Source: Sulfurifustis variabilis | GTDB lineage: Bacteria > Pseudomonadota > Gammaproteobacteria > Acidiferrobacterales > Sulfurifustaceae | Assembly (NCBI RefSeq): GCF_002355415.1 | Contig: NZ_AP014936.1 | Span: 2,976,001 to 3,040,000, forward strand | Length of the DNA stretch: 64,000 nucleotides | Direction: 5' to 3' | Shown here: piece after piece, positions 1 to 64,000 of the stretch | Position numbering within the stretch: the stretch's first letter is position 1 | How the letters are laid out: each line of letters starts with the position of its first letter | The notes under the pieces: generated by a model | Databases searched by the model: none | What the model was told of the DNA's origin: nothing | What the model saw: the letters and a program-made list of their open reading frames with translations, nothing else | Made by a program: the position numbers and the translations under genes

Positions 1-23
1 CGAGCGCGAAGGTCAAACCCCGG

Positions 24-46
24 GGATGACGGTCGTCATCCGTTTT
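24..46 (+). terminator. Terminator-like hairpin at left edge
   Basis: A perfect 8-bp inverted repeat (GGATGACG / CGTCATCC, 2-nt loop) is followed by a short GTTTTG tract. It probably ends a plus-strand gene lying outside the window and also separates it from the convergent hydrolase. The T-run is short, so termination strength is unknown. Confidence 0.4.
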
Positions 47-69
47 GCCGGCTCGATTCGCTCAAGCAT

Positions 70-954
70 CTATAAACGAATGAATTGAACCGCTCGTCGG
101 ATGACATCGGCATCGGCGAGGATCCGGCGGTGGCCGAGCCGGCGCGTGCGGACGAGCTCGGCGCCGCGCCATGCCCGCGCGAGCGCCTCGGCCTCGGCCA
201 CCGGCACCGACCGGTCGTCGACGTCGTGGATGATCAGCGCGGGCAGCGCGAGGCGCATCGCGTGATGCTCGGGCGAGAACCGCGCCCACATGTCCGCGCC
301 GAAGTCCCGCTCCAGAAGCGCGCGGAAGCGGGTCTGGACCGGCGGCGGCAGGCCGAGCGTGTCGCCGAAGGACACGACCAGCCCCTCCATGTGCGCCGGC
401 GGGCTGATGCAGACGACACGGCCGGCCGCGATGCGCTGCTCCGCGAGCGCATAGGTGGTGCACATGGCGCCGAAGGAGTGCCCGATCACCGCGTGGAACG
501 GCCCGAGCCGCCGCGCGATCCGCTCCATCGCGTCGACGATCTCCGGGAGCTTCGTGCGGTTGCCCGGGCTCTCGCCGTGCGCCGGGGCGTCGAAGGCCAC
601 GGCGCGGAATCCGGCCGCGACCAGCGGCTCGACGAATTCGGCGAAGTGCGCCGCGGAGCCGTGCCAGCCGTGGACCATGAACACCGCCGGCCCCGTCCCC
701 CACACGTAGACCGCCACGGGCCGGCCGTTCGCTTCGATCAGCAGCCGCTGCGCCGTTCCGAGCACCTGCTGCTCGCGCGAGGTGAGCCGGAAGCGGCGCG
801 TCGAGAACCAGAGATTGTAGGCGTAGCGGCTCGTCGGACCGGGGAGCCCCCGGCCGAGCACGCCGAACCCCAAGCGAAGGAGCTTCACCGCCGGCGGCGC
901 CGGTGCGCGGCGCGGGGTATGTGGCGCGGTCGGGCTCGCTTCGTCGGTCTTCAT
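70..954 (-). CDS. alpha/beta hydrolase
   Basis: The 294-residue product has the alpha/beta hydrolase fold signature: an oxyanion HGWHG motif near residue 96, the nucleophile elbow GHSFGA near 160, a late acid in HDVDDRSVP and a C-terminal GHRR histidine region. It is a soluble cytoplasmic esterase-like enzyme; the substrate cannot be read from sequence. The start at 954 is chosen because AGGGAGG lies about seven bases upstream; an earlier in-frame start at 1008 has no such site. It is transcribed away from the cytochrome operon, with about 170 bp between the two starts, so that gap holds both promoters. Confidence 0.8.
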   Translation of the reverse strand: MKTDEASPTAPHTPRRAPAPPAVKLLRLGFGVLGRGLPGPTSRYAYNLWFSTRRFRLTSREQQVLGTAQRLLIEANGRPVAVYVWGTGPAVFMVHGWHGSAAHFAEFVEPLVAAGFRAVAFDAPAHGESPGNRTKLPEIVDAMERIARRLGPFHAVIGHSFGAMCTTYALAEQRIAAGRVVCISPPAHMEGLVVSFGDTLGLPPPVQTRFRALLERDFGADMWARFSPEHHAMRLALPALIIHDVDDRSVPVAEAEALARAWRGAELVRTRRLGHRRILADADVIRRAVQFIRL

Positions 955-1127
955 CGGGCGCCTCCCTGTTCTCGATGCGCGGGGCCTACGTATCGGCCGT
1001 GCGGGCACGTCACTCTACTGCGTAACCGCCGCGGTTACCAAGCGGGCTCCGCGCCGCTCCGCCTTTCAGTTTGCGTTCAGCTTGCCCGGTTATCGTCCGC
1101 TCCCGGACACACCGGCAGGCAGGGGAG

Positions 1128-2294
1128 ATGACATCCGCGCGGACGGACGACGCAGTGCTCGTATGGGACGTGCCCACGCGCATGTTCCACTGGCTCTTCG
1201 CGATCGCGTTCGCCGCCGCGTGGTTCACGCGCGATTCGTCGAGGTGGCTCGACGTGCACGTCTTCGCCGGTTACGCGTTCGCGGGGTTGCTCGTCTTCCG
1301 GCTGCTCTGGGGGATCGTGGGCGGCCGGTACGCGCGCTTTCGCGCGTTCGCCTGGCCGTTCCGCGAGGCGCGGGCGTACCTGATCGACATCCTGCGCGGG
1401 CGCGCGCGCCGGCATCTCGGCCACAACCCGGCCGGGAGCTGGGCGATCTACGGGCTGCTTTTGCTCGGTCTGGGGGTCGCCGCGACGGGCATCGGGACGT
1501 TGGGCGGCGAGGAACGCCACGGACCGCTGGCCGGCCTTCTCGACTTTCGCGCGGGCGACCTGCTGCACGGGGCGCACGAGGTCGCCGCTGTCGCGATGCT
1601 CGTTCTGGTGTTCATGCATCTCGCCGGTGTGCTCGTGGAGAGCGCGGTCCATCGCGAGAACCTCGTCGCGGCCATGCTGAACGGACGCAAACGGGGCACT
1701 GCCCCGCCGGCCCGGGCCTACCGCCCCATCGGCATCGCGGTCGCAGCTGCCGTTCTCCTCGGCGGTACCGTCTCGTTCTCCGGCTACCTGTGGGCGACTC
1801 CCGAGCGACCGTATCTGCCCTTCACGGGACCGTCGCTTCCCGACGATGCCGTGTGGCGCTCGGAATGCGGCGCCTGCCATCTCGCCTACCATCCGGTCCT
1901 GCTCCCGGCCCGCTCGTGGGAGCGACTGATGGCCGGGCAGGCCGATCACTTCGGCGACGACCTGGCGCTCGATCCCGAGACCGCCGCCGGGATCGCAGCC
2001 TTCCTGCGCGCCTACGCCGCCGAAAGCGCGCTCACCGAGGCGGCCTGGAAGATCGGCCGCACGACTCCGGCGACACAGGCGCCGCTGCGCATCACCGACA
2101 CGCGCTACTGGCGCAGGCGGCATCGCGATATCCCCGACGCGGCGTTCGAGACGGCTCCCGTGAACGGACGCCACGACTGCGCCGCATGCCATCTCGACGC
2201 CGAGCAAGGCACCTTCGAGGACGGCGCCATGCGCTTGCCGGCGCTCCGCGCTAGTTCACCCGGGAACCAACCCCAAAAGGAGTCAACACCATGA
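1128..2294 (+). CDS. cytochrome b561 fused to diheme cytochrome c domain
   Basis: The N-terminal ~215 residues are a membrane di-heme cytochrome b of the Ni/Fe-hydrogenase b-subunit/b561 type: it opens with VWDVPTRMFHW and has four to five hydrophobic helices with histidines suited to heme b. A further helix near residues 220-240 leads to a periplasmic C-terminal domain with two c-heme sites, CGACH and CAACH. That domain closely resembles the separate diheme cytochrome encoded two genes downstream. The protein would pass quinol electrons through b hemes to its own c hemes. It begins an operon; its stop overlaps the next start by ATGA. Start at 1128 follows an AGGCAGGGGAG stretch; a slightly later start is possible. 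The b-c fusion is the unusual point. Confidence 0.82.
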   Translation: MTSARTDDAVLVWDVPTRMFHWLFAIAFAAAWFTRDSSRWLDVHVFAGYAFAGLLVFRLLWGIVGGRYARFRAFAWPFREARAYLIDILRGRARRHLGHNPAGSWAIYGLLLLGLGVAATGIGTLGGEERHGPLAGLLDFRAGDLLHGAHEVAAVAMLVLVFMHLAGVLVESAVHRENLVAAMLNGRKRGTAPPARAYRPIGIAVAAAVLLGGTVSFSGYLWATPERPYLPFTGPSLPDDAVWRSECGACHLAYHPVLLPARSWERLMAGQADHFGDDLALDPETAAGIAAFLRAYAAESALTEAAWKIGRTTPATQAPLRITDTRYWRRRHRDIPDAAFETAPVNGRHDCAACHLDAEQGTFEDGAMRLPALRASSPGNQPQKESTP

Positions 2295-2686
2295 GACGAA
2301 CGGCGATGCTTGTCCTCACCGGACTCGTTCTGACGTCGTCCGCGTACGCGGCGACGTTGGACGAACGTCTGGCCGACTACCGGCGCCAGGGCGCGACGAA
2401 TTTCAGCGCCCAGGCCGGCGAAGCGCTCTGGAACAAGGAGTTCACCGACGCGCGCAGCGGCGAGAAACGATCCTGCGCGACCTGCCACCACGCGAACCTC
2501 GCCGAGCCCGGAAAGCACGCCGAGACCGGCAAGCTCATCAAACCGATGAAACCCGCCGCGAATCCCGAACGCCTCACCGACGCCAGGAAGATCGAGAAGT
2601 GGTTCCTGCGCAACTGCAAATGGACCTACGGGCGCGAATGCACCGCCCAGGAGAAAGGCGACTTCCTGACGTTCATCAACCGGTGA
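2291..2686 (+). CDS. SHP-like monoheme cytochrome c (DUF1924)
   Basis: A 131-residue secreted protein with a cleavable signal peptide ending near SAYA and a single CATCHH heme site. The C-terminal half has two cysteines (NCKWTYGREC) spaced as in the disulfide of sphaeroides heme protein. SHP is a high-spin periplasmic cytochrome that binds oxygen and is reduced by a diheme cytochrome c encoded next to it with a b561-type cytochrome; exactly this gene set is present here. The start overlaps the previous stop (ATGA), indicating translational coupling. Physiological role of SHP proteins is still debated (oxygen or nitrogen-oxide chemistry). Confidence 0.82.
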   Translation: MRRTAMLVLTGLVLTSSAYAATLDERLADYRRQGATNFSAQAGEALWNKEFTDARSGEKRSCATCHHANLAEPGKHAETGKLIKPMKPAANPERLTDARKIEKWFLRNCKWTYGRECTAQEKGDFLTFINR

Positions 2687-2697
2687 GGAGAGCTTTG

Positions 2698-3219
2698 ATG
2701 AGAGTCCTGAGAATGTTCGTGCTCGCCGCCGCAGCGGCCGCGGTGCCGGCTGCTGTCGCGGACAGCGACCGCGGCCCGGACGTATCGCCGGTCACCAACA
2801 CGCTCTACCGGCAGGAATGCGCGAGCTGCCACATGGCGTACCCGCCCGGCCTGCTGCCGGCGCGATCCTGGGAGAAGCTCATGGCCAGCCTCGCCGATCA
2901 CTTCGGCGACAACGCCGAGCTCGCGCCCGAGGACCGGAAGGCGATCACCGTATTCCTCACCGGTCACGCCGCCGATCGCGCCCGCGAGAAACGCGCCCGA
3001 AAGATCGTCGCCTCGCTCCGGCCCGGCGACATTCCGCTGCGCATCAGCGAAACGCGCTACATCGCGTCCAAGCACCGCGAGCTTCCCGCGCGGCTGGTCG
3101 CCGGCAATCCCGAGGTCAGGAGCCTCGCCCAGTGCAACGCCTGCCACACGCGGGCCGAGCGCGGATCCTACAGCGAGTCGGAGATCGACATTCCGGGCTA
3201 CGGGCGGTGGGAGGACTGA
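2698..3219 (+). CDS. diheme cytochrome c (DHC)
   Basis: A 173-residue periplasmic cytochrome with an alanine-rich signal peptide (cleavage near AVADS) and two c-type heme motifs, CASCH near residue 42 and CNACH near 147. It aligns well with the C-terminal domain of the upstream b561 fusion (shared MAYPPGLLPARSWEKLM-like block and ADHFGD). In characterised SHP systems DHC donates electrons to SHP. Start 2698 is chosen because GAGGAGAG precedes it; an upstream in-frame start would have no signal peptide at its N-terminus. It is the last gene of the three-gene operon, so the locus carries two copies of this domain, one membrane tethered and one free. Confidence 0.85.
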   Translation: MRVLRMFVLAAAAAAVPAAVADSDRGPDVSPVTNTLYRQECASCHMAYPPGLLPARSWEKLMASLADHFGDNAELAPEDRKAITVFLTGHAADRAREKRARKIVASLRPGDIPLRISETRYIASKHRELPARLVAGNPEVRSLAQCNACHTRAERGSYSESEIDIPGYGRWED

Positions 3220-3255
3220 CGGCTCGAGCGGGCGGCGCCGGCCGCCGGCCCGAGG

Positions 3256-3591
3256 TCAGCGCCGCAATGCGAGGAGGAAGCTTCCGATCGCGAGCGCCAG
3301 CCACCAGAACAGGAACGAGCCGAACGCGAACAGTGCGACGGCGGCGGTCGGGCCACCGTCCGGAGCGACGGCGGAAGCGATACCGCTCGGTACCAGCGAC
3401 CCGATGACGGGCGCCATGAGTCGCCCGGGAGACAGCAGTATGAAGTCGCCGACACCGGGCGGAAGGAACACGGCGGCTCCCATGAGCGCCGCCGACAGGG
3501 CGAGACCGGCGACGAGCGACAGCCGAAGCCGCCTCCCGGGCGACTCGGACCCCCGCCTCATTCCACCCGAAAGATGGCGCAGGTCAGGCAC
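3256..3591 (-). CDS. small membrane protein, unknown
   Basis: A 111-residue protein with two to three hydrophobic stretches (about residues 25-45, 55-70 and 84-108) and a very short cytoplasmic tail ending in RR. No family recognised. The GTG at 3591 is used because GGGGAG lies about four bases upstream and it overlaps the end of the VOC gene before it, suggesting coupling; an ATG at 3561 would give 101 residues. Same strand as the VOC gene. Confidence 0.5.
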   Translation of the reverse strand: MPDLRHLSGGMRRGSESPGRRLRLSLVAGLALSAALMGAAVFLPPGVGDFILLSPGRLMAPVIGSLVPSGIASAVAPDGGPTAAVALFAFGSFLFWWLALAIGSFLLALRR

Positions 3592-4000
3592 GCTTCTCCC
3601 CGCCGGAGGACTCGCTGGGCCTGCGCGCGTAGCTGACCGTCAGGACCTCCCACACATGGCCGTCCGGCTCGCTCCAGTAAACGATCGAACCGCCGTGATC
3701 CGCATTGACCTTGAAGTCGACCGGTCCGTGCGGCGCGCTGCGGTACGACAGCCCGGCCGCCGCGATGCGCCCGAGAATCGCTTCGAACTCGGCCTGGTCC
3801 ACCCGGAAACAGAAATGAAGCGTGGAGAACGGCTCGCTCGTCTCGTCGAAGTCGAGGGTCAGCCCGTCGTTCACGTACACCGGCGAGAAAGGGCCCGCGC
3901 CGGATTCCGCCCAAGGGACGCCGAGCAGCTCCGCCAACAGCCTGGTCGACGCCCTCCTGTTCCGTGACGGCACCAGCAAGTGGTCCAGGTGTACCGCCAT
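3584..4000 (-). CDS. VOC-family glyoxalase-like protein
   Basis: 138 residues with the vicinal-oxygen-chelate layout: HLDHLLV at the N-terminus, a central FHFCFRVD-type strand (TLHFCFRVDQAEF) and a C-terminal EPDGHVWEVLTVSY block carrying the usual metal-ligand glutamate. Such proteins are metal-dependent isomerases, dioxygenases or antibiotic-binding proteins; substrate unknown. GGGAGG six bases before the ATG supports the start. It lies at the far left end of the integron region and may be ordinary chromosomal DNA flanking it, since no attC is seen after its stop. Confidence 0.75.
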   Translation of the reverse strand: MAVHLDHLLVPSRNRRASTRLLAELLGVPWAESGAGPFSPVYVNDGLTLDFDETSEPFSTLHFCFRVDQAEFEAILGRIAAAGLSYRSAPHGPVDFKVNADHGGSIVYWSEPDGHVWEVLTVSYARRPSESSGGEKRA

Positions 4001-4132
4001 ACGGCCTCCCGATGGCGAATGAAACGCAGTGGATGATTGAGCTGTCGATCCGGACCCGGGGTACCGAGGGTGCGGGCACGGGCCGGGCCGGCTCGGGCCC
4101 TGATCGTATCACTCGTTCCCGCCGGATCCGGC

Positions 4133-4474
4133 TCAGGCCTCGGCCGCGTCGGAAACGAGTATCGAGCCGTTTCTCGCGACGTCCAGCGTCCTGCCCTTCA
4201 GTTCGTGAAGCAGATGCGACTGCGGTATGGCTACGACGACCCCGTCCGCGATGAACAGCAGCCGCTTCCCGGCTCGCTGGAGCTCGCCCCGGACAAGCTC
4301 GACGTGCTCGGGCCGATAGGCGCCGTAATCCCAGCGCTCCGCCGAGTACGGCAAACGGCGTCCCTTCATAAGAACCAGCGTCGGCTCGTAGTCGGTGATC
4401 GACGCCAGAAAATTCTCGAGCCGCGCCCGAAGTTCGGGCGCGAATCGGAGATCCAGTGTGGGGTGCGTGGCCAT
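4133..4474 (-). CDS. hypothetical protein (possible distal integron cassette)
   Basis: 113 residues, soluble, no recognised family. It starts immediately after a GCTAGATGG sequence resembling an attC R' box (GTTAGATGG), as seen for several cassette genes to the right, and is on the same strand as all of them. No attC is visible after its stop. Sequence shows a mixed charged N-terminal half (FAPELRARLENFL) and a hydrophobic strand LLFIADGVVVAIP. Function cannot be assigned. Confidence 0.55.
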   Translation of the reverse strand: MATHPTLDLRFAPELRARLENFLASITDYEPTLVLMKGRRLPYSAERWDYGAYRPEHVELVRGELQRAGKRLLFIADGVVVAIPQSHLLHELKGRTLDVARNGSILVSDAAEA

Positions 4475-4501
4475 CTAGCGATTGAGCTCAACACGCCGGC
4501 G

Positions 4502-4999
4502 TTAGCCGGCCGCCTGAAGCGATCCGTCGTATACCTTTTGCCTGATAAAGGAAACGGCTCCGTCGTCGAGAATACTCTTCGGCAGGTAATAGTAGATGCC
4601 CTTCTGCGGCCAGATCAGCAAACCTTTCGGCGTTTCCACGAGTCTCTCGATTCCGGCCCAGGCGATCACGCTGTTGCCGAACCTCCCTGCTGTCCGTACC
4701 CCGTCGTCGTCGAAAGTCAGCGTGACCTCCGAACCCGCATGCTTGCTCCCGAGCTGTTTCCTCAGCCAGAAAAACTTCTTGATTCGCGAGCTGAACACTT
4801 CGATGACGCCGAGCAGCACCAGCATCCACGGCAGAAAGAGCTCGCCGCCCGAATACACCCAAAGGGCGAGGCCCCCGACAATGAATGCCGTGCCGATCGC
4901 GAGCTCGACCCGTTTCCACTTGCTTCCGTACCGGACCGCCTGGTCGAAGCTTTCGGAGAGATACGATCGGTCCAGGTGGTATTTAGCCGTGTGGGTCAT
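4502..4999 (-). CDS. YcxB-like membrane protein
   Basis: 165 residues with two transmembrane segments (about 33-50 and 54-68, GTAFIVGGLALWVYSGG and FLPWMLVLLGVIEVF) followed by a cytoplasmic beta-rich domain matching the YcxB-like C-terminal pattern: VTLTFDDDGVRT, a W-A-G-I-ERL strand, and YYYLPKSILDDGA. YcxB-like proteins have no established function; they are common as cassette or singleton genes. The stop codon lies in GGCTAACG, resembling an attC R'' box, so it may be a cassette whose attC has decayed. Confidence 0.7.
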   Translation of the reverse strand: MTHTAKYHLDRSYLSESFDQAVRYGSKWKRVELAIGTAFIVGGLALWVYSGGELFLPWMLVLLGVIEVFSSRIKKFFWLRKQLGSKHAGSEVTLTFDDDGVRTAGRFGNSVIAWAGIERLVETPKGLLIWPQKGIYYYLPKSILDDGAVSFIRQKVYDGSLQAAG

Positions 5000-5454
5000 T
5001 GCGATTAGCGCTCACGCTTGCCGCCCGCGACCGCGGTGACGGGCTGGAAACGCGTCACGAGGGGAAGGAGCCGGCGCGCTGGCCGTGTAACCCCAGGACC
5101 TCTTCCGCCTCTGGCTCGCCGGCACTACCCGCGATGCCGTGTCCCCGCCGGACCCGTGCATGGATCGGATCCCTATGTCCCCTGACCGGTTTGATGCCCT
5201 TTAGGGCCAGTATAGTCAGCGCAGGAACCCCGCTGCCAAGGGCCGTCGTTGCTTCCTGTGCTCGGCTATTGGTCCAGACCGGCGGGGGCGGTACCTTCGA
5301 TGGTGCCTACGATTCAGCGGACGGCGCGGAGCCCGCGTCGGTGCCGGTGCCGGGAAACGGTTTTCGTCGCAATGAGGCGGGGTCGCGGGTCGGAAGCGCT
5401 GCTTTTTCAGGAGAGGTTCAGCGTCGGCTGCGGCGCCTTGGAGGGTGCATTCGT
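5000..5454. other. 455-bp stretch without a supported gene
   Basis: No reading frame here has a ribosome-binding site or recognisable protein pattern. A weak attC-like CGCTAATCGC lies just before the YcxB-like start, and a GCCGACGC tract follows the VOC cassette stop. This is probably remnant cassette DNA. Confidence 0.4.
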
Positions 5455-5805
5455 TCACTCATGCTGCAGGATGTTGATGAGCTTTCCGAAAGGGTCGCGA
5501 ACATAGAATCTCCGTACGCCCCAGGGCTCGCTTACGGGCCCGTACTCAATGGGCACGTTCGCCTCCTTGAACCGTGCTAATGCGGCCTGGATATCATCGA
5601 CCTCGATGGATAGATCGGGCACGGGAGTCCCCGAGCCGCCCTCGGACCCGAAACTCACCTGAACCGTCATCTTTGCATCCGAGCCGTACGTTTGAAACCA
5701 ACCGTGATCCATGAGCAGCTCGAGGCCCAGTATGTCCCCGTAAAACGCTTTCGCCCTGTCGAGGTCCGGTGTCGCCGTGTTGGACATGATCCGTTTGACT
5801 TTCAT
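5455..5805 (-). CDS. VOC-family glyoxalase/dioxygenase-like protein
   Basis: 116 residues with a complete VOC domain: MKVKRIM start, DLDRAKAFYGDILGLEL, DLSIEVDDIQAALARF and RFYVRDPFGKLINILQHE. The D-P-F-G-x-x-I-N-I-L-Q-H ending is typical of the bleomycin-resistance/glyoxalase group. GTTGAG-type ribosome site upstream is weak. Same strand as the cassette array and probably cassette-borne, but no clear attC follows it. Base composition is lower in GC than flanking housekeeping genes, as in the other array genes. Confidence 0.78.
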   Translation of the reverse strand: MKVKRIMSNTATPDLDRAKAFYGDILGLELLMDHGWFQTYGSDAKMTVQVSFGSEGGSGTPVPDLSIEVDDIQAALARFKEANVPIEYGPVSEPWGVRRFYVRDPFGKLINILQHE

Positions 5806-5997
5806 ATCTCAACCTGACTTTTCATAGCGTACGGCAACGGCCCGCGTAAGCAGCGCCATCTTTTGGTGTCAGCTCTCGGAAGTCAAAAGTCATTCGACAC
5901 ACCAGGTTCATTCTTCAGATAACCGAAGCCCACCCATTCGTGCCCGCGCGCGTTCACCAACATATCCGTTACTTGGATCAGTGGCCCCTTAACCTGT

Positions 5998-6351
5998 TCA
6001 CCACGGGCGCAACTCCACAGGGCGAGGCAAGGTGCGTGGAGCATCACCAGCCAGACCATAGACTTCGAGCCCGCTCAGCAAACCTTCACTTGAGTAGATG
6101 AAGACCCCGGCCTGGTTTTCGCCTTCTCCCACCAGGAAATCGCCCAAGATACGGACTCCAGGCGGTGCTTCCGGATGTCCCTTGATTTGAAAATGGATAC
6201 TCGCGCAGCCGCATGGACATTTCCAGGATGTCACCTCCGCCAGTTCAAGCTGACTCAAATACTGCTTTGCTTCGGCGGTGCCGTTCTCGAGCATCCAATG
6301 CGCCAGCTGCCGCTCTCCGTCTGTGAGAGGCCGGTTGCGGTTTTGACTCAT
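5998..6351 (-). CDS. cysteine-motif hypothetical protein, cassette 8
   Basis: 117 residues starting MSQNRNRPLT, with a CPCGC motif near residue 46 and downstream FLVGEGENQAG. It is clearly related to the cassette-6 product (shared RPL-x-x-x-ER start, QLSxLE and CxCG block followed by an FQ strand), so this is a cassette gene family present twice. The cysteines could bind metal; function unknown. The ATG lies just after the R' box of the attC at 6359-6443. A longer upstream reading frame runs through the attC and is rejected. No attC is evident after the stop. Note a separate 30-40-codon open tail between this gene and 5890 on the same strand, with no start. Confidence 0.65.
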   Translation of the reverse strand: MSQNRNRPLTDGERQLAHWMLENGTAEAKQYLSQLELAEVTSWKCPCGCASIHFQIKGHPEAPPGVRILGDFLVGEGENQAGVFIYSSEGLLSGLEVYGLAGDAPRTLPRPVELRPW

Positions 6352-6358
6352 ATTGAAA

Positions 6359-6443
6359 GTCCAACGCTGATTTAGCCGCGGGACGCGACAGATCAGGAGA
6401 CGTCGCACCGTATCACCGCGTCCGGGGGAAGACAAAGTCGCCA
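6359..6443 (-). other. attC site 7 (degenerate R'')
   Basis: R' box GTTGGAC at 6359-6365 (minus strand), and a GGACGCGGTGATACGG block shared with attC 2. The R'' end (TGGCGAC) departs from the RYYYAAC consensus and does not match the start of its cassette. About 85 bp, like attC 1-3. Confidence 0.55.
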
Positions 6444-6498
6444 GCACTGAGCGCTTTCCAACTGGTCGAGAAAAAGCGTGCTTTTAGGAGGCATCATA

Positions 6499-6807
6499 TC
6501 AATCACCGACAAAGCGCACGTATGTATGTACTCGGTCGACGGCTGACGCGACGAGCGAAACAGCTGCTTCTCCGTGCGCCTTCGCATCGGCATCGCTGCA
6601 TGATCGAACGGCGGCCTTCAGTTCGATGAGTAACAGAGGCATCTGAATTTGATTGAAATAGGTGTCCCCGTATCGGTCGATGAATCGCAGACAGAAAGAG
6701 TCAGTGTTGTCCTGTGGAGGCAGTAGACGGGGAAGGAGTGACTTCGGATCCAGCAGTTCCCGAATGAGGCCGCCCCTCTCGTCTTCAACCCTGATATCGA
6801 TGCCCAT
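6499..6807 (-). CDS. hypothetical protein, cassette 7
   Basis: 102-residue soluble protein, acidic N-terminus (MGIDIRVEDERG), a middle segment with DNTDSFCLRFIDRYGDTYFN and a helical LLLIELKAAVRS run. This pattern of a short D/E-rich protein with a YGDTYFNQ-like strand is seen in small orphan or immunity-like proteins, but I cannot assign a family. AGAGG lies seven bases before the ATG. It sits in the cassette bounded by GTTAGC (6937) and attC 7. Confidence 0.6.
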   Translation of the reverse strand: MGIDIRVEDERGGLIRELLDPKSLLPRLLPPQDNTDSFCLRFIDRYGDTYFNQIQMPLLLIELKAAVRSCSDADAKAHGEAAVSLVASAVDRVHTYVRFVGD

Positions 6808-6930
6808 CTTGCCTCTGACTCTGCCTTAAGCGGCGGCCCCGGTTCGCTCAAACACAACCCGCTGACTGCGTGATGGGCGTCCTCTGGATTACGCTCCTTA
6901 GTCGCTTTGTGCTCGTCATCTTCTTGCCAG

Positions 6931-6982
6931 AGCTAACGCGACGGCTCAGGCGCGCACAAAAGCGCCGCGCCCGCTGCTAAGC
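6931..6982 (-). other. attC site 6 (short, mismatched R'')
   Basis: R' box GTTAGCT at 6931-6937 paired with a GC-rich imperfect palindrome ending in GCTTAGC at 6976-6982 rather than a YYYAAC box. It lies inside the end of the cassette-6 gene. Its R'' does not match the start of cassette 6 (GTTAGACAT), suggesting a fused or decayed cassette. Confidence 0.5.
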
Positions 6983-7233
6983 CCACCCCCTGCGTCTCTG
7001 CCAGCATAGAACGCGACCTCCTGCTCCTTGTCACCCGCATCATGTACCTGAAAGAAGATGATCGGGCATACTCCACAGCCGCAGCGGCCGACGACCTCAA
7101 GAGCGCTCAACTGTGGCTCAAATGCAGGCGCTTCTCTCTCAATGATCTTCGTCACTACCGCTCTCTCCTCAGGCGAAAGCGGACGCCGAGTTATCGGCAT
7201 AAAGAATGGAAACGCGGGCTCATTATGTTTCAT
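6946..7233 (-). CDS. cysteine-motif hypothetical protein, cassette 6 (C-terminus runs into attC)
   Basis: 95 residues. The N-terminal two thirds (RRPLSPEERAVV, QLSALEVVGRCGCGVCPI, FFQVHD) align with the cassette-8 protein at 5998-6351. The last ~15 residues come from reading into the attC palindrome and share nothing with the relative, and the protein is about 20 residues shorter. It is therefore likely a truncated member of the family. The ATG lies in the R' box of attC 5. CGCGVC may bind metal; function unknown. Confidence 0.6.
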   Translation of the reverse strand: MKHNEPAFPFFMPITRRPLSPEERAVVTKIIEREAPAFEPQLSALEVVGRCGCGVCPIIFFQVHDAGDKEQEVAFYAGRDAGGGLSSGRGAFVRA

Positions 7234-7235
7234 AT

Positions 7236-7301
7236 GTCTAACGTGCGGCTGAGCGGCGCGCGCCGCTGTTGCGCGCGTCCGCTTCGAGCTGCGAGTTAGA
7301 G
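7236..7301 (-). other. attC site 5
   Basis: A 66-bp imperfect palindrome with R' GTTAGAC (7236-7242) and R'' CTCTAAC (7295-7301). The R'' complement, GTTAGAGGC, is identical to the first bases of its own cassette at 7711, which is the expected cassette signature. Confidence 0.85.
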
Positions 7302-7694
7302 GCTTTTGTTCTTGAACTTCCGGTAGACGTCCCCAAGTAAACCACCAAATCCCCCAAGAATGACACCCAATATGATCCAGTAGTAATAGTCCTCAACCAA
7401 GGTGCTATAAAAACTCTGATTACCTCCAAAGATGGACTGCGCAACGGCAACCACGGCTATCGAAAGCGCGCCAAACACTGCCCCGTTAACTGCTCCTCTC
7501 GATTTCGCGATCATGGCGCAGACATATCCTGACAGTACCCAGGTGAGGAAAGCGAGCGGATTCAACCACCGGAGCGCGCTATGAGGATCTGCCACCAAAC
7601 GGACTGTGACGTTGGCTAAGAATGTTCCTCCAATGTACAGCACGGCAAATACGGCGAGGCCGAGCAGGATTCCTCTGGGATGAATAGCGCCCAC
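7296..7694 (-). CDS. hypothetical membrane protein, cassette 5
   Basis: 132 residues with four predicted transmembrane segments: ILLGLAVFAVLYIGGTF, the LNPLAFLTWVLSGYVCAMI region, a glycine/alanine-rich AVFGALSIAVVAVAQSIFGG helix and WIILGVILGGFGGLLG before a basic YRKFKNKSL tail. No family recognised; small multi-pass proteins are frequent in cassettes. GTG start at 7694. The stop codon falls in the R'' box of attC 5. AT content is higher than the chromosomal backbone. Confidence 0.7.
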   Translation of the reverse strand: MGAIHPRGILLGLAVFAVLYIGGTFLANVTVRLVADPHSALRWLNPLAFLTWVLSGYVCAMIAKSRGAVNGAVFGALSIAVVAVAQSIFGGNQSFYSTLVEDYYYWIILGVILGGFGGLLGDVYRKFKNKSL

Positions 7695-7704
7695 TCTCTG
7701 AAGC

Positions 7705-7748
7705 CTCTAACGAGTGAATTCAGCGTCCGCTGGAGCGTTTGGTTGGGC
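7705..7748 (-). other. attC site 4 (unusually short)
   Basis: R' GTTAGAG (7705-7711) and R'' GCCCAAC (7742-7748) flank an imperfect palindrome. The R'' complement GTTGGGCG equals the first bases of its cassette at 8131. Total only about 44 bp, below the length usual for attC sites (roughly 57 bp and up), so it may be internally deleted. Confidence 0.65.
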
Positions 7749-8114
7749 GCCGGGATTCGTTCGACACACTCCTGAGTTCACCAGCTCCTGAGTTTTTGCA
7801 GCCAGTTCTGCTTGATGTGATACAAAATACTCGTGGCTCCATACCATGGAGATATTTTTTATAACGCAGTCGCAAACCGATAGAAACGGCTCAAGGGCCA
7901 CAGAGATCTTTTGGTGGAAATCTGGTGGTAACTGCTCTCGCGTGATTTTATGACGAGCCAAATAGCCTGCTTCTGCGTTAGCCAGAATGCTGACCTTACA
8001 GCCCGAAACCGCGGCGGTTTTCTCTTGAGGAGGCCAAGGTGGGGCCTGCTCGGCACCGAGACAAGGCAGCGAAATTGTCAGTACTACCGCGATAGCAAAA
8101 CGCAACTTTGTCAT
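7707..8114 (-). CDS. secreted hypothetical protein, cassette 4
   Basis: 135 residues with a clear signal peptide (MTKLRFAIAVVLTISLPCLGAE) and a mature part with four cysteines, including a CDC pair (FLSVCDCVIKN) and NSGVC. The start at 8114 is chosen because the signal peptide begins there; the extension to 8162 would lie in attC 3. The last ~15 codons (PNAPADAEFTR) are encoded inside attC 4, and the stop TAG is part of its R' box. Periplasmic or secreted; function unknown. Confidence 0.68.
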   Translation of the reverse strand: MTKLRFAIAVVLTISLPCLGAEQAPPWPPQEKTAAVSGCKVSILANAEAGYLARHKITREQLPPDFHQKISVALEPFLSVCDCVIKNISMVWSHEYFVSHQAELAAKTQELVNSGVCRTNPGAQPNAPADAEFTR

Positions 8115-8125
8115 ATGGTTCTTAC

Positions 8126-8215
8126 GCCCAACGCCGCGTTGAGCCGCGCGGGGCACGGACACAACAGGAAACGGTGCGCCGTCTCACCGCGTCGGCCTCG
8201 AACGCGAAGTTATGC
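8126..8215 (-). other. attC site 3
   Basis: About 90 bp, R' GTTGGGC (8126-8132) and R'' GCATAAC (8209-8215). The R'' complement GTTATGCG matches the first bases of its cassette (from 8506). Internal CGACGCGGTGAGACGG and CGTTTCCT blocks are shared with attC 2. Confidence 0.85.
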
Positions 8216-8504
8216 GAGATACCAGAGTTCTCACCAGCTTCGGATAAAAACCAGTGGCCGCAAGACAGAGCCAACACCAAGCCATAACCGAAAGTACCGC
8301 AATCTGTAGTACGGCACCCGGCCAGCCAAACGTAAGCGGCAAACCCGAATACCAGCCGTACGCCAGGACATAGACAGTCCAGACAGCGGCGATTGCGGCA
8401 AAGAACATTGCGATGCGGTACTGCCCTTTCATGGCGGTGGTGATGCCCGCACCGCTCGGAAGGTTGCCGTTGCTGCCCATTCCTGTTGTCTCTCTATCGC
8501 GCAT
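8184..8504 (-). CDS. hypothetical membrane protein, cassette 3
   Basis: Up to 106 residues with two transmembrane helices (about residues 30-48 and 62-90, YRIAMFFAAIAAVWTVYVL and AVLQIAVLSVMAWCWLCL). The ATG at 8504 lies within the R' box of attC 2; an internal ATG at 8480 is an alternative giving 98 residues. The final dozen residues (RITSRSRPTR) are read from attC 3, so the natural end is altered by the recombination site. No family recognised. Confidence 0.6.
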   Translation of the reverse strand: MRDRETTGMGSNGNLPSGAGITTAMKGQYRIAMFFAAIAAVWTVYVLAYGWYSGLPLTFGWPGAVLQIAVLSVMAWCWLCLAATGFYPKLVRTLVSRITSRSRPTR

Positions 8505-8588
8505 AACGCCGTTTTAACCGGCGCGGGCCACGGTACCCCAAGGAAACGTCCGCCGTATCACCGCGTCCGGTTGAAAACATCGTTAGAT
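8501..8588 (-). other. attC site 2
   Basis: About 88 bp, R' GTTATGC (8501-8507), R'' ATCTAAC (8582-8588). The R'' complement GTTAGATGCC is identical to the start of its cassette at 9023. Shares GGACGCGGTGATACGG with attC 7 and is similar to attC 3. Confidence 0.88.
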
Positions 8589-9014
8589 GCCCTTCGGCTT
8601 GAGTGAAACGTCTAGTTGTCGTTTTACGTCGGTACACATGCCATCGGCTCCTCCAGCGGTTGCTTCATCGGTCCGCTCCATCTTCATTTCATAGTTTGGA
8701 TGCACAAACAATAGGAACCCGCCACAACTGCCGTCCGCTGGGCCCGCAATGAGCACGAACCACGAAGCTTTTTCTTTGGCAACCACCCGATAACCGCCCG
8801 CTGCATCCGTTTTCGTCTCGCCAGGAATCGGACGTTCGGAATGCAGATTGCCACTAACACTCACCACAACAGCCTCGATAGGCTTTCCAGTTTCAGCATC
8901 CGTCACAGTGCCAAAGTACAGTGGCGATAGTTGGCGTTCGTGCGGAATCGGTAACGCGATGCAAGCGCTCAGCATGAGCCATGCGATTCCAGTACTGAGT
9001 AGCTTTGGGCTCAT
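8583..9014 (-). CDS. lipoprotein with carboxypeptidase-regulatory-like domain, cassette 2
   Basis: 143 residues. An N-terminal hydrophobic leader with lipobox LMLSAC at about residue 18 indicates a lipoprotein. The mature part has the carboxypeptidase-D regulatory-like (transthyretin-like) beta sandwich pattern: GTVTDAETGKPIEAVVVSVSG then KTDAAGGYRVVA. Such domains occur in cell-envelope proteins and are usually binding modules. The stop codon lies in the R'' box of attC 2 and the ATG follows the R' box of attC 1, so this is a tightly bounded cassette. Partner or ligand unknown. Confidence 0.7.
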   Translation of the reverse strand: MSPKLLSTGIAWLMLSACIALPIPHERQLSPLYFGTVTDAETGKPIEAVVVSVSGNLHSERPIPGETKTDAAGGYRVVAKEKASWFVLIAGPADGSCGGFLLFVHPNYEMKMERTDEATAGGADGMCTDVKRQLDVSLKPKGI

Positions 9015-9017
9015 GGC

Positions 9018-9108
9018 ATCTAACGACTTTTTGAGCCGCGCAGACCCGGAACAAAACCGCGAAGCGCCTGCGACGTTTCACTGCGTCGGCTCGAAAAAAT
9101 TGTTATGT
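9018..9108 (-). other. attC site 1
   Basis: About 91 bp, R' GTTAGAT (9018-9024), R'' ACATAAC (9102-9108). Complementary arms TTTTTTCGAGCCGACGC and GCGCGGCTCAAAAAGTC show the typical bulged hairpin. R'' complement GTTATGTGT equals the first bases of cassette 1 (9447), the cassette next to attI. Confidence 0.9.
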
Positions 9109-9110
9109 GT

Positions 9111-9431
9111 CTACTTGCCATGGCTGACGCGCAAGATCTTTCCATCTTTTTTTGAGATTTCGGCTATCGGTACTCCGCCAACCATTTCCGTTGGAAGAGT
9201 GCCTTCCACCACCCAAATATCCCCAGCCAGACGTGCCTTAAAAGGTTTCTTCTTGAAAATCCCATCGCCGTAGATCGGCAACCATACTGCCTCGGCGATC
9301 TTTATTGCCGTTTCAGCATTTGGCACCAAGCCGTCTTTGGGGCTCACATTGTGTTTCGTTTCACCCGCGATAGAGACTGCAACAAGAGCCATCGTGCACA
9401 ATAGCGGCAGAACGAAGCGAAAAGTTTTCAT
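9111..9431 (-). CDS. YhhH/YbbC-type NTF2-fold immunity-like protein, cassette 1
   Basis: 106 residues with a signal peptide (FVLPLLCTMALVAVSIAG). The mature part matches the NTF2-fold immunity (YbbC/YhhH-like) family: AETAIKIAEAVWLPIYG, KPFKARLAGDIWVVEGTLP, GGVPIAEISKKDGKILRVSHGK order. Family members are often found as orphan or toxin-linked immunity proteins; no toxin gene is nearby. It is the first cassette after attI, the position of the most recent insertion and strongest expression in integrons. The secreted location is predicted; activity is inference. Confidence 0.75.
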   Translation of the reverse strand: MKTFRFVLPLLCTMALVAVSIAGETKHNVSPKDGLVPNAETAIKIAEAVWLPIYGDGIFKKKPFKARLAGDIWVVEGTLPTEMVGGVPIAEISKKDGKILRVSHGK

Positions 9432-9437
9432 GGTCTA

Positions 9438-9462
9438 GGACACATAACTAGATATAGGCCGC
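9438..9462 (-). other. attI insertion point next to intI
   Basis: The minus strand reads CTATATCTAGTTATGTGTCC here. The G at 9448 and TT at 9447-9446 form the core G^TTATGTG at the boundary between attI and cassette 1. The rest of attI should lie between here and the intI start at 9663; I could not delimit its binding sites. Confidence 0.6.
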
Positions 9463-9609
9463 CTAAATGCGGCAAAACATTGCGTACGGGCGGGTAGCAT
9501 TTGGGTGGCTCCTTTCATCTATTCAACGGTTTGAGTCCGTTTCGTTCGGCCAAGTGGGAACAGGATAGGCTGCGCGCCCGATTCTTGTGGGTCGCTCTTC
9601 TCCTAAAGA

Positions 9610-9637
9610 GTTAAATCCATATACTTAGGGCGGTCAA
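9610..9637 (-). promoter_or_regulatory. possible cassette promoter (Pc)
   Basis: On the minus strand TTGACC (9632-9637) and TTTAAC (9610-9615) are 16 bp apart and read toward the cassettes, about 170 bp from cassette 1. This is the expected region for an integron Pc, but the -10 match is weak. Confidence 0.3.
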
Positions 9638-9662
9638 CGTCAAAGGAACCAGGGAGGGAGTC

Positions 9663-10651
9663 ATGGAGCCGCCGTCTTCAGGCAAGCCGCGCCTGCTCGA
9701 TCAGGTTCGCAACGTCATTCGTCTCAAGCATTACAGCATCCGCACGGAACAGAGCTATCTCGGCTGGATATGCCGGTACATTTTCATAACAAGCGCCATC
9801 CGCGCGAGATGGGTGCGGAGCAGGTCACTTCCTTTCTGACCCACCTTGCCGTTCAAGGACGCGTTTCCGCCTCGACCCAGAACCAGGCTCTTAACGCCCT
9901 GCTCTTTCTTTACCGCGAGGTACTGGACATCGAGCTGCCCTGGATGAACGACATCGAGCGCGCGAAAAAGCCGGCGCGATTACCGGTCGTGCTCACGCGC
10001 GCCGAGGTGCGGGCACTGCTGGCGCGGTTGGAGGGCACGCACTGGCTGATGGGCAGCCTCATCTACGGCAGCGGGCTGCGTCTGATGGAGTGTCTGCGGT
10101 TGCGCGTGAAGGATCTCGATTTCGGGTACCAGCAACTGCTGATTCGCGATGCCAAGGGGCAAAAGGACCGTGTGACCGTCATCCCCGAGAGCCTGGTCGA
10201 GCCGTTGCGCACGCAGCTAACGCGCGTCCAGGCGTTGCACGAGCAGGACCTGAAGGAGGGATCCGGAAGGGTCTACCTGCCCCACGCGCTGGACAAGAAG
10301 TACCCGAACGCCGATCGCGAATGGGGCTGGCAGTACGTGTTTCCGTCCGCGAAACGCTCGATCGATCCGGGCAGCGGCGTGGAGCGGCGACACCACGTGT
10401 CCGAGGAATCGTTTCAGCGGGCGGTGAAACGCGCGGTTCGCGCGGCCGGCATTCTCAAACCGGCGAGCGTGCACACCTTGCGCCACTCCTTCGCGACGCA
10501 CCTGCTCGAAGACGGCTACGACATCCGCACGGTGCAGGAGCTGCTCGGCCACAGCGACGTCAGCACCACCATGATCTACACGCACGTGCTGCAGAAAGGC
10601 GGCCGGGCGGCCCGCAGCCCGCTCGACCGCCTGGCGCTGCCCGCCGGCTAG
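9663..10651 (+). pseudogene. intI: integron integrase IntI, frameshifted
   Basis: A tyrosine recombinase with the IntI-specific extra segment ([17 protein letters not shown], then GVERRHH). The catalytic residues are all readable: Arg in [28 protein letters not shown] and the nucleophile Tyr in STTMIYTHV. Translation from ATG 9663 (after AGGGAGGGAG) gives the conserved N-terminus ([29 protein letters not shown]) but shifts at a TTTT run at 9781-9784. The rest continues from [10 protein letters not shown] in the next frame. The span is 989 nt, one short of 330 codons, so a single base is missing. The isolated downstream frame starting at 9770 is only the C-terminal part. It is either a recent pseudogene or a sequencing error. 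It is convergent with purL. Confidence 0.88.
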
Positions 10652-10685
10652 CGTACGCGCGCCTGGCTGCTCGAAACTTTGACCG

Positions 10686-14666
<3,981 letters not shown>

Positions 14667-14690
14667 GCGTCGTGGCCGGCGTCGGCGGTC

Positions 14691-14708
14691 CCGCCTGCGG
14701 GCAGGCGG
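14691..14708. other. small palindrome upstream of purL
   Basis: CCGCCTG CGGG CAGGCGG, a 7-bp perfect stem, lies between the purL start and the bamC stop. It could act as a weak stop signal for bamC but has no T-tract. Confidence 0.3.
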
Positions 14709-14787
14709 CGATGGCTTGGACTCCCGAAGATAGCCGAAGTCCCGGGGAGGCGCGCGGGCGCGCGAGCGGTCGGGGGCGTATTCAGCG

Positions 14788-15948
14788 TCAGCTCAGCTGC
14801 TCGTAGAGCAGGTTCAGGATCCGCTCTCCGGTCTTGGACTTCTCCGGCGCGCCGTCCTTGCCGAGCACCTCGACCTGGGTCCCGTCGTCCGAAGGCTTCA
14901 GGTGCACCTGGTACTGGTTGCGCTCGGCCGGTTCGTCGTCGCTGAACATGCGCGAGAAGAAACCCTTCTTCTTCGTCTGCTGCTCCGGGTCGATGTAGCG
15001 CACGTAGTAGATCCCGTTCGAGCGGTCGCGGTCCTCGACCGTGAAGCCGATGCGATCGAGCGAGAGCCCGACCCGCCGCCAGGCGCGATCGAGGCTGTCG
15101 GCGAGCGAGAGCACCGGCGCTCCCTCGCCGTTGCGGATGAGGCGTGTGGTCGAGCTCGCCGGCGTCGCCTCCGAGGCCGAAGCGGGCTTCGGTTGCGGCG
15201 TCGACGCCACCCGCGTGGCCGCCTGCTCGCCGCCCAGATGCGCCGCCAGGCGCTGCAGCATCTCCGCCTCGAGCTCGGGGTCCGTCGCCCGGGGGCGCCA
15301 GTAGGAGCCGGTGGGCCCCGTGTCCGACTGGTTCTCGATCACGACCTCTTCCATGCCCTGGTGCGAAAGGTAGATCTCGGTCGTTCCCGGCTGCACGCCG
15401 CGCTCGAGGCGCAGGCGGTACTTGTCCCGCAGCCCGGTCGAGTACAGACCCCCCAGGTACTTGGAGATGAGACGCTGCGTGCCGGTCCCGACGTTCGCGC
15501 GGTTCTCGGCCCACTCGGTCTCGATCACGCCGGCCGCCGGACTTTCTTCGGCCACGAGCAGGCCGTTGGCGAGCACGAACTCGCGCACCCGGTTCCACAG
15601 GCCCTGCGGATCGGCGCGCACCACGAGGTAGCGGATCTGTCCGTCGCGGGCCAGACGGATGTCGGGGAACTGGGGCAGCACCGCCGTCTGGCCGGCCGAG
15701 GCCTGCTGCGTCCCCCGGTCGCCGACGTAGTCGGAATAGGTTGCGCTTCCCGATCGCCCGGCGGTCTGGCCGGGGACCTCGCGCTCGGGCAGCGTCGAGA
15801 GATCCGGCGGCACCTCGAGCGGCGGCAGCACGCGTGTCGTGCGGTAATCGATCTTCCGCCGCTCCTCGATGGTCGAGCAGGCGGTGACGGAGACGGCGAG
15901 CAGCGCGCAAAGCGCGAGCGTCAAACGGACGGGCAGGCGTGTCGGCAT
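14788..15948 (-). CDS. bamC: outer membrane assembly lipoprotein BamC (NlpB)
   Basis: 386 residues. Signal peptide with a lipobox ending VSVTAC places it as a lipoprotein; the mature start (KIDYRTTR...LEVPPDL) is the conserved unstructured BamC segment that contacts BamD. Two helix-grip domains follow ([17 protein letters not shown]..., and [35 protein letters not shown]). BamC is an accessory of the BAM complex that inserts beta-barrels. The ATG 15948 is chosen as it begins the signal peptide; the frame open to 16254 is antisense-style readthrough over dapA. It lies five bases after dapA, the usual dapA-bamC arrangement in gammaproteobacteria. Confidence 0.93.
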
Positions 15949-15953
15949 GTCGT

Positions 15954-16832
15954 TCAGGACAGGGCGCCGGCGGCCCGCAGGGCCGCGCGGATCGTCTCGT
16001 GATGTCTTTCGGAGAGCGGCGTCAGCGGAAGCCGGATGCCGCCCTGGATCATTCCCATTTCCTTCAGCGCCCATTTCACCGGAATCGGGTTGGCCTCCAG
16101 GAAGAGATTCTTGTGCAGCGCCATGAGGCGGTCGTTGATCGCGCGCGCCTGCTTCTCGTCGCCGCCGCGCGCCGCCTTGCACATCTCGTGCATGAGCTTC
16201 GGCGCCACGTTGGCGGTCACGGAGATGTCGCCCTTCCCGCCGAGCAGCATGCACTCGAGCGCGGTCGCGTCGTCGCCGGAGTACAGGTCGAGCCGGTCCC
16301 CGCAGCGCTTCAGGATTTCGCGCGCGCGGTCGAGGTTCCCGGTCGCCTCCTTGATGCCCACGATGTTCGGCACCGCCGACAGGCGCTCGACGGTCTCGGG
16401 GAGCATGTCGCAGGCCGTGCGTCCGGGCACATTATAAAGGATCTGGGGGATGGGCACGGCCTCGGCGATGGCCTTGTGGTGGCGGTAGAGCCCTTCCTGC
16501 GTGGGCTTGTTGTAGTACGGCGTGACGAGCAGGCAGGCGTTGGCCCCGGCCTTCTCGGCGCAGCGTGTCAGCTCGATCGCCTCCGTGGTCGAGTTCGCCC
16601 CGGTCCCGGCGATCACGGGCACGCGCCCGCGCGCGTACTCCACGGTGCGGCGGATCACCTCGCAATGCTCGTCCATGTCGAGCGTCGGCGACTCGCCGGT
16701 GGTGCCCACGGCCACGATGGCGTCCGTGCCGCTCTCGACGTGCCACTCGACGAGCCGGCGCAGCGCGTCGAGGTCGAGCGCGCCGTCCTCACGCATCGGC
16801 GTGACGAGGGCGACCATGCTGCCGTGGAACAT
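15954..16832 (-). CDS. dapA: 4-hydroxy-tetrahydrodipicolinate synthase DapA
   Basis: 292 residues, exactly the usual length. It condenses pyruvate and aspartate semialdehyde in lysine/diaminopimelate synthesis. TIM-barrel features: [10 protein letters not shown] start, GTTGESPTL pyruvate loop, YYNKPTQEG, Tyr in [11 protein letters not shown] and the Schiff-base lysine in [10 protein letters not shown]. Start 16832 matches family N-termini; the upstream extension to 16898 has a foreign sequence. Co-transcribed with bamC. Divergent from the GalT-like gene across 170 bp. Confidence 0.96.
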
Positions 16833-17002
16833 AAGGTCTTGACCGAAGGGTGAAAACGCGGAAAACCGCATGGTACTTGCGGCCACCACCCATGACAAGC
16901 GAGCCGGCGCCGCCGGCTTTATAGCCGAATCAAACCTTTCTAATAGTTTTCGGAGGCGCCCTTGCTAAGCTTTCGATCGTCGCCATCCTCCGGTGCCCGC
17001 CC

Positions 17003-18133
17003 ATGACCCCTCCCGCGACCGCGAAGACGCCGGCCCCGCCCCACCCGCAGGCGGACGAGAAGGCCGTCCGCGAGATCCGCATCAACCCGATCGTGCCGAG
17101 CGAGTCGGTGCTCGTGGCCACGGCGCGCGGCATGCGCCCGAAGAAGGCCGAGGCGAAGGTGGAGCGCGACACCCGGGCGCACGTCGAGACCTGCCCGTTC
17201 TGCCGTGGCAACGAGTCGATGACGCCGCCGCAGATCGCGACCTATCCGGCGACCGGCCCCTGGGACATCCGCATCGTCGAAAACCTCTACCCCGTGCTCG
17301 GCGACGACCGCCAGAACCCGAACCTGAGCTTCGGCCTGCAGCAGACGATCGACGGGTACGGGCGGCACGAGGTGATCATCGACCACGCGAGCCACGGTAT
17401 CGCCGTGCACGAGATGAGCGAGCCGCACCTCGCCATGCTCTTCGGCGCCTACCGCGCGCGCATGCGCCAGCTCTACGACTCCAACAGCCGGCTGCGCTAC
17501 GTGCTCGTGTTCAAGAACTTCGGCCCGGCGGCCGGCGCGTCGATCGCGCACACGCACAGCCAGCTCATCGCGACGCCGGTCATCCCGGACAACGTGCAGA
17601 CGGAGGTCGCGAACAGCCGCCAGTTCTACCTGAAGCAGCACCGCTGCATCTTCTGCTCGCTCATCGACGAGGCCCTCACCTTCGAGGCGACGATCTACGA
17701 CCGCGAGTCGGGCGAGATCCGGCGCGCGATCCGGGTCGGGCAATACGTGGTGGAGCGCGGTCGCCGGTTCATCGCGGTGAAGCCCTTTGCCTCGCGCTAC
17801 GAGTGGGAGGTCCACGTCCTGCCGCTCGCGCACCAGGCCGATTTCCTGCGGCTCAAGGACGACGATCTCGCCGACCTCGCGCGCGTCATGCGCCGGACGA
17901 TGGCGCGACTGGATGCCGTGCTCGGCGGCGCGCAGTTCAATTACTTCATTCACTCCCTGCCCCACGACGTGAACTGCGAGGACTGCGACGCGAGCTACCA
18001 CTGGCATATCGAGATCACGCCGCGGACCAGCATCCCCACCGGCTTCGAGCTCGGCAGCGGGCTTTTCGTGAACACGGTCGCGCCCGAGGCGGCGGCCGAG
18101 CGCCTGCGCGCGGTCGAGCTGCCCGAGAATTAG
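17003..18133 (+). CDS. GalT-family (HIT superfamily) nucleotidyltransferase
   Basis: 376 residues resembling galactose-1-phosphate uridylyltransferase: zinc-ligand ETCPFCRGNE near residue 55, RIVENLYPVL, GRHEVIIDHASH, and the nucleotidyl-transfer motif GASIAHTHSQLIATP (a HxHxQ site). A second CIFC pair (HRCIFCSLI) and a C-terminal YHWHIEITPR histidine block match. It may act on galactose-1-phosphate or be the related phosphorylase acting on ADP/UDP-glucose; sequence cannot separate these. No other Leloir-pathway gene is near. The likely start is 17003; an earlier in-frame start has no ribosome site. Confidence 0.8.
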   Translation: MTPPATAKTPAPPHPQADEKAVREIRINPIVPSESVLVATARGMRPKKAEAKVERDTRAHVETCPFCRGNESMTPPQIATYPATGPWDIRIVENLYPVLGDDRQNPNLSFGLQQTIDGYGRHEVIIDHASHGIAVHEMSEPHLAMLFGAYRARMRQLYDSNSRLRYVLVFKNFGPAAGASIAHTHSQLIATPVIPDNVQTEVANSRQFYLKQHRCIFCSLIDEALTFEATIYDRESGEIRRAIRVGQYVVERGRRFIAVKPFASRYEWEVHVLPLAHQADFLRLKDDDLADLARVMRRTMARLDAVLGGAQFNYFIHSLPHDVNCEDCDASYHWHIEITPRTSIPTGFELGSGLFVNTVAPEAAAERLRAVELPEN

Positions 18134-18160
18134 CCCGGGTTTCGCACATCGGCTACGCGG

Positions 18161-18254
18161 CCCCTCTCCCCTTGCGGGAAAGGGACAGGGAGAAGGGCTG
18201 CGTGGATCATGCAGCGCCGCCGGCGCATCGCCCTCTCCCGTCGAGGGAGAGGGG
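18161..18254. repeat. intergenic palindromic repeat
   Basis: Two CCCTCTCCC-type hairpins: an imperfect one at 18161-18198 and a perfect 9-bp stem CCCTCTCCC/GGGAGAGGG with GTCGA loop at 18231-18253. This is the common bacterial CCCTCTCCC intergenic repeat type. Confidence 0.6.
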
Positions 18255-18326
18255 GGAAGTCAAAGCCGTCGCGGCCTCTCGGGCGTTCGGGTGTTTTTGG
18301 AGCCCGCCCTCGGGTATAAAGCCGGC

Positions 18327-19496
18327 ATGACGACGACGCAGACCCGATCCTTCCTCCTCTGCACGTGGCTCTGGGCGGCGGGCGCCGATGCCGCCAACTG
18401 CACGGAGCCCGCCGCCGGCGCCGCGATCCCCGACATCCGCCTGGAGGAGATCGCAAGCGGCCTGAGCAACCCCGTGCACATCACCGGCGCGGGCGACGGC
18501 AGCGGCCGGCTCTACGTGGTCGAGCAGCGCGGCACCGTGCGCGTGATCGAGAACGGCAAGCTCGCGCCCGATCCGTTCCTGGACATCCGCGGCAAGGTCG
18601 AAAGCGGCGGCGAGAAAGGGCTCCTCAGTATCGCGTTCCACCCGAAGTACGCCGAGAACGGCGCCTTCTTCGTCGACTACACCACGCGCGAAGGCGGTCT
18701 CTACTCCCACGTCTCGCGCATGGCGCGCGGGCGCGACGGCCGGGCGGACCCCAAGAGCGAGCGGCTCCTGCTCAAGATCGAGCAGCCCTACTCCAACCAC
18801 AACGGCGGGCAGCTCGCGTTCGGACCGGACGGCTATCTATATATAAGTCTCGGCGACGGCGGCTCCGCCAACGACCCTCAGGAGCACGGACAGAACCTCG
18901 AGACGCTGCTCGGCACGATTCTGCGCATCGACGTCGAACGGTCGGACGGCGCGCGGCCGTACGCGATCCCGCGCGACAACCCTTTCGTGGGCAGGGCCGG
19001 GGCGCGCGAGGAGATCTTCGCGTACGGGCTGCGCAATCCCTGGCGTTTCTCCTTCGACGCCGCGAACGGCCGGCTCTATGCGGCCGACGTCGGGCAATGG
19101 GCGCGCGAGGAGATCAACGTCATCGAGAAGGGCGGCAACTACGGCTGGCGGGTCATGGAGGGGGAGATCTGCACGCCGAGCATCGACCCGAACTGCAGCA
19201 CCGAGGGCTACAGCCTGCCGATACAGACGTACCAGACGGGGCCGCTCGGCCGCTCGGTCACCGGAGGATTCGTCTATCGCGGCCGCCGCTCGCCGGCGCT
19301 GTGCGGCGTCTACCTCTACGGCGACTACGTGAGCGGGAACGTCTGGGGGCTGCGCTACGACGGCAACCGCGTCACCGCCCACCGCCAGCTCCTGCGCACG
19401 CAGATCGGCATCAGCACCTTCGGGCAGGACGACGAGGGCGAGCTCTACGTCGCCGACCACAAGAGCGGGCGCATCTTCCGTATCGCGGCGCGCTGA
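18327..19496 (+). CDS. PQQ-dependent sugar dehydrogenase-like beta propeller (periplasmic)
   Basis: 389 residues with a signal peptide (LLCTWLWAAGADA) and the glucose/sorbosone dehydrogenase fold: [36 protein letters not shown], the [16 protein letters not shown] motif, LGDGGSANDPQ and [11 protein letters not shown]. Such enzymes oxidise aldoses with PQQ in the periplasm; many homologues have unknown substrates (also similar to HHIP-like proteins). Two extra cysteines (GEICTPSIDPNC) could form a disulfide. Start 18327 begins the signal peptide. The next gene is a close paralogue, so this is a tandem duplication. Confidence 0.83.
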   Translation: MTTTQTRSFLLCTWLWAAGADAANCTEPAAGAAIPDIRLEEIASGLSNPVHITGAGDGSGRLYVVEQRGTVRVIENGKLAPDPFLDIRGKVESGGEKGLLSIAFHPKYAENGAFFVDYTTREGGLYSHVSRMARGRDGRADPKSERLLLKIEQPYSNHNGGQLAFGPDGYLYISLGDGGSANDPQEHGQNLETLLGTILRIDVERSDGARPYAIPRDNPFVGRAGAREEIFAYGLRNPWRFSFDAANGRLYAADVGQWAREEINVIEKGGNYGWRVMEGEICTPSIDPNCSTEGYSLPIQTYQTGPLGRSVTGGFVYRGRRSPALCGVYLYGDYVSGNVWGLRYDGNRVTAHRQLLRTQIGISTFGQDDEGELYVADHKSGRIFRIAAR

Positions 19497-19570
19497 CGGG
19501 CGCGCACCTTTGACTTAGCCTCGGTTCTCGCGCGTATTTCCCCGTTCGCGCGGGTTATATCATCGGGCGC

Positions 19571-20731
19571 GTGGCACTCTGGCGAGACAGCGCCTTCGCC
19601 TGCCTGCTCCTGGCCGCCGCGTGCGGCTCCTCCGACGACGCGCGCCGGATCGAGATCCCGGTCATCGCGCTCGAAGAGGTCGGCACGGGTTTCGTCGATC
19701 CGGTCCACCTGGCGGCGAGCGGCGACGGCAGCGGCCGGCTCTTCGTCGTCGAGCAGCGGGGCACGGTGCGCGCCATCGAGAACGGCCGCCCCGCCGCGCA
19801 ACGCTTCCTCGACATCGGCGCGAGGGTGGAGAGCGGCGGCGAGAAAGGGCTGCTCAGCATCGCGTTTCATCCGCGCTACGCCGATAACCGCACGTTCTTC
19901 GTCGACTACACGACCCGCATCGAGGGGCGGCTCACGAGCATCGTCTCCCGGTGGCGCGAAGCCGGCGGACGCGCGGACCCGGCGAGCGAAGAGGTGCTGC
20001 TCGCGATCGACCAGCCGTTCGACAACCACAACGGCGGCCAACTGGCCTTCGGCCCCGACGGTTTCCTTTATATAGGCAAGGGCGACGGCGGCTCGGGCAA
20101 CGATCCCCACGGTCACGGGCAGAACGCGGGCACGTTGCTCGGCGCGCTGTTGCGGATCGACGTCGACGCGGTCGACCCTCCCCTCGCCTACCGCATCCCG
20201 CCGGACAATCCCTTCGTCGGGCAGGCCGGGGCGCGCGGCGAGATCTACGCCTACGGCCTGCGCAATCCCTGGCGCTTTTCGTTCGACCCGGAGACCGGGC
20301 TGCTCTACCTCGGCGACGTCGGCCAGGGGGCGCGGGAGGAGATCGACGTCGTGACGCGGGGCGGAAACTACGGCTGGCGCATCATGGAAGGCGACATCTG
20401 CACGCCGGGCGTGAACCCCCGCTGCGACCCGACCGGCCTCATTCCGCCCATTCATGTCTATCCCACCGGTGATCTCGGGCGCTCGGTGACGGGCGGCTTC
20501 GTGTATCGCGGTACGCGCGTACCGGCGCTGACCGGCCTTTATGTCTACGCGGACTACCTCAGCGGCCGGATCTGGGCATTGCGCTACGACGGCACCCGCG
20601 TTACCGAGCAGCGCGAGCTCCTGCATACGCCGTACCGCATCAGCACGTTCGGTCGGGACGACGAGGGCGAGCTGTACGTCGCCGACCATGCGGGTGGCCG
20701 GATTTTCCGCATAGTTCCCGCCGGTAACTGA
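19571..20731 (+). CDS. PQQ-dependent sugar dehydrogenase-like lipoprotein
   Basis: 386 residues, paralogue of the gene just upstream with the same motif order ([78 protein letters not shown]). The leader differs: [11 protein letters not shown] is a lipobox, so this copy is probably membrane anchored while its twin is free in the periplasm. GTG start at 19571. Substrate unknown. No PQQ biosynthesis gene is in the window. Confidence 0.82.
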
Positions 20732-20886
20732 ACCGCGCTCGCTTGACGCTCGAATCCGGGCGAGCGCAGCATGACCGGGCCGGAGCCGCGTGGATGCTCT
20801 GCGACGTTCGGGCGGTTCGCCACCCCGGCCGATCGTTTCTTTTCCGCCGGCATCCGCGGCCCGTCATGCAGGCACGGAGGCGCGCC

Positions 20887-22299
20887 ATGAAAACCAGCGA
20901 GGTAATGGATTTCATCAAGGACCGGCAGGTCGAGGTCGTCGACCTCAAGTTCGGCGACTTCCCCGGCACGTGGCAGCACTTCACCATCCCCGTGAGCCAG
21001 GTGAACAGCGAGCTCTTCGACGAAGGACTCGGGTTCGACGGCTCGAGCATCCGCGGCTGGCAGGCGATCCACGCGAGCGACATGATGGTCGTTCCCGACC
21101 CCGAGACCGCGATGCTCGATCCCTTCAGCGAAAAGACGACGCTCTCGCTCATCTGCTCGATCGTCGACCCGATCACGCGCGAGAAGTACTCGCGCGATCC
21201 CCGTTACATCGCCCAGAAGGCCGAGAGCTACTTGAAGAGCACCGGCATCGCCGACACCGCGTACTTCGGCCCCGAGGCGGAGTTCTTCATCTTCGACGGG
21301 GTGCGCTTCGACCAGAACGCGCACGAAGGCTACTACTACATCGAGTCGGAGGAAGGCATCTGGACCTCGGGCAAGGGCGACGGCCCGAACCTAGGGCACA
21401 AGCCGCGCCACAAGGAAGGCTACTTCCCCGTGCCCCCGACCGATTCGCTGCAGGACATCCGCAACGAGATGATCGTCGAGATGGAGCGCGCCGGCATCGT
21501 CGTCGAGAAGCAGCACCACGAGGTCGCGACCGCGGGCCAGGCGGAGATCGACCTGCGCTTCGACTCGCTCACCCGCATGGCCGACAAGATGATGCTCTAC
21601 AAGTACATCGTGAAGAACGTCGCCCTGCGCTACGGCCAGACGGCGACCTTCATGCCCAAGCCCATGTTCGGGGACAACGGCAGCGGCATGCACACGCACC
21701 AGAGCCTATGGAAGGACGGCCAGCCGCTCTTCGCCGGGAACAAGTACGCCGGCCTCTCGGACGCCTGCCTCCACTATATCGGCGGGATTCTCAAGCACGC
21801 GCCGGCGCTCTGCGCCTTCGTCGCGCCGACGACCAACTCCTACAAGCGGCTCGTCCCGGGCTACGAGGCCCCGGTCAACCTCGCCTACTCCTCGCGCAAC
21901 CGCTCCGCCGCCGTGCGCATACCGATGTATTCGCCGAGCCCGAAGGCCAAGCGTATCGAGGTCCGCTTCCCGGACCCCTCGTGCAACCCTTACCTCGGTT
22001 TCGCCGCGATGCTCATGGCCGGCCTGGACGGCGTCCAGCACAAGATTCACCCGGGGGACCCGCTCGACAAGAACATCTACGAGCTGCCCCCCGAGGAGCT
22101 GAAAAACGTCCCGAGCGCGCCCTATTCCCTCGACGCCGCGCTCGACGCGCTCGAAGCGGACCAGGACTTCCTGCGGCAGGGGGACGTGTTCACCCAGGAC
22201 GTGATCGATACCTGGCTCGAGTACAAGCGCTCGCGCGAGTGCGACCAGGTACGGCTGCGGCCGCACCCGTACGAGTTCATGCTCTATTACGACGTGTGA
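20887..22299 (+). CDS. glnA: glutamine synthetase type I
   Basis: 470 residues, GSI-beta length. Catalyses ATP-dependent ammonium assimilation into glutamine as a dodecamer. Diagnostic pieces: [10 protein letters not shown] near the start, [46 protein letters not shown], and the adenylylation loop [12 protein letters not shown] with the modifiable tyrosine, so it is probably regulated by GlnE. The start 20887 has a GGAGGCGCGCC stretch just upstream. I found no obvious sigma-54 site in the 155 bp before it, and no ntrBC follows. Confidence 0.97.
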
Positions 22300-22301
22300 A
22301 G

Positions 22302-22376
22302 ACGTGAGGGCGTGAGGTCGCGAGAGCGAGAGTGTGGATTCCCCACCCCCGATCTCCCGACCTCCCGATCTCACGT
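22302..22376. repeat. imperfect palindromic element after glnA
   Basis: ACGTGAGG...CTCACGT ends with purine-rich/pyrimidine-rich arms (GTGAGGTCGCGAGAGCGAG versus CTCCCGACCTCCCGATCTC). It fills the convergent gap between glnA and the VOC gene and may act as terminator for both. Confidence 0.5.
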
Positions 22377-22745
22377 TCCTTCGATAAACTCCAGCCCGTT
22401 GCCGTCCGGATCCCGGCAGAAGAGTGCCCGCCGCCCCGACCGGCTCGCCGTGTAAGCGACTTCCGCGCGGTCGAGCGCGGCCTTCAGCGGTTCGAGCGAA
22501 CCGACGTGGATCGCCGTGTGCCGGTCCCGCCCGGCGTGGACCGGCCGGCCGGTCACGGGGTCCGGGTTCGGCAACTCGATCAGGTGGATCTGCTGCCCGC
22601 CGACCCAAAGCCAGGCGCCCGGGTAGCCCAGGTCCGGCCGTCCCGGGTCCACCCGCATGCCCAGCACGTCACGGTAAAAGGCGAGCGCCCGGGCGGTATC
22701 GGCGACCAGAACGCTCGCGTGGGCGATCCCGAGGTAGTCGATCAT
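22371..22745 (-). CDS. VOC-family glyoxalase-like protein
   Basis: 124 residues. VOC signature: MIDYLGIAHASVLVAD, ARALAFYRDVLGM, a central HTAIHVGSLEPLKAAL strand-helix and CRDPDGNGLEFIEG with the metal-ligand glutamate. QQIHLIELP supplies the other ligand pair. Likely metal-dependent isomerase or dioxygenase of unknown substrate. The start 22745 matches family N-termini; a longer start at 22775 adds unrelated residues. It stands alone, convergent with glnA. Confidence 0.78.
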   Translation of the reverse strand: MIDYLGIAHASVLVADTARALAFYRDVLGMRVDPGRPDLGYPGAWLWVGGQQIHLIELPNPDPVTGRPVHAGRDRHTAIHVGSLEPLKAALDRAEVAYTASRSGRRALFCRDPDGNGLEFIEGT

Positions 22746-23371
22746 TCGCGCAAAGTTACACGAAGCCGTTCGCACCCGAAACGGGGCGCTCAGCCACGGT
22801 AGGTAGTGGACCGCTCACCTCCTTAGCCTCAGAGGGGAGCTTGCTTTTTGCTCCCCGTATGGCGCGCCCGACCCTCGCGCTTCCGAGCGCCGCGAGCCCG
22901 AAGGGCGACCGGGAGGATCCCGGTCGGTCGCCAGTCGGCGCAGGGCGAGGCGGGGACGTGGCGAACGTCCGGTGGACGTTCGCCCCGCCGAGCGGGCGCA
23001 CAGGGAGGTGCGCCCTGGGCTTTTGCGCGAAGCAAGGATTGCGCAGCGCAAAAGCGCCGTCCGGCGACCTCCCAGCGCGAGGCAGCGAGGGGTGCGCCCT
23101 GGGCTTTGTCGCGGAGCGGGATGCGTAGCGGCAAAGTCGCGCCATCCGGGGTGCCCTTCTCTTTGGTGACTTTCTCTTGGGCAAGCAAGAGAAAGTCACC
23201 TGCCGTGGGTCAGCCACCCACAAGTACAATTTATTACTTCGACCGCTCGCCCGGAGGGCCGTCGACCAAACCGCCGCCGTGCTCGCCCGTTGGCGACGAG
23301 CCCAAGAGCGGAACTCGACTTCCTTGTTTATACTTTGAGCGCACGCCCCGCCCAATCCGGCAGGATCGATA
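22746..23371. repeat. 625-bp intergenic repeat block
   Basis: No gene. Two tandem diverged units, 23007-23058 and 23091-23143, both start GGTGCGCCCTGGGCTTT and each carries its own inverted repeat (CTTTTGCGC...GCGCAAAAG; CTTTGTCGC...GGCAAAG). They are followed by a 15-bp hairpin at 23165-23200. Many overlapping frames on both strands are open here, with arginine/proline/serine-rich nonsense products, as expected of GC-rich repeats. Confidence 0.65.
23165..23200. repeat. perfect 15-bp hairpin
   Basis: GGTGACTTTCTCTTG, loop GGCAAG, CAAGAGAAAGTCACC. It is the most perfect stem in the window and ends the repeat block. No T-tract follows, so it is more likely part of a dispersed repeat than a terminator. 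Confidence 0.8.
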
Positions 23372-24202
23372 ATGAACAACTACGCTGACTGGACGAGCAC
23401 CCTGCGCGACGCGTTCCTCGGGCTCGGCCAGCAGGTCATCGATTACCTGCCGAACCTCCTCGCCGCCATCGGGTTGCTCATCGCCGGCGGGCTGCTGGCG
23501 AAGCTCCTTCGGGCCGCGGCGGTGCGGCTGTCGCGCATGCTCGAGCAGATGATGCTGCGGCTCTCGCGCCGGCCGCCGCCGGTGCGGCCCGGGCGAACGC
23601 CCGCATGGGGACGCCTGCTCGGCAGCATCGTCTTCTGGGCCGTGGTGCTCTTCTTCCTCGCGCTCGCGACGCATGTCCTCGGTCTCGAGGCGTTCTCCTC
23701 GTGGCTCAACCGGGTCGTCGTCTACCTGCCCACGCTCCTCGTCGGCGTGCTCATCATCCTCGCCGGCATCCTGGTCTCGGCCCTGACGCGCGACCTCGTC
23801 ATCGCCACGGCGCCGCTCGAGGAGAGCCACCGCGTGCTCCTCGGCCGCGTCGTGCAGGTCGTCATTCTCGTCACGGCGATCGTCATCGGCGCCGACCAGA
23901 TCGGCATCAACGTCACGTTCCTCGTGATCCTCGCGGCGGTGGTGCTGAGCACCCTGCTCGGGGGATTGGCGCTCGCCGTGAGCCTGGGCGCGCGGACCTT
24001 CGTCGCGAACCTGGTCGCCGCGCAGTCGCTGCGCAACAGCTACCAGATCGGGCAGACGATCCGCATCGCGACCTACGAGGGCCGCATCCTCGAGCTCACC
24101 CCGACCGCCGTGATCATCGAAACCGCCGAAGGACGCGTCTCGCTCCCGGCGAAGTTCTTCAACGAGCAGCCGGCTGTGCTGCTGATGGGCCGCGATGCGT
24201 AA
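23372..24202 (+). CDS. small-conductance mechanosensitive channel-like protein
   Basis: 276 residues. An N-terminal helix (LPNLLAAIGLLIAGGLLAKLL), two further membrane helices (VFWAVVLFFLALATHVLG; VVYLPTLLVGVLIILAGILVSAL), then the helix pair VVLSTLLGGLALAVSLGAR followed by QIGQTIRIATYEGRILELTP, which is the beta-domain start of MscS-type channels. It lacks the long C-terminal domain of MscS, so it is a compact conserved-TM-helix type. The stop overlaps the next gene start by eight bases, tying it to the MgtE-like pair in one operon: a channel plus Mg2+-sensing/transport set. Confidence 0.78.
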   Translation: MNNYADWTSTLRDAFLGLGQQVIDYLPNLLAAIGLLIAGGLLAKLLRAAAVRLSRMLEQMMLRLSRRPPPVRPGRTPAWGRLLGSIVFWAVVLFFLALATHVLGLEAFSSWLNRVVVYLPTLLVGVLIILAGILVSALTRDLVIATAPLEESHRVLLGRVVQVVILVTAIVIGADQIGINVTFLVILAAVVLSTLLGGLALAVSLGARTFVANLVAAQSLRNSYQIGQTIRIATYEGRILELTPTAVIIETAEGRVSLPAKFFNEQPAVLLMGRDA

Positions 24203-25034
24203 CGGCAAGGTCCACGAGATCACGCGCGCGTTCCTCGAGGCGCACCCCGAGGAGGCGGCGCGCGCCCTCGAGCACGTCGCCGCGCCGAGCTGCGCGGCGC
24301 TGCTGAACGCCGTGCCCCTCAAGCTCGCCACGGAAGTGCTGCGCCACATGCTGCCCGCGCACGCGGCGCGCTGCCTCGAGTACCTGAAACCCCAGGCCGT
24401 CTCCGGGCTGCTCCGCGCGCTCACCCCGCAGACCGGCGCCGGGCTTCTGCGCTACCTGCCGGAGGAGGCGCGCGCCGCCGTCCTCGGCGAGCTGCCCCCG
24501 GGCGCCGCGCTCGGGCTCCGGCTGCTGCTCAGCTATCCCGACGACGCCGTGGGCGCCTGGACCGACACGCGCGTGCCCGCGTTCGCGCCCGACGCGACGA
24601 CCCGGGAAGCGGTGGAGCGGGTCCGCCGCTCGCGCCACGAGGCGGCGAACTACATCTACGTCGTCGATGCCGACCACCGCTTTCGCGGCGTGGTCGGGCT
24701 GCCGGCCGCCCTGCGGGCGTCGAACCGCGCGGCGCTCGGCGAGCTGATGCAGCCGGCCGAACCCGTGTCGGCGCGCGCGCCGCTCTCGGCCGCGCGCGCG
24801 CACGAGGGCTGGCGCCAGCTGCACTCGCTGCCCGTCGTCGATCACGAAGGGCGGTTCGTGGGCGCGCTCCATTACGCGGCGCTCGACCAGGCACTCGCCG
24901 GGCGGCCGCGCCCGGAGCCGATCGAGCTCGCGACCGAAACGCTGTCGGGGCTCGTCAACGCCTACTGGCTCGGGCTCGCCGGGCTGGTGCGCGCGGCGGT
25001 GCCCCTCATCACGGGCCGGCGGGGCACGCCGTGA
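24195..25034 (+). CDS. MgtE N-domain plus CBS protein without transporter domain
   Basis: 279 residues comprising only the cytoplasmic regulatory part of MgtE: an N-domain of repeated hairpin helices (residues ~1-110, AARALEHVAAPSCAALLN..., LPEEARAAVLGELPPG) and a CBS pair (~120-245, NYIYVVDADHRFRGVVGLP and LHSLPVVDHEGRFVGAL). The five-helix pore is missing; only one short hydrophobic C-terminal segment is present. The following gene, overlapping by ATGA, encodes a complete MgtE. It may act as a Mg2+- or nucleotide-sensing partner of the channel or transporter; that is inference. Confidence 0.75.
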   Translation: MRNGKVHEITRAFLEAHPEEAARALEHVAAPSCAALLNAVPLKLATEVLRHMLPAHAARCLEYLKPQAVSGLLRALTPQTGAGLLRYLPEEARAAVLGELPPGAALGLRLLLSYPDDAVGAWTDTRVPAFAPDATTREAVERVRRSRHEAANYIYVVDADHRFRGVVGLPAALRASNRAALGELMQPAEPVSARAPLSAARAHEGWRQLHSLPVVDHEGRFVGALHYAALDQALAGRPRPEPIELATETLSGLVNAYWLGLAGLVRAAVPLITGRRGTP

Positions 25035-26338
25035 CCGCGAGCGCCGCACCCGCCGTCGCGGCGCTGAACCGGCGTTTCCTGACCGATCATCCGCGCGAGG
25101 CGGCCGCGAGCCTGGAGGCCATGCCCTCGCGCGCGGCCGCGGAGGTGCTCGCGGGTCAGCCGGTGAACGTCGTGGTGGCCGTCTGGAGTCACCTCGTGAC
25201 CGACGTCGCGGACAACCTCTACGCCGAGCTGCCCGACAACCTCGCGCGCACGCTCCTCGCGGAGCTGGAGCCGGCGGCGGCGACGGGCCTCCTGAACCGC
25301 CTCGACGCCGAGGAGCGCGCCCGCCGGCTCGCCCGGCTCGATCCCCGCGTCGCCGCGGAGCTGCGCGCGCTCCTCGAGTATCCGCCCGACAGCGCGGGCC
25401 GGCTGATGAACCCGCACGTCGTCCCGTTCCGCATGGAGATGACGGCGCGCGAGGCGCTGAACCGGTTGCGCACCTCGAAGCCGAGGGCGGTGACCGGGCT
25501 GTTCCTCGTGGACGACGACGGACGCCTCGCCGGCCGGGTCGAGATCCACGACCTCGCGCTCGCCGACCCGCGCCAGAAGCTCCTCGCGATCGCGCGTGCG
25601 GTCCCCGCGGCCGTGCCGGATACGGCGCCGCGGGAGGAAGTGGTCGAGCGGCTCGAGCAGTTCAAGCTCCCGGAGCTCCCCGTGGTCGACTTCGCCGGCC
25701 GGCTGATCGGCATCATCCATCAGTCGACCCTGGTGACCGCGCTGCACGAGGAGGCGAGCCTCGACATCCAGACGATGGTGGGAGCGAGCCGCGACGAGCG
25801 CGCGCTTTCCGGCGTGACCTTCGCCGTCTCGCGCCGGCTCCCCTGGCTGCACATCAACCTCGTGACCGCGTTTCTCGCGGCCTCCGTCGTCGCGCTCTTC
25901 GAGAGCACCATCGCGCAGTTCACGGCGCTCGCGGTACTCATGCCGGTGGTCGCGGGGGAGGCGGGCAACGCCGGTCAGCAGGCGCTCGCGGTCACGATGC
26001 GCGGGCTCGCGCTGCGGGAGATCGGCGTGCGCCACTGGCCCCGCGTGGCGCTCAAGGAGATCAACGTCGCGCTCCTGAACGGCGCCGCGATCGCGGTCAC
26101 GACGGGGATCGGCGTCTACCTCTGGAGCCGCTCGCTCGGCCTCGCGCTGGTGATCATGATCGCCATGGTGTCGTCGCTCGCCGCCGCCGGCTTTGCCGGC
26201 GCCCTGATCCCGATCACGCTGACGCGCTTCGGACAGGACCCGGCGCAGGCCTCCTCCATCCTGCTCACGACCGTCACCGACGTCATCGGTTTCCTCTCCT
26301 TCCTCGGCACGGCGACGGCGCTCTCGATGCTGCTGTGA
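25031..26338 (+). CDS. mgtE: magnesium transporter MgtE
   Basis: 435 residues with the complete MgtE order: N-domain (1-~120), CBS pair (~130-255, with LMNPHVVPFRMEMTAREAL and LPVVDFAGRLIGII), connecting helix and five membrane helices. The pore signature VVAGEAGNAGQQ and the last-helix segment DPAQASSILLTTVTDVIGF contain the conserved acid. MgtE is a Mg2+-gated Mg2+ channel. Start 25031 overlaps the upstream stop. Last gene of the operon. Confidence 0.92.
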   Translation: MTASAAPAVAALNRRFLTDHPREAAASLEAMPSRAAAEVLAGQPVNVVVAVWSHLVTDVADNLYAELPDNLARTLLAELEPAAATGLLNRLDAEERARRLARLDPRVAAELRALLEYPPDSAGRLMNPHVVPFRMEMTAREALNRLRTSKPRAVTGLFLVDDDGRLAGRVEIHDLALADPRQKLLAIARAVPAAVPDTAPREEVVERLEQFKLPELPVVDFAGRLIGIIHQSTLVTALHEEASLDIQTMVGASRDERALSGVTFAVSRRLPWLHINLVTAFLAASVVALFESTIAQFTALAVLMPVVAGEAGNAGQQALAVTMRGLALREIGVRHWPRVALKEINVALLNGAAIAVTTGIGVYLWSRSLGLALVIMIAMVSSLAAAGFAGALIPITLTRFGQDPAQASSILLTTVTDVIGFLSFLGTATALSMLL

Positions 26339-26355
26339 AGCCAGTAACGGCAATG

Positions 26356-26431
26356 TTGAATTTCGAATCCTGAAGAATCGAGGTGCGCGCTGCCCGCGTC
26401 CTCGATTCAACATCGGGAATTCCACATTCAA
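26356..26431. repeat. palindromic intergenic element
   Basis: Arms TTGAATTTCGAATCCTGAAG/AATCGAGG and the inverted CCTCGATT/...CATTCAA are imperfectly complementary over about 30 bp. It lies in the convergent gap after mgtE and reaches the last codons of the next gene. Confidence 0.55.
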
Positions 26432-26859
26432 AACTGCTTTTCAGTAGTCGGTTTGTACAGGTACACCAGGGCGGAGCTCGCGACCAGCAGCAGCACGAGC
26501 GTGACGAACTGCCCGGTCACCACGTAGTGAAGCAGGCCGGCGAACGCCGGGAGATCGGCAACGGTCATTCCCCAGAACATGCGGGAGCGAAGCTCGCGCG
26601 GGTGCTCGTCGCCCCGGCGCGGCGCGCCGTCCTGCGACAGCTCGCGATAGCGCATCAGCAGCGGCACGGACGGCAGCAGCGATGCCAGGGCGATGGCCAG
26701 GGTGTAAGGCTCCCATTCGGGATACAGGCCGGCGATCTCGAGCTGCGTCGAGGCGATGACGACGATCAGGGCGAACGCGATCGACTGGTAGAAGAAGCTC
26801 TGCCACAGCCTCAGCGCATCGGTCGACGCGGCCTGCGGCGGGGGCGTGACTCGCGCCAT
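26428..26859 (-). CDS. hypothetical four-helix membrane protein
   Basis: 143 residues. Four hydrophobic stretches: SIAFALIVVIASTQLEIAGL, YTLAIALASLLPSVPLLM, MFWGMTVADLPAFAGLLHYVV and FVTLVLLLVASSALVYLY. Between the second and third is a charged loop rich in Arg/Glu/Asp. No family recognised. GAGGAGGGG ends a few bases before the ATG, which supports the start. Its C-terminal codons overlap the palindromic element. Confidence 0.65.
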   Translation of the reverse strand: MARVTPPPQAASTDALRLWQSFFYQSIAFALIVVIASTQLEIAGLYPEWEPYTLAIALASLLPSVPLLMRYRELSQDGAPRRGDEHPRELRSRMFWGMTVADLPAFAGLLHYVVTGQFVTLVLLLVASSALVYLYKPTTEKQF

Positions 26860-27005
26860 ATCCCCTCCTCGAGTCGGCTGTTACCGGGGAATTAATATGC
26901 AACCATAGACGGCGAAACGCCATCCGCATCGGCCCATTGATGCAGATCAAAGAGGGCCTTACCGAAAGTTGCGATGGTGATCGGGTACGGAGCGAGGAGA
27001 CCGCC

Positions 27006-27650
27006 ATGCGATTCAGGGACCGTGCGGAGGCGGGCCGCAGGCTCGCAGCGGCCCTGGCCGGGCATGTCGAGGGACCCGGCGTCGTGTACCCGCTTCCCCG
27101 GGGCGGAGTCGTCCTGGGCGCCGAGATCGCTGCGGCGCTGCGGCTGCCCCTCGACCTGATCATTCCCCGCAAGATCGGGCATCCCTACAGCCCAGAGTAC
27201 GGCATCGCGGCCGTGGTCGAGAGCGGCGAGATCGTGCGGAACGAGGCCGAGGTGGCGCGCGTCGACGCGTCGTGGTTCGAGCAGGCGGTCGCGCGCGAGC
27301 GCGCCGAGGCGCGCCGGCGGCGCCTGCTCTACCTGCGCGGTCGCGCGCCCGTGCCGGTCGAAGGAAAGACGGCCATCCTGGTCGACGACGGAATCGCGAC
27401 CGGCCTGACCATGGAGGCGGCGATACGCGAGGCCAAGCGGCTGCGGCCGGCGCGCACGATCGTCGCGGTGCCGGTCGCCCCGCCGGACACGGCGAGGCGC
27501 ATCGGCCGGGAAGTGGACGCCTTCGTGGCGCTCGAGATCCCCGAGTTCTACCTCGGGGCGGTCGGCGCCTACTACGACGATTTCCCGCAGCTCACCGACG
27601 ACGAGGTGATCGGGCTGCTCGATCGCCTGCAGTCGTCGTCGGAGAACTGA
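27006..27650 (+). CDS. phosphoribosyltransferase-domain protein
   Basis: 214 residues. PRT fold with early YPLPRGGVVLGAEIA and the PRPP-binding loop AILVDDGIATGLTMEAA. This subgroup (often named putative phosphoribosyltransferase, ComF-like) has no defined base substrate. A GCGAGGAGACC stretch before ATG 27006 supports the start; the longer frame from 26937 has none. First of three co-oriented genes with a small hydrolase and an APH-like kinase; a second member of the same subgroup lies at 33072. Context of PRPP synthase and NAD salvage suggests nucleotide or ribose-phosphate salvage. Confidence 0.82.
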   Translation: MRFRDRAEAGRRLAAALAGHVEGPGVVYPLPRGGVVLGAEIAAALRLPLDLIIPRKIGHPYSPEYGIAAVVESGEIVRNEAEVARVDASWFEQAVARERAEARRRRLLYLRGRAPVPVEGKTAILVDDGIATGLTMEAAIREAKRLRPARTIVAVPVAPPDTARRIGREVDAFVALEIPEFYLGAVGAYYDDFPQLTDDEVIGLLDRLQSSSEN

Positions 27651-27667
27651 CCCGGCCGGGGGACGCG

Positions 27668-28318
27668 ATGCCCGAGGAACGCGAGGTGGAGATCCCGCTC
27701 GACGGCGAGCGCCACGGCGGATCGCTCGGCATTCCGTCCCGTGCGCAGGGACTCGTGCTCTTCGCCCACGGCAGCGGCAGCAGCCGCTTCAGCCCGCGCA
27801 ACGCGTTCGTGGCGAGCGAGCTGCGGCGACACGGGGTGGCGACCCTGCTCTTCGATCTGCTGACGGAACGCGAGGACCGGAACTACAGCACGCGCTTCGA
27901 CATCGATCTGCTCACCCGCCGTCTCGTCGAGGCCGCCGCCTGGACGGCGAGGCAACCGGAGATCGGGCGTCTTTCGCTGGGGCTGTTCGGCGCGAGCACC
28001 GGCGCCGCGGCGGCCCTGAAGGCCGCGGCGGTCGACGAGCGGATTCGTGCGGTCGTGTCGCGCGGCGGGCGGCCGGACCTGGCCGGCGAAGCGCTCCCGC
28101 GCGTGCGCGCGGCGACGCTTCTCGTGGTCGGCGGGGAGGACGATGTCGTCATCGAGCTGAACCGCGACGCCTACGCGCGCCTGCAGTGCACCAAGGAGAT
28201 CCGGATCGTCCCGGGCGCAACGCACCTGTTCGAGGAGCCCGGCACGCTCGAGGAGGTCGCGCGCCTCGCCGCCCACTGGTTCCATCGCCATCTGACGCCG
28301 ACCCCGGCCGCGCCATGA
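27668..28318 (+). CDS. dienelactone-hydrolase-like alpha/beta hydrolase
   Basis: 216 residues. Alpha/beta hydrolase: VLFAHGSGSSRFSPRN oxyanion loop, LGLFGASTGAAAAL with Ser in the elbow (GAST), an acid in GGEDDVV and the final histidine in PGATHLFEEPG. Family members of this type often sit beside a phosphoribosyltransferase gene, sometimes fused to it, as here 17 bp apart. Substrate unknown; the dienelactone name is by fold only. Start ATG 27668 has GGGGGACGCG upstream. Confidence 0.8.
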   Translation: MPEEREVEIPLDGERHGGSLGIPSRAQGLVLFAHGSGSSRFSPRNAFVASELRRHGVATLLFDLLTEREDRNYSTRFDIDLLTRRLVEAAAWTARQPEIGRLSLGLFGASTGAAAALKAAAVDERIRAVVSRGGRPDLAGEALPRVRAATLLVVGGEDDVVIELNRDAYARLQCTKEIRIVPGATHLFEEPGTLEEVARLAAHWFHRHLTPTPAAP

Positions 28319-29352
28319 AGGCGCCGCCGTCCCCGGACTCCCGCCACGCCGCCGGCATCCACGCCAAGGTCGCCCTCCTCCGGGAACCGGCCACCTACGC
28401 CGGGGCGCGCGAGGTCGAGACGGTCGAGACCCATATGTCCTGGGTCTTCCTCACCGAACGCGACGCCTACAAGCTCAAGAAACCCGTGCGGTACGACTTC
28501 CTGGACTTCACCACGACGGCGGCGCGCGAACGGAACGCGCGCGAGGAAGTGCGGCTCAACCGCCGGCTGAGCGACGGCGTGTACCTCGGCGTGCGCCGCC
28601 TCACGCGCTCGGCGGAGGGGCGACTCGCGATCGAGGGCCGCGGCGAAACCGTCGACTGGCTCGTGCACATGCGCCGCCTGCCGCGCGACCGCATGCTCGA
28701 TGCGCTCATCCGCGGCGGCCGCCTCGTGCCCGGCGACGTACGCCCCGTCGCCGACAAGCTCGCGGCCTTCTACGCGCAGTCCCCCACGGTCGACACGGAT
28801 CCCGAGACCTATCGCGCGCGGCTGCGCGCGAGCCTGCACGGCCACCGCGCGGCGCTGCTCGATCCGGCCTGGGGTCTCGAGCCCGGTCTGGTGCGCGCCG
28901 GGCTGGACGAGGCCGAACGGCTGCTCGACCGCGAGCCGGCGCTCTTCGGCGGCCGCGCCGGCCGCATCGTCGAAGGGCACGGCGATCTGCGTCCCGAGCA
29001 CGTCTGCCTCGAATCGCCGCCCATCGTGTTCGACTGTCTCGAATTCAACCGCGAGTTCCGGCTGGTCGATCCCACCGACGAGCTCGCGGCGCTCGGGATG
29101 GAATGCGAGCGCCTGGGCGCGGCCTTCGTGGGCGACGAGCTGCTCTTCGCGTACCAGCAGCGGACCGGGGACGGCCCGCCGCCGGAGCTCATCGATTTCT
29201 ACCGGACCGGCCGCGCCGGCCTGCGCGCCAAGCTGGCAATCTGGCACCTGCGGGAAGTCGAGAAATCCGCATGGGGACACTGGCAGGCGCTCGCCCGCAG
29301 CTACCTCCGGCTCGCGAGCCGGTACGGCACGCGGCTCGCCGCTATGGGGTAG
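28315..29352 (+). CDS. aminoglycoside phosphotransferase-like kinase domain protein
   Basis: 345 residues. N-terminal lobe with TYAGAREVETVETHMSWVFLT and KLKKPVRYDFLDF (an ATP-site lysine region), HMRRLPRDRMLD, and the catalytic loop EGHGDLRPEHVCL followed by FDCLEFN, which replace HxDLHxxN and the metal-binding IDF/D. This layout equals the kinase half of a well-known two-domain protein whose other half is a zeta-toxin-like P-loop kinase; that half is absent here. Substrate unknown. The ATG overlaps the stop of the hydrolase; its end overlaps the convergent PRPP synthase by 11 bp. Confidence 0.78.
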   Translation: MKAPPSPDSRHAAGIHAKVALLREPATYAGAREVETVETHMSWVFLTERDAYKLKKPVRYDFLDFTTTAARERNAREEVRLNRRLSDGVYLGVRRLTRSAEGRLAIEGRGETVDWLVHMRRLPRDRMLDALIRGGRLVPGDVRPVADKLAAFYAQSPTVDTDPETYRARLRASLHGHRAALLDPAWGLEPGLVRAGLDEAERLLDREPALFGGRAGRIVEGHGDLRPEHVCLESPPIVFDCLEFNREFRLVDPTDELAALGMECERLGAAFVGDELLFAYQQRTGDGPPPELIDFYRTGRAGLRAKLAIWHLREVEKSAWGHWQALARSYLRLASRYGTRLAAMG

Positions 29353-30349
29353 CGAGGGCGACCAGCGATCCGCCCGCGTGCAGCCGCGCGATCGCCTCCG
29401 CGAGGTACCCGGCGAGCGGGATCACGTCGAGCTTGCCGCGCAGCGCGGCGCCGGTGACGCGGAACGGCGGCACGCTGTCGGTGACGACGACCCGATCGAT
29501 CTCCGGCGCGGCGAGCGTCTCGTTCGCCGCTCCCGTGAAGAGGCCGTGGGTGGCGATCGCGTACACGGCCGTCGCGCCGCGCTCCCGGCAGACCCTGGCC
29601 GCGTGCGCAAGCGTGCCGCCGGTGCTGATCATGTCGTCGATCACGAGCGCGATCGCGCCGCCGACTTCTCCCGCAAGACGACCTCCGGTCATGACGCCCT
29701 TCGCGCGCGCCTTCTCCATGAACGCGAGCCCGAGCTCGCGTCCGAGACGCGCACCCAGGAGCTGACGAAAGCGCTCCGCGCGCTTCATCCCGCCGATATC
29801 GGGCGACACCACGACGAGCGGCGCGTCGGCCGGCAGCGCCGCGATGAAGTGCCGCGCGAAGAGCGGCGCGGCCTCGAGGTGCTCGGTCCGGATCCGGAAC
29901 GCGTTCTGGAACGCGGCGAGGTTGTGCACGTCGAGCGCGACCACGCGATCCACGTGCACCGCCTCGAACAGCGCCGCCACGTAGCGCGTGGTCACGGGAT
30001 CGCGGGGCTGGGTCTTCGCGTCCTTGCGCATGTAGGCGAGGTACGGGAGGACCGCGGTGACGCGCGCCGCGCCGGCATCGCGCAGCGCGCCGAGAAAGAA
30101 GAGCAGCCGGATGAGCTTGTCGTTACCGCTCGCGGCGGCGTCGGCGTAGAGCGAGTGCACGACGTAGACGTCGCGCTCGCGCACGCTCTCGAGCGGGCGC
30201 ACCTTGTGCTCGCCGTCCTCGAAGCGACGTTCCTCGTGGCGCGCGAGCGCGACGCCCAGCGCGTGCGCAACCGCTTCCCCGAACGCGCGGGACGCCTCGA
30301 GGGCAAAGAGCTGCGGCTCGCGGGTCGAAGGGGATGCGGACTGATTCAT
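29342..30349 (-). CDS. ribose-phosphate pyrophosphokinase-like (PRPP synthase)
   Basis: 335 residues, with the PRPP synthase two-domain PRT fold: RRFEDGEHKVRP (flag region), YLAYMRKDAKTQPRDPVTTRYVA, DVHNLAAFQNAF and VVVSPDIGGMKRAERF, then the PRPP loop LVIDDMISTGGT. Makes PRPP from ribose-5-phosphate and ATP. It is longer and more divergent than the housekeeping Prs, resembling the class seen near NAD and nucleotide salvage genes, so it is probably a second copy in the genome. On the minus strand, preceding it is the AMMECR1 gene across a repeat. Confidence 0.85.
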   Translation of the reverse strand: MNQSASPSTREPQLFALEASRAFGEAVAHALGVALARHEERRFEDGEHKVRPLESVRERDVYVVHSLYADAAASGNDKLIRLLFFLGALRDAGAARVTAVLPYLAYMRKDAKTQPRDPVTTRYVAALFEAVHVDRVVALDVHNLAAFQNAFRIRTEHLEAAPLFARHFIAALPADAPLVVVSPDIGGMKRAERFRQLLGARLGRELGLAFMEKARAKGVMTGGRLAGEVGGAIALVIDDMISTGGTLAHAARVCRERGATAVYAIATHGLFTGAANETLAAPEIDRVVVTDSVPPFRVTGAALRGKLDVIPLAGYLAEAIARLHAGGSLVALATP

Positions 30350-30366
30350 CGGCGTTTGGTTCTTAT

Positions 30367-30452
30367 GTCATTGCGAACGCAGCGAAGCATCAGATTTCTT
30401 CCACCGAAATCCGGTTGCCGGATTGCTTCGTCGCTTCGCTCCTCGCAATGAC
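30367..30452. repeat. small inverted-repeat element (GTCATTGCGA)
   Basis: Perfect 10-bp ends GTCATTGCGA / TCGCAATGAC enclose AGCGAAGC and GCTTCGTCGCTTCGCT arms, an 86-bp element of the widespread CATTGCGAGGAGCGAAGC intergenic repeat type. It sits just upstream of the PRPP synthase gene. Confidence 0.75.
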
Positions 30453-30466
30453 GAGGTTGTCCGGTC

Positions 30467-31048
30467 CTATCGGATCGACTCCGCGGTGTAACGCGCCACG
30501 CGAATCGACGCCGACCAGTACTCGGGCGGCAGCCCCGCCTTGTGCTTGAGATGGCGCAGGAACTCGCGCGGATCGGGCAGCGCATGCCACACCGCCGGCA
30601 GAAAGGTGCCGTGCCGATGCCCCTCCGCGAGGATCAGGCCGTCGACGCCCGGGCGGAGTTGCCGGAGCAGGTCCTCCTCGGATTCGAAGGCGAGCGGCTC
30701 GGGCACGCTCAGAATGGAGATGTGCAGGCTCAGGCGCTCGAACTCGGGCCAGGTGAGCGCGGGAAAGCGCGGATCGTGGTACGCCGCCGAGTACGCGTTC
30801 TCCACGACATCGACGACCAGCGGACGATGGGCCTCGAGCGTGCCGATGCACCCGCGCAGCCGCTCCTCCACCTCGATCGTCACGAAGCTCGCGCGGACCG
30901 CGCACAGCCCCGGTCCGTGCTCCTCGGGGCGGACGGCCAGACGCTCGCCGCACAAGCCCTTCCGGATCGACGTGCGGGCGAGATCGGCCAGCCGCGCGCG
31001 CTCGCCCGGATTCAGCGAGGCTTCCTCATTCGAAAACGTACGCGCCAT
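30467..31048 (-). CDS. amrA: AmmeMemoRadiSam system protein A (AMMECR1 family)
   Basis: 193 residues. The AMMECR1 signature LRGCIGTLEA near residue 64 is present, followed by AAYHDPRFPALTWPEFERLSLHISILS and a C-terminal HGTFLPAVWHALPDPREFLRHLKHKAGL block. The human homologue is linked to a disease, but the bacterial reaction is not established. Start overlaps the end of the MEMO gene by 23 bp (31026-31048). It forms with MEMO and the divergent radical SAM gene the conserved three-gene set present in archaea and bacteria. Confidence 0.93.
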   Translation of the reverse strand: MARTFSNEEASLNPGERARLADLARTSIRKGLCGERLAVRPEEHGPGLCAVRASFVTIEVEERLRGCIGTLEAHRPLVVDVVENAYSAAYHDPRFPALTWPEFERLSLHISILSVPEPLAFESEEDLLRQLRPGVDGLILAEGHRHGTFLPAVWHALPDPREFLRHLKHKAGLPPEYWSASIRVARYTAESIR

Positions 31049-31811
31049 AACCCACCACCCGATCGCGCGTCCCGGCCGTGTCTCCCGAGTTGCGCAGGTC
31101 CACGGTGCGCGCGACGAGACCCCGCTTGCGGGCGACGTGCAGCAGCCCGCTCACCGGCACCCGGCCGCAGGCGGACTCCCAGTCGAGATCTTCGTAGCGC
31201 AGCGCCTCGATGGCGACCGACGTCGCGCGGTCGAGCTCGACCGCCGTCTCGTAGTCGTAGTAATGGCTGAGGTCCGAGCTGACGACGATGACGGTCTCCG
31301 GCCCACCCCAGAGCCGCTCGAGCACCTCGCCGACCTCGACGGCGCCCGCCTCGCCGACCACGAGGGGAACCAGCAGGAATTCGCCGAACACGGCCTGCAG
31401 GAACGGCAGGTGCACCTCGAGGCTGTGCTCTTCCGCGTGCGGAGCATCGAGCCGCACCACCTGCGGAAGATCGGCGAGCGCGGCGAGCGCATTCGCGTCG
31501 ACCGCGATCGGACCGAGGGGCGTCTCGAAATGGGACGCGTTCGCGGCCGCCAGTCCCCGGAACGGCACCCGGTGCGCGGGCCCGATCAGCACGACGCGCT
31601 CGACGAGCGCGCGTGCGGGCAGAAGGCGGGCATAGGCCGAGGCCGCGATCGGCCCGGAGTACACGTAGCCCGCGTGCGGCGCGATGATGGCCTTCGGGGC
31701 GCCGCCTTCGGCGTTCGCCCCTGCGAGGAGTTCATCGACCAGCGCCTTGAGGGCAGGGCGAGCGGCGGGATAGAAGAGACCGGCGACGGCGGGCTTGCGT
31801 ACGGCGCCCAT
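31026..31811 (-). CDS. amrB: AmmeMemoRadiSam system protein B (MEMO1 family)
   Basis: 261 residues. MEMO1-type fold, related to non-heme iron dioxygenases: VRKPAVAGLFYP start, KAIIAPHAGYVYSGPIAASAY, VVLIGPAHR, HAEEHSLEVHLPFLQ and VIVVSSDLSHYYDY. The three putative metal-ligand histidines (in PHAGY, EEHSLEVH, DLSHY) are intact. The start ATG 31811 gives the usual family N-terminus. Function in bacteria unknown. The divergent AmrS gene starts 105 bp away, leaving a short shared promoter region. Confidence 0.93.
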   Translation of the reverse strand: MGAVRKPAVAGLFYPAARPALKALVDELLAGANAEGGAPKAIIAPHAGYVYSGPIAASAYARLLPARALVERVVLIGPAHRVPFRGLAAANASHFETPLGPIAVDANALAALADLPQVVRLDAPHAEEHSLEVHLPFLQAVFGEFLLVPLVVGEAGAVEVGEVLERLWGGPETVIVVSSDLSHYYDYETAVELDRATSVAIEALRYEDLDWESACGRVPVSGLLHVARKRGLVARTVDLRNSGDTAGTRDRVVGYGAYVFE

Positions 31812-31916
31812 GACGTACCTTTGTCGGTGTGTGCGTATGACAAGATGAAGCCGTGCGCGGGTATTTTCAAGCGAGAGTTGAACTGCCCTGTCGCGGCGCC
31901 CATCTAAGTGCACGTT

Positions 31917-33017
31917 ATGGCCGAGGAAAAGTTCGAGGACGCCGTCCCCACGACGTACTGGCACCGGCTCCCGGACGGGCGGGTGCAGTGCGACGTCTGC
32001 CCGCGGTACTGCAGGCTCCACCGCGGTCAGCGGGGGCTGTGCTTCGTGCGCGCGAACCAGGACGACCGGATCGTGCTCACGACCTACGGGCGTTCGAGCG
32101 GCTTCTGCGTCGATCCCATAGAGAAGAAGCCGCTCAACCACTTCCTCCCCGGCACTCCGGTGCTGTCGTTCGGCACCGCCGGTTGCAACCTCGCCTGCAA
32201 GTTCTGCCAGAACTGGGACATCAGCAAATCGCGCGAATGGGACACGCTCGCCGACGCCGCATCGCCCGAAACGATCGCCCGGGCGGCCAAGTCGCTCGGC
32301 TGCCGCAGCGTCGCTTACACGTATAACGACCCTGTGATCTTCATGGAATATGCGATCGACGTCGCGCGGGCGTGCCGCGAGCACGGCATCAGGTCGGTGG
32401 CGGTCACGGCCGGCTACATGGCCCCCGAACCGCGCCGGGAGTTCTACCGCTACATGGACGCCGCGAACGTGGACCTGAAGGGCTTCACCGAGGATTTCTA
32501 CTTCAAGCTTTGCGGCGCCCATCTCAAGGACGTGCTCGAGACGCTCGTCTACCTGAAGCACGAGACGAACGTCTGGTTCGAGATCACGACGCTCCTGATC
32601 CCCGGACAGAACGATTCCGATGCCGAGCTGGACGCGATGACGAAATGGGGCGTCGCGAACCTCGGCCCCGACGTTCCGTGGCATTTCACCGCCTTCCATC
32701 CCGACTGGAAAATGCGCGACATCCCGCCCACGCCGGCGTCCACCCTGACGCGCGCCCGGGAAATCGCCCGGCGGAACGGCGTCCGATACGCCTATACGGG
32801 CAATGTCCACGACGAAGCCGGCGGGAGCACCTACTGCCATGCCTGCGGGGAAAAACTGGTCGGCCGCGACTGGTACGTCATCACCGAATGGAACCTCGAT
32901 GCCGAAGGCCGGTGCGCACGGTGCGGAACGGCGTGCGCCGGCGTGTTCGAAACCGCGCCGGGAGAATGGGGTGCAAAGCGCCTGCCCGTGCGCCTCAAGA
33001 ACTTCGCGGCCGCCTGA
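31917..33017 (+). CDS. amrS: AmmeMemoRadiSam system radical SAM enzyme (AmrS)
   Basis: 366 residues. N-terminal QCDVCPRYCRL and GLCFVR (extra cysteines), then the radical SAM cluster CNLACKFCQNWDISK near residue 90, a conserved VAYTYNDPVIFMEYA block and FTAFHPDWKM. The C-terminus has a CxxC-x-CxxC zinc-ribbon-like end (CHACGEK, CARCGTAC). It is homologous to pyruvate-formate-lyase activating enzymes, but its substrate is not known. ATG 31917 used; a GTG nine bases earlier is also possible. Followed by 54 bp to the second phosphoribosyltransferase. Confidence 0.93.
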   Translation: MAEEKFEDAVPTTYWHRLPDGRVQCDVCPRYCRLHRGQRGLCFVRANQDDRIVLTTYGRSSGFCVDPIEKKPLNHFLPGTPVLSFGTAGCNLACKFCQNWDISKSREWDTLADAASPETIARAAKSLGCRSVAYTYNDPVIFMEYAIDVARACREHGIRSVAVTAGYMAPEPRREFYRYMDAANVDLKGFTEDFYFKLCGAHLKDVLETLVYLKHETNVWFEITTLLIPGQNDSDAELDAMTKWGVANLGPDVPWHFTAFHPDWKMRDIPPTPASTLTRAREIARRNGVRYAYTGNVHDEAGGSTYCHACGEKLVGRDWYVITEWNLDAEGRCARCGTACAGVFETAPGEWGAKRLPVRLKNFAAA

Positions 33018-33071
33018 GCGGCCTTGACCGGCATCAAGAACCGCGCCGGCGGCGCGTGTTACTGATCATCC

Positions 33072-33779
33072 ATGCTCTCGCTGCCGAACCCCGCCGTCCG
33101 CGATCTCCCCTCCCTGCGCAATCGCCTGCGCGTGTTCCGGGACCGCCGGCACGCGGGCGAAGCGCTCGCCGGCCTGCTCGCCGCATACCGGGGGTCGGAC
33201 GCGACGGTGCTGGCGATCCCCGCGGGCGGCGTGCCCGTCGGCGCCGAGCTGGCTGCCCGTCTGGACCTGCCGCTCGACGTCGCCGTCGTCAGCAAGATCA
33301 CCCTGCCCTGGAACGCGGAAGCCGGTTACGGCGCCGTGGCCTTCGACGGCACGGTCCTGCTGAACGACCGGCTGATCGCCGCCCTCGGGCTGAGCGACGA
33401 GGCGATCGCGCTCGGCGTCGCCGCCACGCGCGAAAAAGTGTCGCGTCGCCTGCAGCAGTTCGGCGGCCCCTGTTCCGTGCCGGCCGGCCGCGCGATCATT
33501 CTGGTCGATGACGGGCTCGCCTCCGGATTCACCCTGCGCGCCGCGATCGCCGCGCTGCGACGACGTGCGCCGGCGTCCCTCGCCGTCGCGCTCCCGACCG
33601 CGCACGGCGAAAGCGTCGAGACGCTCGTCCCTGAACTCGACGCGCTGTACTGCGCGAACGTGCGCACCGGTCGCTCGTTCGCGGTCGCCGACGCGTACCG
33701 GCAGTGGTGCGACGTGAGCGAGGCCGAGGCGATAGAGCTGCTTCGTGCCGCCCGCGCGCGGGCCGCGGAGGCCGGGTGA
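33072..33779 (+). CDS. phosphoribosyltransferase-domain protein (second copy)
   Basis: 235 residues, same subgroup as the 27006 gene: [15 protein letters not shown], the [19 protein letters not shown] strand and the PRPP loop [19 protein letters not shown]. The C-terminal part differs (TYR-rich [15 protein letters not shown]). Probably a PRPP-using salvage enzyme; base not predictable. It overlaps the archease start by GTGA, so it is co-translated with the RNA-ligase pair, an unusual linkage. Confidence 0.8.
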
Positions 33780-34195
33780 CGGCCGCGCGCTGGGAACACT
33801 TTCCGCACGAGGCCGACATGGGGGTGCGGGGAATCGGAACGAGCAAGGCCGAGGCGTTCGAGCAGGCGGCGCTGGCGATGACCGCGGTGATCACCGAGCC
33901 GTCCGGCGTCGCGGCACGCGAGGCGGTCGCGATCCGGTGCGAGGCGCCCGACGACGAGCTGTTGCTGGTGGACTGGCTGAACGCGCTGATCTACGAGATG
34001 GCGACCCGCGGGCTGCTGTTCGGCCGGTTCCAGGTGACGCTGAGCGACGGCGGCCTCGACGGCACCGCGTGGGGCGAACGGGCCGACGTCGCGCGCCACC
34101 GCCCCGCCGTCGAGATCAAGGGCGCGACCTATACCGCGCTGCGCGTCGCCCGCGAGAACGGGGAATGGATCGCGCAGTGCATCGTGGACGTGTGA
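33776..34195 (+). CDS. archease
   Basis: 139 residues. Archease pattern: [16 protein letters not shown] (metal-binding His/Glu/Asp N-terminus), [39 protein letters not shown] and a [10 protein letters not shown] strand with final IVDV. Archease activates RtcB ligation by promoting its guanylylation and turnover. GTG start at 33776 overlaps the previous stop. The rtcB gene starts eight bases after its stop, so the pair is one unit. Confidence 0.92.
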
Positions 34196-34202
34196 GCGGA
34201 TC

Positions 34203-35633
34203 ATGGACATCACCCTTTTCAAGCGACGTTCCGACTACGAATGGGAGATCGAACCGACCGGCGGAATGCGCGTGCCGGGGGTCATTTACGCGAGCGAGGC
34301 GCTCGTCCGCGAGATGGACCACAAGGTGTACGAACAGACGGTCAACGTCGCCGCGCTGCCCGGGATCGTGCAGGCGTCCTATGCCATGCCCGACGCCCAC
34401 TGGGGCTACGGCTTTCCGATCGGCGGCGTCGCCGCGTTCGATCCGGACGAGGGCGGCGTCGTGTCCGCCGGCGGCGTCGGGTTCGACATCTCGTGCGGCG
34501 TGCGCTGCCTGCACACCGGTCTGACCGCGGACGACATCCGCGGCGTGCAGAAGCTGCTGGCCGACACCCTGTACGTGCGCATCCCCGCCGGCGTGGGCAG
34601 CACCGGGCGCGTGCACCTCAACCGCGAGGAGATGGACGCCATGCTCACGGGCGGCGCGAAGTGGGCCGTCGACCGCGGCTACGGCACGGCCGCGGACCTG
34701 GACCGCACCGAGGAGCACGGGCAGATGCGCGACGCCAGGGCGGCCAACGTTTCCGACAGGGCGAAGAAGCGCCAGCAGGACGAGATGGGCACGCTCGGGA
34801 GCGGGAACCATTACCTCGAGGTGCAGGAGGTCAGAGAGATCTATGACGCGAAGGCCGCGGCGGCCTTCGGGCTGAAACCCGGCGACGCGGTCGTGAGCAT
34901 CCACTGCGGCTCGCGCGGGCTCGGCCACCAGATCGGCACCGAGTTCCTGAAGAAGATGGCGATCGCCGCCGGAACGTACGGCATTGCGCTCCCGGACCGG
35001 GAGCTCGCCTGTGCGCCGATCCATTCGCCGGTCGGCGAGGAGTATCTCGGCGCGATGCGCGCGGGCATCAACTGCGCGCTCGCCAACCGCCAGATTCTCA
35101 CGCACCTCGTGCGCGGGGTGTTCGCGGACGTGCTGCCGCAGGCGCGCCTGCCGCTCCTCTACGACGTCTCGCACAACACGTGCAAGGTCGAGGAGCACGT
35201 GGTCGACGGGAAGCCGCGCCGGCTGTTCGTGCATCGCAAGGGCGCCACCCGCGCCTTCGGCCCGGGGCACCCGGACGTGCCCGAGCCGCTGCGCGCGGTC
35301 GGCCAGCCCGTGCTGATCGGCGGCTCGATGGGCACCGGATCCTACGTGCTCGTCGGCACGAAGGAGGCCGAGGCGCGCTCGTTCAGCTCCGCCTGCCACG
35401 GCGCCGGGCGCGCCATGAGCCGGCATCAGGCCTATCGCACTTGGAAGGGGCGCCAGGTGATCGACGAGCTCGCGGGCCGCGGCATTCTCATCCGCAGCCC
35501 CTCCTCCCGTGGCGTCGCCGAGGAGGCGCCGGGTGCGTACAAGGACGTCGGCGCGGTCGTCGATGCCGCCGACGCCGCCGGCCTCGCCCGCAAGGTCGCG
35601 CGTCTCGAGCCGCTGGTCTGCGTGAAGGGATAG
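34203..35633 (+). CDS. rtcB: RNA-splicing ligase RtcB
   Basis: 476 residues. RtcB joins RNA ends with 2',3'-cyclic phosphate or 3'-phosphate and 5'-OH using GTP and Mn2+. Metal-site elements visible: PDAHWGYGFPIGGVAAF, GVGFDISCGVRC, the GSGNHYLEVQEV loop, HCGSRGLGHQIG and the guanylylated His region SSACHGAGRAMSR. Full-length. With archease immediately upstream this is an RNA-repair unit. No RtcR-type sigma-54 activator or rtcA is in the window, unlike enterobacterial rtc operons. Confidence 0.97.
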   Translation: MDITLFKRRSDYEWEIEPTGGMRVPGVIYASEALVREMDHKVYEQTVNVAALPGIVQASYAMPDAHWGYGFPIGGVAAFDPDEGGVVSAGGVGFDISCGVRCLHTGLTADDIRGVQKLLADTLYVRIPAGVGSTGRVHLNREEMDAMLTGGAKWAVDRGYGTAADLDRTEEHGQMRDARAANVSDRAKKRQQDEMGTLGSGNHYLEVQEVREIYDAKAAAAFGLKPGDAVVSIHCGSRGLGHQIGTEFLKKMAIAAGTYGIALPDRELACAPIHSPVGEEYLGAMRAGINCALANRQILTHLVRGVFADVLPQARLPLLYDVSHNTCKVEEHVVDGKPRRLFVHRKGATRAFGPGHPDVPEPLRAVGQPVLIGGSMGTGSYVLVGTKEAEARSFSSACHGAGRAMSRHQAYRTWKGRQVIDELAGRGILIRSPSSRGVAEEAPGAYKDVGAVVDAADAAGLARKVARLEPLVCVKG

Positions 35634-35640
35634 TGCGGCA

Positions 35641-35740
35641 AAGCAGCGACAAGTGATAAGTTCAAAATACTAAGTAAATGAGGCGCGCTTCGCGCGCATC
35701 CGCAACTAGTCGCTTATCACTTAAGAACTAATAACTGCTT
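35641..35740. repeat. 100-bp imperfect palindrome between rtcB and polX
   Basis: AAGCAG...CTGCTT ends, inner AAGTGATAAG/CTTATCACTT arms and a GCGCGCTTCGCGCGC centre. It is AT-rich relative to its neighbours. May act as a terminator or be a small mobile palindrome. Confidence 0.6.
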
Positions 35741-35744
35741 TCCC

Positions 35745-37475
35745 GTGGCCGTCCACAACGCCGACATCGCCAAGGTCTTCGAGGAGATCGCCGATCTCCT
35801 CGAGATCCAAGGCGAGAACCCGTTTCGCATCCGCGCCTACCGCAACGCCTCGCGGCTCATCGAAGGCCTCGGCGTCTCGATCGGCGAGATGATCGAGAAG
35901 AACGAGGACCTCACGGAGCTACCGGGCATCGGCAAGGACCTGGCGGGCAAGATCAACGAGGTCGTGGCGACAGGCACCTGCGAGGCCCTGGAGAAGTTGC
36001 GCAAGCAGCTCCCGCCAACCCTCACCACGTTGCTCCGGATCCCCGGCCTGGGACCGAAGCGAGTCCAGACGCTCTACCGTGAGCTCGACATCGGGACACC
36101 CGAGCAGCTGTACGCGGCGGCGCACGAGGGAAAGATCAGCGCGCTGCCCCATTTCGGGGAGAAGATCGAGACGACCATCCTCCAGGCGATGGAGAAGCAC
36201 GTCGAGAAGGAGGCGCGGTTCAAGCTCGCGACCGCCGCGCAGTACGCCGAGCCGCTGAAGAGCTATCTCGAGACGATCCCGGGCGTGAACCGGGTGGTCA
36301 TCGCCGGCAGCTACCGGCGCGCCAAGGAGACGGTCGGCGACATCGACGTGCTGGTGACCGCCCGGCGCGGCAGCCCGGTCATGGACCGCTTTACCGAGTA
36401 CGACGAGGTCGAGCAGATCCTGTCGAAGGGCCCGACCCGCTCCACGGTGAAGCTCCGGTGCGGGCTGCAGGTCGACCTGCGCTTCGTGCCGCAGGCGAGC
36501 TTCGGCGCGGCGCTGCACTACTTCACCGGCTCCAAGGCCCACAACATCGCGATCCGGCGCCTGGGCCAGCAGAAGCGGCTCAAGATCAACGAGTACGGCG
36601 TGTTCAGGGGGACGAAGCGGATCACCGGCGAGACCGAGGAGTCGGTCTTCCGCTCGGTCGATCTCCCCTTCATCCCGCCCGAGATGCGCGAGAACCGGGG
36701 CGAGATCGAGGCGGCGCGCGCCGGAAAGCTGCCTCGGCTCGTCGAGATCGGTGACATCAGGGGCGACCTGCACGTCCACACGAATGCGACCGACGGGCAC
36801 AACACGCTCAAGGAGATGGTCGAGGCGGCGAAGATGCGCGGCTACGAGTACGTGGCCATTACGGAGCACTCGCGGCGGGTGACCGTCGCCAAGGGCCTCG
36901 ACCCGCAACGGCTGCGAAAGCAGATCGACGAGATCGACCGGCTGAACGAAAAGCGCTTGGGCATCACCGTCCTCAAGGGCATCGAGGTCGACATCCTCGA
37001 GGACGGCAAGCTCGACCTGCCGGACTCCGTGCTCTCCGAGCTCGACCTCGTCGTCTGCGCGGTCCACAGCAAGTTCGACCTGCCGAAGGGAAGACAGACC
37101 GAACGCGTGCTGCGGGCCATGGACAACCGTTACTTCACGATCCTCGCCCACCCCACCGGCCGGCTCATCCAGGAGCGCGGCCCGCTCGAGCTCGACATGC
37201 TCAAGGTCATCCGCAAGGCACGCGAGCGCGGCTGCTTCCTCGAGCTCAACGCGCACCCCGAGCGCCTCGACCTGCTCGACGTGTACTGCCAGATGGCGCG
37301 CGACGAAGGCGTGGCGGTCGCCGTCAGCACCGACGCGCACAGCACCCGCGACTACGACTACATGAAGTACGGCATCGGCCAGGCGCGCCGCGGCTGGCTG
37401 GAGGCGAAAGACGTGCTGAACACCAAAGGGCTCGCCGACCTGGAACGCCTGCTGAAAGCCGCGCGCGGCGCCTGA
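35745..37475 (+). CDS. polX: DNA polymerase/3'-5' exonuclease PolX
   Basis: 576 residues. N-terminal 8-kDa-like and helix-hairpin-helix region (QGENPFRIRAYRNASR, LPGIGKDLAGKI, IPGLGPKRVQTLY), pol-beta nucleotidyltransferase site AGSYRRAKETVGDIDVLV, and a C-terminal PHP domain (DLHVHTNATDGHNT, ITEHSRR, VDILEDG, HPTGRL and STDAHS) whose histidines bind Mn2+ for the exonuclease or AP-site activity. Bacterial PolX works in base-excision repair gap filling. GTG start at 35745, no strong ribosome site seen. Downstream CPBP gene is convergent, 15 bp away. Confidence 0.95.
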   Translation: MAVHNADIAKVFEEIADLLEIQGENPFRIRAYRNASRLIEGLGVSIGEMIEKNEDLTELPGIGKDLAGKINEVVATGTCEALEKLRKQLPPTLTTLLRIPGLGPKRVQTLYRELDIGTPEQLYAAAHEGKISALPHFGEKIETTILQAMEKHVEKEARFKLATAAQYAEPLKSYLETIPGVNRVVIAGSYRRAKETVGDIDVLVTARRGSPVMDRFTEYDEVEQILSKGPTRSTVKLRCGLQVDLRFVPQASFGAALHYFTGSKAHNIAIRRLGQQKRLKINEYGVFRGTKRITGETEESVFRSVDLPFIPPEMRENRGEIEAARAGKLPRLVEIGDIRGDLHVHTNATDGHNTLKEMVEAAKMRGYEYVAITEHSRRVTVAKGLDPQRLRKQIDEIDRLNEKRLGITVLKGIEVDILEDGKLDLPDSVLSELDLVVCAVHSKFDLPKGRQTERVLRAMDNRYFTILAHPTGRLIQERGPLELDMLKVIRKARERGCFLELNAHPERLDLLDVYCQMARDEGVAVAVSTDAHSTRDYDYMKYGIGQARRGWLEAKDVLNTKGLADLERLLKAARGA

Positions 37476-37490
37476 ACGGCATCGCGCGAA

Positions 37491-38351
37491 CTAGGCCGCC
37501 GGAAGGCGAAGCGGTCCCCGCAACCTGTTCTTCCGGATCGCGTGGTCGGCCATCAGTAGGGCGACGACGGCGCCCACGGCGCCCACCCACCAATCGCGCC
37601 GGAACTCCTCGAGCCCGTAGCGATACCATTCGACTCCTTCGTACATCACGCCGAGCAGTTCCCATAGCCAGATGACGCCGTTATAGATGCCGTGCGCCAG
37701 CATGGGAACGAAAAGCGACTGCGTGCGCAGATAGAGCACCGCCATGCCCACGCCGAACATCGCGATGCCGAGCGGCTCCGGGTGCAGGGCCCCGAAGAGC
37801 GCCGACGACGCGAGGATGCCCCGCCAAAGCCCCCACTTGCGGGCCCAGCGATGGAGCAGGTAGCCGCGGAAAAGGATCTCTTCGAGCACGGGCGCGAGCA
37901 CGACCAGGGAAAGGGCGCTCAACAGGTTCGGGAGAACGGGGATCGCCCCTTCCGCCGTGATAAACACGACGGGTTCGTACACCCAATCGAGCCACCAGGC
38001 GACGAACTTCGGCTGCACGACCGACAGGGCGCCGTAGATGAGGGTCACCAGCCCGGTACCGAGGCAGAAAAGAAACAGGTCGACCTTGAGGATCGCCGGA
38101 AGGTCGTTTGCCGTGGGCGCGCGGCCGAACATGCGCGCGGCGTCGATGCTCGTCGCGTAACCGGCGACGAGGGCGAAGGCGGCTATGGCGAAATGGGCGT
38201 AGTAGTGAAAGAAGAGACCCGGCCAGTACCAGTCGACTTCGCGGACATTGGCCCGGACGAGCTCGGCGCCCGGCTGCAGATACCAGGCGATGACGATGGC
38301 CAGGAGGCAGTACCTCGCCTTCAGCTTCTCGAAAGCGCTGGCCCCTTCCAT
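37491..38351 (-). CDS. CPBP-family intramembrane glutamic endopeptidase
   Basis: 286 residues, seven or eight membrane segments. The CPBP (Abi/Rce1-like) motifs are clear: EEILFRGYLLHRW near residue 190, SSALFGALHPEP with a histidine and the last LAHGIYNGVIW histidine. Rce1-type proteases cleave membrane proteins; bacterial members include bacteriocin self-immunity proteins and exosortase/CTERM partners. Start 38351 chosen by motif spacing; a longer frame to 38444 has no ribosome site. The substrate is unknown and no CTERM protein or exosortase is in the window. Confidence 0.85.
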   Translation of the reverse strand: MEGASAFEKLKARYCLLAIVIAWYLQPGAELVRANVREVDWYWPGLFFHYYAHFAIAAFALVAGYATSIDAARMFGRAPTANDLPAILKVDLFLFCLGTGLVTLIYGALSVVQPKFVAWWLDWVYEPVVFITAEGAIPVLPNLLSALSLVVLAPVLEEILFRGYLLHRWARKWGLWRGILASSALFGALHPEPLGIAMFGVGMAVLYLRTQSLFVPMLAHGIYNGVIWLWELLGVMYEGVEWYRYGLEEFRRDWWVGAVGAVVALLMADHAIRKNRLRGPLRLPAA

Positions 38352-38466
38352 TTCGCTGCAGCCGCCCCGCGTCGTGGTCCTGAACGTTAGAAAAGTCGAG
38401 CGCCACCGGAAGGTCAAGGGTGAGCCCGGCGTCGGATCGAGCACGCCGGCCCGGGACTCAAGCGGA

Positions 38467-39135
38467 TCAGACGGTCGGAAAGCCCGATGCGAGGGATTTT
38501 CGGAACAGCACCACGCTGCGATGAACGAACTCGATCGTCCAGCCGAAACGCGCCGCGATCCAGACCATCGTGGCGGGACGGTAAAAGCAGACGTGGGTAG
38601 GGTCCCGGATGTAATGCCAGTCCGCGAACGCGCGCCCCTCTCGCAGCATCTCCGTCATCACGCCCAGCCATCCGCCCGGGCGGAGCAGGCGGTTGAGCCG
38701 ATCGAACTCATCGGCCGGCGAATGGAAGTGCTCGACGACTTCCGTGCACGTGATGAAGTCGTACGAGCGACGAAGCGGCCCCAGGTCCGGCGCAAAGAAG
38801 GGATCGTAGACGGCTGTTCGAAACCCTCTTTCGGCGAGCATCACCGACAGGGTCGGTCCGGGTCCCGCACCGTAATCCAGTCCTTCGGCGCCCGCCGGCA
38901 CTCGCTCGACGAGCGGCAAGGCCAGCCGGTCGAGAAACGCGCGGTAACGGGTGTCCGCCGGATGGTTCTCGTGCGTCGCGTAGTGCTGCCGCTCCGCGGT
39001 CGATGCCGGTCGTTGCTCCGGCGCAAGGGACACGAGGCGGCAGCGCACGCACTCGACATACCGACGTGCGCGAACCTCCGCGTAGGCGCGCGCGCCCGGA
39101 GACCGGCAGAGCGGACAACGGGAAGGATGGATCAA
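38467..39135 (-). CDS. class I SAM-dependent methyltransferase with zinc ribbon
   Basis: 222 residues. N-terminal zinc-ribbon-like CPLCRS and CVRC pairs (residues 7-33), then a Rossmann methyltransferase: LDYGAGPGPTLSVMLAE (SAM motif I), VYDPFFAP, ITCTEVVEHFHSPADE and LLRPGGWLGVMTEML. This zinc-ribbon/Methyltransf_23 combination is typical of natural-product or sugar C-methyltransferases, but the substrate is unknown. Stands alone between the CPBP gene and the isochorismatase gene. Confidence 0.8.
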   Translation of the reverse strand: MIHPSRCPLCRSPGARAYAEVRARRYVECVRCRLVSLAPEQRPASTAERQHYATHENHPADTRYRAFLDRLALPLVERVPAGAEGLDYGAGPGPTLSVMLAERGFRTAVYDPFFAPDLGPLRRSYDFITCTEVVEHFHSPADEFDRLNRLLRPGGWLGVMTEMLREGRAFADWHYIRDPTHVCFYRPATMVWIAARFGWTIEFVHRSVVLFRKSLASGFPTV

Positions 39136-39293
39136 GCGCCCGGAAACGGGAACCCGGTTGCCCGGCCACCCGCGCCCCTCATGATGCGATCACCTGGCAC
39201 GGCATGTTGCCGCAAGCGCCTTTGCGTCGAGAGAAGGCAAAACGTTTCACGGCTGCTTCTCTGCTGCGGGCTCGGGCAATCGACGCGGGTCCC

Positions 39294-40355
39294 TCACGAC
39301 GGCATCCCGGGCCAGCGCCAGATCGGATCCGTCGATCGAACCACGTGCATTCCGGCTTCCTGGAAGCGTCGGAACGCCCGATCGGCGTCTTCGGTGTAGT
39401 CGATGACGCCCGGGACGACGACCGGAGAGGTGCAGTCCTCGAGCAGGTAGACGCGGCGCGCCAGCGCCCTATCCTGCGCCTCGATGCCGCGCAGCAGGTC
39501 CGCGATCGTCCACGCGACGCAATGGCTCTTCGCCTGGCCGGCGATGATGACCGCATCGAAAGACAGCAGCTCCCGGACGAGCGCCTCATCCTTCTGCGCG
39601 ATCGGCCGGCCGTCCGGACCTTCGGTTACCTCGGGGCCGAGCACGGAGTAGTGCTCGGTCAGCGGATTGCCGCCCTTCACGTGGAAGTTCGGCTGGCTCA
39701 TGCGCGCCATGCCGTGAAAAAAGACCGCCTCTTCGATCAGCGGGACGAGCGCGTGCCCGATGCCACCGAGCATGCTGTGGTACGGCCAGACGGTGAGAGC
39801 GTACTTTCCGCTTGCGGCCAGCTGCTCCGCGTAGTGCTCCAGGTGCCGCTGCCCGTAATCCGGATCGAGACCGAGGGCGCCGGCCGCCGCGCGATTGAAA
39901 CGCCAGCGGCCGCTCTTCACGTCCTCGACGGACACGAGCGTGTACGGCGGGGGCGGGTTGCCGTTCTCGTCCGCCAGGAAAACGGCGTGAAAGATCTGTA
40001 TCGCGTGATGGGTGTCCATCGTGGGCACGATCCGGGTAATGCCCTTGAGATTGCGATAGATGAACGCGGCGAGCCGCCGGTTGTCGTCGACCGCGCCCGT
40101 ACCCGAGCGGCCGGCGACGTAAAGCTCGAAACCGGGCAGGCAGAAGGTGTTCTGGACGTCCACGAGGACGAGCGCCAGCCGGAAAAGGTCTTCCGCCGAG
40201 GCGGGAATGTCCTGCTGCGCGGCCCACGCCCGCGCCTCGCGTGCGCGCGCCTCGTACGGCACCCGCCAGACCTCGCCCGCGCGCGCTGCATCGAAGTGCG
40301 CCGGCAGCGGGAGTTCCTTGAACGAATGCTCTCCGCGTTTTCCGCCTGTCGCCAC
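39294..40355 (-). CDS. isochorismatase-superfamily hydrolase (nicotinamidase-like)
   Basis: 353 residues, longer than the usual ~200-residue nicotinamidase because of N- and C-terminal extensions. Core motifs: [14 protein letters not shown] with the catalytic Asp, [15 protein letters not shown], and the catalytic Cys in [15 protein letters not shown] preceded by VIIAGQAK. Divergent from nicotinate phosphoribosyltransferase across 87 bp, so a nicotinamide-to-nicotinate salvage role is the natural guess (Preiss-Handler salvage). GTG start at 40355. Substrate assignment is inference. Confidence 0.78.
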
Positions 40356-40442
40356 GGTGGCCGACCCCCAACGGCTGACTTAAGATCACGATCTGCGTCT
40401 CGATGCATTTAACCGCAGGGCCCGGGGAGCATCAATCGAAGC

Positions 40443-41777
40443 ATGGATAACGGTGCGCTTCTTACGGATTTGTACCAGCTCACGATGCTGCAGGGTTACT
40501 GGCGGCATGGCATGCGCGAGACCGCCGTCTTCGAGCTGTTCGTGCGCCGCCTGCCCGAGCGGCGGGCGTTCCTGATCGCGGCCGGGCTCGAGCAGGCCCT
40601 GGAATTCCTGGCAGGTCTGCGGATCACCTCCGACGAGCGGGACTGGCTCGCGACCACGGGTCTCTTCGGCGCGGAGTTCATCGAGAGCCTCGCCGATTTC
40701 CGGTTCACGGGAGACGTGGACGCCATGCCCGAGGGTACGATCTTCTACGCGGACGAGCCGATCCTGCGCGTGGTCGCGCCCCTGCCCCAGGCGCAGTTCG
40801 TGGAGAGCCGTCTCATCAATCTCCTGCACTTCCAGACGCTCATCGCCTCCAAGGCGGCCCGCTGTACCCTCGCCGCCCCGGGGAAGCTCCTCGTGGATTT
40901 CGGGATGCGCCGGGCGCACGGCGCCGAGGCCGCCCTCTACGCCGCCCGCGCCAGCTACCTCGCGGGCTTCGCGGGAACGGCGACCGTGCTCGCCGGGCGG
41001 CGGTTCGGTCTGCAGGTCTACGGCACGATGGCCCATTCCTACATACAGGCCCACGACGACGAGGCGGCGGCCTTCGAGAGCTTCGCCATCGCGCAGCCGG
41101 GCAACGTCACGCTCCTCATCGACACCTACGACACCGAGGCGGGCGCCGCGAAAGTGGTGCGCCTCGCGCCACGGCTGAAGCGGCTGGGCATCCCGATACG
41201 CGCCGTGCGTCTCGACAGCGGCGATCTGGGCGAGCACGCGCGCAAGGTGCGCGCGATTCTGGACGAGGGCGGCCTGACCGACGTACGCATCTTCACGAGC
41301 GGGGGCCTCGACGAGTACGTGCTCCGCGATCTCCTGGCGCGCGACGCCCCGATAGACGGCTTCGGTGTCGGCACCAGTCTCGACACCTCCGCGGACGCGC
41401 CCTACCTCGACTGCGCCTACAAGCTCGAGGAGTACCGCGGCGTCGCCCGGCGCAAGCGCTCCGAAGGCAAGGCGACCTGGCCGGGCCGCAAGCAGGTCTA
41501 CCGGCGATACGACCAGGCGGGACGCATGCGCGGCGATGTGCTGACGATCGAAGGCGACCCCCAGGACGGCGAGGCGCTCCTGGTCCCGGTCATGCGCAAC
41601 GGCGAGCGCCTGCACCGGGAAGCGCTCGACGTCGCCCGAGACCGCGCGCTCGCGCAGCTCGAACGCCTGCCCGACGAACTTCGCGATCTCGACGGGGCGG
41701 CGCGTTACCCGGTGACGGTCTCCGCTCGCCTGCGCGCGCTCGCCGCGGACGTAGACCGACGCGTGGCGAACGCCTGA
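40443..41777 (+). CDS. pncB: nicotinate phosphoribosyltransferase
   Basis: 444 residues. Forms nicotinate mononucleotide from nicotinate and PRPP in NAD salvage. Type-II PRT features: MDNGALLTDLYQLTMLQGYW start, ETAVFELFVRRLPERR, DFGMRRAHG, GTMAHSYIQAHDDE, VRLDSGDLGEHARKVR, IFTSGGLDEY and GVGTSLDTSADAP phosphate loop. The 3' end is 3 bp from nrdJ, so NAD salvage and deoxynucleotide synthesis are co-transcribed. Divergent partner is a nicotinamidase-like gene. Confidence 0.94.
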   Translation: MDNGALLTDLYQLTMLQGYWRHGMRETAVFELFVRRLPERRAFLIAAGLEQALEFLAGLRITSDERDWLATTGLFGAEFIESLADFRFTGDVDAMPEGTIFYADEPILRVVAPLPQAQFVESRLINLLHFQTLIASKAARCTLAAPGKLLVDFGMRRAHGAEAALYAARASYLAGFAGTATVLAGRRFGLQVYGTMAHSYIQAHDDEAAAFESFAIAQPGNVTLLIDTYDTEAGAAKVVRLAPRLKRLGIPIRAVRLDSGDLGEHARKVRAILDEGGLTDVRIFTSGGLDEYVLRDLLARDAPIDGFGVGTSLDTSADAPYLDCAYKLEEYRGVARRKRSEGKATWPGRKQVYRRYDQAGRMRGDVLTIEGDPQDGEALLVPVMRNGERLHREALDVARDRALAQLERLPDELRDLDGAARYPVTVSARLRALAADVDRRVANA

Positions 41778-41780
41778 ATC

Positions 41781-43601
41781 ATGGCCCACGACCCTTTCAC
41801 CTCCGGGATCTCGCGGCACATCTGGGACACCAAGTACCGCTACCGCGAGGGCGAGACGGAGCACGACCGGAGCATCGAGGACACCTGGCGCCGCGTCGCG
41901 CGTACGCTCGCGGCCGTGGAGCGCGATCCCGCCGCCTGGGAGAGCCGGTTCTACGCGGCGCTCGCGGACTTCAGGTTCCTGCCCGGCGGCCGCATCCAGG
42001 CCGGAGCCGGCACCCGCCGGCGCGTGACGCTGTTCAACTGCTTCGTCATGGGGATCATCGAGGACTCGATGGACGGGATCTTCGACGGCCTGAAGGAAGG
42101 CGCGCTGACCATGCAGCAGGGCGGCGGCGTGGGGTACGACTTCTCGACGCTCCGGCCGAGCGGGACCACCGCGCGCAGTGTCGGCGCCGTGGCCTCGGGG
42201 CCGGTGTCGTTCATGCAGATTTGGGACGCGATGTGCGCGACCCTGCTTTCCACCGGAGCGCGCCGCGGCGCCATGATGGCGACGCTGCGCTGCGATCACC
42301 CGGACGTCGAGCGCTTCATCGAGGCGAAACAGGCGGCGGACCGACTTCGGCACTTCAACCTGTCGGTGCTCGTGACCGACGCCTTCATGCAAGCCATCCG
42401 CGAGGACGCCGACTGGCCACTCGTGTTTCCGCTCGAGGGCGAGGCGCGGGCCGGCGACGAGATCGTCGAGCGCGACTGGTCGGGCGCGGCCGGCCCGCTC
42501 CCCTGCCGCGTCTTCCGGCGCGTGCGCGCCCGTGCGCTCTGGGACAAGCTGATGCGCGCGACGTACGACTACGCCGAGCCCGGCGTCATCTTCATCGACC
42601 GCATCAACCGCCTCAACAACCTCTGGTACGACGAGCGCATCAGCGCGACGAACCCGTGTGGCGAGATCCCGCTCCCGCCCTACGGTGCCTGCGATCTGGG
42701 CTCGATCAACCTGACGTGCTTCGTGCGGGCACCGTTCATGGAGCAGGCAACGCTCGATTGGGACGGCCTGGGAAGCACGGTGGAGATCGCGGTGCGGATG
42801 ATGGACAACGTCATCGACGCGTCTCAGTTCCCGCTCGCCAAGCAGGCGGAACGCGCGCGCGGGACCCGGCGCATCGGCCTCGGCCTGACGGGGCTCGCCG
42901 ACACGCTCATCCTGCTCGGCCTGCATTACGGCGAGGAGGCGGCGCGCGCTCGGGCCGCCGAGATCATGCGCGTGATCTGCCATACCGCGTACCGAACGTC
43001 GATCGCTCTCGCCCGGGAGAAGGGCGGCTTTCCGTTCCTGAACCGTGAGAAGCATTTGGCGGGCGAGTTCATCCGCGGTCTGCCCGAGGACATCCGGGAG
43101 GGCATCCGCCGATTCGGCATCCGCAACAGTCATCTGACCGCGATCGCACCGACGGGCACCATCAGCCTGCTCGCGAACAACGTGTCGAGCGGTCTCGAGC
43201 CGGTTTACGACTTCCATTACAGCCGGCGGGTGCTCGAGCTCGACGGCACCTACGGCGAGTACGCGCTCGTGGACCATGCCCTCGACTTCTGGCGTGGCCT
43301 CCACGGCGACGATCCGCTCCCGCGCACCTTCGTCAGCACGCAGCAGCTCGCGCCCGAGGCGCATCTCGCCATGCAGGCGGCGCTTCAGCCGTTCGTCGAC
43401 AACTCGATTTCGAAGACGATCAACGTGCCCGAGCGCTATAGCTTCGAGGAGTTCAAGGACATCTATGCGCGGGCGGACAACCTCGGGCTCAAGGGATGCA
43501 CCACGTTCCGCCCCAATCCCGTCACCGGCGCGATCCTCAAGATCGCCGAGCAGCCGGAAAACGCCCCCCTGTGCTGCTCGGTCGAGCGGGAGGCGGACTG
43601 A
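41781..43601 (+). CDS. nrdJ: adenosylcobalamin-dependent ribonucleotide reductase (class II)
   Basis: 606 residues, shorter than many NrdJ because no large C-terminal extension is present. Elements: LFNCFVMGI with a redox Cys, MQQGGGVGYDFSTLRPSG, the active-site NPCGEIPLPPYGACDLGSINL with Cys and Glu, and TNVPERYSFEEFKDIY-type late motif. A terminal CC pair (APLCCSVE) fits the flexible redox tail. It reduces ribonucleoside diphosphates with B12, independent of oxygen. No nrdAB in the window. Directly after pncB; no cobalamin riboswitch was seen. Confidence 0.93.
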   Translation: MAHDPFTSGISRHIWDTKYRYREGETEHDRSIEDTWRRVARTLAAVERDPAAWESRFYAALADFRFLPGGRIQAGAGTRRRVTLFNCFVMGIIEDSMDGIFDGLKEGALTMQQGGGVGYDFSTLRPSGTTARSVGAVASGPVSFMQIWDAMCATLLSTGARRGAMMATLRCDHPDVERFIEAKQAADRLRHFNLSVLVTDAFMQAIREDADWPLVFPLEGEARAGDEIVERDWSGAAGPLPCRVFRRVRARALWDKLMRATYDYAEPGVIFIDRINRLNNLWYDERISATNPCGEIPLPPYGACDLGSINLTCFVRAPFMEQATLDWDGLGSTVEIAVRMMDNVIDASQFPLAKQAERARGTRRIGLGLTGLADTLILLGLHYGEEAARARAAEIMRVICHTAYRTSIALAREKGGFPFLNREKHLAGEFIRGLPEDIREGIRRFGIRNSHLTAIAPTGTISLLANNVSSGLEPVYDFHYSRRVLELDGTYGEYALVDHALDFWRGLHGDDPLPRTFVSTQQLAPEAHLAMQAALQPFVDNSISKTINVPERYSFEEFKDIYARADNLGLKGCTTFRPNPVTGAILKIAEQPENAPLCCSVEREAD

Positions 43602-43701
43602 GGGCGGGAACGTGCCGACGAGCCGTCTCGCCCGCTGCCGACCCGCTCCCCCCGGCCTGGGTTTGCCGCTACAATGCTCCGCGATTGATGCGTTTCATCC
43701 G

Positions 43702-44172
43702 ATGATCAAGAAGGTAGCCCTCGGCAAGCCGCTGCCCGATGTCGAGGTGCAGGCCACGGGCGGGAAGACGTTCCGCCTGAGCGAGCTCAAGGGCACGCCC
43801 CTCGTCCTTTACTTCTACCCCAAGGATCAGACTCCCGGGTGCACCACGGAGGGGCAGGACTTTCGTGACCGGTACGCCGCGTTCAAGAAGGCCAAGGCCG
43901 TCGTTCTGGGCGTTTCGCGCGACAGCCTCGCGTCCCACGAGAAATTCAAGGCGGCGCACGGCTTCCCGTTCGATCTCGTCTCGGACCCCGATGAGAAGCT
44001 TTGCAGGCTCTTCGGCGTCATGAAGGAGAAGCAGAACTACGGCAGGACCTACCTCGGCGTGGACCGGAGCACGTTCGTCTTCGACAGGGAAGGCGTCCTG
44101 CGGAAGGAGTTCCGCGGCGTGAAGGTCGCGGGGCACGTCGATCAGGTGCTCGAAGAGGTCAGGAGACTATAG
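43702..44172 (+). CDS. bcp: thiol peroxidase of BCP/PrxQ family
   Basis: 156 residues, thioredoxin-like fold: KTFRLSELKGTPLVLYFYPKDQTPGCTTEGQDFRDRY with the peroxidatic cysteine in TPGCT, then the conserved late arginine region GRTYLGVDRSTFVFD. Reduces hydroperoxides using thioredoxin. The resolving cysteine five residues after the first (seen in many PrxQ) is absent here; a cysteine in EKLCRLFG could serve, or it is a 1-Cys type. Start 43702 follows no strong ribosome site; a different-frame ATG lies close upstream. Followed by phoH with seven bases between. Confidence 0.9.
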   Translation: MIKKVALGKPLPDVEVQATGGKTFRLSELKGTPLVLYFYPKDQTPGCTTEGQDFRDRYAAFKKAKAVVLGVSRDSLASHEKFKAAHGFPFDLVSDPDEKLCRLFGVMKEKQNYGRTYLGVDRSTFVFDREGVLRKEFRGVKVAGHVDQVLEEVRRL

Positions 44173-44179
44173 CGAAGCG

Positions 44180-45571
44180 ATGACCACGAAGCGGAAGATT
44201 TTCGTCCTCGACACGAACGTCCTCATTCACGACCCCACCGCCATCCTCCGGTTTCAAGAACACGACGTCTACCTGCCGATCGTTGTCCTCGAGGAGCTCG
44301 ACCGGGCCAAGGTCGGCATGTCCGAAGTGGCGCGCAACGTGCGCCAGGTGAGCCGGTTCCTCGACGAGCTGGTCGAGAAGGCCAACGGGGACATCAGCAA
44401 CGGCGTGAAAATCCCGGCGGTCATCGAGTCGATCGAGACCGGGCGGCTGCACTTCCACCTCGAAGCGGTCCACAGCGTGCTGCCGAACGGGATGCGCGGG
44501 GACAGTCCGGACAACACGCTCCTCGGCGTCACCCTCGACCTCGGCAAGAGCCATCCGGGCCGCGAGGTGATCCTGGTCACGAAGGACATCAACCTGCGCA
44601 TCAAGGCGCACGCCTTGAGCGTGCGCGCGGAGGACTACACCACCGACCAGGTCCTCGACGACGCGAATCTGCTCTACACCGGCGTGGAAAAGCTCAACGG
44701 CGACTTCTGGGAGAAGCACAGCAAGGACATGGAGTCCTGGAAGGAGGAAGGGCGCACCTTCTACCGCCTGACCGGGCCGCGCGCGCGCACGTGGTTCCCG
44801 AGCCAGTTCGTCTACACGGAGGACGAGCGCCGGTTCGAGGCGATCGTGCGGCGGGTCGAGGGCGAGTCGGCCGTTATCGAGGTCGTCAAGGACTACGCGC
44901 ACGAGCGGAACAAGGTCTGGGGCATCAACGCGCGCAACCGGGAGCAGAACTTCGCGCTGAACCTGCTCATGGATCCCGAGATCGACTTCGTTTCGCTCCT
45001 GGGCCAGGCGGGCACGGGCAAGACCCTGATGACGCTCGCCGCCGCGCTGACCCAGACCCTGGAGCACCGGCGCTACACCGAGATCATCATGACCCGCATG
45101 ACCGTGCCCGTCGGCGAGGACATCGGCTTTCTGCCCGGCACCGAGGAGGAGAAGATGGGCCCGTGGATGGGCGCACTCGAGGACAACCTCGACGTGCTGC
45201 ACGACACCGGCACCGGCGAGCACGGTTCCTGGGGGCGGGCCGCGACCCACGATCTCCTGCGCTCGCGGGTGCGCATCAAGTCGCTCAACTTCATGCGGGG
45301 CCGCACGTTCCTGCGCAAGCTCCTCATCATCGACGAGGCGCAGAACCTGAGCCCGCACCAGATGAAGACGCTGATCACCCGGGCCGGGCCGGGCAGCAAG
45401 ATCGTCTGCCTCGGCAACATCGCGCAGATCGACACGCCCTACCTGACCGAAACGACGTCGGGGCTCACGTACGTGGTGGACCGCTTCAAGCAATGGGAGC
45501 ACAGCGGACACATCACCCTGCAGCGCGGCGAGCGCTCCCGTCTCGCGGATTACGCTTCGGAGATCCTCTGA
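44180..45571 (+). CDS. phoH: PhoH family PIN-domain ATPase (YlaK type)
   Basis: 463 residues. N-terminal PIN nuclease domain (FVLDTNVLIHDP with acidic site, LEELDRAK, VTKDINLRIKA), then a PhoH-type P-loop ATPase (GQAGTGKTLMTLAAA, IDEAQNLSPHQMKTLITR). PhoH2/YlaK proteins are RNA helicase/RNase-type toxins or stress factors; substrate in this organism unknown. No antitoxin-like gene directly upstream is obvious. Operon with bcp; ends before a strong hairpin. Confidence 0.92.
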   Translation: MTTKRKIFVLDTNVLIHDPTAILRFQEHDVYLPIVVLEELDRAKVGMSEVARNVRQVSRFLDELVEKANGDISNGVKIPAVIESIETGRLHFHLEAVHSVLPNGMRGDSPDNTLLGVTLDLGKSHPGREVILVTKDINLRIKAHALSVRAEDYTTDQVLDDANLLYTGVEKLNGDFWEKHSKDMESWKEEGRTFYRLTGPRARTWFPSQFVYTEDERRFEAIVRRVEGESAVIEVVKDYAHERNKVWGINARNREQNFALNLLMDPEIDFVSLLGQAGTGKTLMTLAAALTQTLEHRRYTEIIMTRMTVPVGEDIGFLPGTEEEKMGPWMGALEDNLDVLHDTGTGEHGSWGRAATHDLLRSRVRIKSLNFMRGRTFLRKLLIIDEAQNLSPHQMKTLITRAGPGSKIVCLGNIAQIDTPYLTETTSGLTYVVDRFKQWEHSGHITLQRGERSRLADYASEIL

Positions 45572-45598
45572 CCGGGAGGGGCGCCCGCCTGTCTGCCG

Positions 45599-45631
45599 CC
45601 ATAGAAGCCGCCCCCGGGGCGGCTTCTATGG
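45599..45631. terminator. strong hairpin after phoH
   Basis: CCATAGAAGCCGCC (45599-45612) and its complement GGCGGCTTCTATGG form a 14-bp perfect stem with a GC-rich loop, between two convergent genes. There is no T-tract, so it may be a bidirectional stop working with other factors. Confidence 0.6.
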
Positions 45632-45638
45632 CTGGGCA

Positions 45639-45986
45639 TCACTCGCGCTCGCTCGTGAGTTTCTCGTAATGCCGCCGGAACAGGACCTCGAGCTCGTCGA
45701 TGACCTCGACCGCGTTGCGCCCCTGCATCACGTGCTGCGAGACCAGCACCGACGTTTCGTTCAGCAGCTTCGACGGATTCAGCATGGGATACGTCGCGCG
45801 CAGCCGCTTGATCGCCCGCACGACCGTCTCTTCCTCGGGCCGTGGAATCTCCGCGGGAGGCGGGAGGTCCTTGTTCGCACCGTAGCGGGCGAGCAGGAAC
45901 TCGGCGTAGTCGAGAAGCGCCCGGGCCTGCTCGTCGGCCAGCGCGTCGAGGATCTCGATCAGTCGCTTTTCGGTCTTGCCGGTCAT
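45639..45986 (-). CDS. conserved hypothetical protein (DUF2281-like N-terminus)
   Basis: 115 residues, probably all helical: LIEILDALADEQARALLDYAEFLLARYG resembles the helical start of DUF2281-type proteins, then ETVVRAIKRLRATYPMLNPSKLLNETSVLVSQHVMQGRNAVEVIDELEVLF. No catalytic motif. Located directly downstream of the LysR gene on the same strand (53 bp). Its start at 45986 is chosen for the family-like N-terminus; the longer frame to 46478 overlaps the LysR gene in another frame and is rejected. Function unknown. Confidence 0.65.
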   Translation of the reverse strand: MTGKTEKRLIEILDALADEQARALLDYAEFLLARYGANKDLPPPAEIPRPEEETVVRAIKRLRATYPMLNPSKLLNETSVLVSQHVMQGRNAVEVIDELEVLFRRHYEKLTSERE

Positions 45987-46039
45987 CACGGGTAGCCGGG
46001 GCACGTGAGCGGCGGGGCCCGGCGGGACCGGGCACGCCG

Positions 46040-46954
46040 TCACGGCTTGTCCGTCGACGCCTGCTTTTCGCAGTGCTCGCGCGCGAAATCCATGAACTCC
46101 TCCATTGCGCGCAGGCGAAACTTCTGCCGCTGAAAAACGATCGAGAACGGGCGCTCGAGCGGCGGATCGAGCGGCCGGGCGACGACGGTCCCGAGCTTGA
46201 GCTCCTTGATGACCGTCGCCTGCGACACGATCGACACCCCTAACCCGGCCTCGACCGCGCTTTTCACCGCTTCCGGGTTGCCGACCTCGACGCTGACATT
46301 GAGGTCGTGAAGCTGCACGCCGGCGGTCGCCAGGTAGTCCTGGATGAACTCCCGGGTGCCCGAACCCTCCTCGCGGCACACGAACGGCTGGCCGTCCAGG
46401 TCCTTGGCGCAAATGCTCGCCTTCTTGGCGAGCGGGTGGTTCGGCAGGCTGATGAACACGAGTTTGTCGTGCCAGCACACTTCCACGGCGAGGTTCTTGT
46501 TGGTGATCGGCGACTCGACGATTCCCACGTCGACCGAGTTATCCTCGACCATGTGAACGATGCCGAGCGAGTTCGAAACCCGCAGCCGAATGTTGATGTT
46601 CGGGTAACGTTCCTTGAATTCGCCGAGCAGCTGCGGCAGCACGTATTCGGCGATGGTCGTGCTGGCGCCGATAATGAGGATGCCGCTCACGTCGCCCGTG
46701 AGCTCGCGCACGCGGTTCTCCATTTCGGCGTAGAGCGCGACGATCCGGTCGGCGTACTCGTACACGCGCTCGCCCGCGGCCGTGAGGGAGATCCGGTTGT
46801 GGGTGCGGTCGAACAGCCGGGTGTTGAAGTACTCCTCCAGCTGCCGGATCTGGAACGTCACGGCCGGCTGCGTCATATGCAGCGTCTCGGCCGCCTTGGT
46901 GAAGCTGAGGAGGCGGGCAACGGTGTGAAAGACTTGGAGTCTGCGGTCTGCCAT
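46040..46954 (-). CDS. LysR-family transcriptional regulator
   Basis: 304 residues. Helix-turn-helix at the N-terminus (FHTVARLLSFTKAAETLHMTQPAVTFQIRQLEEYF), linker helix, then a substrate-binding domain of two lobes (GILIIGASTTIAEYVLPQLLGEF, and CREEGSGTREFIQDYL with the inducer-pocket). Resembles CbbR/CysB-type regulators that act in CO2 fixation or sulfur assimilation; with sulfur-oxidation and phosphoribulokinase genes in this window that is plausible but not shown. It is transcribed away from the pilT-side. AT-rich promoter region at 46955-47178. Confidence 0.85.
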   Translation of the reverse strand: MADRRLQVFHTVARLLSFTKAAETLHMTQPAVTFQIRQLEEYFNTRLFDRTHNRISLTAAGERVYEYADRIVALYAEMENRVRELTGDVSGILIIGASTTIAEYVLPQLLGEFKERYPNINIRLRVSNSLGIVHMVEDNSVDVGIVESPITNKNLAVEVCWHDKLVFISLPNHPLAKKASICAKDLDGQPFVCREEGSGTREFIQDYLATAGVQLHDLNVSVEVGNPEAVKSAVEAGLGVSIVSQATVIKELKLGTVVARPLDPPLERPFSIVFQRQKFRLRAMEEFMDFAREHCEKQASTDKP

Positions 46955-47178
46955 CGTCTTGCCGGGCGGAAATCGTGCCGGGTGGGGCGTTGCATTTCAT
47001 CACAACGACCGGCCGATTGGTATAGCGGTGCGCCGGATGCGGGCAAGCCCTCGAGCGCTACCCGAGACCGCACCTCTCGGCCGGACCGATGGTAACGAGC
47101 CGGACGGAAACATCGGACCTCGATAAGGAAACGCGAATGCGTTTTTTTGCGGGCAGACCGCCGGCGCCGTACGAGCGA

Positions 47179-48327
47179 TCAGGCGAAACCTTCGAGCTTG
47201 AGCTTGAGGTCGGTCGGGCTGGTCGCGTGCTGGAGCGCGGTCTCCTCGTCGATGTCGCCCTGCTTCCAGAGCTGGTAGATCGCGGCGTCGAAGCTCATCA
47301 TGCCTTCGGCGACCGTGCCCTTGCGGATGAGGTCGGCGATGTCCTTGATCTTCAGGGGATCGAGGATCAGCTCCCGCGCGAGCGCGGAGACGGTGAGCAC
47401 CTCGCAGGCCACGACCCGGCCCTGGTTGCTCTTCTTCGGCAGCAGGCGCTGGCTGACCACCCCTCTGAGGTTCTGCGCGAGCTTCGCCCGCATGCCGGCC
47501 TGAGTCTCCGGGGGGAAGCTCGAGATGATGCGCGAGACGGTTTCGGCGGCGGCCGGAGAATGCACCGTGGAGAAGACGAGATGCCCGGTCTCCGCGGCCG
47601 TCATCGCCGTTTCGATGGTCTCGGGGTCGCGCATCTCGCCGAGCAGGATCACGTCGGGGTCCTCGCGCAGCACGGCGCGCATGGCGTCGGCGAACGTATT
47701 CGTATCCACGCCGACCTCGCGCTGGGTCACGATCGATTTCTTTTCCGAGAACAGGAACTCGATCGGGTCCTCGATGGTGACGATGTGGTCCGAGCGGGTC
47801 AGATTGATCTCGTTGATGAGCGAGGCGAGGGTCGTCGACTTGCCGGAGCCGGTCGAGCCGGTGATGAGCACCAGCCCGCGCTCGAGCTTCGTGAAGTTCA
47901 TCACGATCTCGGGCAGCTTGAGGTCGGCGGGCGTCGGGATGTTGGTGTTGATGACGCGCAGCACCATGCCGATCGAGCCGCGCTGGTAGAAGACGTTCGC
48001 GCGCACGCGCCCGATGTCCTTGAAACCGATGGAAAGGTCCACCTGGTGCTCTTTCTCGAACTGCGCGAGCAGCCGCGCGGACATCATCGTGCGCGCGAGG
48101 CGCTCCATGAACTCGCCGGGCAGCGGGGCGATCTCGCGGATCGCGCGCAGCGTGCCGTCGATGCGCAGTATCGGGTGATTGCGCGTGCGCAGGTGGATGT
48201 CCGAGGACTTGAGCCGCACGGCAAGCGCGAGCACCTGGCCGAGAAGCTTCAGGGGATCGGTGGCGGCCGTGATCTGGGTCGCGCCGGCTGCTGGGCTCGC
48301 CGCCGACCCGGCGGAGGGATCACTCAT
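47179..48327 (-). CDS. PilT/PilU-family type IV pilus retraction ATPase
   Basis: 382 residues. N-terminal region with SDIHLRTRNHPILRIDGTL, Walker A GSTGSGKSTTLA, Asp box EDPIEFLF, Walker B DVILLGEMRDPET and the His box GHLVFSTVHSPAAAETVSR. Retracts type IVa pili. The C-terminus (ALQHATSPTDLKLKLEGF) matches both PilT and PilU; the long N-terminus with an alanine/proline linker fits PilU a little better. Start 48327 by family length; upstream ATG at 48375 has no obvious ribosome site. No other pil gene in the window. Confidence 0.9.
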   Translation of the reverse strand: MSDPSAGSAASPAAGATQITAATDPLKLLGQVLALAVRLKSSDIHLRTRNHPILRIDGTLRAIREIAPLPGEFMERLARTMMSARLLAQFEKEHQVDLSIGFKDIGRVRANVFYQRGSIGMVLRVINTNIPTPADLKLPEIVMNFTKLERGLVLITGSTGSGKSTTLASLINEINLTRSDHIVTIEDPIEFLFSEKKSIVTQREVGVDTNTFADAMRAVLREDPDVILLGEMRDPETIETAMTAAETGHLVFSTVHSPAAAETVSRIISSFPPETQAGMRAKLAQNLRGVVSQRLLPKKSNQGRVVACEVLTVSALARELILDPLKIKDIADLIRKGTVAEGMMSFDAAIYQLWKQGDIDEETALQHATSPTDLKLKLEGFA

Positions 48328-48430
48328 CTGGCGATTCTGGGCTGTGCGTTTTGACGCTAAGTGTAGACCATTCACGAGTCCCTTCTAGCGGACCCGAAAG
48401 CGACCGCCGAACCGCTTGCCGGAACGGAAA

Positions 48431-48456
48431 GGGGCAGGGCGATCCTGCCCTGCCCC
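48431..48456 (-). terminator. terminator of the DUF302 gene
   Basis: A perfect 10-bp stem, GGGGCAGGGC / GCCCTGCCCC with a 6-nt loop, lies 23 bp after the DUF302 stop. On the minus strand it runs into TTTCCGTTCC. Confidence 0.65.
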
Positions 48457-48478
48457 TCGCGTCGGGAACCGACGGGGT

Positions 48479-49399
48479 CTAGATATTGCGCTGGAAGCCG
48501 GCCACGCGCTCCAGGGCCACCAGGATGCCCCACGGCGCGCTCATGATCTTGGTGAAGCCGTGCGCGCCGGCCATCTTGGTATCCGGGAAATGCAGCGCGA
48601 TGCGATAACGTGCCCGCAGCGCGATCACCTTGCCGCCGACCACCATCACTTCGTACGGCAGGTACGCCGTGTGCTTCAGCTCCTGGTGATCCACAACGCC
48701 GAGGATCTCCTTGTCCGTGTCCTTGTCGCCCTTGTCCGGGCCATCGACGGCCCCCTTCGGGATACCGACGCCGAACACGCTCACTTCCTTGCCCGGCAGG
48801 TCGACGCGATAGACCTTCACCGTCCCGCCGGCGCCGGCCGCCAGGTTCTTCTCCACCGTGTCCACCGCCGTCTTGTAGTCCGGATGCTCCTTCAGCAGGT
48901 CCACGTCGTGGAAGTACGGCATCATGAAGGCGTAGCGGTACACGCCGGGCTTCAGGCGCTCCTCATCCAGGCCCACCGAGCCGAAGGACTCCCGGGCCCC
49001 GAGCGCCGCCTTGAGCTTGGCGGACACACCCTCGAGCTTGCCCAGACCGTATGCGGTGCCGATATACGCCGGATTCGCGTACGCCACCTGGATCTTTCCG
49101 TTGACCTCCGTCACCGACACGCGCTGCGCGACACCGAAGCCGCCGTTCTCGACCTTCGCGGCAGCGGCTTTCAGTTCGGGGTTGGTGGCGCAGATGACCA
49201 TCGCGCCGGCGAACGGCTCGTAGGTTCCGACCAGGTCGAATCCCTGCGCCTTGAGCGCGTTCTTCACGCTCTCGGCCACCTGTTTGACGCTCCCCGGCGG
49301 CGTGTTGCCCATGATGTAAGGCTTGAGCACCTCGGCCTGCACGGCCGCGCTCCCGAACAAGGACAGCAGTAAGGCCAATACACTTACTATCTTCTTCAT
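48479..49399 (-). CDS. DUF302-domain periplasmic protein
   Basis: 306 residues with a signal peptide (SVLALLLSLFGSAAVQA). The DUF302 pattern lies in the mature N-terminal part (TPPGSVKQVAESVKNALKAQGFDLVGTYEPFAG-like, then MVICATNPELKAAAAK). The remainder is repeat-free alpha/beta with VTEVNGKIQVAYANPAYIGTAYG. DUF302 proteins are of unknown role and often appear in sulfur or heme-related operons. GCGAGGAGAG before ATG 49399 supports the start. Downstream of a FadL-type porin gene on the same strand with a terminator between. Confidence 0.72.
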   Translation of the reverse strand: MKKIVSVLALLLSLFGSAAVQAEVLKPYIMGNTPPGSVKQVAESVKNALKAQGFDLVGTYEPFAGAMVICATNPELKAAAAKVENGGFGVAQRVSVTEVNGKIQVAYANPAYIGTAYGLGKLEGVSAKLKAALGARESFGSVGLDEERLKPGVYRYAFMMPYFHDVDLLKEHPDYKTAVDTVEKNLAAGAGGTVKVYRVDLPGKEVSVFGVGIPKGAVDGPDKGDKDTDKEILGVVDHQELKHTAYLPYEVMVVGGKVIALRARYRIALHFPDTKMAGAHGFTKIMSAPWGILVALERVAGFQRNI

Positions 49400-49455
49400 T
49401 TCTCTCCTCGCTGGCGGAATATCATCCGTCTCTAGTTGTGCAATTACCGGACCAG

Positions 49456-49484
49456 AAAAAAAGGGGGCCGTGAAACACGGCCCC
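49456..49484 (-). terminator. rho-independent terminator of the porin gene
   Basis: GGGGCCGTG / CACGGCCCC 9-bp stem with AAA loop on the plus strand. Read on the minus strand it is followed by C and seven Ts. It lies 30 bp after the FadL-type porin stop, a textbook intrinsic terminator. Confidence 0.88.
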
Positions 49485-49514
49485 TCCGGTGCTGCTTTAT
49501 CGCTCACTACAGTT

Positions 49515-50572
49515 CTAGAACTTCCAGGCGTAACTCGCGGCGAGCTCCCACTGATCCATGCGGAGGGTAATGGTCTGCTGACCCGGTACCTCGAGCGGAT
49601 TGGGCCCGCTCACCTCTTCTTCCGGTGCGTACATGGCGGCGAACGACCACTCGCTGTTCTTGTTCAGGTGATTGGTGAAGCCGAAAGTAAAGTGCTGCTC
49701 CACGACACCGGGCGCCAGTATGTTGAAGAGCACCTCGCTTTCCGGGATAGGCTGATCGCCCATGCTGTAGCCTACACGCCAGGTCCACGCCTGGCTCGTC
49801 GACCATTGGTAGCCGAGCTTGTAGATCGTCATGTCCTCCCAACCGAAGCCGGCCCCGTTGTCGGCTCCGAGTGGTGCCATCCCTATATTTGGCAGCAGCG
49901 GGTTGGCGATCGACGGAACCTTGCTGTACCAGATCTTTTGGATGTCGAATACAAGCGTCGAAGACGGCGTGACATTCCAGGCGAGACCTACGGTCGCGGT
50001 GGCCGGGATATCGAACCCACCTTCCTCGGCGAACAGCCCTTTGTAGCTGTCGAATTCACTCATCGCCATCTCGGTCTGATAGGACGCGCCGAGCGTCACA
50101 CCCGGAGCAACTTCGCCCATGATCCCGAGTTTCAGGCCGAAGCCGGTCGAGCTGTCGTAGCCGTTATCGGTGAGGTTATTGGGATCACCCGAGAAGCCGA
50201 ACGCTCCGAAGGCCGCGAGCCCCGTTGCCTCGAAGCGATGAAGAAAAGCTCGCTGTCGCTGTCGACGGTCTCGGGAAAGAGTCCAAAGGCCGCCGGCGGC
50301 GGTGTGCCGGAGGGAGCTCCCTCGACGGTGTAGGAGCGTTTCGGGCTGAACAGCGAGAGCCCCGCATCGATGCGATTGCCGACCCGCACCATCCCTGCCG
50401 GATTGGTCGCGGCTGCCAGCGAGTCCTGTGGCAGCGCTACGCCCGCTCCTACCAGACCCTTCTCCTTGATGCTGTAGCCATGTGAGAAATAGCCGTTCGT
50501 GGCGAACGCACTGGGCGCGGCAACGGCGGCGGCAATGGCGAGCGCCAGGCCGTATTTCTTTTTGTGCTGCAT
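49515..50572 (-). pseudogene. FadL/OmpP1-family outer membrane protein with internal deletion
   Basis: Two minus-strand frames belong to one gene. The first (start 50572, ribosome site GGAGGAGAG, signal peptide ending PSAFA, then ATNGYFSHGYSIKEKGLVGAGVALPQDSLAAATNPAGM) is the FadL/OmpP1 N-terminus. It reads to DSDSELFFI, then changes frame near 50236 and resumes at FEATGLAAFGAFGFSGDPNN and continues to the final aromatic ASYAWKF at 49515. Relatives have some tens of residues between those points, so a deletion with a frame change, not just one base, is likely. Total span 1058 nt, not a multiple of three. The protein would import hydrophobic molecules; as it stands it is non-functional. Confidence 0.8.
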
Positions 50573-50833
50573 CTGCTCTCCTCCAAAAAATGTGGAAAGG
50601 TTATTGGCTCGCAACCTGACTTTCAGAAAGGAGAATAGCCACTCCTTTCTTCGTCTGTTTTTTGTTCGCGCGTTGTTGCGCGTTCCCTACTCTGTTGCGG
50701 ATAGGTGGCAGGCAAAGTATTCCTGACCGAGACGGCTGTCAATATTTCACTTTATGCCGATATATCGATATTCCATCCCCCTGAAACCATTGGCGTTTCG
50801 ACAGGCGTCCTCGTGAGAGCCGAAAGGGCCGCC

Positions 50834-51967
50834 TCAGCCCTCGAAAGTCCCGATGTCCTCTCCCCGCATTTGCCTGCACACGGTGTCGACGTCCGCGGCA
50901 GCAAGCGCGAAAGGAAACGAGCGCATGTCGCTCGGCGTCGAGTCGCCGTACGGGCGGTTGCACGCGGACACCTCCTCGTCGTCCCGACCGGGACAGCCGG
51001 ACGTCTGAAAAGGTTTTCCCGAACGGATCAGGGTCTCGAGCTCCGCGTCCGGAACTCCGAAGTCGATGACGCGACCGGTATCGTCGAAACGCATGCGGTC
51101 CGCGTGCCCGTCCGCGTAGTCGATGATGAAGCGACCGAGCTGTACGCGCCGCCACTGGTCGCGCGGGACCGCCTCCCAGTCCTCCATGAGAGAGCCGCGC
51201 TCCGGATAGAACGCGAACATATGATTGTGTCCGCCCATGTCCTTGATGCGCTGCGCGACCTCGAGGATCTCGCGCTCGGTCTCCCCCATGCCGCATATCA
51301 GATGCGCCCCGAACTTCTCCGGTCCGAAAATCTCCGCCGCCCACTCGAGCGCGCGCCAGTAGGTGTCCCACTTGTGGGGGCTGTCCACGCCTTTGCCGCG
51401 CGTGCGATCGAAGATCGCCGGCGTCACGGCGTCGAGTGCGACCGTGAAGATTTCGGCGCCCATGTCGCGCAGGCGAACGAGGTCGTCGTAACCCAGCGTC
51501 GTCGGATTGGAAAGGATGGAGACCGGAATATGAGGCACCTCACGCACCCACTTTTCGAGGAGCACGAAGGTGTCCGCGTCGGAGCTCGGGTGGGTGATCA
51601 TGGAGATGCACATCCTCTGGAACTGCGCCCTGTCGTCTCCGTTCTTCACGCGCTCGAGGATCTCCTCGTAGCGCGCGGTCGGCCAGTCGACCCGTATGAA
51701 GTTGCGATCCGCGTAGTCACGCGACTCCTCGCGGTGGCGGGCCAGGCCGCAGTACGCGCAATTCGCGCGGCAGCCCTCCGGGTAGGTCACGAGCAGATTC
51801 AGGCAATGCGTGCAGGCCGTGCGGTGCATCCGGCCCTCGACCAGACCGAGCGTGATGGCGGCGGCGGTCGACAGCTGGACGTACTCCGGCGAGCGCATCT
51901 CGGGCGTCCGCCGGCTGTGGTCGGGACGATAGAACCGGATCGGGACGGCGTCGGTCTGCGCGCTCAT
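50834..51967 (-). CDS. radical SAM lipoyl-synthase-type enzyme (COG2516-like, LipS)
   Basis: 377 residues. N-terminal CTHCLNLLVTYPEG and the radical SAM cluster CRANCAYCGLARHREE at residues 66-73, then biotin-synthase-like blocks (VALDAVTPAIFDRTRGKG, GAHLICGMGETEREILEVAQ). Two further cysteines at the C-terminus (SGCPGRDDEEVSACNRP) could hold an auxiliary cluster. It matches one of the two radical SAM proteins that together replace LipA, inserting sulfur atoms into octanoyl groups on lipoate-binding proteins. Numbering as LipS1 or LipS2 cannot be settled from sequence alone. GAGGAGG before ATG 51967. Last gene of the lip operon. Confidence 0.8.
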   Translation of the reverse strand: MSAQTDAVPIRFYRPDHSRRTPEMRSPEYVQLSTAAAITLGLVEGRMHRTACTHCLNLLVTYPEGCRANCAYCGLARHREESRDYADRNFIRVDWPTARYEEILERVKNGDDRAQFQRMCISMITHPSSDADTFVLLEKWVREVPHIPVSILSNPTTLGYDDLVRLRDMGAEIFTVALDAVTPAIFDRTRGKGVDSPHKWDTYWRALEWAAEIFGPEKFGAHLICGMGETEREILEVAQRIKDMGGHNHMFAFYPERGSLMEDWEAVPRDQWRRVQLGRFIIDYADGHADRMRFDDTGRVIDFGVPDAELETLIRSGKPFQTSGCPGRDDEEVSACNRPYGDSTPSDMRSFPFALAAADVDTVCRQMRGEDIGTFEG

Positions 51968-51980
51968 GCGGCCTCCTCGT

Positions 51981-53036
51981 TCACTCGAAGTACTCCTTGA
52001 AAGCGATCCAGCCACGCCGCTGCACGGCGTCGTCGTTCGCGGCGCGCTTGCGCCAGAACTGCGCGAGCCATGCGCGACGGGAGAGCGCACGCTCCAGGCT
52101 CGGCCCGTACTGCTCGCGAAGCTCGCTCTCGTAGTCGGCCAGGGCGGACGCGCGGCCGCCGAGATAAGCGGCGGCGGCATCCCCGGCCATCTCTCCCGAT
52201 TGCACCGCCGCCGCGATGCCCGCTCCGGAGATGGGATGCGTGAGGCCGGCGGCATCGCCCGCGAACAGAACCGGGCCTGCGACGACGCGCTCGCGCAGCC
52301 CGCTCACGGGAATGGCGCCCCCCGTGCGGAAGAAGCACTCGGCGCCAACGCGTCCGCATGCGACAAGGTGCGCGTGAAGGCGGTCCAGAGGCGTCCGGAG
52401 CTCGGCGGTCAGCCGGCGGTCCGCGCCGAGCCCGAGATTCGCACGGTCGCCGCGCGGGAAGAGCCAGCCGTACCCCCCCGGATACAGATCCGAGAGCCAG
52501 ATGTCGGTCTCGGTGCACGCCTGCGTGAGAGGCACCGTGTACTGACGCGTCTGCACGGTCTCGAGTGCAGGCAAACCAAGCAGTCGTGCCACCTGCGAGT
52601 GCGGGCCGTCGGCGGCCACGAGCACGCGCCAGTCGACGGAGTTCGTTCGCTTTCCCACCTGTAACCGGGCGGTGGTCCCGTCGAGCCACGCGAGCCGCGT
52701 CCGGGTGCTGACTCGTGCCCCGGCCGCTTCCGCTCGCCGTGCCAGGGACCGGTCGAACTCCGCGCGATCGACCATCAGCCCCTGGAACGGCGAGCGTTCG
52801 AGGTCGCCGGAAGGAAGGACGCTGTTCATGCCTTGAATGTGCTGTACGAGGACGCCGGGCTCGGCGGTGTAGGTCGAGAGCGGCCGGGGCACGAACTCCG
52901 CGCACTGCACCGGCTCGCCGATGCGCTGCTTCCGATCGATGGCGAGCACCGAGAGCCCCGCTCGTGCCGCCGCCCAGGCAGCCGCCGATCCGGCGGGACC
53001 GAGGCCGACGACGAGCACGTCGACGTTCGTCGTCAC
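51981..53036 (-). CDS. lipT: FAD-dependent reductase of the geranylgeranyl-reductase fold (LipT-like)
   Basis: 351 residues. FAD-binding motif VVGLGPAGSAAAWAAARAGL at the N-terminus, then C-E-F-V-P (CAEFVPRPLST), VLVAADGPHSQVARLLG, and VLFAGDAAGLTHPISGAGI, the GD flavin motif. Similar flavoproteins sit in lipoate-assembly clusters of sulfur oxidisers and are called LipT; their exact role (probably redox support of lipoyl assembly) is not settled. GTG start at 53036 overlaps the sLpl stop by GTGA. Must not be read as a 709-residue fusion: the frame open to 54110 upstream is coincidental. Confidence 0.8.
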   Translation of the reverse strand: MTTNVDVLVVGLGPAGSAAAWAAARAGLSVLAIDRKQRIGEPVQCAEFVPRPLSTYTAEPGVLVQHIQGMNSVLPSGDLERSPFQGLMVDRAEFDRSLARRAEAAGARVSTRTRLAWLDGTTARLQVGKRTNSVDWRVLVAADGPHSQVARLLGLPALETVQTRQYTVPLTQACTETDIWLSDLYPGGYGWLFPRGDRANLGLGADRRLTAELRTPLDRLHAHLVACGRVGAECFFRTGGAIPVSGLRERVVAGPVLFAGDAAGLTHPISGAGIAAAVQSGEMAGDAAAAYLGGRASALADYESELREQYGPSLERALSRRAWLAQFWRKRAANDDAVQRRGWIAFKEYFE

Positions 53037-54130
53037 GGGACTGCCTCTCGGTCGCCGTGCTGGTGGAGTGCCTGCACGGCGTTCGCGATCGCGCGCACGA
53101 AGTCCTCGCGCCTGAGCAGCAGCATCTCGGCCGGGTAGGCGCGAAAAAACGATTCCACCGTACGCCGGTAACCGTCCAGGGGCGAGTCGCGCAACGCCGC
53201 TTCGAGATCGGCGACGAGGCGCCGCGGGTTCACGAAAAAGTCGCCGGTGAACCATGCCTGCTTGATGCGGTTGCGGGCAGGATCGACGGCAAGCGCGACC
53301 CGCACCAGCCCGCCCTCCGCCCTGTGCAACCCCTCGACGACGGGCGCTTCGTCGACCGGCCGGTCGGTCGAGTAGACCCAGGCGGGCGTGTCGATCTCGC
53401 CGATCGCGAGCTCGAAGCGGCGTTGCTCGTCCGGTGCGAGGCCGCGGTCTTCGAAGTCGACACCGAATCCCTCGGCGAATGCGCGCGTGAGGGCGTGGCG
53501 GATCTGCTCGAGCCGCGGGGCGTCGCCGAGGAGCGCTTTGAGGGTCGTCACGCGTTCGCGCGCTGAAGCGATGGCCTTGGGGAGAAGCTTCTCGGCGGGG
53601 ATGCGAAGGACCTGCAGCATGCGCTCGATGTCGAAGTCGATGAGCAGCGTGCCCTGATACATGATCGAGTCGCCGTCGAAGGCGCCCCCGGTTCCCGATA
53701 TCTTGCGACCATCGACCTCGATGTCGTTGCGCGGTCGGTATGCGGCGGAGACCCCGAGCGCCGAGATGCCGCGCGCGGCCATCTCGCAGATACGCCGCGC
53801 GATCGCGCCCATGTCCGCGGTACCGAGCGCGCTCTTGTCGAGGTAGAGCTCCCAGCCGAGCTGTGCCGGCTCGAAGTAGATCGCGCCACCGCCCGTGATG
53901 CGCCGCTGAATGGCAATGCCATGGGCGCGACAGCGGTCCTCGCGCAGTTCCTGCGCCACGCTCTGGTGGAAACCGACGAGGGCCGCGGGTTCGAAGCGCA
54001 GGAAACGCAGCGTGTGCGGGGAGGAGCCGGCCTGGTGCGACTCGAGGAGCGCGCGATTCAGCGCGATGTTCTCGGCTGCGCGCCGGAGACCGGTATCGAT
54101 GATGCGCCAACCCGCGGGCCGTTCCTTCAT
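53033..54130 (-). CDS. lipoate-protein ligase (sLpl(AB)-type)
   Basis: 365 residues joining an LplA catalytic domain and an LplB-like accessory domain in one chain. The acyl-adenylate loop is RRITGGGAIYFEP (residues 76-88) and the second motif NDIEVDGRKISGTG contains the catalytic lysine. The C-terminal ~110 residues (EIDTPAWVYS, AEGGLVRVALAV, GDFFVNPRRLVADLEAAL) are the LplB/accessory part. It attaches octanoate or lipoate to the lipoate-binding protein. ATG overlaps the stop of the previous gene by ATGA and its stop overlaps lipT, so the four are translationally coupled. Confidence 0.85.
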   Translation of the reverse strand: MKERPAGWRIIDTGLRRAAENIALNRALLESHQAGSSPHTLRFLRFEPAALVGFHQSVAQELREDRCRAHGIAIQRRITGGGAIYFEPAQLGWELYLDKSALGTADMGAIARRICEMAARGISALGVSAAYRPRNDIEVDGRKISGTGGAFDGDSIMYQGTLLIDFDIERMLQVLRIPAEKLLPKAIASARERVTTLKALLGDAPRLEQIRHALTRAFAEGFGVDFEDRGLAPDEQRRFELAIGEIDTPAWVYSTDRPVDEAPVVEGLHRAEGGLVRVALAVDPARNRIKQAWFTGDFFVNPRRLVADLEAALRDSPLDGYRRTVESFFRAYPAEMLLLRREDFVRAIANAVQALHQHGDREAVP

Positions 54131-55263
54131 GGCGCGGTGCAGCCGCCGCCCGCGGTGACCGGTATACCCTTTAATCCGCTCCGGCTGCGCTCGCGTTCCT
54201 GTCGCACGATCTCGTCCAGATCGAGCGCAACGGACTCCGCACCGTCGAGCGCCATGACCTCCTCACCCACGGCGATCGAGCAGCACGCCGGCGTGACGCG
54301 CACGCTCCGGCCCATGCGTGCCGCGAGCTCGACGATGCCTTCCGACGGATGCGCCATTCCGGTGACGCCCGCCATGACCGCATAGGCGTCGATCAGCACC
54401 TTCACCTGCCCCGGGGGGCGCGCGCAGCCGAGCAGCAGCGGAAGATCCGGGAGCCGGGTGCGGGCGTCGAGCAGAAACCGGCCCACCTCGTGCGGATCGG
54501 GCGTCGCGAACGGACGGCGCGCGGGCGCGTAGAACGGCATCACCACGACCAGCACCAGCGCATCCGGGCGGTGGCGGGCGACGATGTCGAGCGCGCCCCA
54601 CTCTCCGAGCAACCGGCCGTAATGCAGGCCGATGACGATGTGCGGCACCACCTTCATGCGCGTCGCGACCAGCGCTTCGAGTGCGCGCTCGAAGTCGGCA
54701 ACCGGACGCTTGAGATGATAGACGTGCGTGACCGTCTCCTGCGCGCCGATCACGTCCATCATCGCGACGTCGATGCCCGCGTCCTCCATGCGCCGTGCCT
54801 TGTCGGCATCGACGAGCGCCGTGTGAGCGGCGATGCGGAAATCGGGATAGCTGTCCTTGATGCGCCGCACGGTCGGGTAGAACGGATCGTATTCCACCTC
54901 GTCGCGGTGATTCGAACCGCCGGTGAGCAACATGCCCTTCGCGCCCTGGCCGATCATCGACTCGACGACCTGCCACAACGCGGCCGGCGTGCGCGCCGCG
55001 ATCATCGGCTCGAGCACCTTTGCCTTGCAGTGGTCGCACTTGAGCTTGCACTCACCGCCCGTGATGGACACGGCGGGCCACGACTGCCTGCCGCAGCCGC
55101 GGATCTCGGAGCTCGCGTAGGCCTTGAAGGTGGGCGTATAGAAGTGGATCGAGGAGCTCTCGTCCCTCGCAGCGGCCGCCGCGAAGTCCGCCACGAGGTC
55201 CGCGCGCACCGGCAGTTCTTCGAGCGCCTCCACCTCCGCGAGGATGTCCAGCCAGCTGCGCAT
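54127..55263 (-). CDS. radical SAM lipoyl-synthase-type enzyme (COG1856-like, LipS)
   Basis: 378 residues. Radical SAM motif CKLKCDHCK at residues 72-79 in PAVSITGGECKLKCDHCKAKVL, preceded by YASSEIRGCGRQ. Later MLLTGGSNHRDEVEYD, HTALVDADKARRMEDAGIDVAMMDVIGAQE and VTPACCSIAVGEEV. This is the second of the two radical SAM proteins of the LipS pathway, distantly related to the 50834 gene; together they would insert the two sulfurs of lipoate. The start 55263 is chosen by the homologous N-terminus; the longer frame upstream overlaps lbpA in another frame and is rejected. 29 bp after lbpA. Confidence 0.82.
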   Translation of the reverse strand: MRSWLDILAEVEALEELPVRADLVADFAAAAARDESSSIHFYTPTFKAYASSEIRGCGRQSWPAVSITGGECKLKCDHCKAKVLEPMIAARTPAALWQVVESMIGQGAKGMLLTGGSNHRDEVEYDPFYPTVRRIKDSYPDFRIAAHTALVDADKARRMEDAGIDVAMMDVIGAQETVTHVYHLKRPVADFERALEALVATRMKVVPHIVIGLHYGRLLGEWGALDIVARHRPDALVLVVVMPFYAPARRPFATPDPHEVGRFLLDARTRLPDLPLLLGCARPPGQVKVLIDAYAVMAGVTGMAHPSEGIVELAARMGRSVRVTPACCSIAVGEEVMALDGAESVALDLDEIVRQERERSRSGLKGIPVTAGGGCTAP

Positions 55264-55292
55264 GCGCCCGCCGCGGATGGTTGCCGGAAGGG

Positions 55293-55730
55293 TCAGCAGC
55301 CCTTGAAGCCGTCGGCGTTCATCTTCGCCTCGAACGCCTGGAGCGCGTCGTTTCCGGTCTTCAGCGCCGTGGCATCGGCGTCCCAGTTCGTGGGCTTCAG
55401 CCGGACGATCCAGCCCTCCCCGTACGGATCCCTGTTGATCGTTCCGGGTTTGGCCGTGACCGCGTCGTTGATCGCGACGACTTCGCCCGCAACCGGGGCT
55501 TTCACCGGGCCAACCCACTTGCCCGACTCGACGGTCGCGCACGACTTGTCTTTCTCGATCGCCTTGCCCGCCTTCTTGGGCGTATAGGAAACGATCTCGC
55601 CGGCGAGGGAGCAGGCGTACGACGTGAGGCCGACGCTGACGTTCCCGTCCGCCTCCCGTCGCGCCCAGACGTTGTTATCGATGTTGTAGTGCAGTTCTTC
55701 GGGAATGTTGCATCCGCGCACGACGCCCAT
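55293..55730 (-). CDS. lbpA: lipoate-binding protein LbpA (GcvH-like)
   Basis: 145 residues of the GcvH hybrid-motif fold: WARREADGNVSVGLTSYACSLAGEIVSYTPKKAGK, then the lipoyl lysine K71 in VESGKWVGPVKAPVAGEV, then VAINDAVTAKPGTINRDPYGEGWIVRLKP. It is not glycine-cleavage GcvH: the sequence around the lysine is divergent and no gcvTP is near. Cysteines at 7, 40, 64 and the last residue (FKGC) are unusual. LbpA carries lipoate in sHdr-type cytoplasmic sulfur oxidation. GGGAGGATCGCC before ATG 55730. It is followed by four genes for its own lipoylation. Confidence 0.9.
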   Translation of the reverse strand: MGVVRGCNIPEELHYNIDNNVWARREADGNVSVGLTSYACSLAGEIVSYTPKKAGKAIEKDKSCATVESGKWVGPVKAPVAGEVVAINDAVTAKPGTINRDPYGEGWIVRLKPTNWDADATALKTGNDALQAFEAKMNADGFKGC

Positions 55731-56081
55731 GGCGATCCTCCCGATCCGAAAAGGGTGACAATACGGCCCGGAACGGACGTTTTTACTGCAAACGCCTGCT
55801 CGAAACAATGACGGCCGGCAGACTCCGAGCCCTCGTAAAGACAACACCGGGTGGATGGCCAAACACGTCGACGCCGCAACGCGGCGCTGCACATCGCTGA
55901 TAGCGTGACCGCGGCGCTTCCTGCCCGGTGCCGGTCGAATCGCGATGCGCGCGTATGCGTCGGGGATGCGAAACAACGGGATGGGTATCGTCGCGTCCCC
56001 GGCCGTCCGGAGACAAATGCCACGGCCGGGCAGTCCATTGCCCGCCGCCGTGCGTGAGCTACGGGAACTGCGTAAAGAGAA
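55731..56081. other. 351-bp gap between lbpA and dsrE, no gene seen
   Basis: Frames are open but without ribosome sites or recognisable products (Arg-rich). This is the place where hdr-like genes would be expected in sHdr operons, and no fragment of HdrA, HdrB or HdrC is visible. It probably holds the lbpA promoter. Confidence 0.5.
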
Positions 56082-56561
56082 TTACATGAACAGGCAGATG
56101 TCGGATTCGCCGGCGAACGCCATGAACGTCGATGCGCCCCCGAATTCGATGCCATCGATCAGGTCCTGCGGACTGAAATCGAACAGGTCCACGGTCATTT
56201 GACAGGCGATCATCTTGACATCGGCCTCCTGGCACAGGCCGCGCAGCTCTTCGATGGTGGCGATCCCTTTCGACTTCATCTTCGACTTCATCATCGCCGT
56301 CATCATGGCCTCCATGCCCGGAATCGCGGTGAAGAGCACCGGGAACCACTTGTCCATGCCCATCGGCATCGGCATCCCCGGGTTTCCCAACGGGCTGACC
56401 TTGAGGCCCATCTTCTTCTTGAGGAGTTGCAGGCCGTAAAACGTGAAGAAGATCTGTACCTCGTATCCGAGCGCGGCCGCCGTCGAACCGAGAATGAACG
56501 GCGGATAGGCCCAGTCCAGGGTACCCTTGGTGGCGATGATCGCCATTTTCTTGCCTGCCAT
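56082..56561 (-). CDS. DsrE-family sulfur carrier (DsrE2/DsrE3-like)
   Basis: 159 residues. DsrE/F/H fold: MAIIATKGTLDWAYPPFILGSTAAALGYEV, then FYGLQLLKKKMGL, and the conserved cysteine segment LRGLCQEADVKMIACQMTVDLF with Cys at about 109 and 120. The methionine-rich loop (PMPMGMDKW, MEAMMTAMMK) is typical of the DsrE2/DsrE3 group. These proteins bind persulfide sulfur and pass it to TusA. Transcribed with tusA, 62 bp apart. The single-membrane-helix of DsrE2 is not obvious, so a soluble DsrE3 is the better guess. Confidence 0.83.
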   Translation of the reverse strand: MAGKKMAIIATKGTLDWAYPPFILGSTAAALGYEVQIFFTFYGLQLLKKKMGLKVSPLGNPGMPMPMGMDKWFPVLFTAIPGMEAMMTAMMKSKMKSKGIATIEELRGLCQEADVKMIACQMTVDLFDFSPQDLIDGIEFGGASTFMAFAGESDICLFM

Positions 56562-56623
56562 GACACTCTCCTCGAAAGCGAAGACGGCCCGTCGTGCGCC
56601 GTACGCGCGTGTTAGTTATAGGT

Positions 56624-56848
56624 TCAGGCCTTCTTGATCAGGAAGCTGTATTCCCCACTCGCCTCGTTCGACTCGAGCAGCTGGTTGCCGGTCTGCTTGG
56701 CGAATGCCTGGAAGTCCTTCACGGACCCCGGGTCCGTTGCAAGAATGCGCAGCGTCTGTCCGCTACTCATCCCGTTTAGCGCCTTTTTTGCGCGAAGGAT
56801 CGGCAGGGGGCAGTTCAGACCCCTTGCGTCAAGTTCTTGATCAGCCAT
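56624..56848 (-). CDS. tusA: sulfur carrier TusA
   Basis: 74 residues. The persulfide-carrying cysteine lies in DARGLNCPLPILRAKKAL (CPxP motif), then the TusA sheet (TLRILATDPGSVKDFQAFAKQ). Relays sulfane sulfur from rhodanese to DsrE and on to sulfur-oxidation complexes. The start 56848 has CAGGAGAG upstream; the earlier frame adds non-conserved residues. First gene of the cluster. Divergent from bepA, an arrangement common in gammaproteobacteria. Confidence 0.93.
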   Translation of the reverse strand: MADQELDARGLNCPLPILRAKKALNGMSSGQTLRILATDPGSVKDFQAFAKQTGNQLLESNEASGEYSFLIKKA

Positions 56849-57256
56849 TGTGCTCTCCTGTGTTGAACGAATCGTGTCGTGCGCGGCTCGGCCGCGGGGC
56901 ATGGAGACTATCCCATTTCACCCGGCTCCGGGAGCGTCCTGGCAGGCGGCCGGGCAGCGCCGAGAAAACGGCGCTACATCAATCAGTATATTATTAGATT
57001 CGCAACTGCGCCTAGCAGGGGTTTCAGCCCGATTTTGGGCCGGACTCGGGGACTCGAGACTCCGTTTCCAGATAAGCCATTGATCCGAATTAGTTAAAGT
57101 ACTCGAGCCTGGGGTGCCAAATGGCTCGTCGGGCTTGCGGGAACCGAACGGGATCATCGGCCTCTGAAGGGTGTTGCCTTGGAGGATCGGTCGCTGCGAT
57201 CCGGATTCGATCGACCGCCTTTTAGTTCGGGAGAAGCAACCGCATATTATGTAGCC
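56849..57256. promoter_or_regulatory. 408-bp divergent promoter region, tusA and bepA
   Basis: No gene is supported. An AT-rich patch at 56978-57003 (ATCAGTATATTATTAGATTC) stands out from GC-rich flanks and is the best promoter candidate for the tusA-lip cluster. A longer in-frame bepA start at 57179 has no signal-peptide logic. Confidence 0.35.
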
Positions 57257-58699
57257 ATGCCCCGTTTGCCCGCCTACCTGCTTTCCGCTCTGCTTGCCGC
57301 TCACGGCGTCGTCGCACAAGCCAGCCCGGTCGCGCTTCCGGATCTTGGCGATACGTCTCTGACCGTCATATCGCCTGCGCAGGAGCGCAAGCTCGGAGAA
57401 GAGCTGATGCGCAAGGCGCGCCGTCAGCTCGTCTTCCTGGACGACGCGGAAGTCAATGACTACGTCCAGCAGTTGGGCCAACGCCTGGTATCCCACAGCG
57501 ACAATGCGTCGCAGGACTTCCGCTTTTTCGTGGTCTCCGATCCGTCGATCAACGCGTTCGCGATGCCCGGTGGCTTCATCGGTGTCCACACGGGGCTCAT
57601 CCTCGCGGCTCAGAGCGAGGCGGAGCTTGCCTCGGTCCTGGCGCACGAAATCGCGCATATCACGCAACGTCATATTCCGCGCATGCTGACCGAAGCGCAG
57701 CGGACGACGCTGCCGGCGATGGCCGCGCTGCTCGGTGCGATCCTGCTCGCCGGGTCGGGCCAGCAGGGCGGCGAGGCGGCAATCGCGCTCACCACCGCCA
57801 CGCTCGCGCAGAAAGGGATCAACTTCACGCGATCCTCCGAAGAAGAGGCCGACCGCATCGGTGTCGCGATCCTTGCGGAAGCGGGTCTCGACCCGCGCGC
57901 GATGCCTTCTTTCTTCGAGCGCATGCAGAACATGAATCGGCACAACGAGACCAACCTGCCCGAGTTCCTGCGCACGCACCCGGTCACCACCTCCCGCATC
58001 GCCGATTCCCGCGATCGCGCCGAGCGGTACACGTATCGCCAGGTTCCGGACAGCCAGGGATTCCTTCTGACACGCGCGAAGATCAGGGCGTTGGCGCCCG
58101 GTGATCCTGCCGAGATCGCCCGGGGTTTCGCGCAGAACCTGGCCGAAGGAAAGCATGCGAGCGCCGACGCGGAACGCTACGGTTACGCACTGGCGCTCCT
58201 GCGCGCACGACAGTACGGCACCGCCCGCGCCGAGGCACGCAAACTGACCGAGCGGCACCCCAACGAAGTCGCCTTCCGCATGCTCGCCGCCGAAGTGGAG
58301 CTCTCCTCGGGTCGCACGGTACCCGGTCTCCGCGCGTACGCGGATGCCTATCGCGCGCACCCGTCCTATCCCCCGCTCGCGCGCAACTACGGACGGGCAC
58401 TCCTGCGCTCCGGGCGCGCTCGCGACGCGGAAGCGATCCTGCGGGCGGCGATCAAGCAACGGCCGGACGACCCGGTGCTCTACGAGCTTCTCGCCCAGGC
58501 GGCAGGCGAGGCCGGCAGGCGCCCGGAGGCGCACCAGGCGATGGCCGAGCACTATTATCTGAACGGCAACCCGGGGGCCGCCATCGAGCAGCTCCAGCTC
58601 GCGTCCCGCTACGTAGGGGACAATTTTTATCTCCAGGCCAGCTTGGAGGCGCGGATTCAGGCCATCCGAGAAGAGCTGGCGCTATACCGCACGAAATAA
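57257..58699 (+). CDS. bepA: M48-family metalloprotease BepA (YfgC) with TPR domain
   Basis: 480 residues. Signal peptide (LLSALLAAHGVVAQA), M48 protease with zinc motif LAHEIAHITQRH at about residue 133 and the downstream EEEADRIGVAIL glutamate, then C-terminal TPR helices (RYGYALALLRARQYGTARAEARKL, VLYELLAQAAGEAGRRPEAHQAM). BepA monitors BAM complex and LptD assembly in the periplasm. Start 57257 begins the signal peptide. Followed by 201 bp to soxX, so transcription is probably separate. Confidence 0.93.
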   Translation: MPRLPAYLLSALLAAHGVVAQASPVALPDLGDTSLTVISPAQERKLGEELMRKARRQLVFLDDAEVNDYVQQLGQRLVSHSDNASQDFRFFVVSDPSINAFAMPGGFIGVHTGLILAAQSEAELASVLAHEIAHITQRHIPRMLTEAQRTTLPAMAALLGAILLAGSGQQGGEAAIALTTATLAQKGINFTRSSEEEADRIGVAILAEAGLDPRAMPSFFERMQNMNRHNETNLPEFLRTHPVTTSRIADSRDRAERYTYRQVPDSQGFLLTRAKIRALAPGDPAEIARGFAQNLAEGKHASADAERYGYALALLRARQYGTARAEARKLTERHPNEVAFRMLAAEVELSSGRTVPGLRAYADAYRAHPSYPPLARNYGRALLRSGRARDAEAILRAAIKQRPDDPVLYELLAQAAGEAGRRPEAHQAMAEHYYLNGNPGAAIEQLQLASRYVGDNFYLQASLEARIQAIREELALYRTK

Positions 58700-58801
58700 A
58701 AAGTCGTCCGCTGCGTCTCTATTAAAGGACGCTAATATGCGCCAGATGTGGGGTTGTTTTTATGTTTCGGATTTCTGTATTCTGTCTCGCGTCGTGGCGT
58801 T

Positions 58802-58825
58802 ACTTGCACGTAACGCAGTGCAAGT
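58802..58825. promoter_or_regulatory. perfect inverted repeat upstream of soxX (candidate operator)
   Basis: ACTTGCAC, spacer GTAACGCA, GTGCAAGT, 8-bp perfect arms, 76 bp upstream of the soxX start. ArsR-family repressors (SoxR, sHdrR) of sulfur-oxidation genes bind palindromes in such regions; this fits but is not proven. No sox regulator gene is in the window. Confidence 0.4.
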
Positions 58826-58854
58826 TCCCTCTGCGCACTCCCTTTATAGATAAG

Positions 58855-58872
58855 AAGCCGGCCTACCGGCTT
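58855..58872. other. small hairpin in soxX leader
   Basis: AAGCCGG, loop CCTA, CCGGCTT, 28 bp before the soxX start, between the candidate operator and the ribosome site. Could influence mRNA stability or translation. Confidence 0.35.
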
Positions 58873-58900
58873 TAGCCCAAGACAAACACCAGGAGGAGAA

Positions 58901-59311
58901 ATGGGGAAAACCGTCAAAGCTCTCGTCGGCACGACCGCCGCTTTTCTCGTCGGATCGCTGCTGTGGACCACCCCCGCCCAGGCCGCGGGTCAGGTACCGG
59001 ACGATAAAACCTGCAAGGACGAAGAGGCCGTGAAAAAGCTGGACACGGCAACCCAGGGCGGTTGCGTCGTCATCAATCGCCGCAAAGGAAACTGCATGGC
59101 CTGTCACCAGATCGCCGGCATCTCCTCCGGCAACATCGCCCCGCCGCTCGTTGCCATGAAGCAGCGCTTCCCGGACAAGGCGAAGCTGCGGGCGCAGATC
59201 AGCAACCCGCACCAGTTCAACCCAGACAGCGTGATGCCACCGTTCGGGGAACACAAGATCTTGTCGCCGGACGAGATCGACAAGGTCGTGGAATTCGTGC
59301 TCACGCTCTAG
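58901..59311 (+). CDS. soxX: SoxX, monoheme cytochrome c subunit of SoxAX
   Basis: 136 residues with signal peptide (AAFLVGSLLWTTPAQA). One c-heme site CMACHQIAG and a Met ligand region in DSVMPPFGEHKIL. SoxAX oxidatively couples thiosulfate to the SoxY cysteine in the periplasm. A strong ribosome site CAGGAGGAGAA precedes ATG 58901. First gene of soxXYZA. Confidence 0.95.
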   Translation: MGKTVKALVGTTAAFLVGSLLWTTPAQAAGQVPDDKTCKDEEAVKKLDTATQGGCVVINRRKGNCMACHQIAGISSGNIAPPLVAMKQRFPDKAKLRAQISNPHQFNPDSVMPPFGEHKILSPDEIDKVVEFVLTL

Positions 59312-59362
59312 CCGAGACGATTCCGTATTACAGAAGTATCTGACTCCCGAGGAGGAAAGGTC

Positions 59363-59836
59363 GTGACAAACATGCATCGCAGAACCTTCATGAAGGGCAC
59401 GATGGCCGCCGCCGTCGTCGGCGTCGCCGCAGGCGCGGGGTTGCTCAAACCCGGCCGCGTGCTGGCGGCCGAGTGGCCCAAGGATGCCTTCGCGGCGAAG
59501 AGCGTCGACGAGACGCTGAAGAGCCTGTACGGCAACACGTCGGCGGCCGCGTCGAACGAGATCAAGATCAAGGCACCGATCCAGGCCGAGAACGGCGCGG
59601 TGGTACCGATCACCGTCTCCGCGAACATGCCGAACGTGCAGGCGATCAGCCTGTATGTGGAGAAGAACCAGTTCCCGCTGGTCGCCAACCTGAACTGCAA
59701 CGGTGCCGAGGGCTACTTCTCCGCCCGCATGAAGATGGGCCAGACCTCCGATGTGCAGTGCGTCGTGAAGGCGGGCGACAAGCTCTACACGGCCAAGCAG
59801 AACATCAAGGTTACCGTCGGCGGCTGCGGCGGTTAA
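59363..59836 (+). CDS. soxY: SoxY, sulfur-carrier subunit
   Basis: 157 residues with a Tat signal (HRRTFMKG near the start, then AAAVVGVAAGAGL). The swinging-arm cysteine is in the final VTVGGCGG, on which sulfur intermediates are covalently bound. Exported folded with SoxZ by Tat. The GTG at 59363 has GAGGAGGAAAGG just before it; an ATG three codons later is an alternative start. Confidence 0.95.
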   Translation: MTNMHRRTFMKGTMAAAVVGVAAGAGLLKPGRVLAAEWPKDAFAAKSVDETLKSLYGNTSAAASNEIKIKAPIQAENGAVVPITVSANMPNVQAISLYVEKNQFPLVANLNCNGAEGYFSARMKMGQTSDVQCVVKAGDKLYTAKQNIKVTVGGCGG

Positions 59837-59873
59837 GCGCACGACACCGGCAACCGACTAGAGGATTGAGACA

Positions 59874-60188
59874 ATGGCAAGACAGACTCGCATGCGGACC
59901 AAGAGCCAGGACGGGGCGACCGAAATCCTGGTGCTCGTGAACCATCCGATGGAAACCGGTCAGCGCACGGATCCGAAGACCAAGGAAAAGATTCCCGCTC
60001 ATTTCATCCAGAAGATGACGTTTTCGCTGAACGGCAAGGAAGTGGCCGTGGCCGACCTCGGCGTGGCGGTGTCGAAGGATCCGCTGGTAGGCGTCCGGGT
60101 CAAGAACGCCAAAGCCGGCGACAAAGTGAAGGTGACGTGGAGCGACAACAAGGGAGAGACGGGCGAGGCCGAAACCACGGTCCGCTGA
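59874..60188 (+). CDS. soxZ: SoxZ, sulfur-carrier partner of SoxY
   Basis: 104 residues, no signal peptide (carried out as a SoxYZ heterodimer on SoxY's Tat signal). Ig-like fold: TKSQDGATEILVLVNHPMETGQRTD, HFIQKMTFSLNGKEVAVADLG and KAGDKVKVTWSDNKGE. Follows soxY by 37 bp, with AGAGGATTGAG before ATG. Confidence 0.95.
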   Translation: MARQTRMRTKSQDGATEILVLVNHPMETGQRTDPKTKEKIPAHFIQKMTFSLNGKEVAVADLGVAVSKDPLVGVRVKNAKAGDKVKVTWSDNKGETGEAETTVR

Positions 60189-60199
60189 AGCCCCCGAAC

Positions 60200-60222
60200 G
60201 GCGCCGCGGCTCGCGCGGCGCC
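60200..60222. other. hairpin between soxZ and soxA
   Basis: GGCGCCGCG and CGCGGCGCC, 9-bp stem with 5-nt loop, no T-tract. Likely mRNA processing or stability element between two genes of different expected protein ratio. Confidence 0.45.
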
Positions 60223-60251
60223 GCCGCTCAACCGCAGGAGGAGACGAAGTA

Positions 60252-61118
60252 ATGAAAAAAATCATGATCCTGATTGCCGCGCTCGGCGTCGCCGGCTCGG
60301 CCTCGCTGGTCCAGGCCGATCCGGCCGCCGACCTCAAGCAGTTCCGCGAGTTCTTCAAGAAGAAGTTCCCCACCGTCAAGTTCGACGACTACGCCATCGG
60401 CCTCTACGCGCTGCCCGGCATGGACGACTATCGCGACCAGTGGCGGGCGATCGAGGAGTTCCCGCCGTACGAGATCGAGCTCGAAGCCGGCCAGAAGGAA
60501 TGGAACACCCCCTTCAAGAACGGCAAGACCTACGCGAGCTGCTTCAAGAACGGCGGCAAGAACATCGCCCAGCACTACCCCTATTGGGACGAAGGCAGCA
60601 AACAGGTGCGCACGGCCGAGATGGACATCGTCGACTGCCTCAAGAAGAACGGCGAGGTGCGCCCCTTCATGGAGGCCGATCTCAGCAAGGACAAGAAGGC
60701 CCGTAACCAGCTGGCCAGCCTGACCGCGGCGTTCTACGAGCTGTCGAAGGGCCAGCGCGTCGCGATCGACCTCTCCAAACCCGGCGCGGTCCAGGCGTAC
60801 GAGGAGGGCAAGAAGTTCTGGTGGCAGCGCCGTGGCCAGCTCAACTTCTCCTGCTCGAACTGCCACATGGACCTGGCCGGCAAGAACTTCGGCGGGAACC
60901 AGCCGCTGTCCGCGGCGCTGGGGCACCCGGTCGGCTGGCCGGCGTACCGGCTCGTGTGGGGCCAGCTGGAGACGATCCACCATCGCTACCGGACGTGCAA
61001 CTCGCAGTCCCGCGCCAAGCCGTTCAAGCACGGCGACAAGATTTATGACCATCTGCAGCTGTACGAGACGTACCTGAGCAGCGGCCTGCCGCTCATGGCG
61101 CCGTCGCTGCGCAACTAG
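60252..61118 (+). CDS. soxA: SoxA, single-heme cytochrome subunit of SoxAX
   Basis: 288 residues with a signal peptide (MILIAALGVAGSASLVQA). Only one c-heme site is present, FSCSNCHMDLAGKNFGG, in the C-terminal half. At the first-heme position of diheme SoxA this protein has CFKNGGKN, so the first heme has been lost, and a cysteine pair (CFKNGG and DCLKK) probably forms a disulfide. The active-site cysteine ligand lies in HHRYRTCNSQ. Works with SoxX to load thiosulfate onto SoxYZ. Followed by an intrinsic terminator. Confidence 0.94.
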   Translation: MKKIMILIAALGVAGSASLVQADPAADLKQFREFFKKKFPTVKFDDYAIGLYALPGMDDYRDQWRAIEEFPPYEIELEAGQKEWNTPFKNGKTYASCFKNGGKNIAQHYPYWDEGSKQVRTAEMDIVDCLKKNGEVRPFMEADLSKDKKARNQLASLTAAFYELSKGQRVAIDLSKPGAVQAYEEGKKFWWQRRGQLNFSCSNCHMDLAGKNFGGNQPLSAALGHPVGWPAYRLVWGQLETIHHRYRTCNSQSRAKPFKHGDKIYDHLQLYETYLSSGLPLMAPSLRN

Positions 61119-61143
61119 TCGCCGCCCGAAGTCGAAAACCGAA

Positions 61144-61169
61144 CCCGGCCCCCGTGGCCGGGTTTTTTT
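61144..61169 (+). terminator. rho-independent terminator after soxA
   Basis: CCCGGCC / GGCCGGG 7-bp stem followed by seven Ts, 25 bp after the soxA stop. Confidence 0.92.
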
Positions 61170-61261
61170 CGGACCGGCCGAATCCGGAATAAGCGCCGTC
61201 GCCGATCCGTCTTACGCGTAATCCGTCCGCGGCCCCGCCGCAATTTCACTCGGAGTCACCC

Positions 61262-63007
61262 ATGAGTCTTTCCCGTCGCGAATTCCTCCAGATGCTCGCC
61301 CTCGCCAGCGCCGCTGGCCTCGGCGTGGGCTGTGAGCGATCCACGAAGACGGCCGGCGCGGCCGGTAAGGCGGCCGGCAACTTCTACGACGTGCCGCCGT
61401 TCGGCAACGTGACCTTGCTGCACATGACCGACTGCCATGCGCAGCTGATGCCCATCTACTTCCGGGAGCCGAACATCAACATCGGCGTGGGGGAGGCGCG
61501 CGGCAAGCCTCCGCATCTCGTTGGCGAGGCCCTGCTCAAGCACTTCAACATCGCGGCGGGAACGCCGGAGGCCCACGCCTTCACGTACCTCGACTTCGAG
61601 GAAGCAGCCCGGCGGTACGGAAAGGTGGGCGGGTTCGCCCATATGGCGACGCTGGTGAAGATGATGCGCGACAGCCGGCCGAACCGCACGCTGTTCCTGG
61701 ACGCCGGCGATACCTGGCAAGGGTCCGCGACCGCGCTCTGGACGCGGGGACAGGACATGGTGGATGCGCAGAAGCTTCTCGGAATCGAGGTAATGACCGG
61801 ACACTGGGAGTTCACGTACGGGGCCGAGCGCGTCAAAGAGATCGTGGAGATCGACCTCGCGGGCAAGATCGACTTCATCGCGCAGAACGTGTTCGACACG
61901 AGCTTCGGCGAGGACCGTGTGTTCACGCCGTACGTGATCAAGGAAGTGAACAAGATTCCGGTCGCGGTGATCGGTCAGGCGTTTCCCTACACGCCGATCG
62001 CGAACAACCGCTTCGCGTTCCCCGACTGGTCCTTCGGCATCCGTGACGAGGAGGTGCAGCGGCTGGTCGACGAGGCACGCGGCAAGGGCGCACAGGTGGT
62101 CGTCGTGCTCTCGCACAACGGGACGGACGTCGATCTGAAGATGGCCTCCCGCGTCACCGGCATCGACGTGATCCTGGGCGGGCATACCCACGACGCCATG
62201 CCTGCCCCTTCGATCGTGCCGAACAAGTCGGGCAGGACGCTCGTCATCAACTCCGGCTCCAACACCAAGTTCCTCTCGGTGCTCGATCTCGATGTGCGGG
62301 GCGGGAAGGTGGCGGACTTCCGTTACAAGCTTCTCCCCGTTTTCGCCAACATGCTGCCTGCTGACAAGGAGATGGCCGCCTACATCGAGAAGGTGCGCGC
62401 GCCCTACAAGGACAAGCTTGAGGAGAAGCTTGCCGTGACCGAGAGCCTTCTCTACCGGCGCGGTAACTTCAACGGGACGTTCGACCAGCTCATCGTGGAT
62501 GCGATGCTCGCCGTGCAGGACGCGGAGATCGCCTTCTCTCCGGGCTTCCGCTGGGGCACCACCCTCCTCCCTGGGGACCCGATTCTGTTCGAGCATCTCA
62601 TGGACCAGACGGCGATCACCTACGGCGCCGCTACGCTCAACCAGACCTCCGGCGAGCAGATCAAGGTGATTCTCGAGGACATCGCCGACAACCTCTATCA
62701 CCCCGATCCGTATTACCAGCAGGGCGGGGACATGGTGCGGGTGGGCGGCCTCACCTACGCGCTCGATCTGACGAAGTCCCACGGCCAGCGAATCTCCGAT
62801 CTTCGGGTGCACGGCAAGCCGCTCGACGCCAAGAAGACGTACAAGGTGGCCGGGTGGGCAAGCGTGCATCCCCAGCCCGAAACGCTCAAGCCCATCTGGG
62901 ACATCGTGGCCGAGTACCTGCGCGACAAGAAAACGGTCAAGGTCACGGAACCCTACGTGCCGCAGCTCAAGGGCGCGGACGGGAACCCGGGCTACACCAA
63001 GATCTGA
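61262..63007 (+). CDS. soxB: SoxB, thiosulfohydrolase
   Basis: 581 residues. Tat signal SRREFLQMLALASAAGLGVGC, then the 5'-nucleotidase-type dinuclear Mn site: TLLHMTDCHAQ, LDAGDTWQGSA, HWEFTYG, LSHNGTDVD and LGGHTHDAMP. C-terminal domain with substrate pocket (YYQQGGDMVRVGGL). Releases sulfate from SoxY-S-thiosulfonate. Transcribed after the soxA terminator with its own short 92-bp leader; has its own terminator after it. Confidence 0.96.
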   Translation: MSLSRREFLQMLALASAAGLGVGCERSTKTAGAAGKAAGNFYDVPPFGNVTLLHMTDCHAQLMPIYFREPNINIGVGEARGKPPHLVGEALLKHFNIAAGTPEAHAFTYLDFEEAARRYGKVGGFAHMATLVKMMRDSRPNRTLFLDAGDTWQGSATALWTRGQDMVDAQKLLGIEVMTGHWEFTYGAERVKEIVEIDLAGKIDFIAQNVFDTSFGEDRVFTPYVIKEVNKIPVAVIGQAFPYTPIANNRFAFPDWSFGIRDEEVQRLVDEARGKGAQVVVVLSHNGTDVDLKMASRVTGIDVILGGHTHDAMPAPSIVPNKSGRTLVINSGSNTKFLSVLDLDVRGGKVADFRYKLLPVFANMLPADKEMAAYIEKVRAPYKDKLEEKLAVTESLLYRRGNFNGTFDQLIVDAMLAVQDAEIAFSPGFRWGTTLLPGDPILFEHLMDQTAITYGAATLNQTSGEQIKVILEDIADNLYHPDPYYQQGGDMVRVGGLTYALDLTKSHGQRISDLRVHGKPLDAKKTYKVAGWASVHPQPETLKPIWDIVAEYLRDKKTVKVTEPYVPQLKGADGNPGYTKI

Positions 63008-63039
63008 CCCGAGCGGGCCGCCGGCCCGCATGGACCCTG

Positions 63040-63069
63040 AAACGCGCGGCTCCTCCGCGCGTTTTTTTT
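63040..63069 (+). terminator. rho-independent terminator after soxB
   Basis: AACGCGCGG / CCGCGCGTT 9-bp stem with a CTCCT loop followed by a run of eight Ts. Confidence 0.93.
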
Positions 63070-63163
63070 GCCTCCGCGCCGACGAGCGGCCGTATGGCGA
63101 GCGGCCTCGGGGGTCGGTTACAATCTGCCGCTTTCCACTATGCATTCAGGGGGACCTACAACA

Positions 63164-64000
63164 ATGTCCAGGAAGCACCCGATCATCGCGATCACCGGCT
63201 CATCGGGCGCCGGGACCACGACGGTCAAGCGCGCCTTCGAACACATCTTCCGTCGCGAGAAGATTCAGCCCGCGGTGGTCGAGGGCGACAGCTTCCACCG
63301 CTACGACCGCGCCGAGATGAAGAAGGCGATCGCGGCCTCCGACCCCCTGCGCCCCATCAGCCACTTCGGACCGGAATCGAACCTCTTCGACAAGCTGGAA
63401 GAGCTCTTTCGCACCTACTCGGAAACGGGAAGCGGGAAGGTTCGGCTCTATCTGCACAACGACGAGGAGGCCAAACCGTACAACCAGACCTCCGGCACCT
63501 TTACCCCCTGGCGCGACATCGAGCCCGGCACTGACCTGCTGTTTTACGAAGGGCTGCACGGCGGCGTCGTGACCGAGAGCGTCGATGTGGCCCGGTGGGT
63601 CGATCTCCTGATCGGCGTGGTGCCGATCGTCAATCTGGAGTGGATACAGAAGATCCACCGCGACTGCGCAGAGCGCGGCTACTCGCCCGAAGCGGTGGTC
63701 GACACGATACTGCGACGCATGTACGACTATGTGCACTACATCACCCCGCAGTTTTCGCGCACCCACGTGAACTTCCAGCGGGTACCGGTCGTCGATACCT
63801 CCAACCCGTTTATCGCGCGAGACATCCCGACACCGGACGAGAGCCTGGTCGTCATCCGGTTCAGGGAAGCGAAGCGAGTCGACTTCCCCTACCTGCTCGC
63901 GATGATCCACGACTCGTTCATGTCGCGTCCGAACACGATCGTCGTTCCCGGCGGCAAAATGGGTTTCGCCATGGAGCTCATCCTGACTCCGCTGATTCAC
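63164..64000 (+). CDS. prk: phosphoribulokinase (partial, runs off the window)
   Basis: 279 codons visible; the usual class I bacterial enzyme is about 290, so only the last residues are missing. P-loop GSSGAGTTTVKRAFE, then EGDSFHRYDRAEMKKAI, HNDEEAKPYNQTSG (with conserved Asp/Glu), FYEGLHGGVVTE and RRMYDYVHYITPQF. Phosphorylates ribulose-5-phosphate for the Calvin cycle. Its nearest upstream gene is soxB with a terminator between. ATG 63164 is the first start that gives the P-loop, with CAGGGGGACC upstream. No RuBisCO gene is in view. Confidence 0.95.
   Translation, partial: MSRKHPIIAITGSSGAGTTTVKRAFEHIFRREKIQPAVVEGDSFHRYDRAEMKKAIAASDPLRPISHFGPESNLFDKLEELFRTYSETGSGKVRLYLHNDEEAKPYNQTSGTFTPWRDIEPGTDLLFYEGLHGGVVTESVDVARWVDLLIGVVPIVNLEWIQKIHRDCAERGYSPEAVVDTILRRMYDYVHYITPQFSRTHVNFQRVPVVDTSNPFIARDIPTPDESLVVIRFREAKRVDFPYLLAMIHDSFMSRPNTIVVPGGKMGFAMELILTPLIH

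Follow-up and report, generated by a model that had tools for sequence, protein, structure and literature searches.

PMC6067878 treats LbpA as a key component of the sHdr pathway and states that the possession of two LbpAs by some organisms is unexplained. In the type I sHdr-LbpA operon of Thioalkalivibrio and Ectothiorhodospira the gene order is hdrC1B1AhypC2B2-lbpA1-dsrE-lbpA2-lipS1-slpl(AB)-lipT-lipS2. For this family it has been published that sLpl(AB) puts octanoate on LbpA and that LipS2/LipS1 insert two sulfurs, with LipT thought to be the electron supplier. The published substrate of this sLpl(AB)-LipS1/S2 pathway in bacterial sulfur oxidizers is the LbpA of an sHdr system (PMC10332631). 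Loss of the hdr cluster with joining of the conserved flanks was described for two strains of Sulfuricella in 2019 (PMC6397845); sections 14 and 15 and the Fig. 3 legend of that account name neither LbpA and lipoate assembly as a kept flank nor recurrence in other families.

We compared these systems with a locus in a 64,000-nucleotide stretch of Sulfurifustis variabilis DNA (the window). As had been predicted from the sequence, tusA, dsrE2, lbpA, lipS1, slpl(AB), lipT and lipS2 form one minus-strand run of intact genes free of internal stops (Table 1). Four genes had been thought to overlap by 4 bp, where we count two such overlaps, joining the three genes lipS1, slpl(AB) and lipT; lipT and lipS2 are spaced by 13 bp, taking likely starts. 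The locus resembles the type I operon in its site, which is marked by the M48 peptidase gene, often a rhodanese gene, tusA and often dsrE2, and in the order and orthology of lbpA2-lipS1-slpl(AB)-lipT-lipS2. Unlike that operon it lacks the six hdr/hyp genes and lbpA1, in agreement with the original prediction that no hdr-like gene is present here. The expectation that sHdr would belong in the 351-bp gap also held on synteny, as relatives carry hdrC1-B1-A-hyp-C2-B2-lbpA1-dsrE3 at the same site. No recognizable hdr remnant was found in the gap when reference proteins were compared with 348 bp by tblastn (best E 0.011 over 9 residues). Of the components that define an sHdr-LbpA system, the genome has an LbpA with a lipoyl-lysine, and whole-genome searches with the CCG family and sHdrB2 found neither hdrC1B1AhypC2B2 nor the type II hdrC1B1AhypB3. 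A rhodanese-TusA-DsrE2 relay is encoded by rhd-tusA-dsrE2 units in reverse Dsr (rDsr) genomes lacking lbpA (L133, L138, L140, L141, L145 and L152), with no lbpA within 1.5 kb on either side; the run in the window instead has no rhd.

Table 1. Features of the lbpA locus and its flanks, in window positions.
Feature	Position	Strand	Observations
Protein of unknown family	48479..49507	-	conserved downstream of module; no Pfam match
FadL-type outer-membrane transporter gene, lipY-like, broken	49515..50614	-	downstream of lipS2
lipS2	50834..51967	-	radical SAM lipoyl synthase part; NF053743 E 2.5e-56; CxxxCxYC motif
lipT	51981..53036	-	FAD oxidoreductase; starts with GTG; overlaps slpl by 4 bp; TIGR02032 above cut-off
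slpl(AB)	53033..54130	-	lipoate/octanoate:protein ligase; LplA-B_cat PF21948 and LplB C-terminal match
lipS1	54127..55263	-	radical SAM lipoyl synthase part; NF053742 E 1.3e-56; CxxxCxxC motif
lbpA (LbpA2 type)	55293..55730	-	PF01597 (GCV_H); 145-aa protein
351-bp gap	55731..56081		between dsrE2 and lbpA
dsrE2	56082..56561	-	sulfurtransferase-like; NF047629 317.5 bits, cut-off 210
tusA	56624..56848	-	sulfur carrier; PF01206 E 1.1e-25; ATG at 56848, AGGAGA upstream
M48 peptidase with TPRs	57179..58699	+	divergent; PF01435; marks shared site
soxX, soxY, soxZ, soxA, soxB	58901..63007	+	periplasmic thiosulfate oxidation; adjoin module

The four lipoate assembly enzymes are adjacent and in the Thioalkalivibrio order, lipS1-slpl(AB)-lipT-lipS2, and the ligase has both LplA and LplB domains. 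The LplAB model covers residues 7-252 (E 4e-37) and LplB residues 268-352 (E 7e-12), both under their cut-offs. NF053742 and NF053743 are the best matches of LipS1 and LipS2, yet score under these NCBIfam models' own cut-offs (192 bits against 230 for LipS1, 191 against 270 for LipS2); both genes stand in the conserved gene order. LipT is a flavoprotein of the geranylgeranyl-reductase family. The sulfurtransferases TusA and DsrE are linked to the window lbpA; a 92-aa ORF reaching 56902 is an upstream extension of tusA. The window sLpl(AB) is 44-68% identical to the module ligases of the class draw, and an Lpl-like protein with 29% identity is encoded at 360406.

The window LbpA has its lipoyl-lysine at K71 and cysteines at C7, C40 and C145, and is modelled with the H-protein fold (pLDDT 96.7). 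Its closest affinity is with LbpA2, ahead of LbpA1 and GcvH: it has the conserved N- and C-terminal cysteines and is 74% identical to one sHdr-linked LbpA2 and 31% to the LbpA1 beside it. The GcvH equivalog TIGR00527 does not reach its cut-off (86.6 of 115.85 bits), while the GcvH subfamily model NF002270 is above it (123.4 of 117). The original prediction had proposed a search for conventional lipA and gcvH, and the genome does have its own LipA and GcvH, the matched part of the latter lacking the LbpA motif. A third PF01597 match appears from its sequence to be a biotin-dependent carboxylase-type protein and no H protein.

The suggestion that sHdr lies elsewhere was not borne out in this one-contig, 100% complete genome, in which no sHdrB-type gene or second LbpA was found. 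The search used the CCG family and sHdrB2. Its 10 PF02754 matches are spread over six proteins whose surroundings are all unlike those of sHdr (two glycolate-oxidase-like, one Isp2-like, one LutA-like, a CCG protein near a rubrerythrin, and DsrK; all but DsrK named by context), and the sHdrB2 query had no match at E<=1e-15. The genome has rDsr, with two dsrA, and Sox.

The module occurs without hdr in at least 25 genomes, the window's included. As the arrangement recurs in at least 24 other genomes among the matches listed, it is not due to chance. Loci were found through slpl(AB) adjoining lbpA2, a route by which a locus keeping lbpA1 alone would escape. The 25 different genomes come from seven in the class draw and 20 in a named set, which is a sample: of the best 80 loci listed, the counts took in 40 that have hdr and 20 that do not, and the other 20 were left out for contig edges or for having no lbpA in reach. 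One draw genome (G337) was also left out, its locus being at a contig edge in a 75% complete genome of a genus with sHdr, and G186 was counted as hdr-less by locus L134 and is absent from the tree. No sHdrB2 was found elsewhere in the hdr-less genomes (7/7 draw and 20/20 named; matches at most 35% identical). The same query was matched at 83-89% in all 15 of the 40 named hdr loci that served as whole-genome controls, and in two undecided loci.

None of the 24 hdr-less loci has lbpA1. The lipoyl lysine and first cysteine are present in all 24 and the last cysteine in 23, and all five module genes occur in 20 of the 24 tree rows, with four genes in three of the remaining four. The motif patterns matched sLpl(AB) in 18/24 and LipT in 6/23, both patterns having been written too strictly. 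Six LbpA2 columns are conserved with sHdr and loose without it, which are too few to build on. The window DsrE2 is 78-81% identical to the lbpA-adjoining DsrE2 of five hdr-less genomes (G035, G045, G178, G186 and G285). In G106, a genome with sHdr, the sole ligase is a distant one (30%).

A single clade of hdr-less rows is rejected (p-AU 1e-53), and branches starred in the tree force at least five switches between the two states. Some hdr-less clades have long histories, comprising six Betaproteobacteria rows and four of Sulfuricella type. With rooting on one distant outgroup (L073) three hdr-less lineages are basal (L071; L210 with L228; L060 with L062), and therefore either gain or loss of hdr is possible as the first change on those long branches. 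Later losses are clearer in Ectothiorhodospira magna (L179), BMS3Bbin13 (L189) and L203. The hdr-less module is under purifying selection, with dN/dS of 0.05-0.23 in eight close pairs of hdr-less loci, and LbpA2 has the lowest value of the module genes in seven of the eight. Since sHdr is repeatedly absent and the module is kept under purifying selection, a function without sHdr is indicated, and LbpA2 very probably has such a role. The original proposal of another pathway fed by TusA and DsrE thus stands for the function without sHdr; which pathway this would be is something we infer.

The reading we prefer, tentatively, takes the locus for a type I sHdr-LbpA operon that lacks its enzyme and in which LbpA2 would be accessory to a TusA/DsrE2-rDsr relay. 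With the hdrC1B1AhypC2B2-lbpA1-dsrE3 block missing, lbpA2 and its complete maturation set come directly behind tusA-dsrE2. Sulfane sulfur could then pass from the TusA/DsrE2 relay to the dihydrolipoyl arm of holo-LbpA2, with the conserved cysteines taking part, and holo-LbpA2 could hand sulfur or electrons to the reverse Dsr branch (DsrEFH/DsrC-DsrAB), where it would be accessory and not obligatory. A bolder and somewhat less probable reading makes lipoate a cofactor in a second route of sulfur oxidation, with lipoylated LbpA2 as sulfane carrier or redox relay from TusA/DsrE2 to rDsr.

Statistically the module is only weakly tied to rDsr, and the genomes described below that have one without the other speak against the link. 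dsrAB is commoner with hdr-less loci (16/25) than in sHdr genomes (11/34, one of them with a partial dsrB, G395), with p 0.02 uncorrected for kinship; the group of 34 comprises 21 genomes of the draw and a further 13 named hdr genomes that the draw does not contain, L175 and L208 being left out. The module is not significantly enriched in rDsr genomes relative to those that have neither system (p 0.28), and rDsr could be simply what makes the loss of sHdr tolerable. A rather unlikely alternative is that LbpA2 depends on neither sHdr nor rDsr for its work. It might, for instance, be a dithiol that reduces persulfides or buffers sulfane sulfur in the TusA pool, and so benefit sulfur oxidizers with any sulfite-forming enzyme. 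This would fit the constant upstream neighbor in the 20 named hdr-less loci, a TusA and/or DsrE protein, and the presence of the module in only four of 113 rDsr genomes without sHdr in the class draw, leaving 109 without it (five of which have distant ligases of 28-36%). It would also fit the nine of 25 hdr-less genomes without a dsrB match, although these are largely incomplete or unchecked MAGs: G178, G285 and G186 are 72-81% complete and likewise without dsrA, and five others are MAGs with no completeness given. The one isolate, E. magna, is a young loss where the module may be decaying, and the greater frequency of dsrAB in hdr-less genomes also speaks against independence.

It is improbable that the module is a decaying relic of sHdr loss. 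Decay would account for L236, which has lost lipS1, lipS2 and the C-terminal cysteine, for the broken FadL gene of the window and for the raised dN/dS of E. magna against its near sHdr relative L186 (0.16-0.48, on small dS), but not for the low dN/dS within hdr-less groups, their long histories or the completeness of the module in most rows. Slightly less probable again is a second general lipoylation route, serving pyruvate/2-oxoglutarate dehydrogenase or GcvH, with LbpA2 as a bystander or lipoyl relay. LipS1/LipS2 are common without sHdr, which 42% of LipS1/S2 bacteria have according to the available part of PMC10332631. However, canonical LipA occurs in 24 of the 25 hdr-less genomes (23 above the curated cut-off), the window genome has its own GcvH, LbpA2 is the most constrained module protein in most pairs, and the available parts of PMC6067878 report that the sulfur-oxidizer ligase is specific for LbpA and that an LbpA of Aquifex has no relay activity. 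An sHdr complex encoded elsewhere in this genome is hardly credible, given its completeness, the other contexts of its CCG proteins, the negative sHdrB2 query and the listing of strain skN76 as 'Sox-Dsr-Soe' in the part of PMC6397845 available.

Several lineages without sHdr and LbpA1 have kept LbpA2 and its costly maturation route under selection, and therefore LbpA2 probably acts outside sHdr. If lipoate does serve a second sulfur-oxidation route in the way of the bolder reading, the two LbpAs of many sHdr organisms would be explained, with LbpA1 bound to sHdr and LbpA2 general. The cultured hdr-less strains Sulfurifustis variabilis skN76, Sulfuricella sp. T08 and E. magna allow LbpA2 to be studied without sHdr; the T08 locus (L216) is among those found here and reflects the same kind of event as the published Sulfuricella deletion. 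It also follows that lbpA or lip genes are unsafe markers for the sHdr pathway in metagenomes.

The genes around the module are partly shared. The M48 peptidase gene occurs in 16/24 hdr-less loci and adjoins rhd/tusA in 10 of 16 upstream regions examined in sHdr genomes. The FadL-type family is found in 13/24 hdr-less and 13/20 hdr loci; the window copy is matched by relatives in two separate reading frames, and some 74 residues are lost between the two. Counterparts of the next protein downstream are found in 14/24 hdr-less and 7/20 hdr loci. The sox genes have cytochrome c, SoxY, SoxZ, SoxA/TsdA and 5'-nucleotidase-type domains, and soxXYZAB is reported for the genome of S. variabilis in the available part of PMC5024460. 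SoeABC-like genes lie beside three of the loci (L174, L185 and L191).

All seven genes from tusA to lipS2 lie in the predicted order in the window of the S. variabilis genome, a single contig of 3,958,814 bp in which the window spans positions 2976001-3040000. The 4-bp overlaps said to join four of them are present at lipS1/slpl and slpl/lipT, so that two overlaps join three genes. The sole large gap is the 351 bp between dsrE2 and lbpA, and beyond the run on the other side lie a divergent M48 peptidase gene and then soxXYZAB. At the FadL-type transporter gene downstream of lipS2, relatives align in two frames, with ~74 residues absent between them.

No sHdr, the hdrC1B1AhypC2B2 complex, was found in the S. 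variabilis genome by CCG-domain and sHdrB2 searches. The CCG domain, also present in sHdrB2, gave ten whole-genome matches in six proteins (table), of which DsrK alone could be named beyond its context. sHdrB2 from a genuine sHdr operon (L049) found no match in the genome at E<=1e-15. The suggestion that sHdr is encoded elsewhere therefore finds no support in this assembly, in agreement with the classification of strain skN76 as 'Sox-Dsr-Soe' in the sections covered of PMC6397845. Of the conventional lipoate genes for which a search had been proposed, those for LipA and a separate GcvH are present, and there are two dsrA copies.

Features of the S. variabilis genome (G000) considered here
Feature	Position	Strand	Reading	Basis
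tusA, dsrE2, lbpA, lipS1, slpl(AB), lipT, lipS2	window	-	single run	
FadL-type (lipY-like) transporter gene, 3' of lipS2	window, 49515-50614	-	broken	
L013	G000:C1:360406-361302		distant second lipoate-ligase-like protein, 29% identity; adjoins gene reading as U32-type peptidase	
L014, L017			glycolate-oxidase-type Fe-S subunits	context; domain/family content checked
L015			Isp2-type protein inside [NiFe] hydrogenase cluster	context alone
L016			LutA-like CCG protein	context; domain/family content checked
L018			CCG protein near rubrerythrin	context; domain/family content checked
L019	dsr cluster		DsrK	DsrK model, 594 bits; domain/family content checked

The order at hdr loci is M48-rhd-tusA-dsrE2-hdrC1-hdrB1-hdrA-hyp-hdrC2-hdrB2-lbpA1-dsrE3-lbpA2-lipS1-slpl-lipT-lipS2, some being without rhd or dsrE2. 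Of 16 upstream stretches read for sHdr genomes, ten have M48 directly beside rhd/tusA and two more have it ~7 kb off; it is also found at 16 of 24 hdr-less loci, that is, module loci without the hdr block. Such loci miss the middle of this order, with varying block ends: tusA-dsrE2-lbpA2 in the window and the majority of those listed, tusA-lbpA2 in L158, L159 and L179, tusA-dsrE3-lbpA2 in L189 and L203, and tusA-dsrE2-dsrE3-lbpA2 in L161 and L193. Between G156 and G267, genomes of one genus that both have dsrA, the difference is the hdrC1-to-lbpA1 stretch. The 351-bp gap was correctly singled out as the expected site of sHdr, since hdr relatives have the block there, between dsrE2 and lbpA2; no recognisable trace of the hdr-lbpA1-dsrE3 block was found in it.

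To survey the module more widely we used a draw of 369 genomes from the class. With identity cut-offs of >=44% for slpl(AB) and >=68% for sHdrB2, slpl(AB) occurs in 28 of them (one partial), sHdrB2 in 21 and dsrA in 117. sHdrB2 accompanies slpl(AB) in 20 of the 28 and is missing from eight; lbpA is directly preceded by tusA/dsrE in seven of the eight, the locus of the other (G337) being at a contig edge. Among the best 80 loci of a scan of named genomes, 40 have hdr genes, 20 are hdr-less and 20 are undecidable. Two of the hdr-less loci come from draw genomes (L189 = G267, L236 = G285), and the draw and these 80 loci together hold at least 25 distinct hdr-less genomes, window included. sHdrB2 is absent from all 20 listed named hdr-less genomes as sequenced (best match 35% or none); as a control, the same search gave 83-89% in 15/15 hdr-locus genomes, and also in the undecided L175 and L208. 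The locus L236 / L068 (CP070733.1) reads tusA-dsrE2-lbpA-slpl(AB)-lipT without lipS1 or lipS2; its LbpA has no C-terminal Cys, and its genome has LipA and no sHdrB2, dsrA or dsrB match. In L164 and L169 (Sulfurimicrobium) and L234 (Sulfuricellaceae), slpl(AB)-lipT-lipS2 stands beside gyrA-like and FadL-like genes, with neither lbpA nor lipS1 found within the stretch read; dsrB, but not sHdrB2, is present in these genomes.

That Sulfuricella has lost hdr from between conserved flanking regions is already published, with LbpA unmentioned in the sections covered (PMC6397845). Of the bacteria that have LipS1/S2, 42% are reported to have sHdr in the part of PMC10332631 covered, so the occurrence of lip genes in genomes lacking sHdr is generally known. 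Listings of open PMC papers, and passages from some of these papers, yielded no statement of LbpA occurring without sHdr, and subscription papers or supplementary tables may hold prior notice. What was not found in the literature covered is the retention of LbpA2 without sHdr in several lineages.

Judged by identity (74% to an sHdr-linked LbpA2, 31% to LbpA1), the window LbpA is of the LbpA2 type. lbpA1 was found at none of the 24 hdr-less loci, although loci retaining it alone would be missed because slpl, the search handle, adjoins lbpA2. Across these loci LbpA keeps the lipoyl lysine (24/24), the first Cys (24/24) and the last Cys (23/24). An AlphaFold model of the window protein predicts an H-protein fold (pLDDT 96.7); compared with 3ab9, the lipoylated H protein of E. 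coli, its TM-score is 0.83, normalised by query length.

According to the sections covered of PMC10332631 and PMC6067878, LbpA is modified by sLpl(AB) with LipS1/S2, Hyphomicrobium cannot carry out sHdr-dependent thiosulfate oxidation without LbpA2, and rhodanese sulfane sulfur can be taken up by dihydrolipoate. In the window the same carrier adjoins tusA-dsrE2 and sox genes. Genes resembling soeABC lie upstream of rhd-tusA-dsrE2-lbpA2 at L174 (with molybdopterin, 4Fe-4S and DmsC/NrfD domains), L185 and L191; L193 has two of the three (4Fe-4S, DmsC/NrfD domains) and L177 one. As dsrA or dsrB also occurs in 16 of the 25 hdr-less genomes listed, we favour a role in which LbpA2 would act in a TusA/DsrE2 relay toward reverse Dsr (rDsr). 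Counting against it, dsrB was not found in nine of these 25, and the module is absent from 109 of the 113 rDsr genomes without sHdr in the class draw; rDsr may merely render sHdr loss tolerable. A general lipoylation route is unlikely because LipA occurs in 24 of the 25.

The switch between hdr and hdr-less forms took place in several events. On a tree of five joined module proteins, built from 51 hdr and 24 hdr-less rows (75 in all), the label requires eight changes, the starred branches forcing at least five of them; a single group of all hdr-less rows was rejected (p-AU 1e-53). E. magna among E. shaposhnikovii, L189 beside L202 and L203 beside L226 look like late losses. Rooting with one distant outgroup puts three long-branched hdr-less lineages at the base, so the ancestral state may have been without hdr.

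Across eight close hdr-less pairs, dN/dS of the module genes is 0.05-0.23 (lipS2 absent from one pair), with lbpA lowest in seven, which points to purifying selection. The range is 0.10-0.29 for the wider pair of window and L158 and 0.01-0.25 for five hdr pairs, two of which have saturated dS. Compared with L186, its relative with sHdr, E. magna has values of 0.16-0.48, and its module may be in early decay. This genome, from the isolate Ectothiorhodospira magna B7-7 (L179), has the module and neither sHdrB2 nor dsrB; the remaining Ectothiorhodospira loci in the tree all have hdr.
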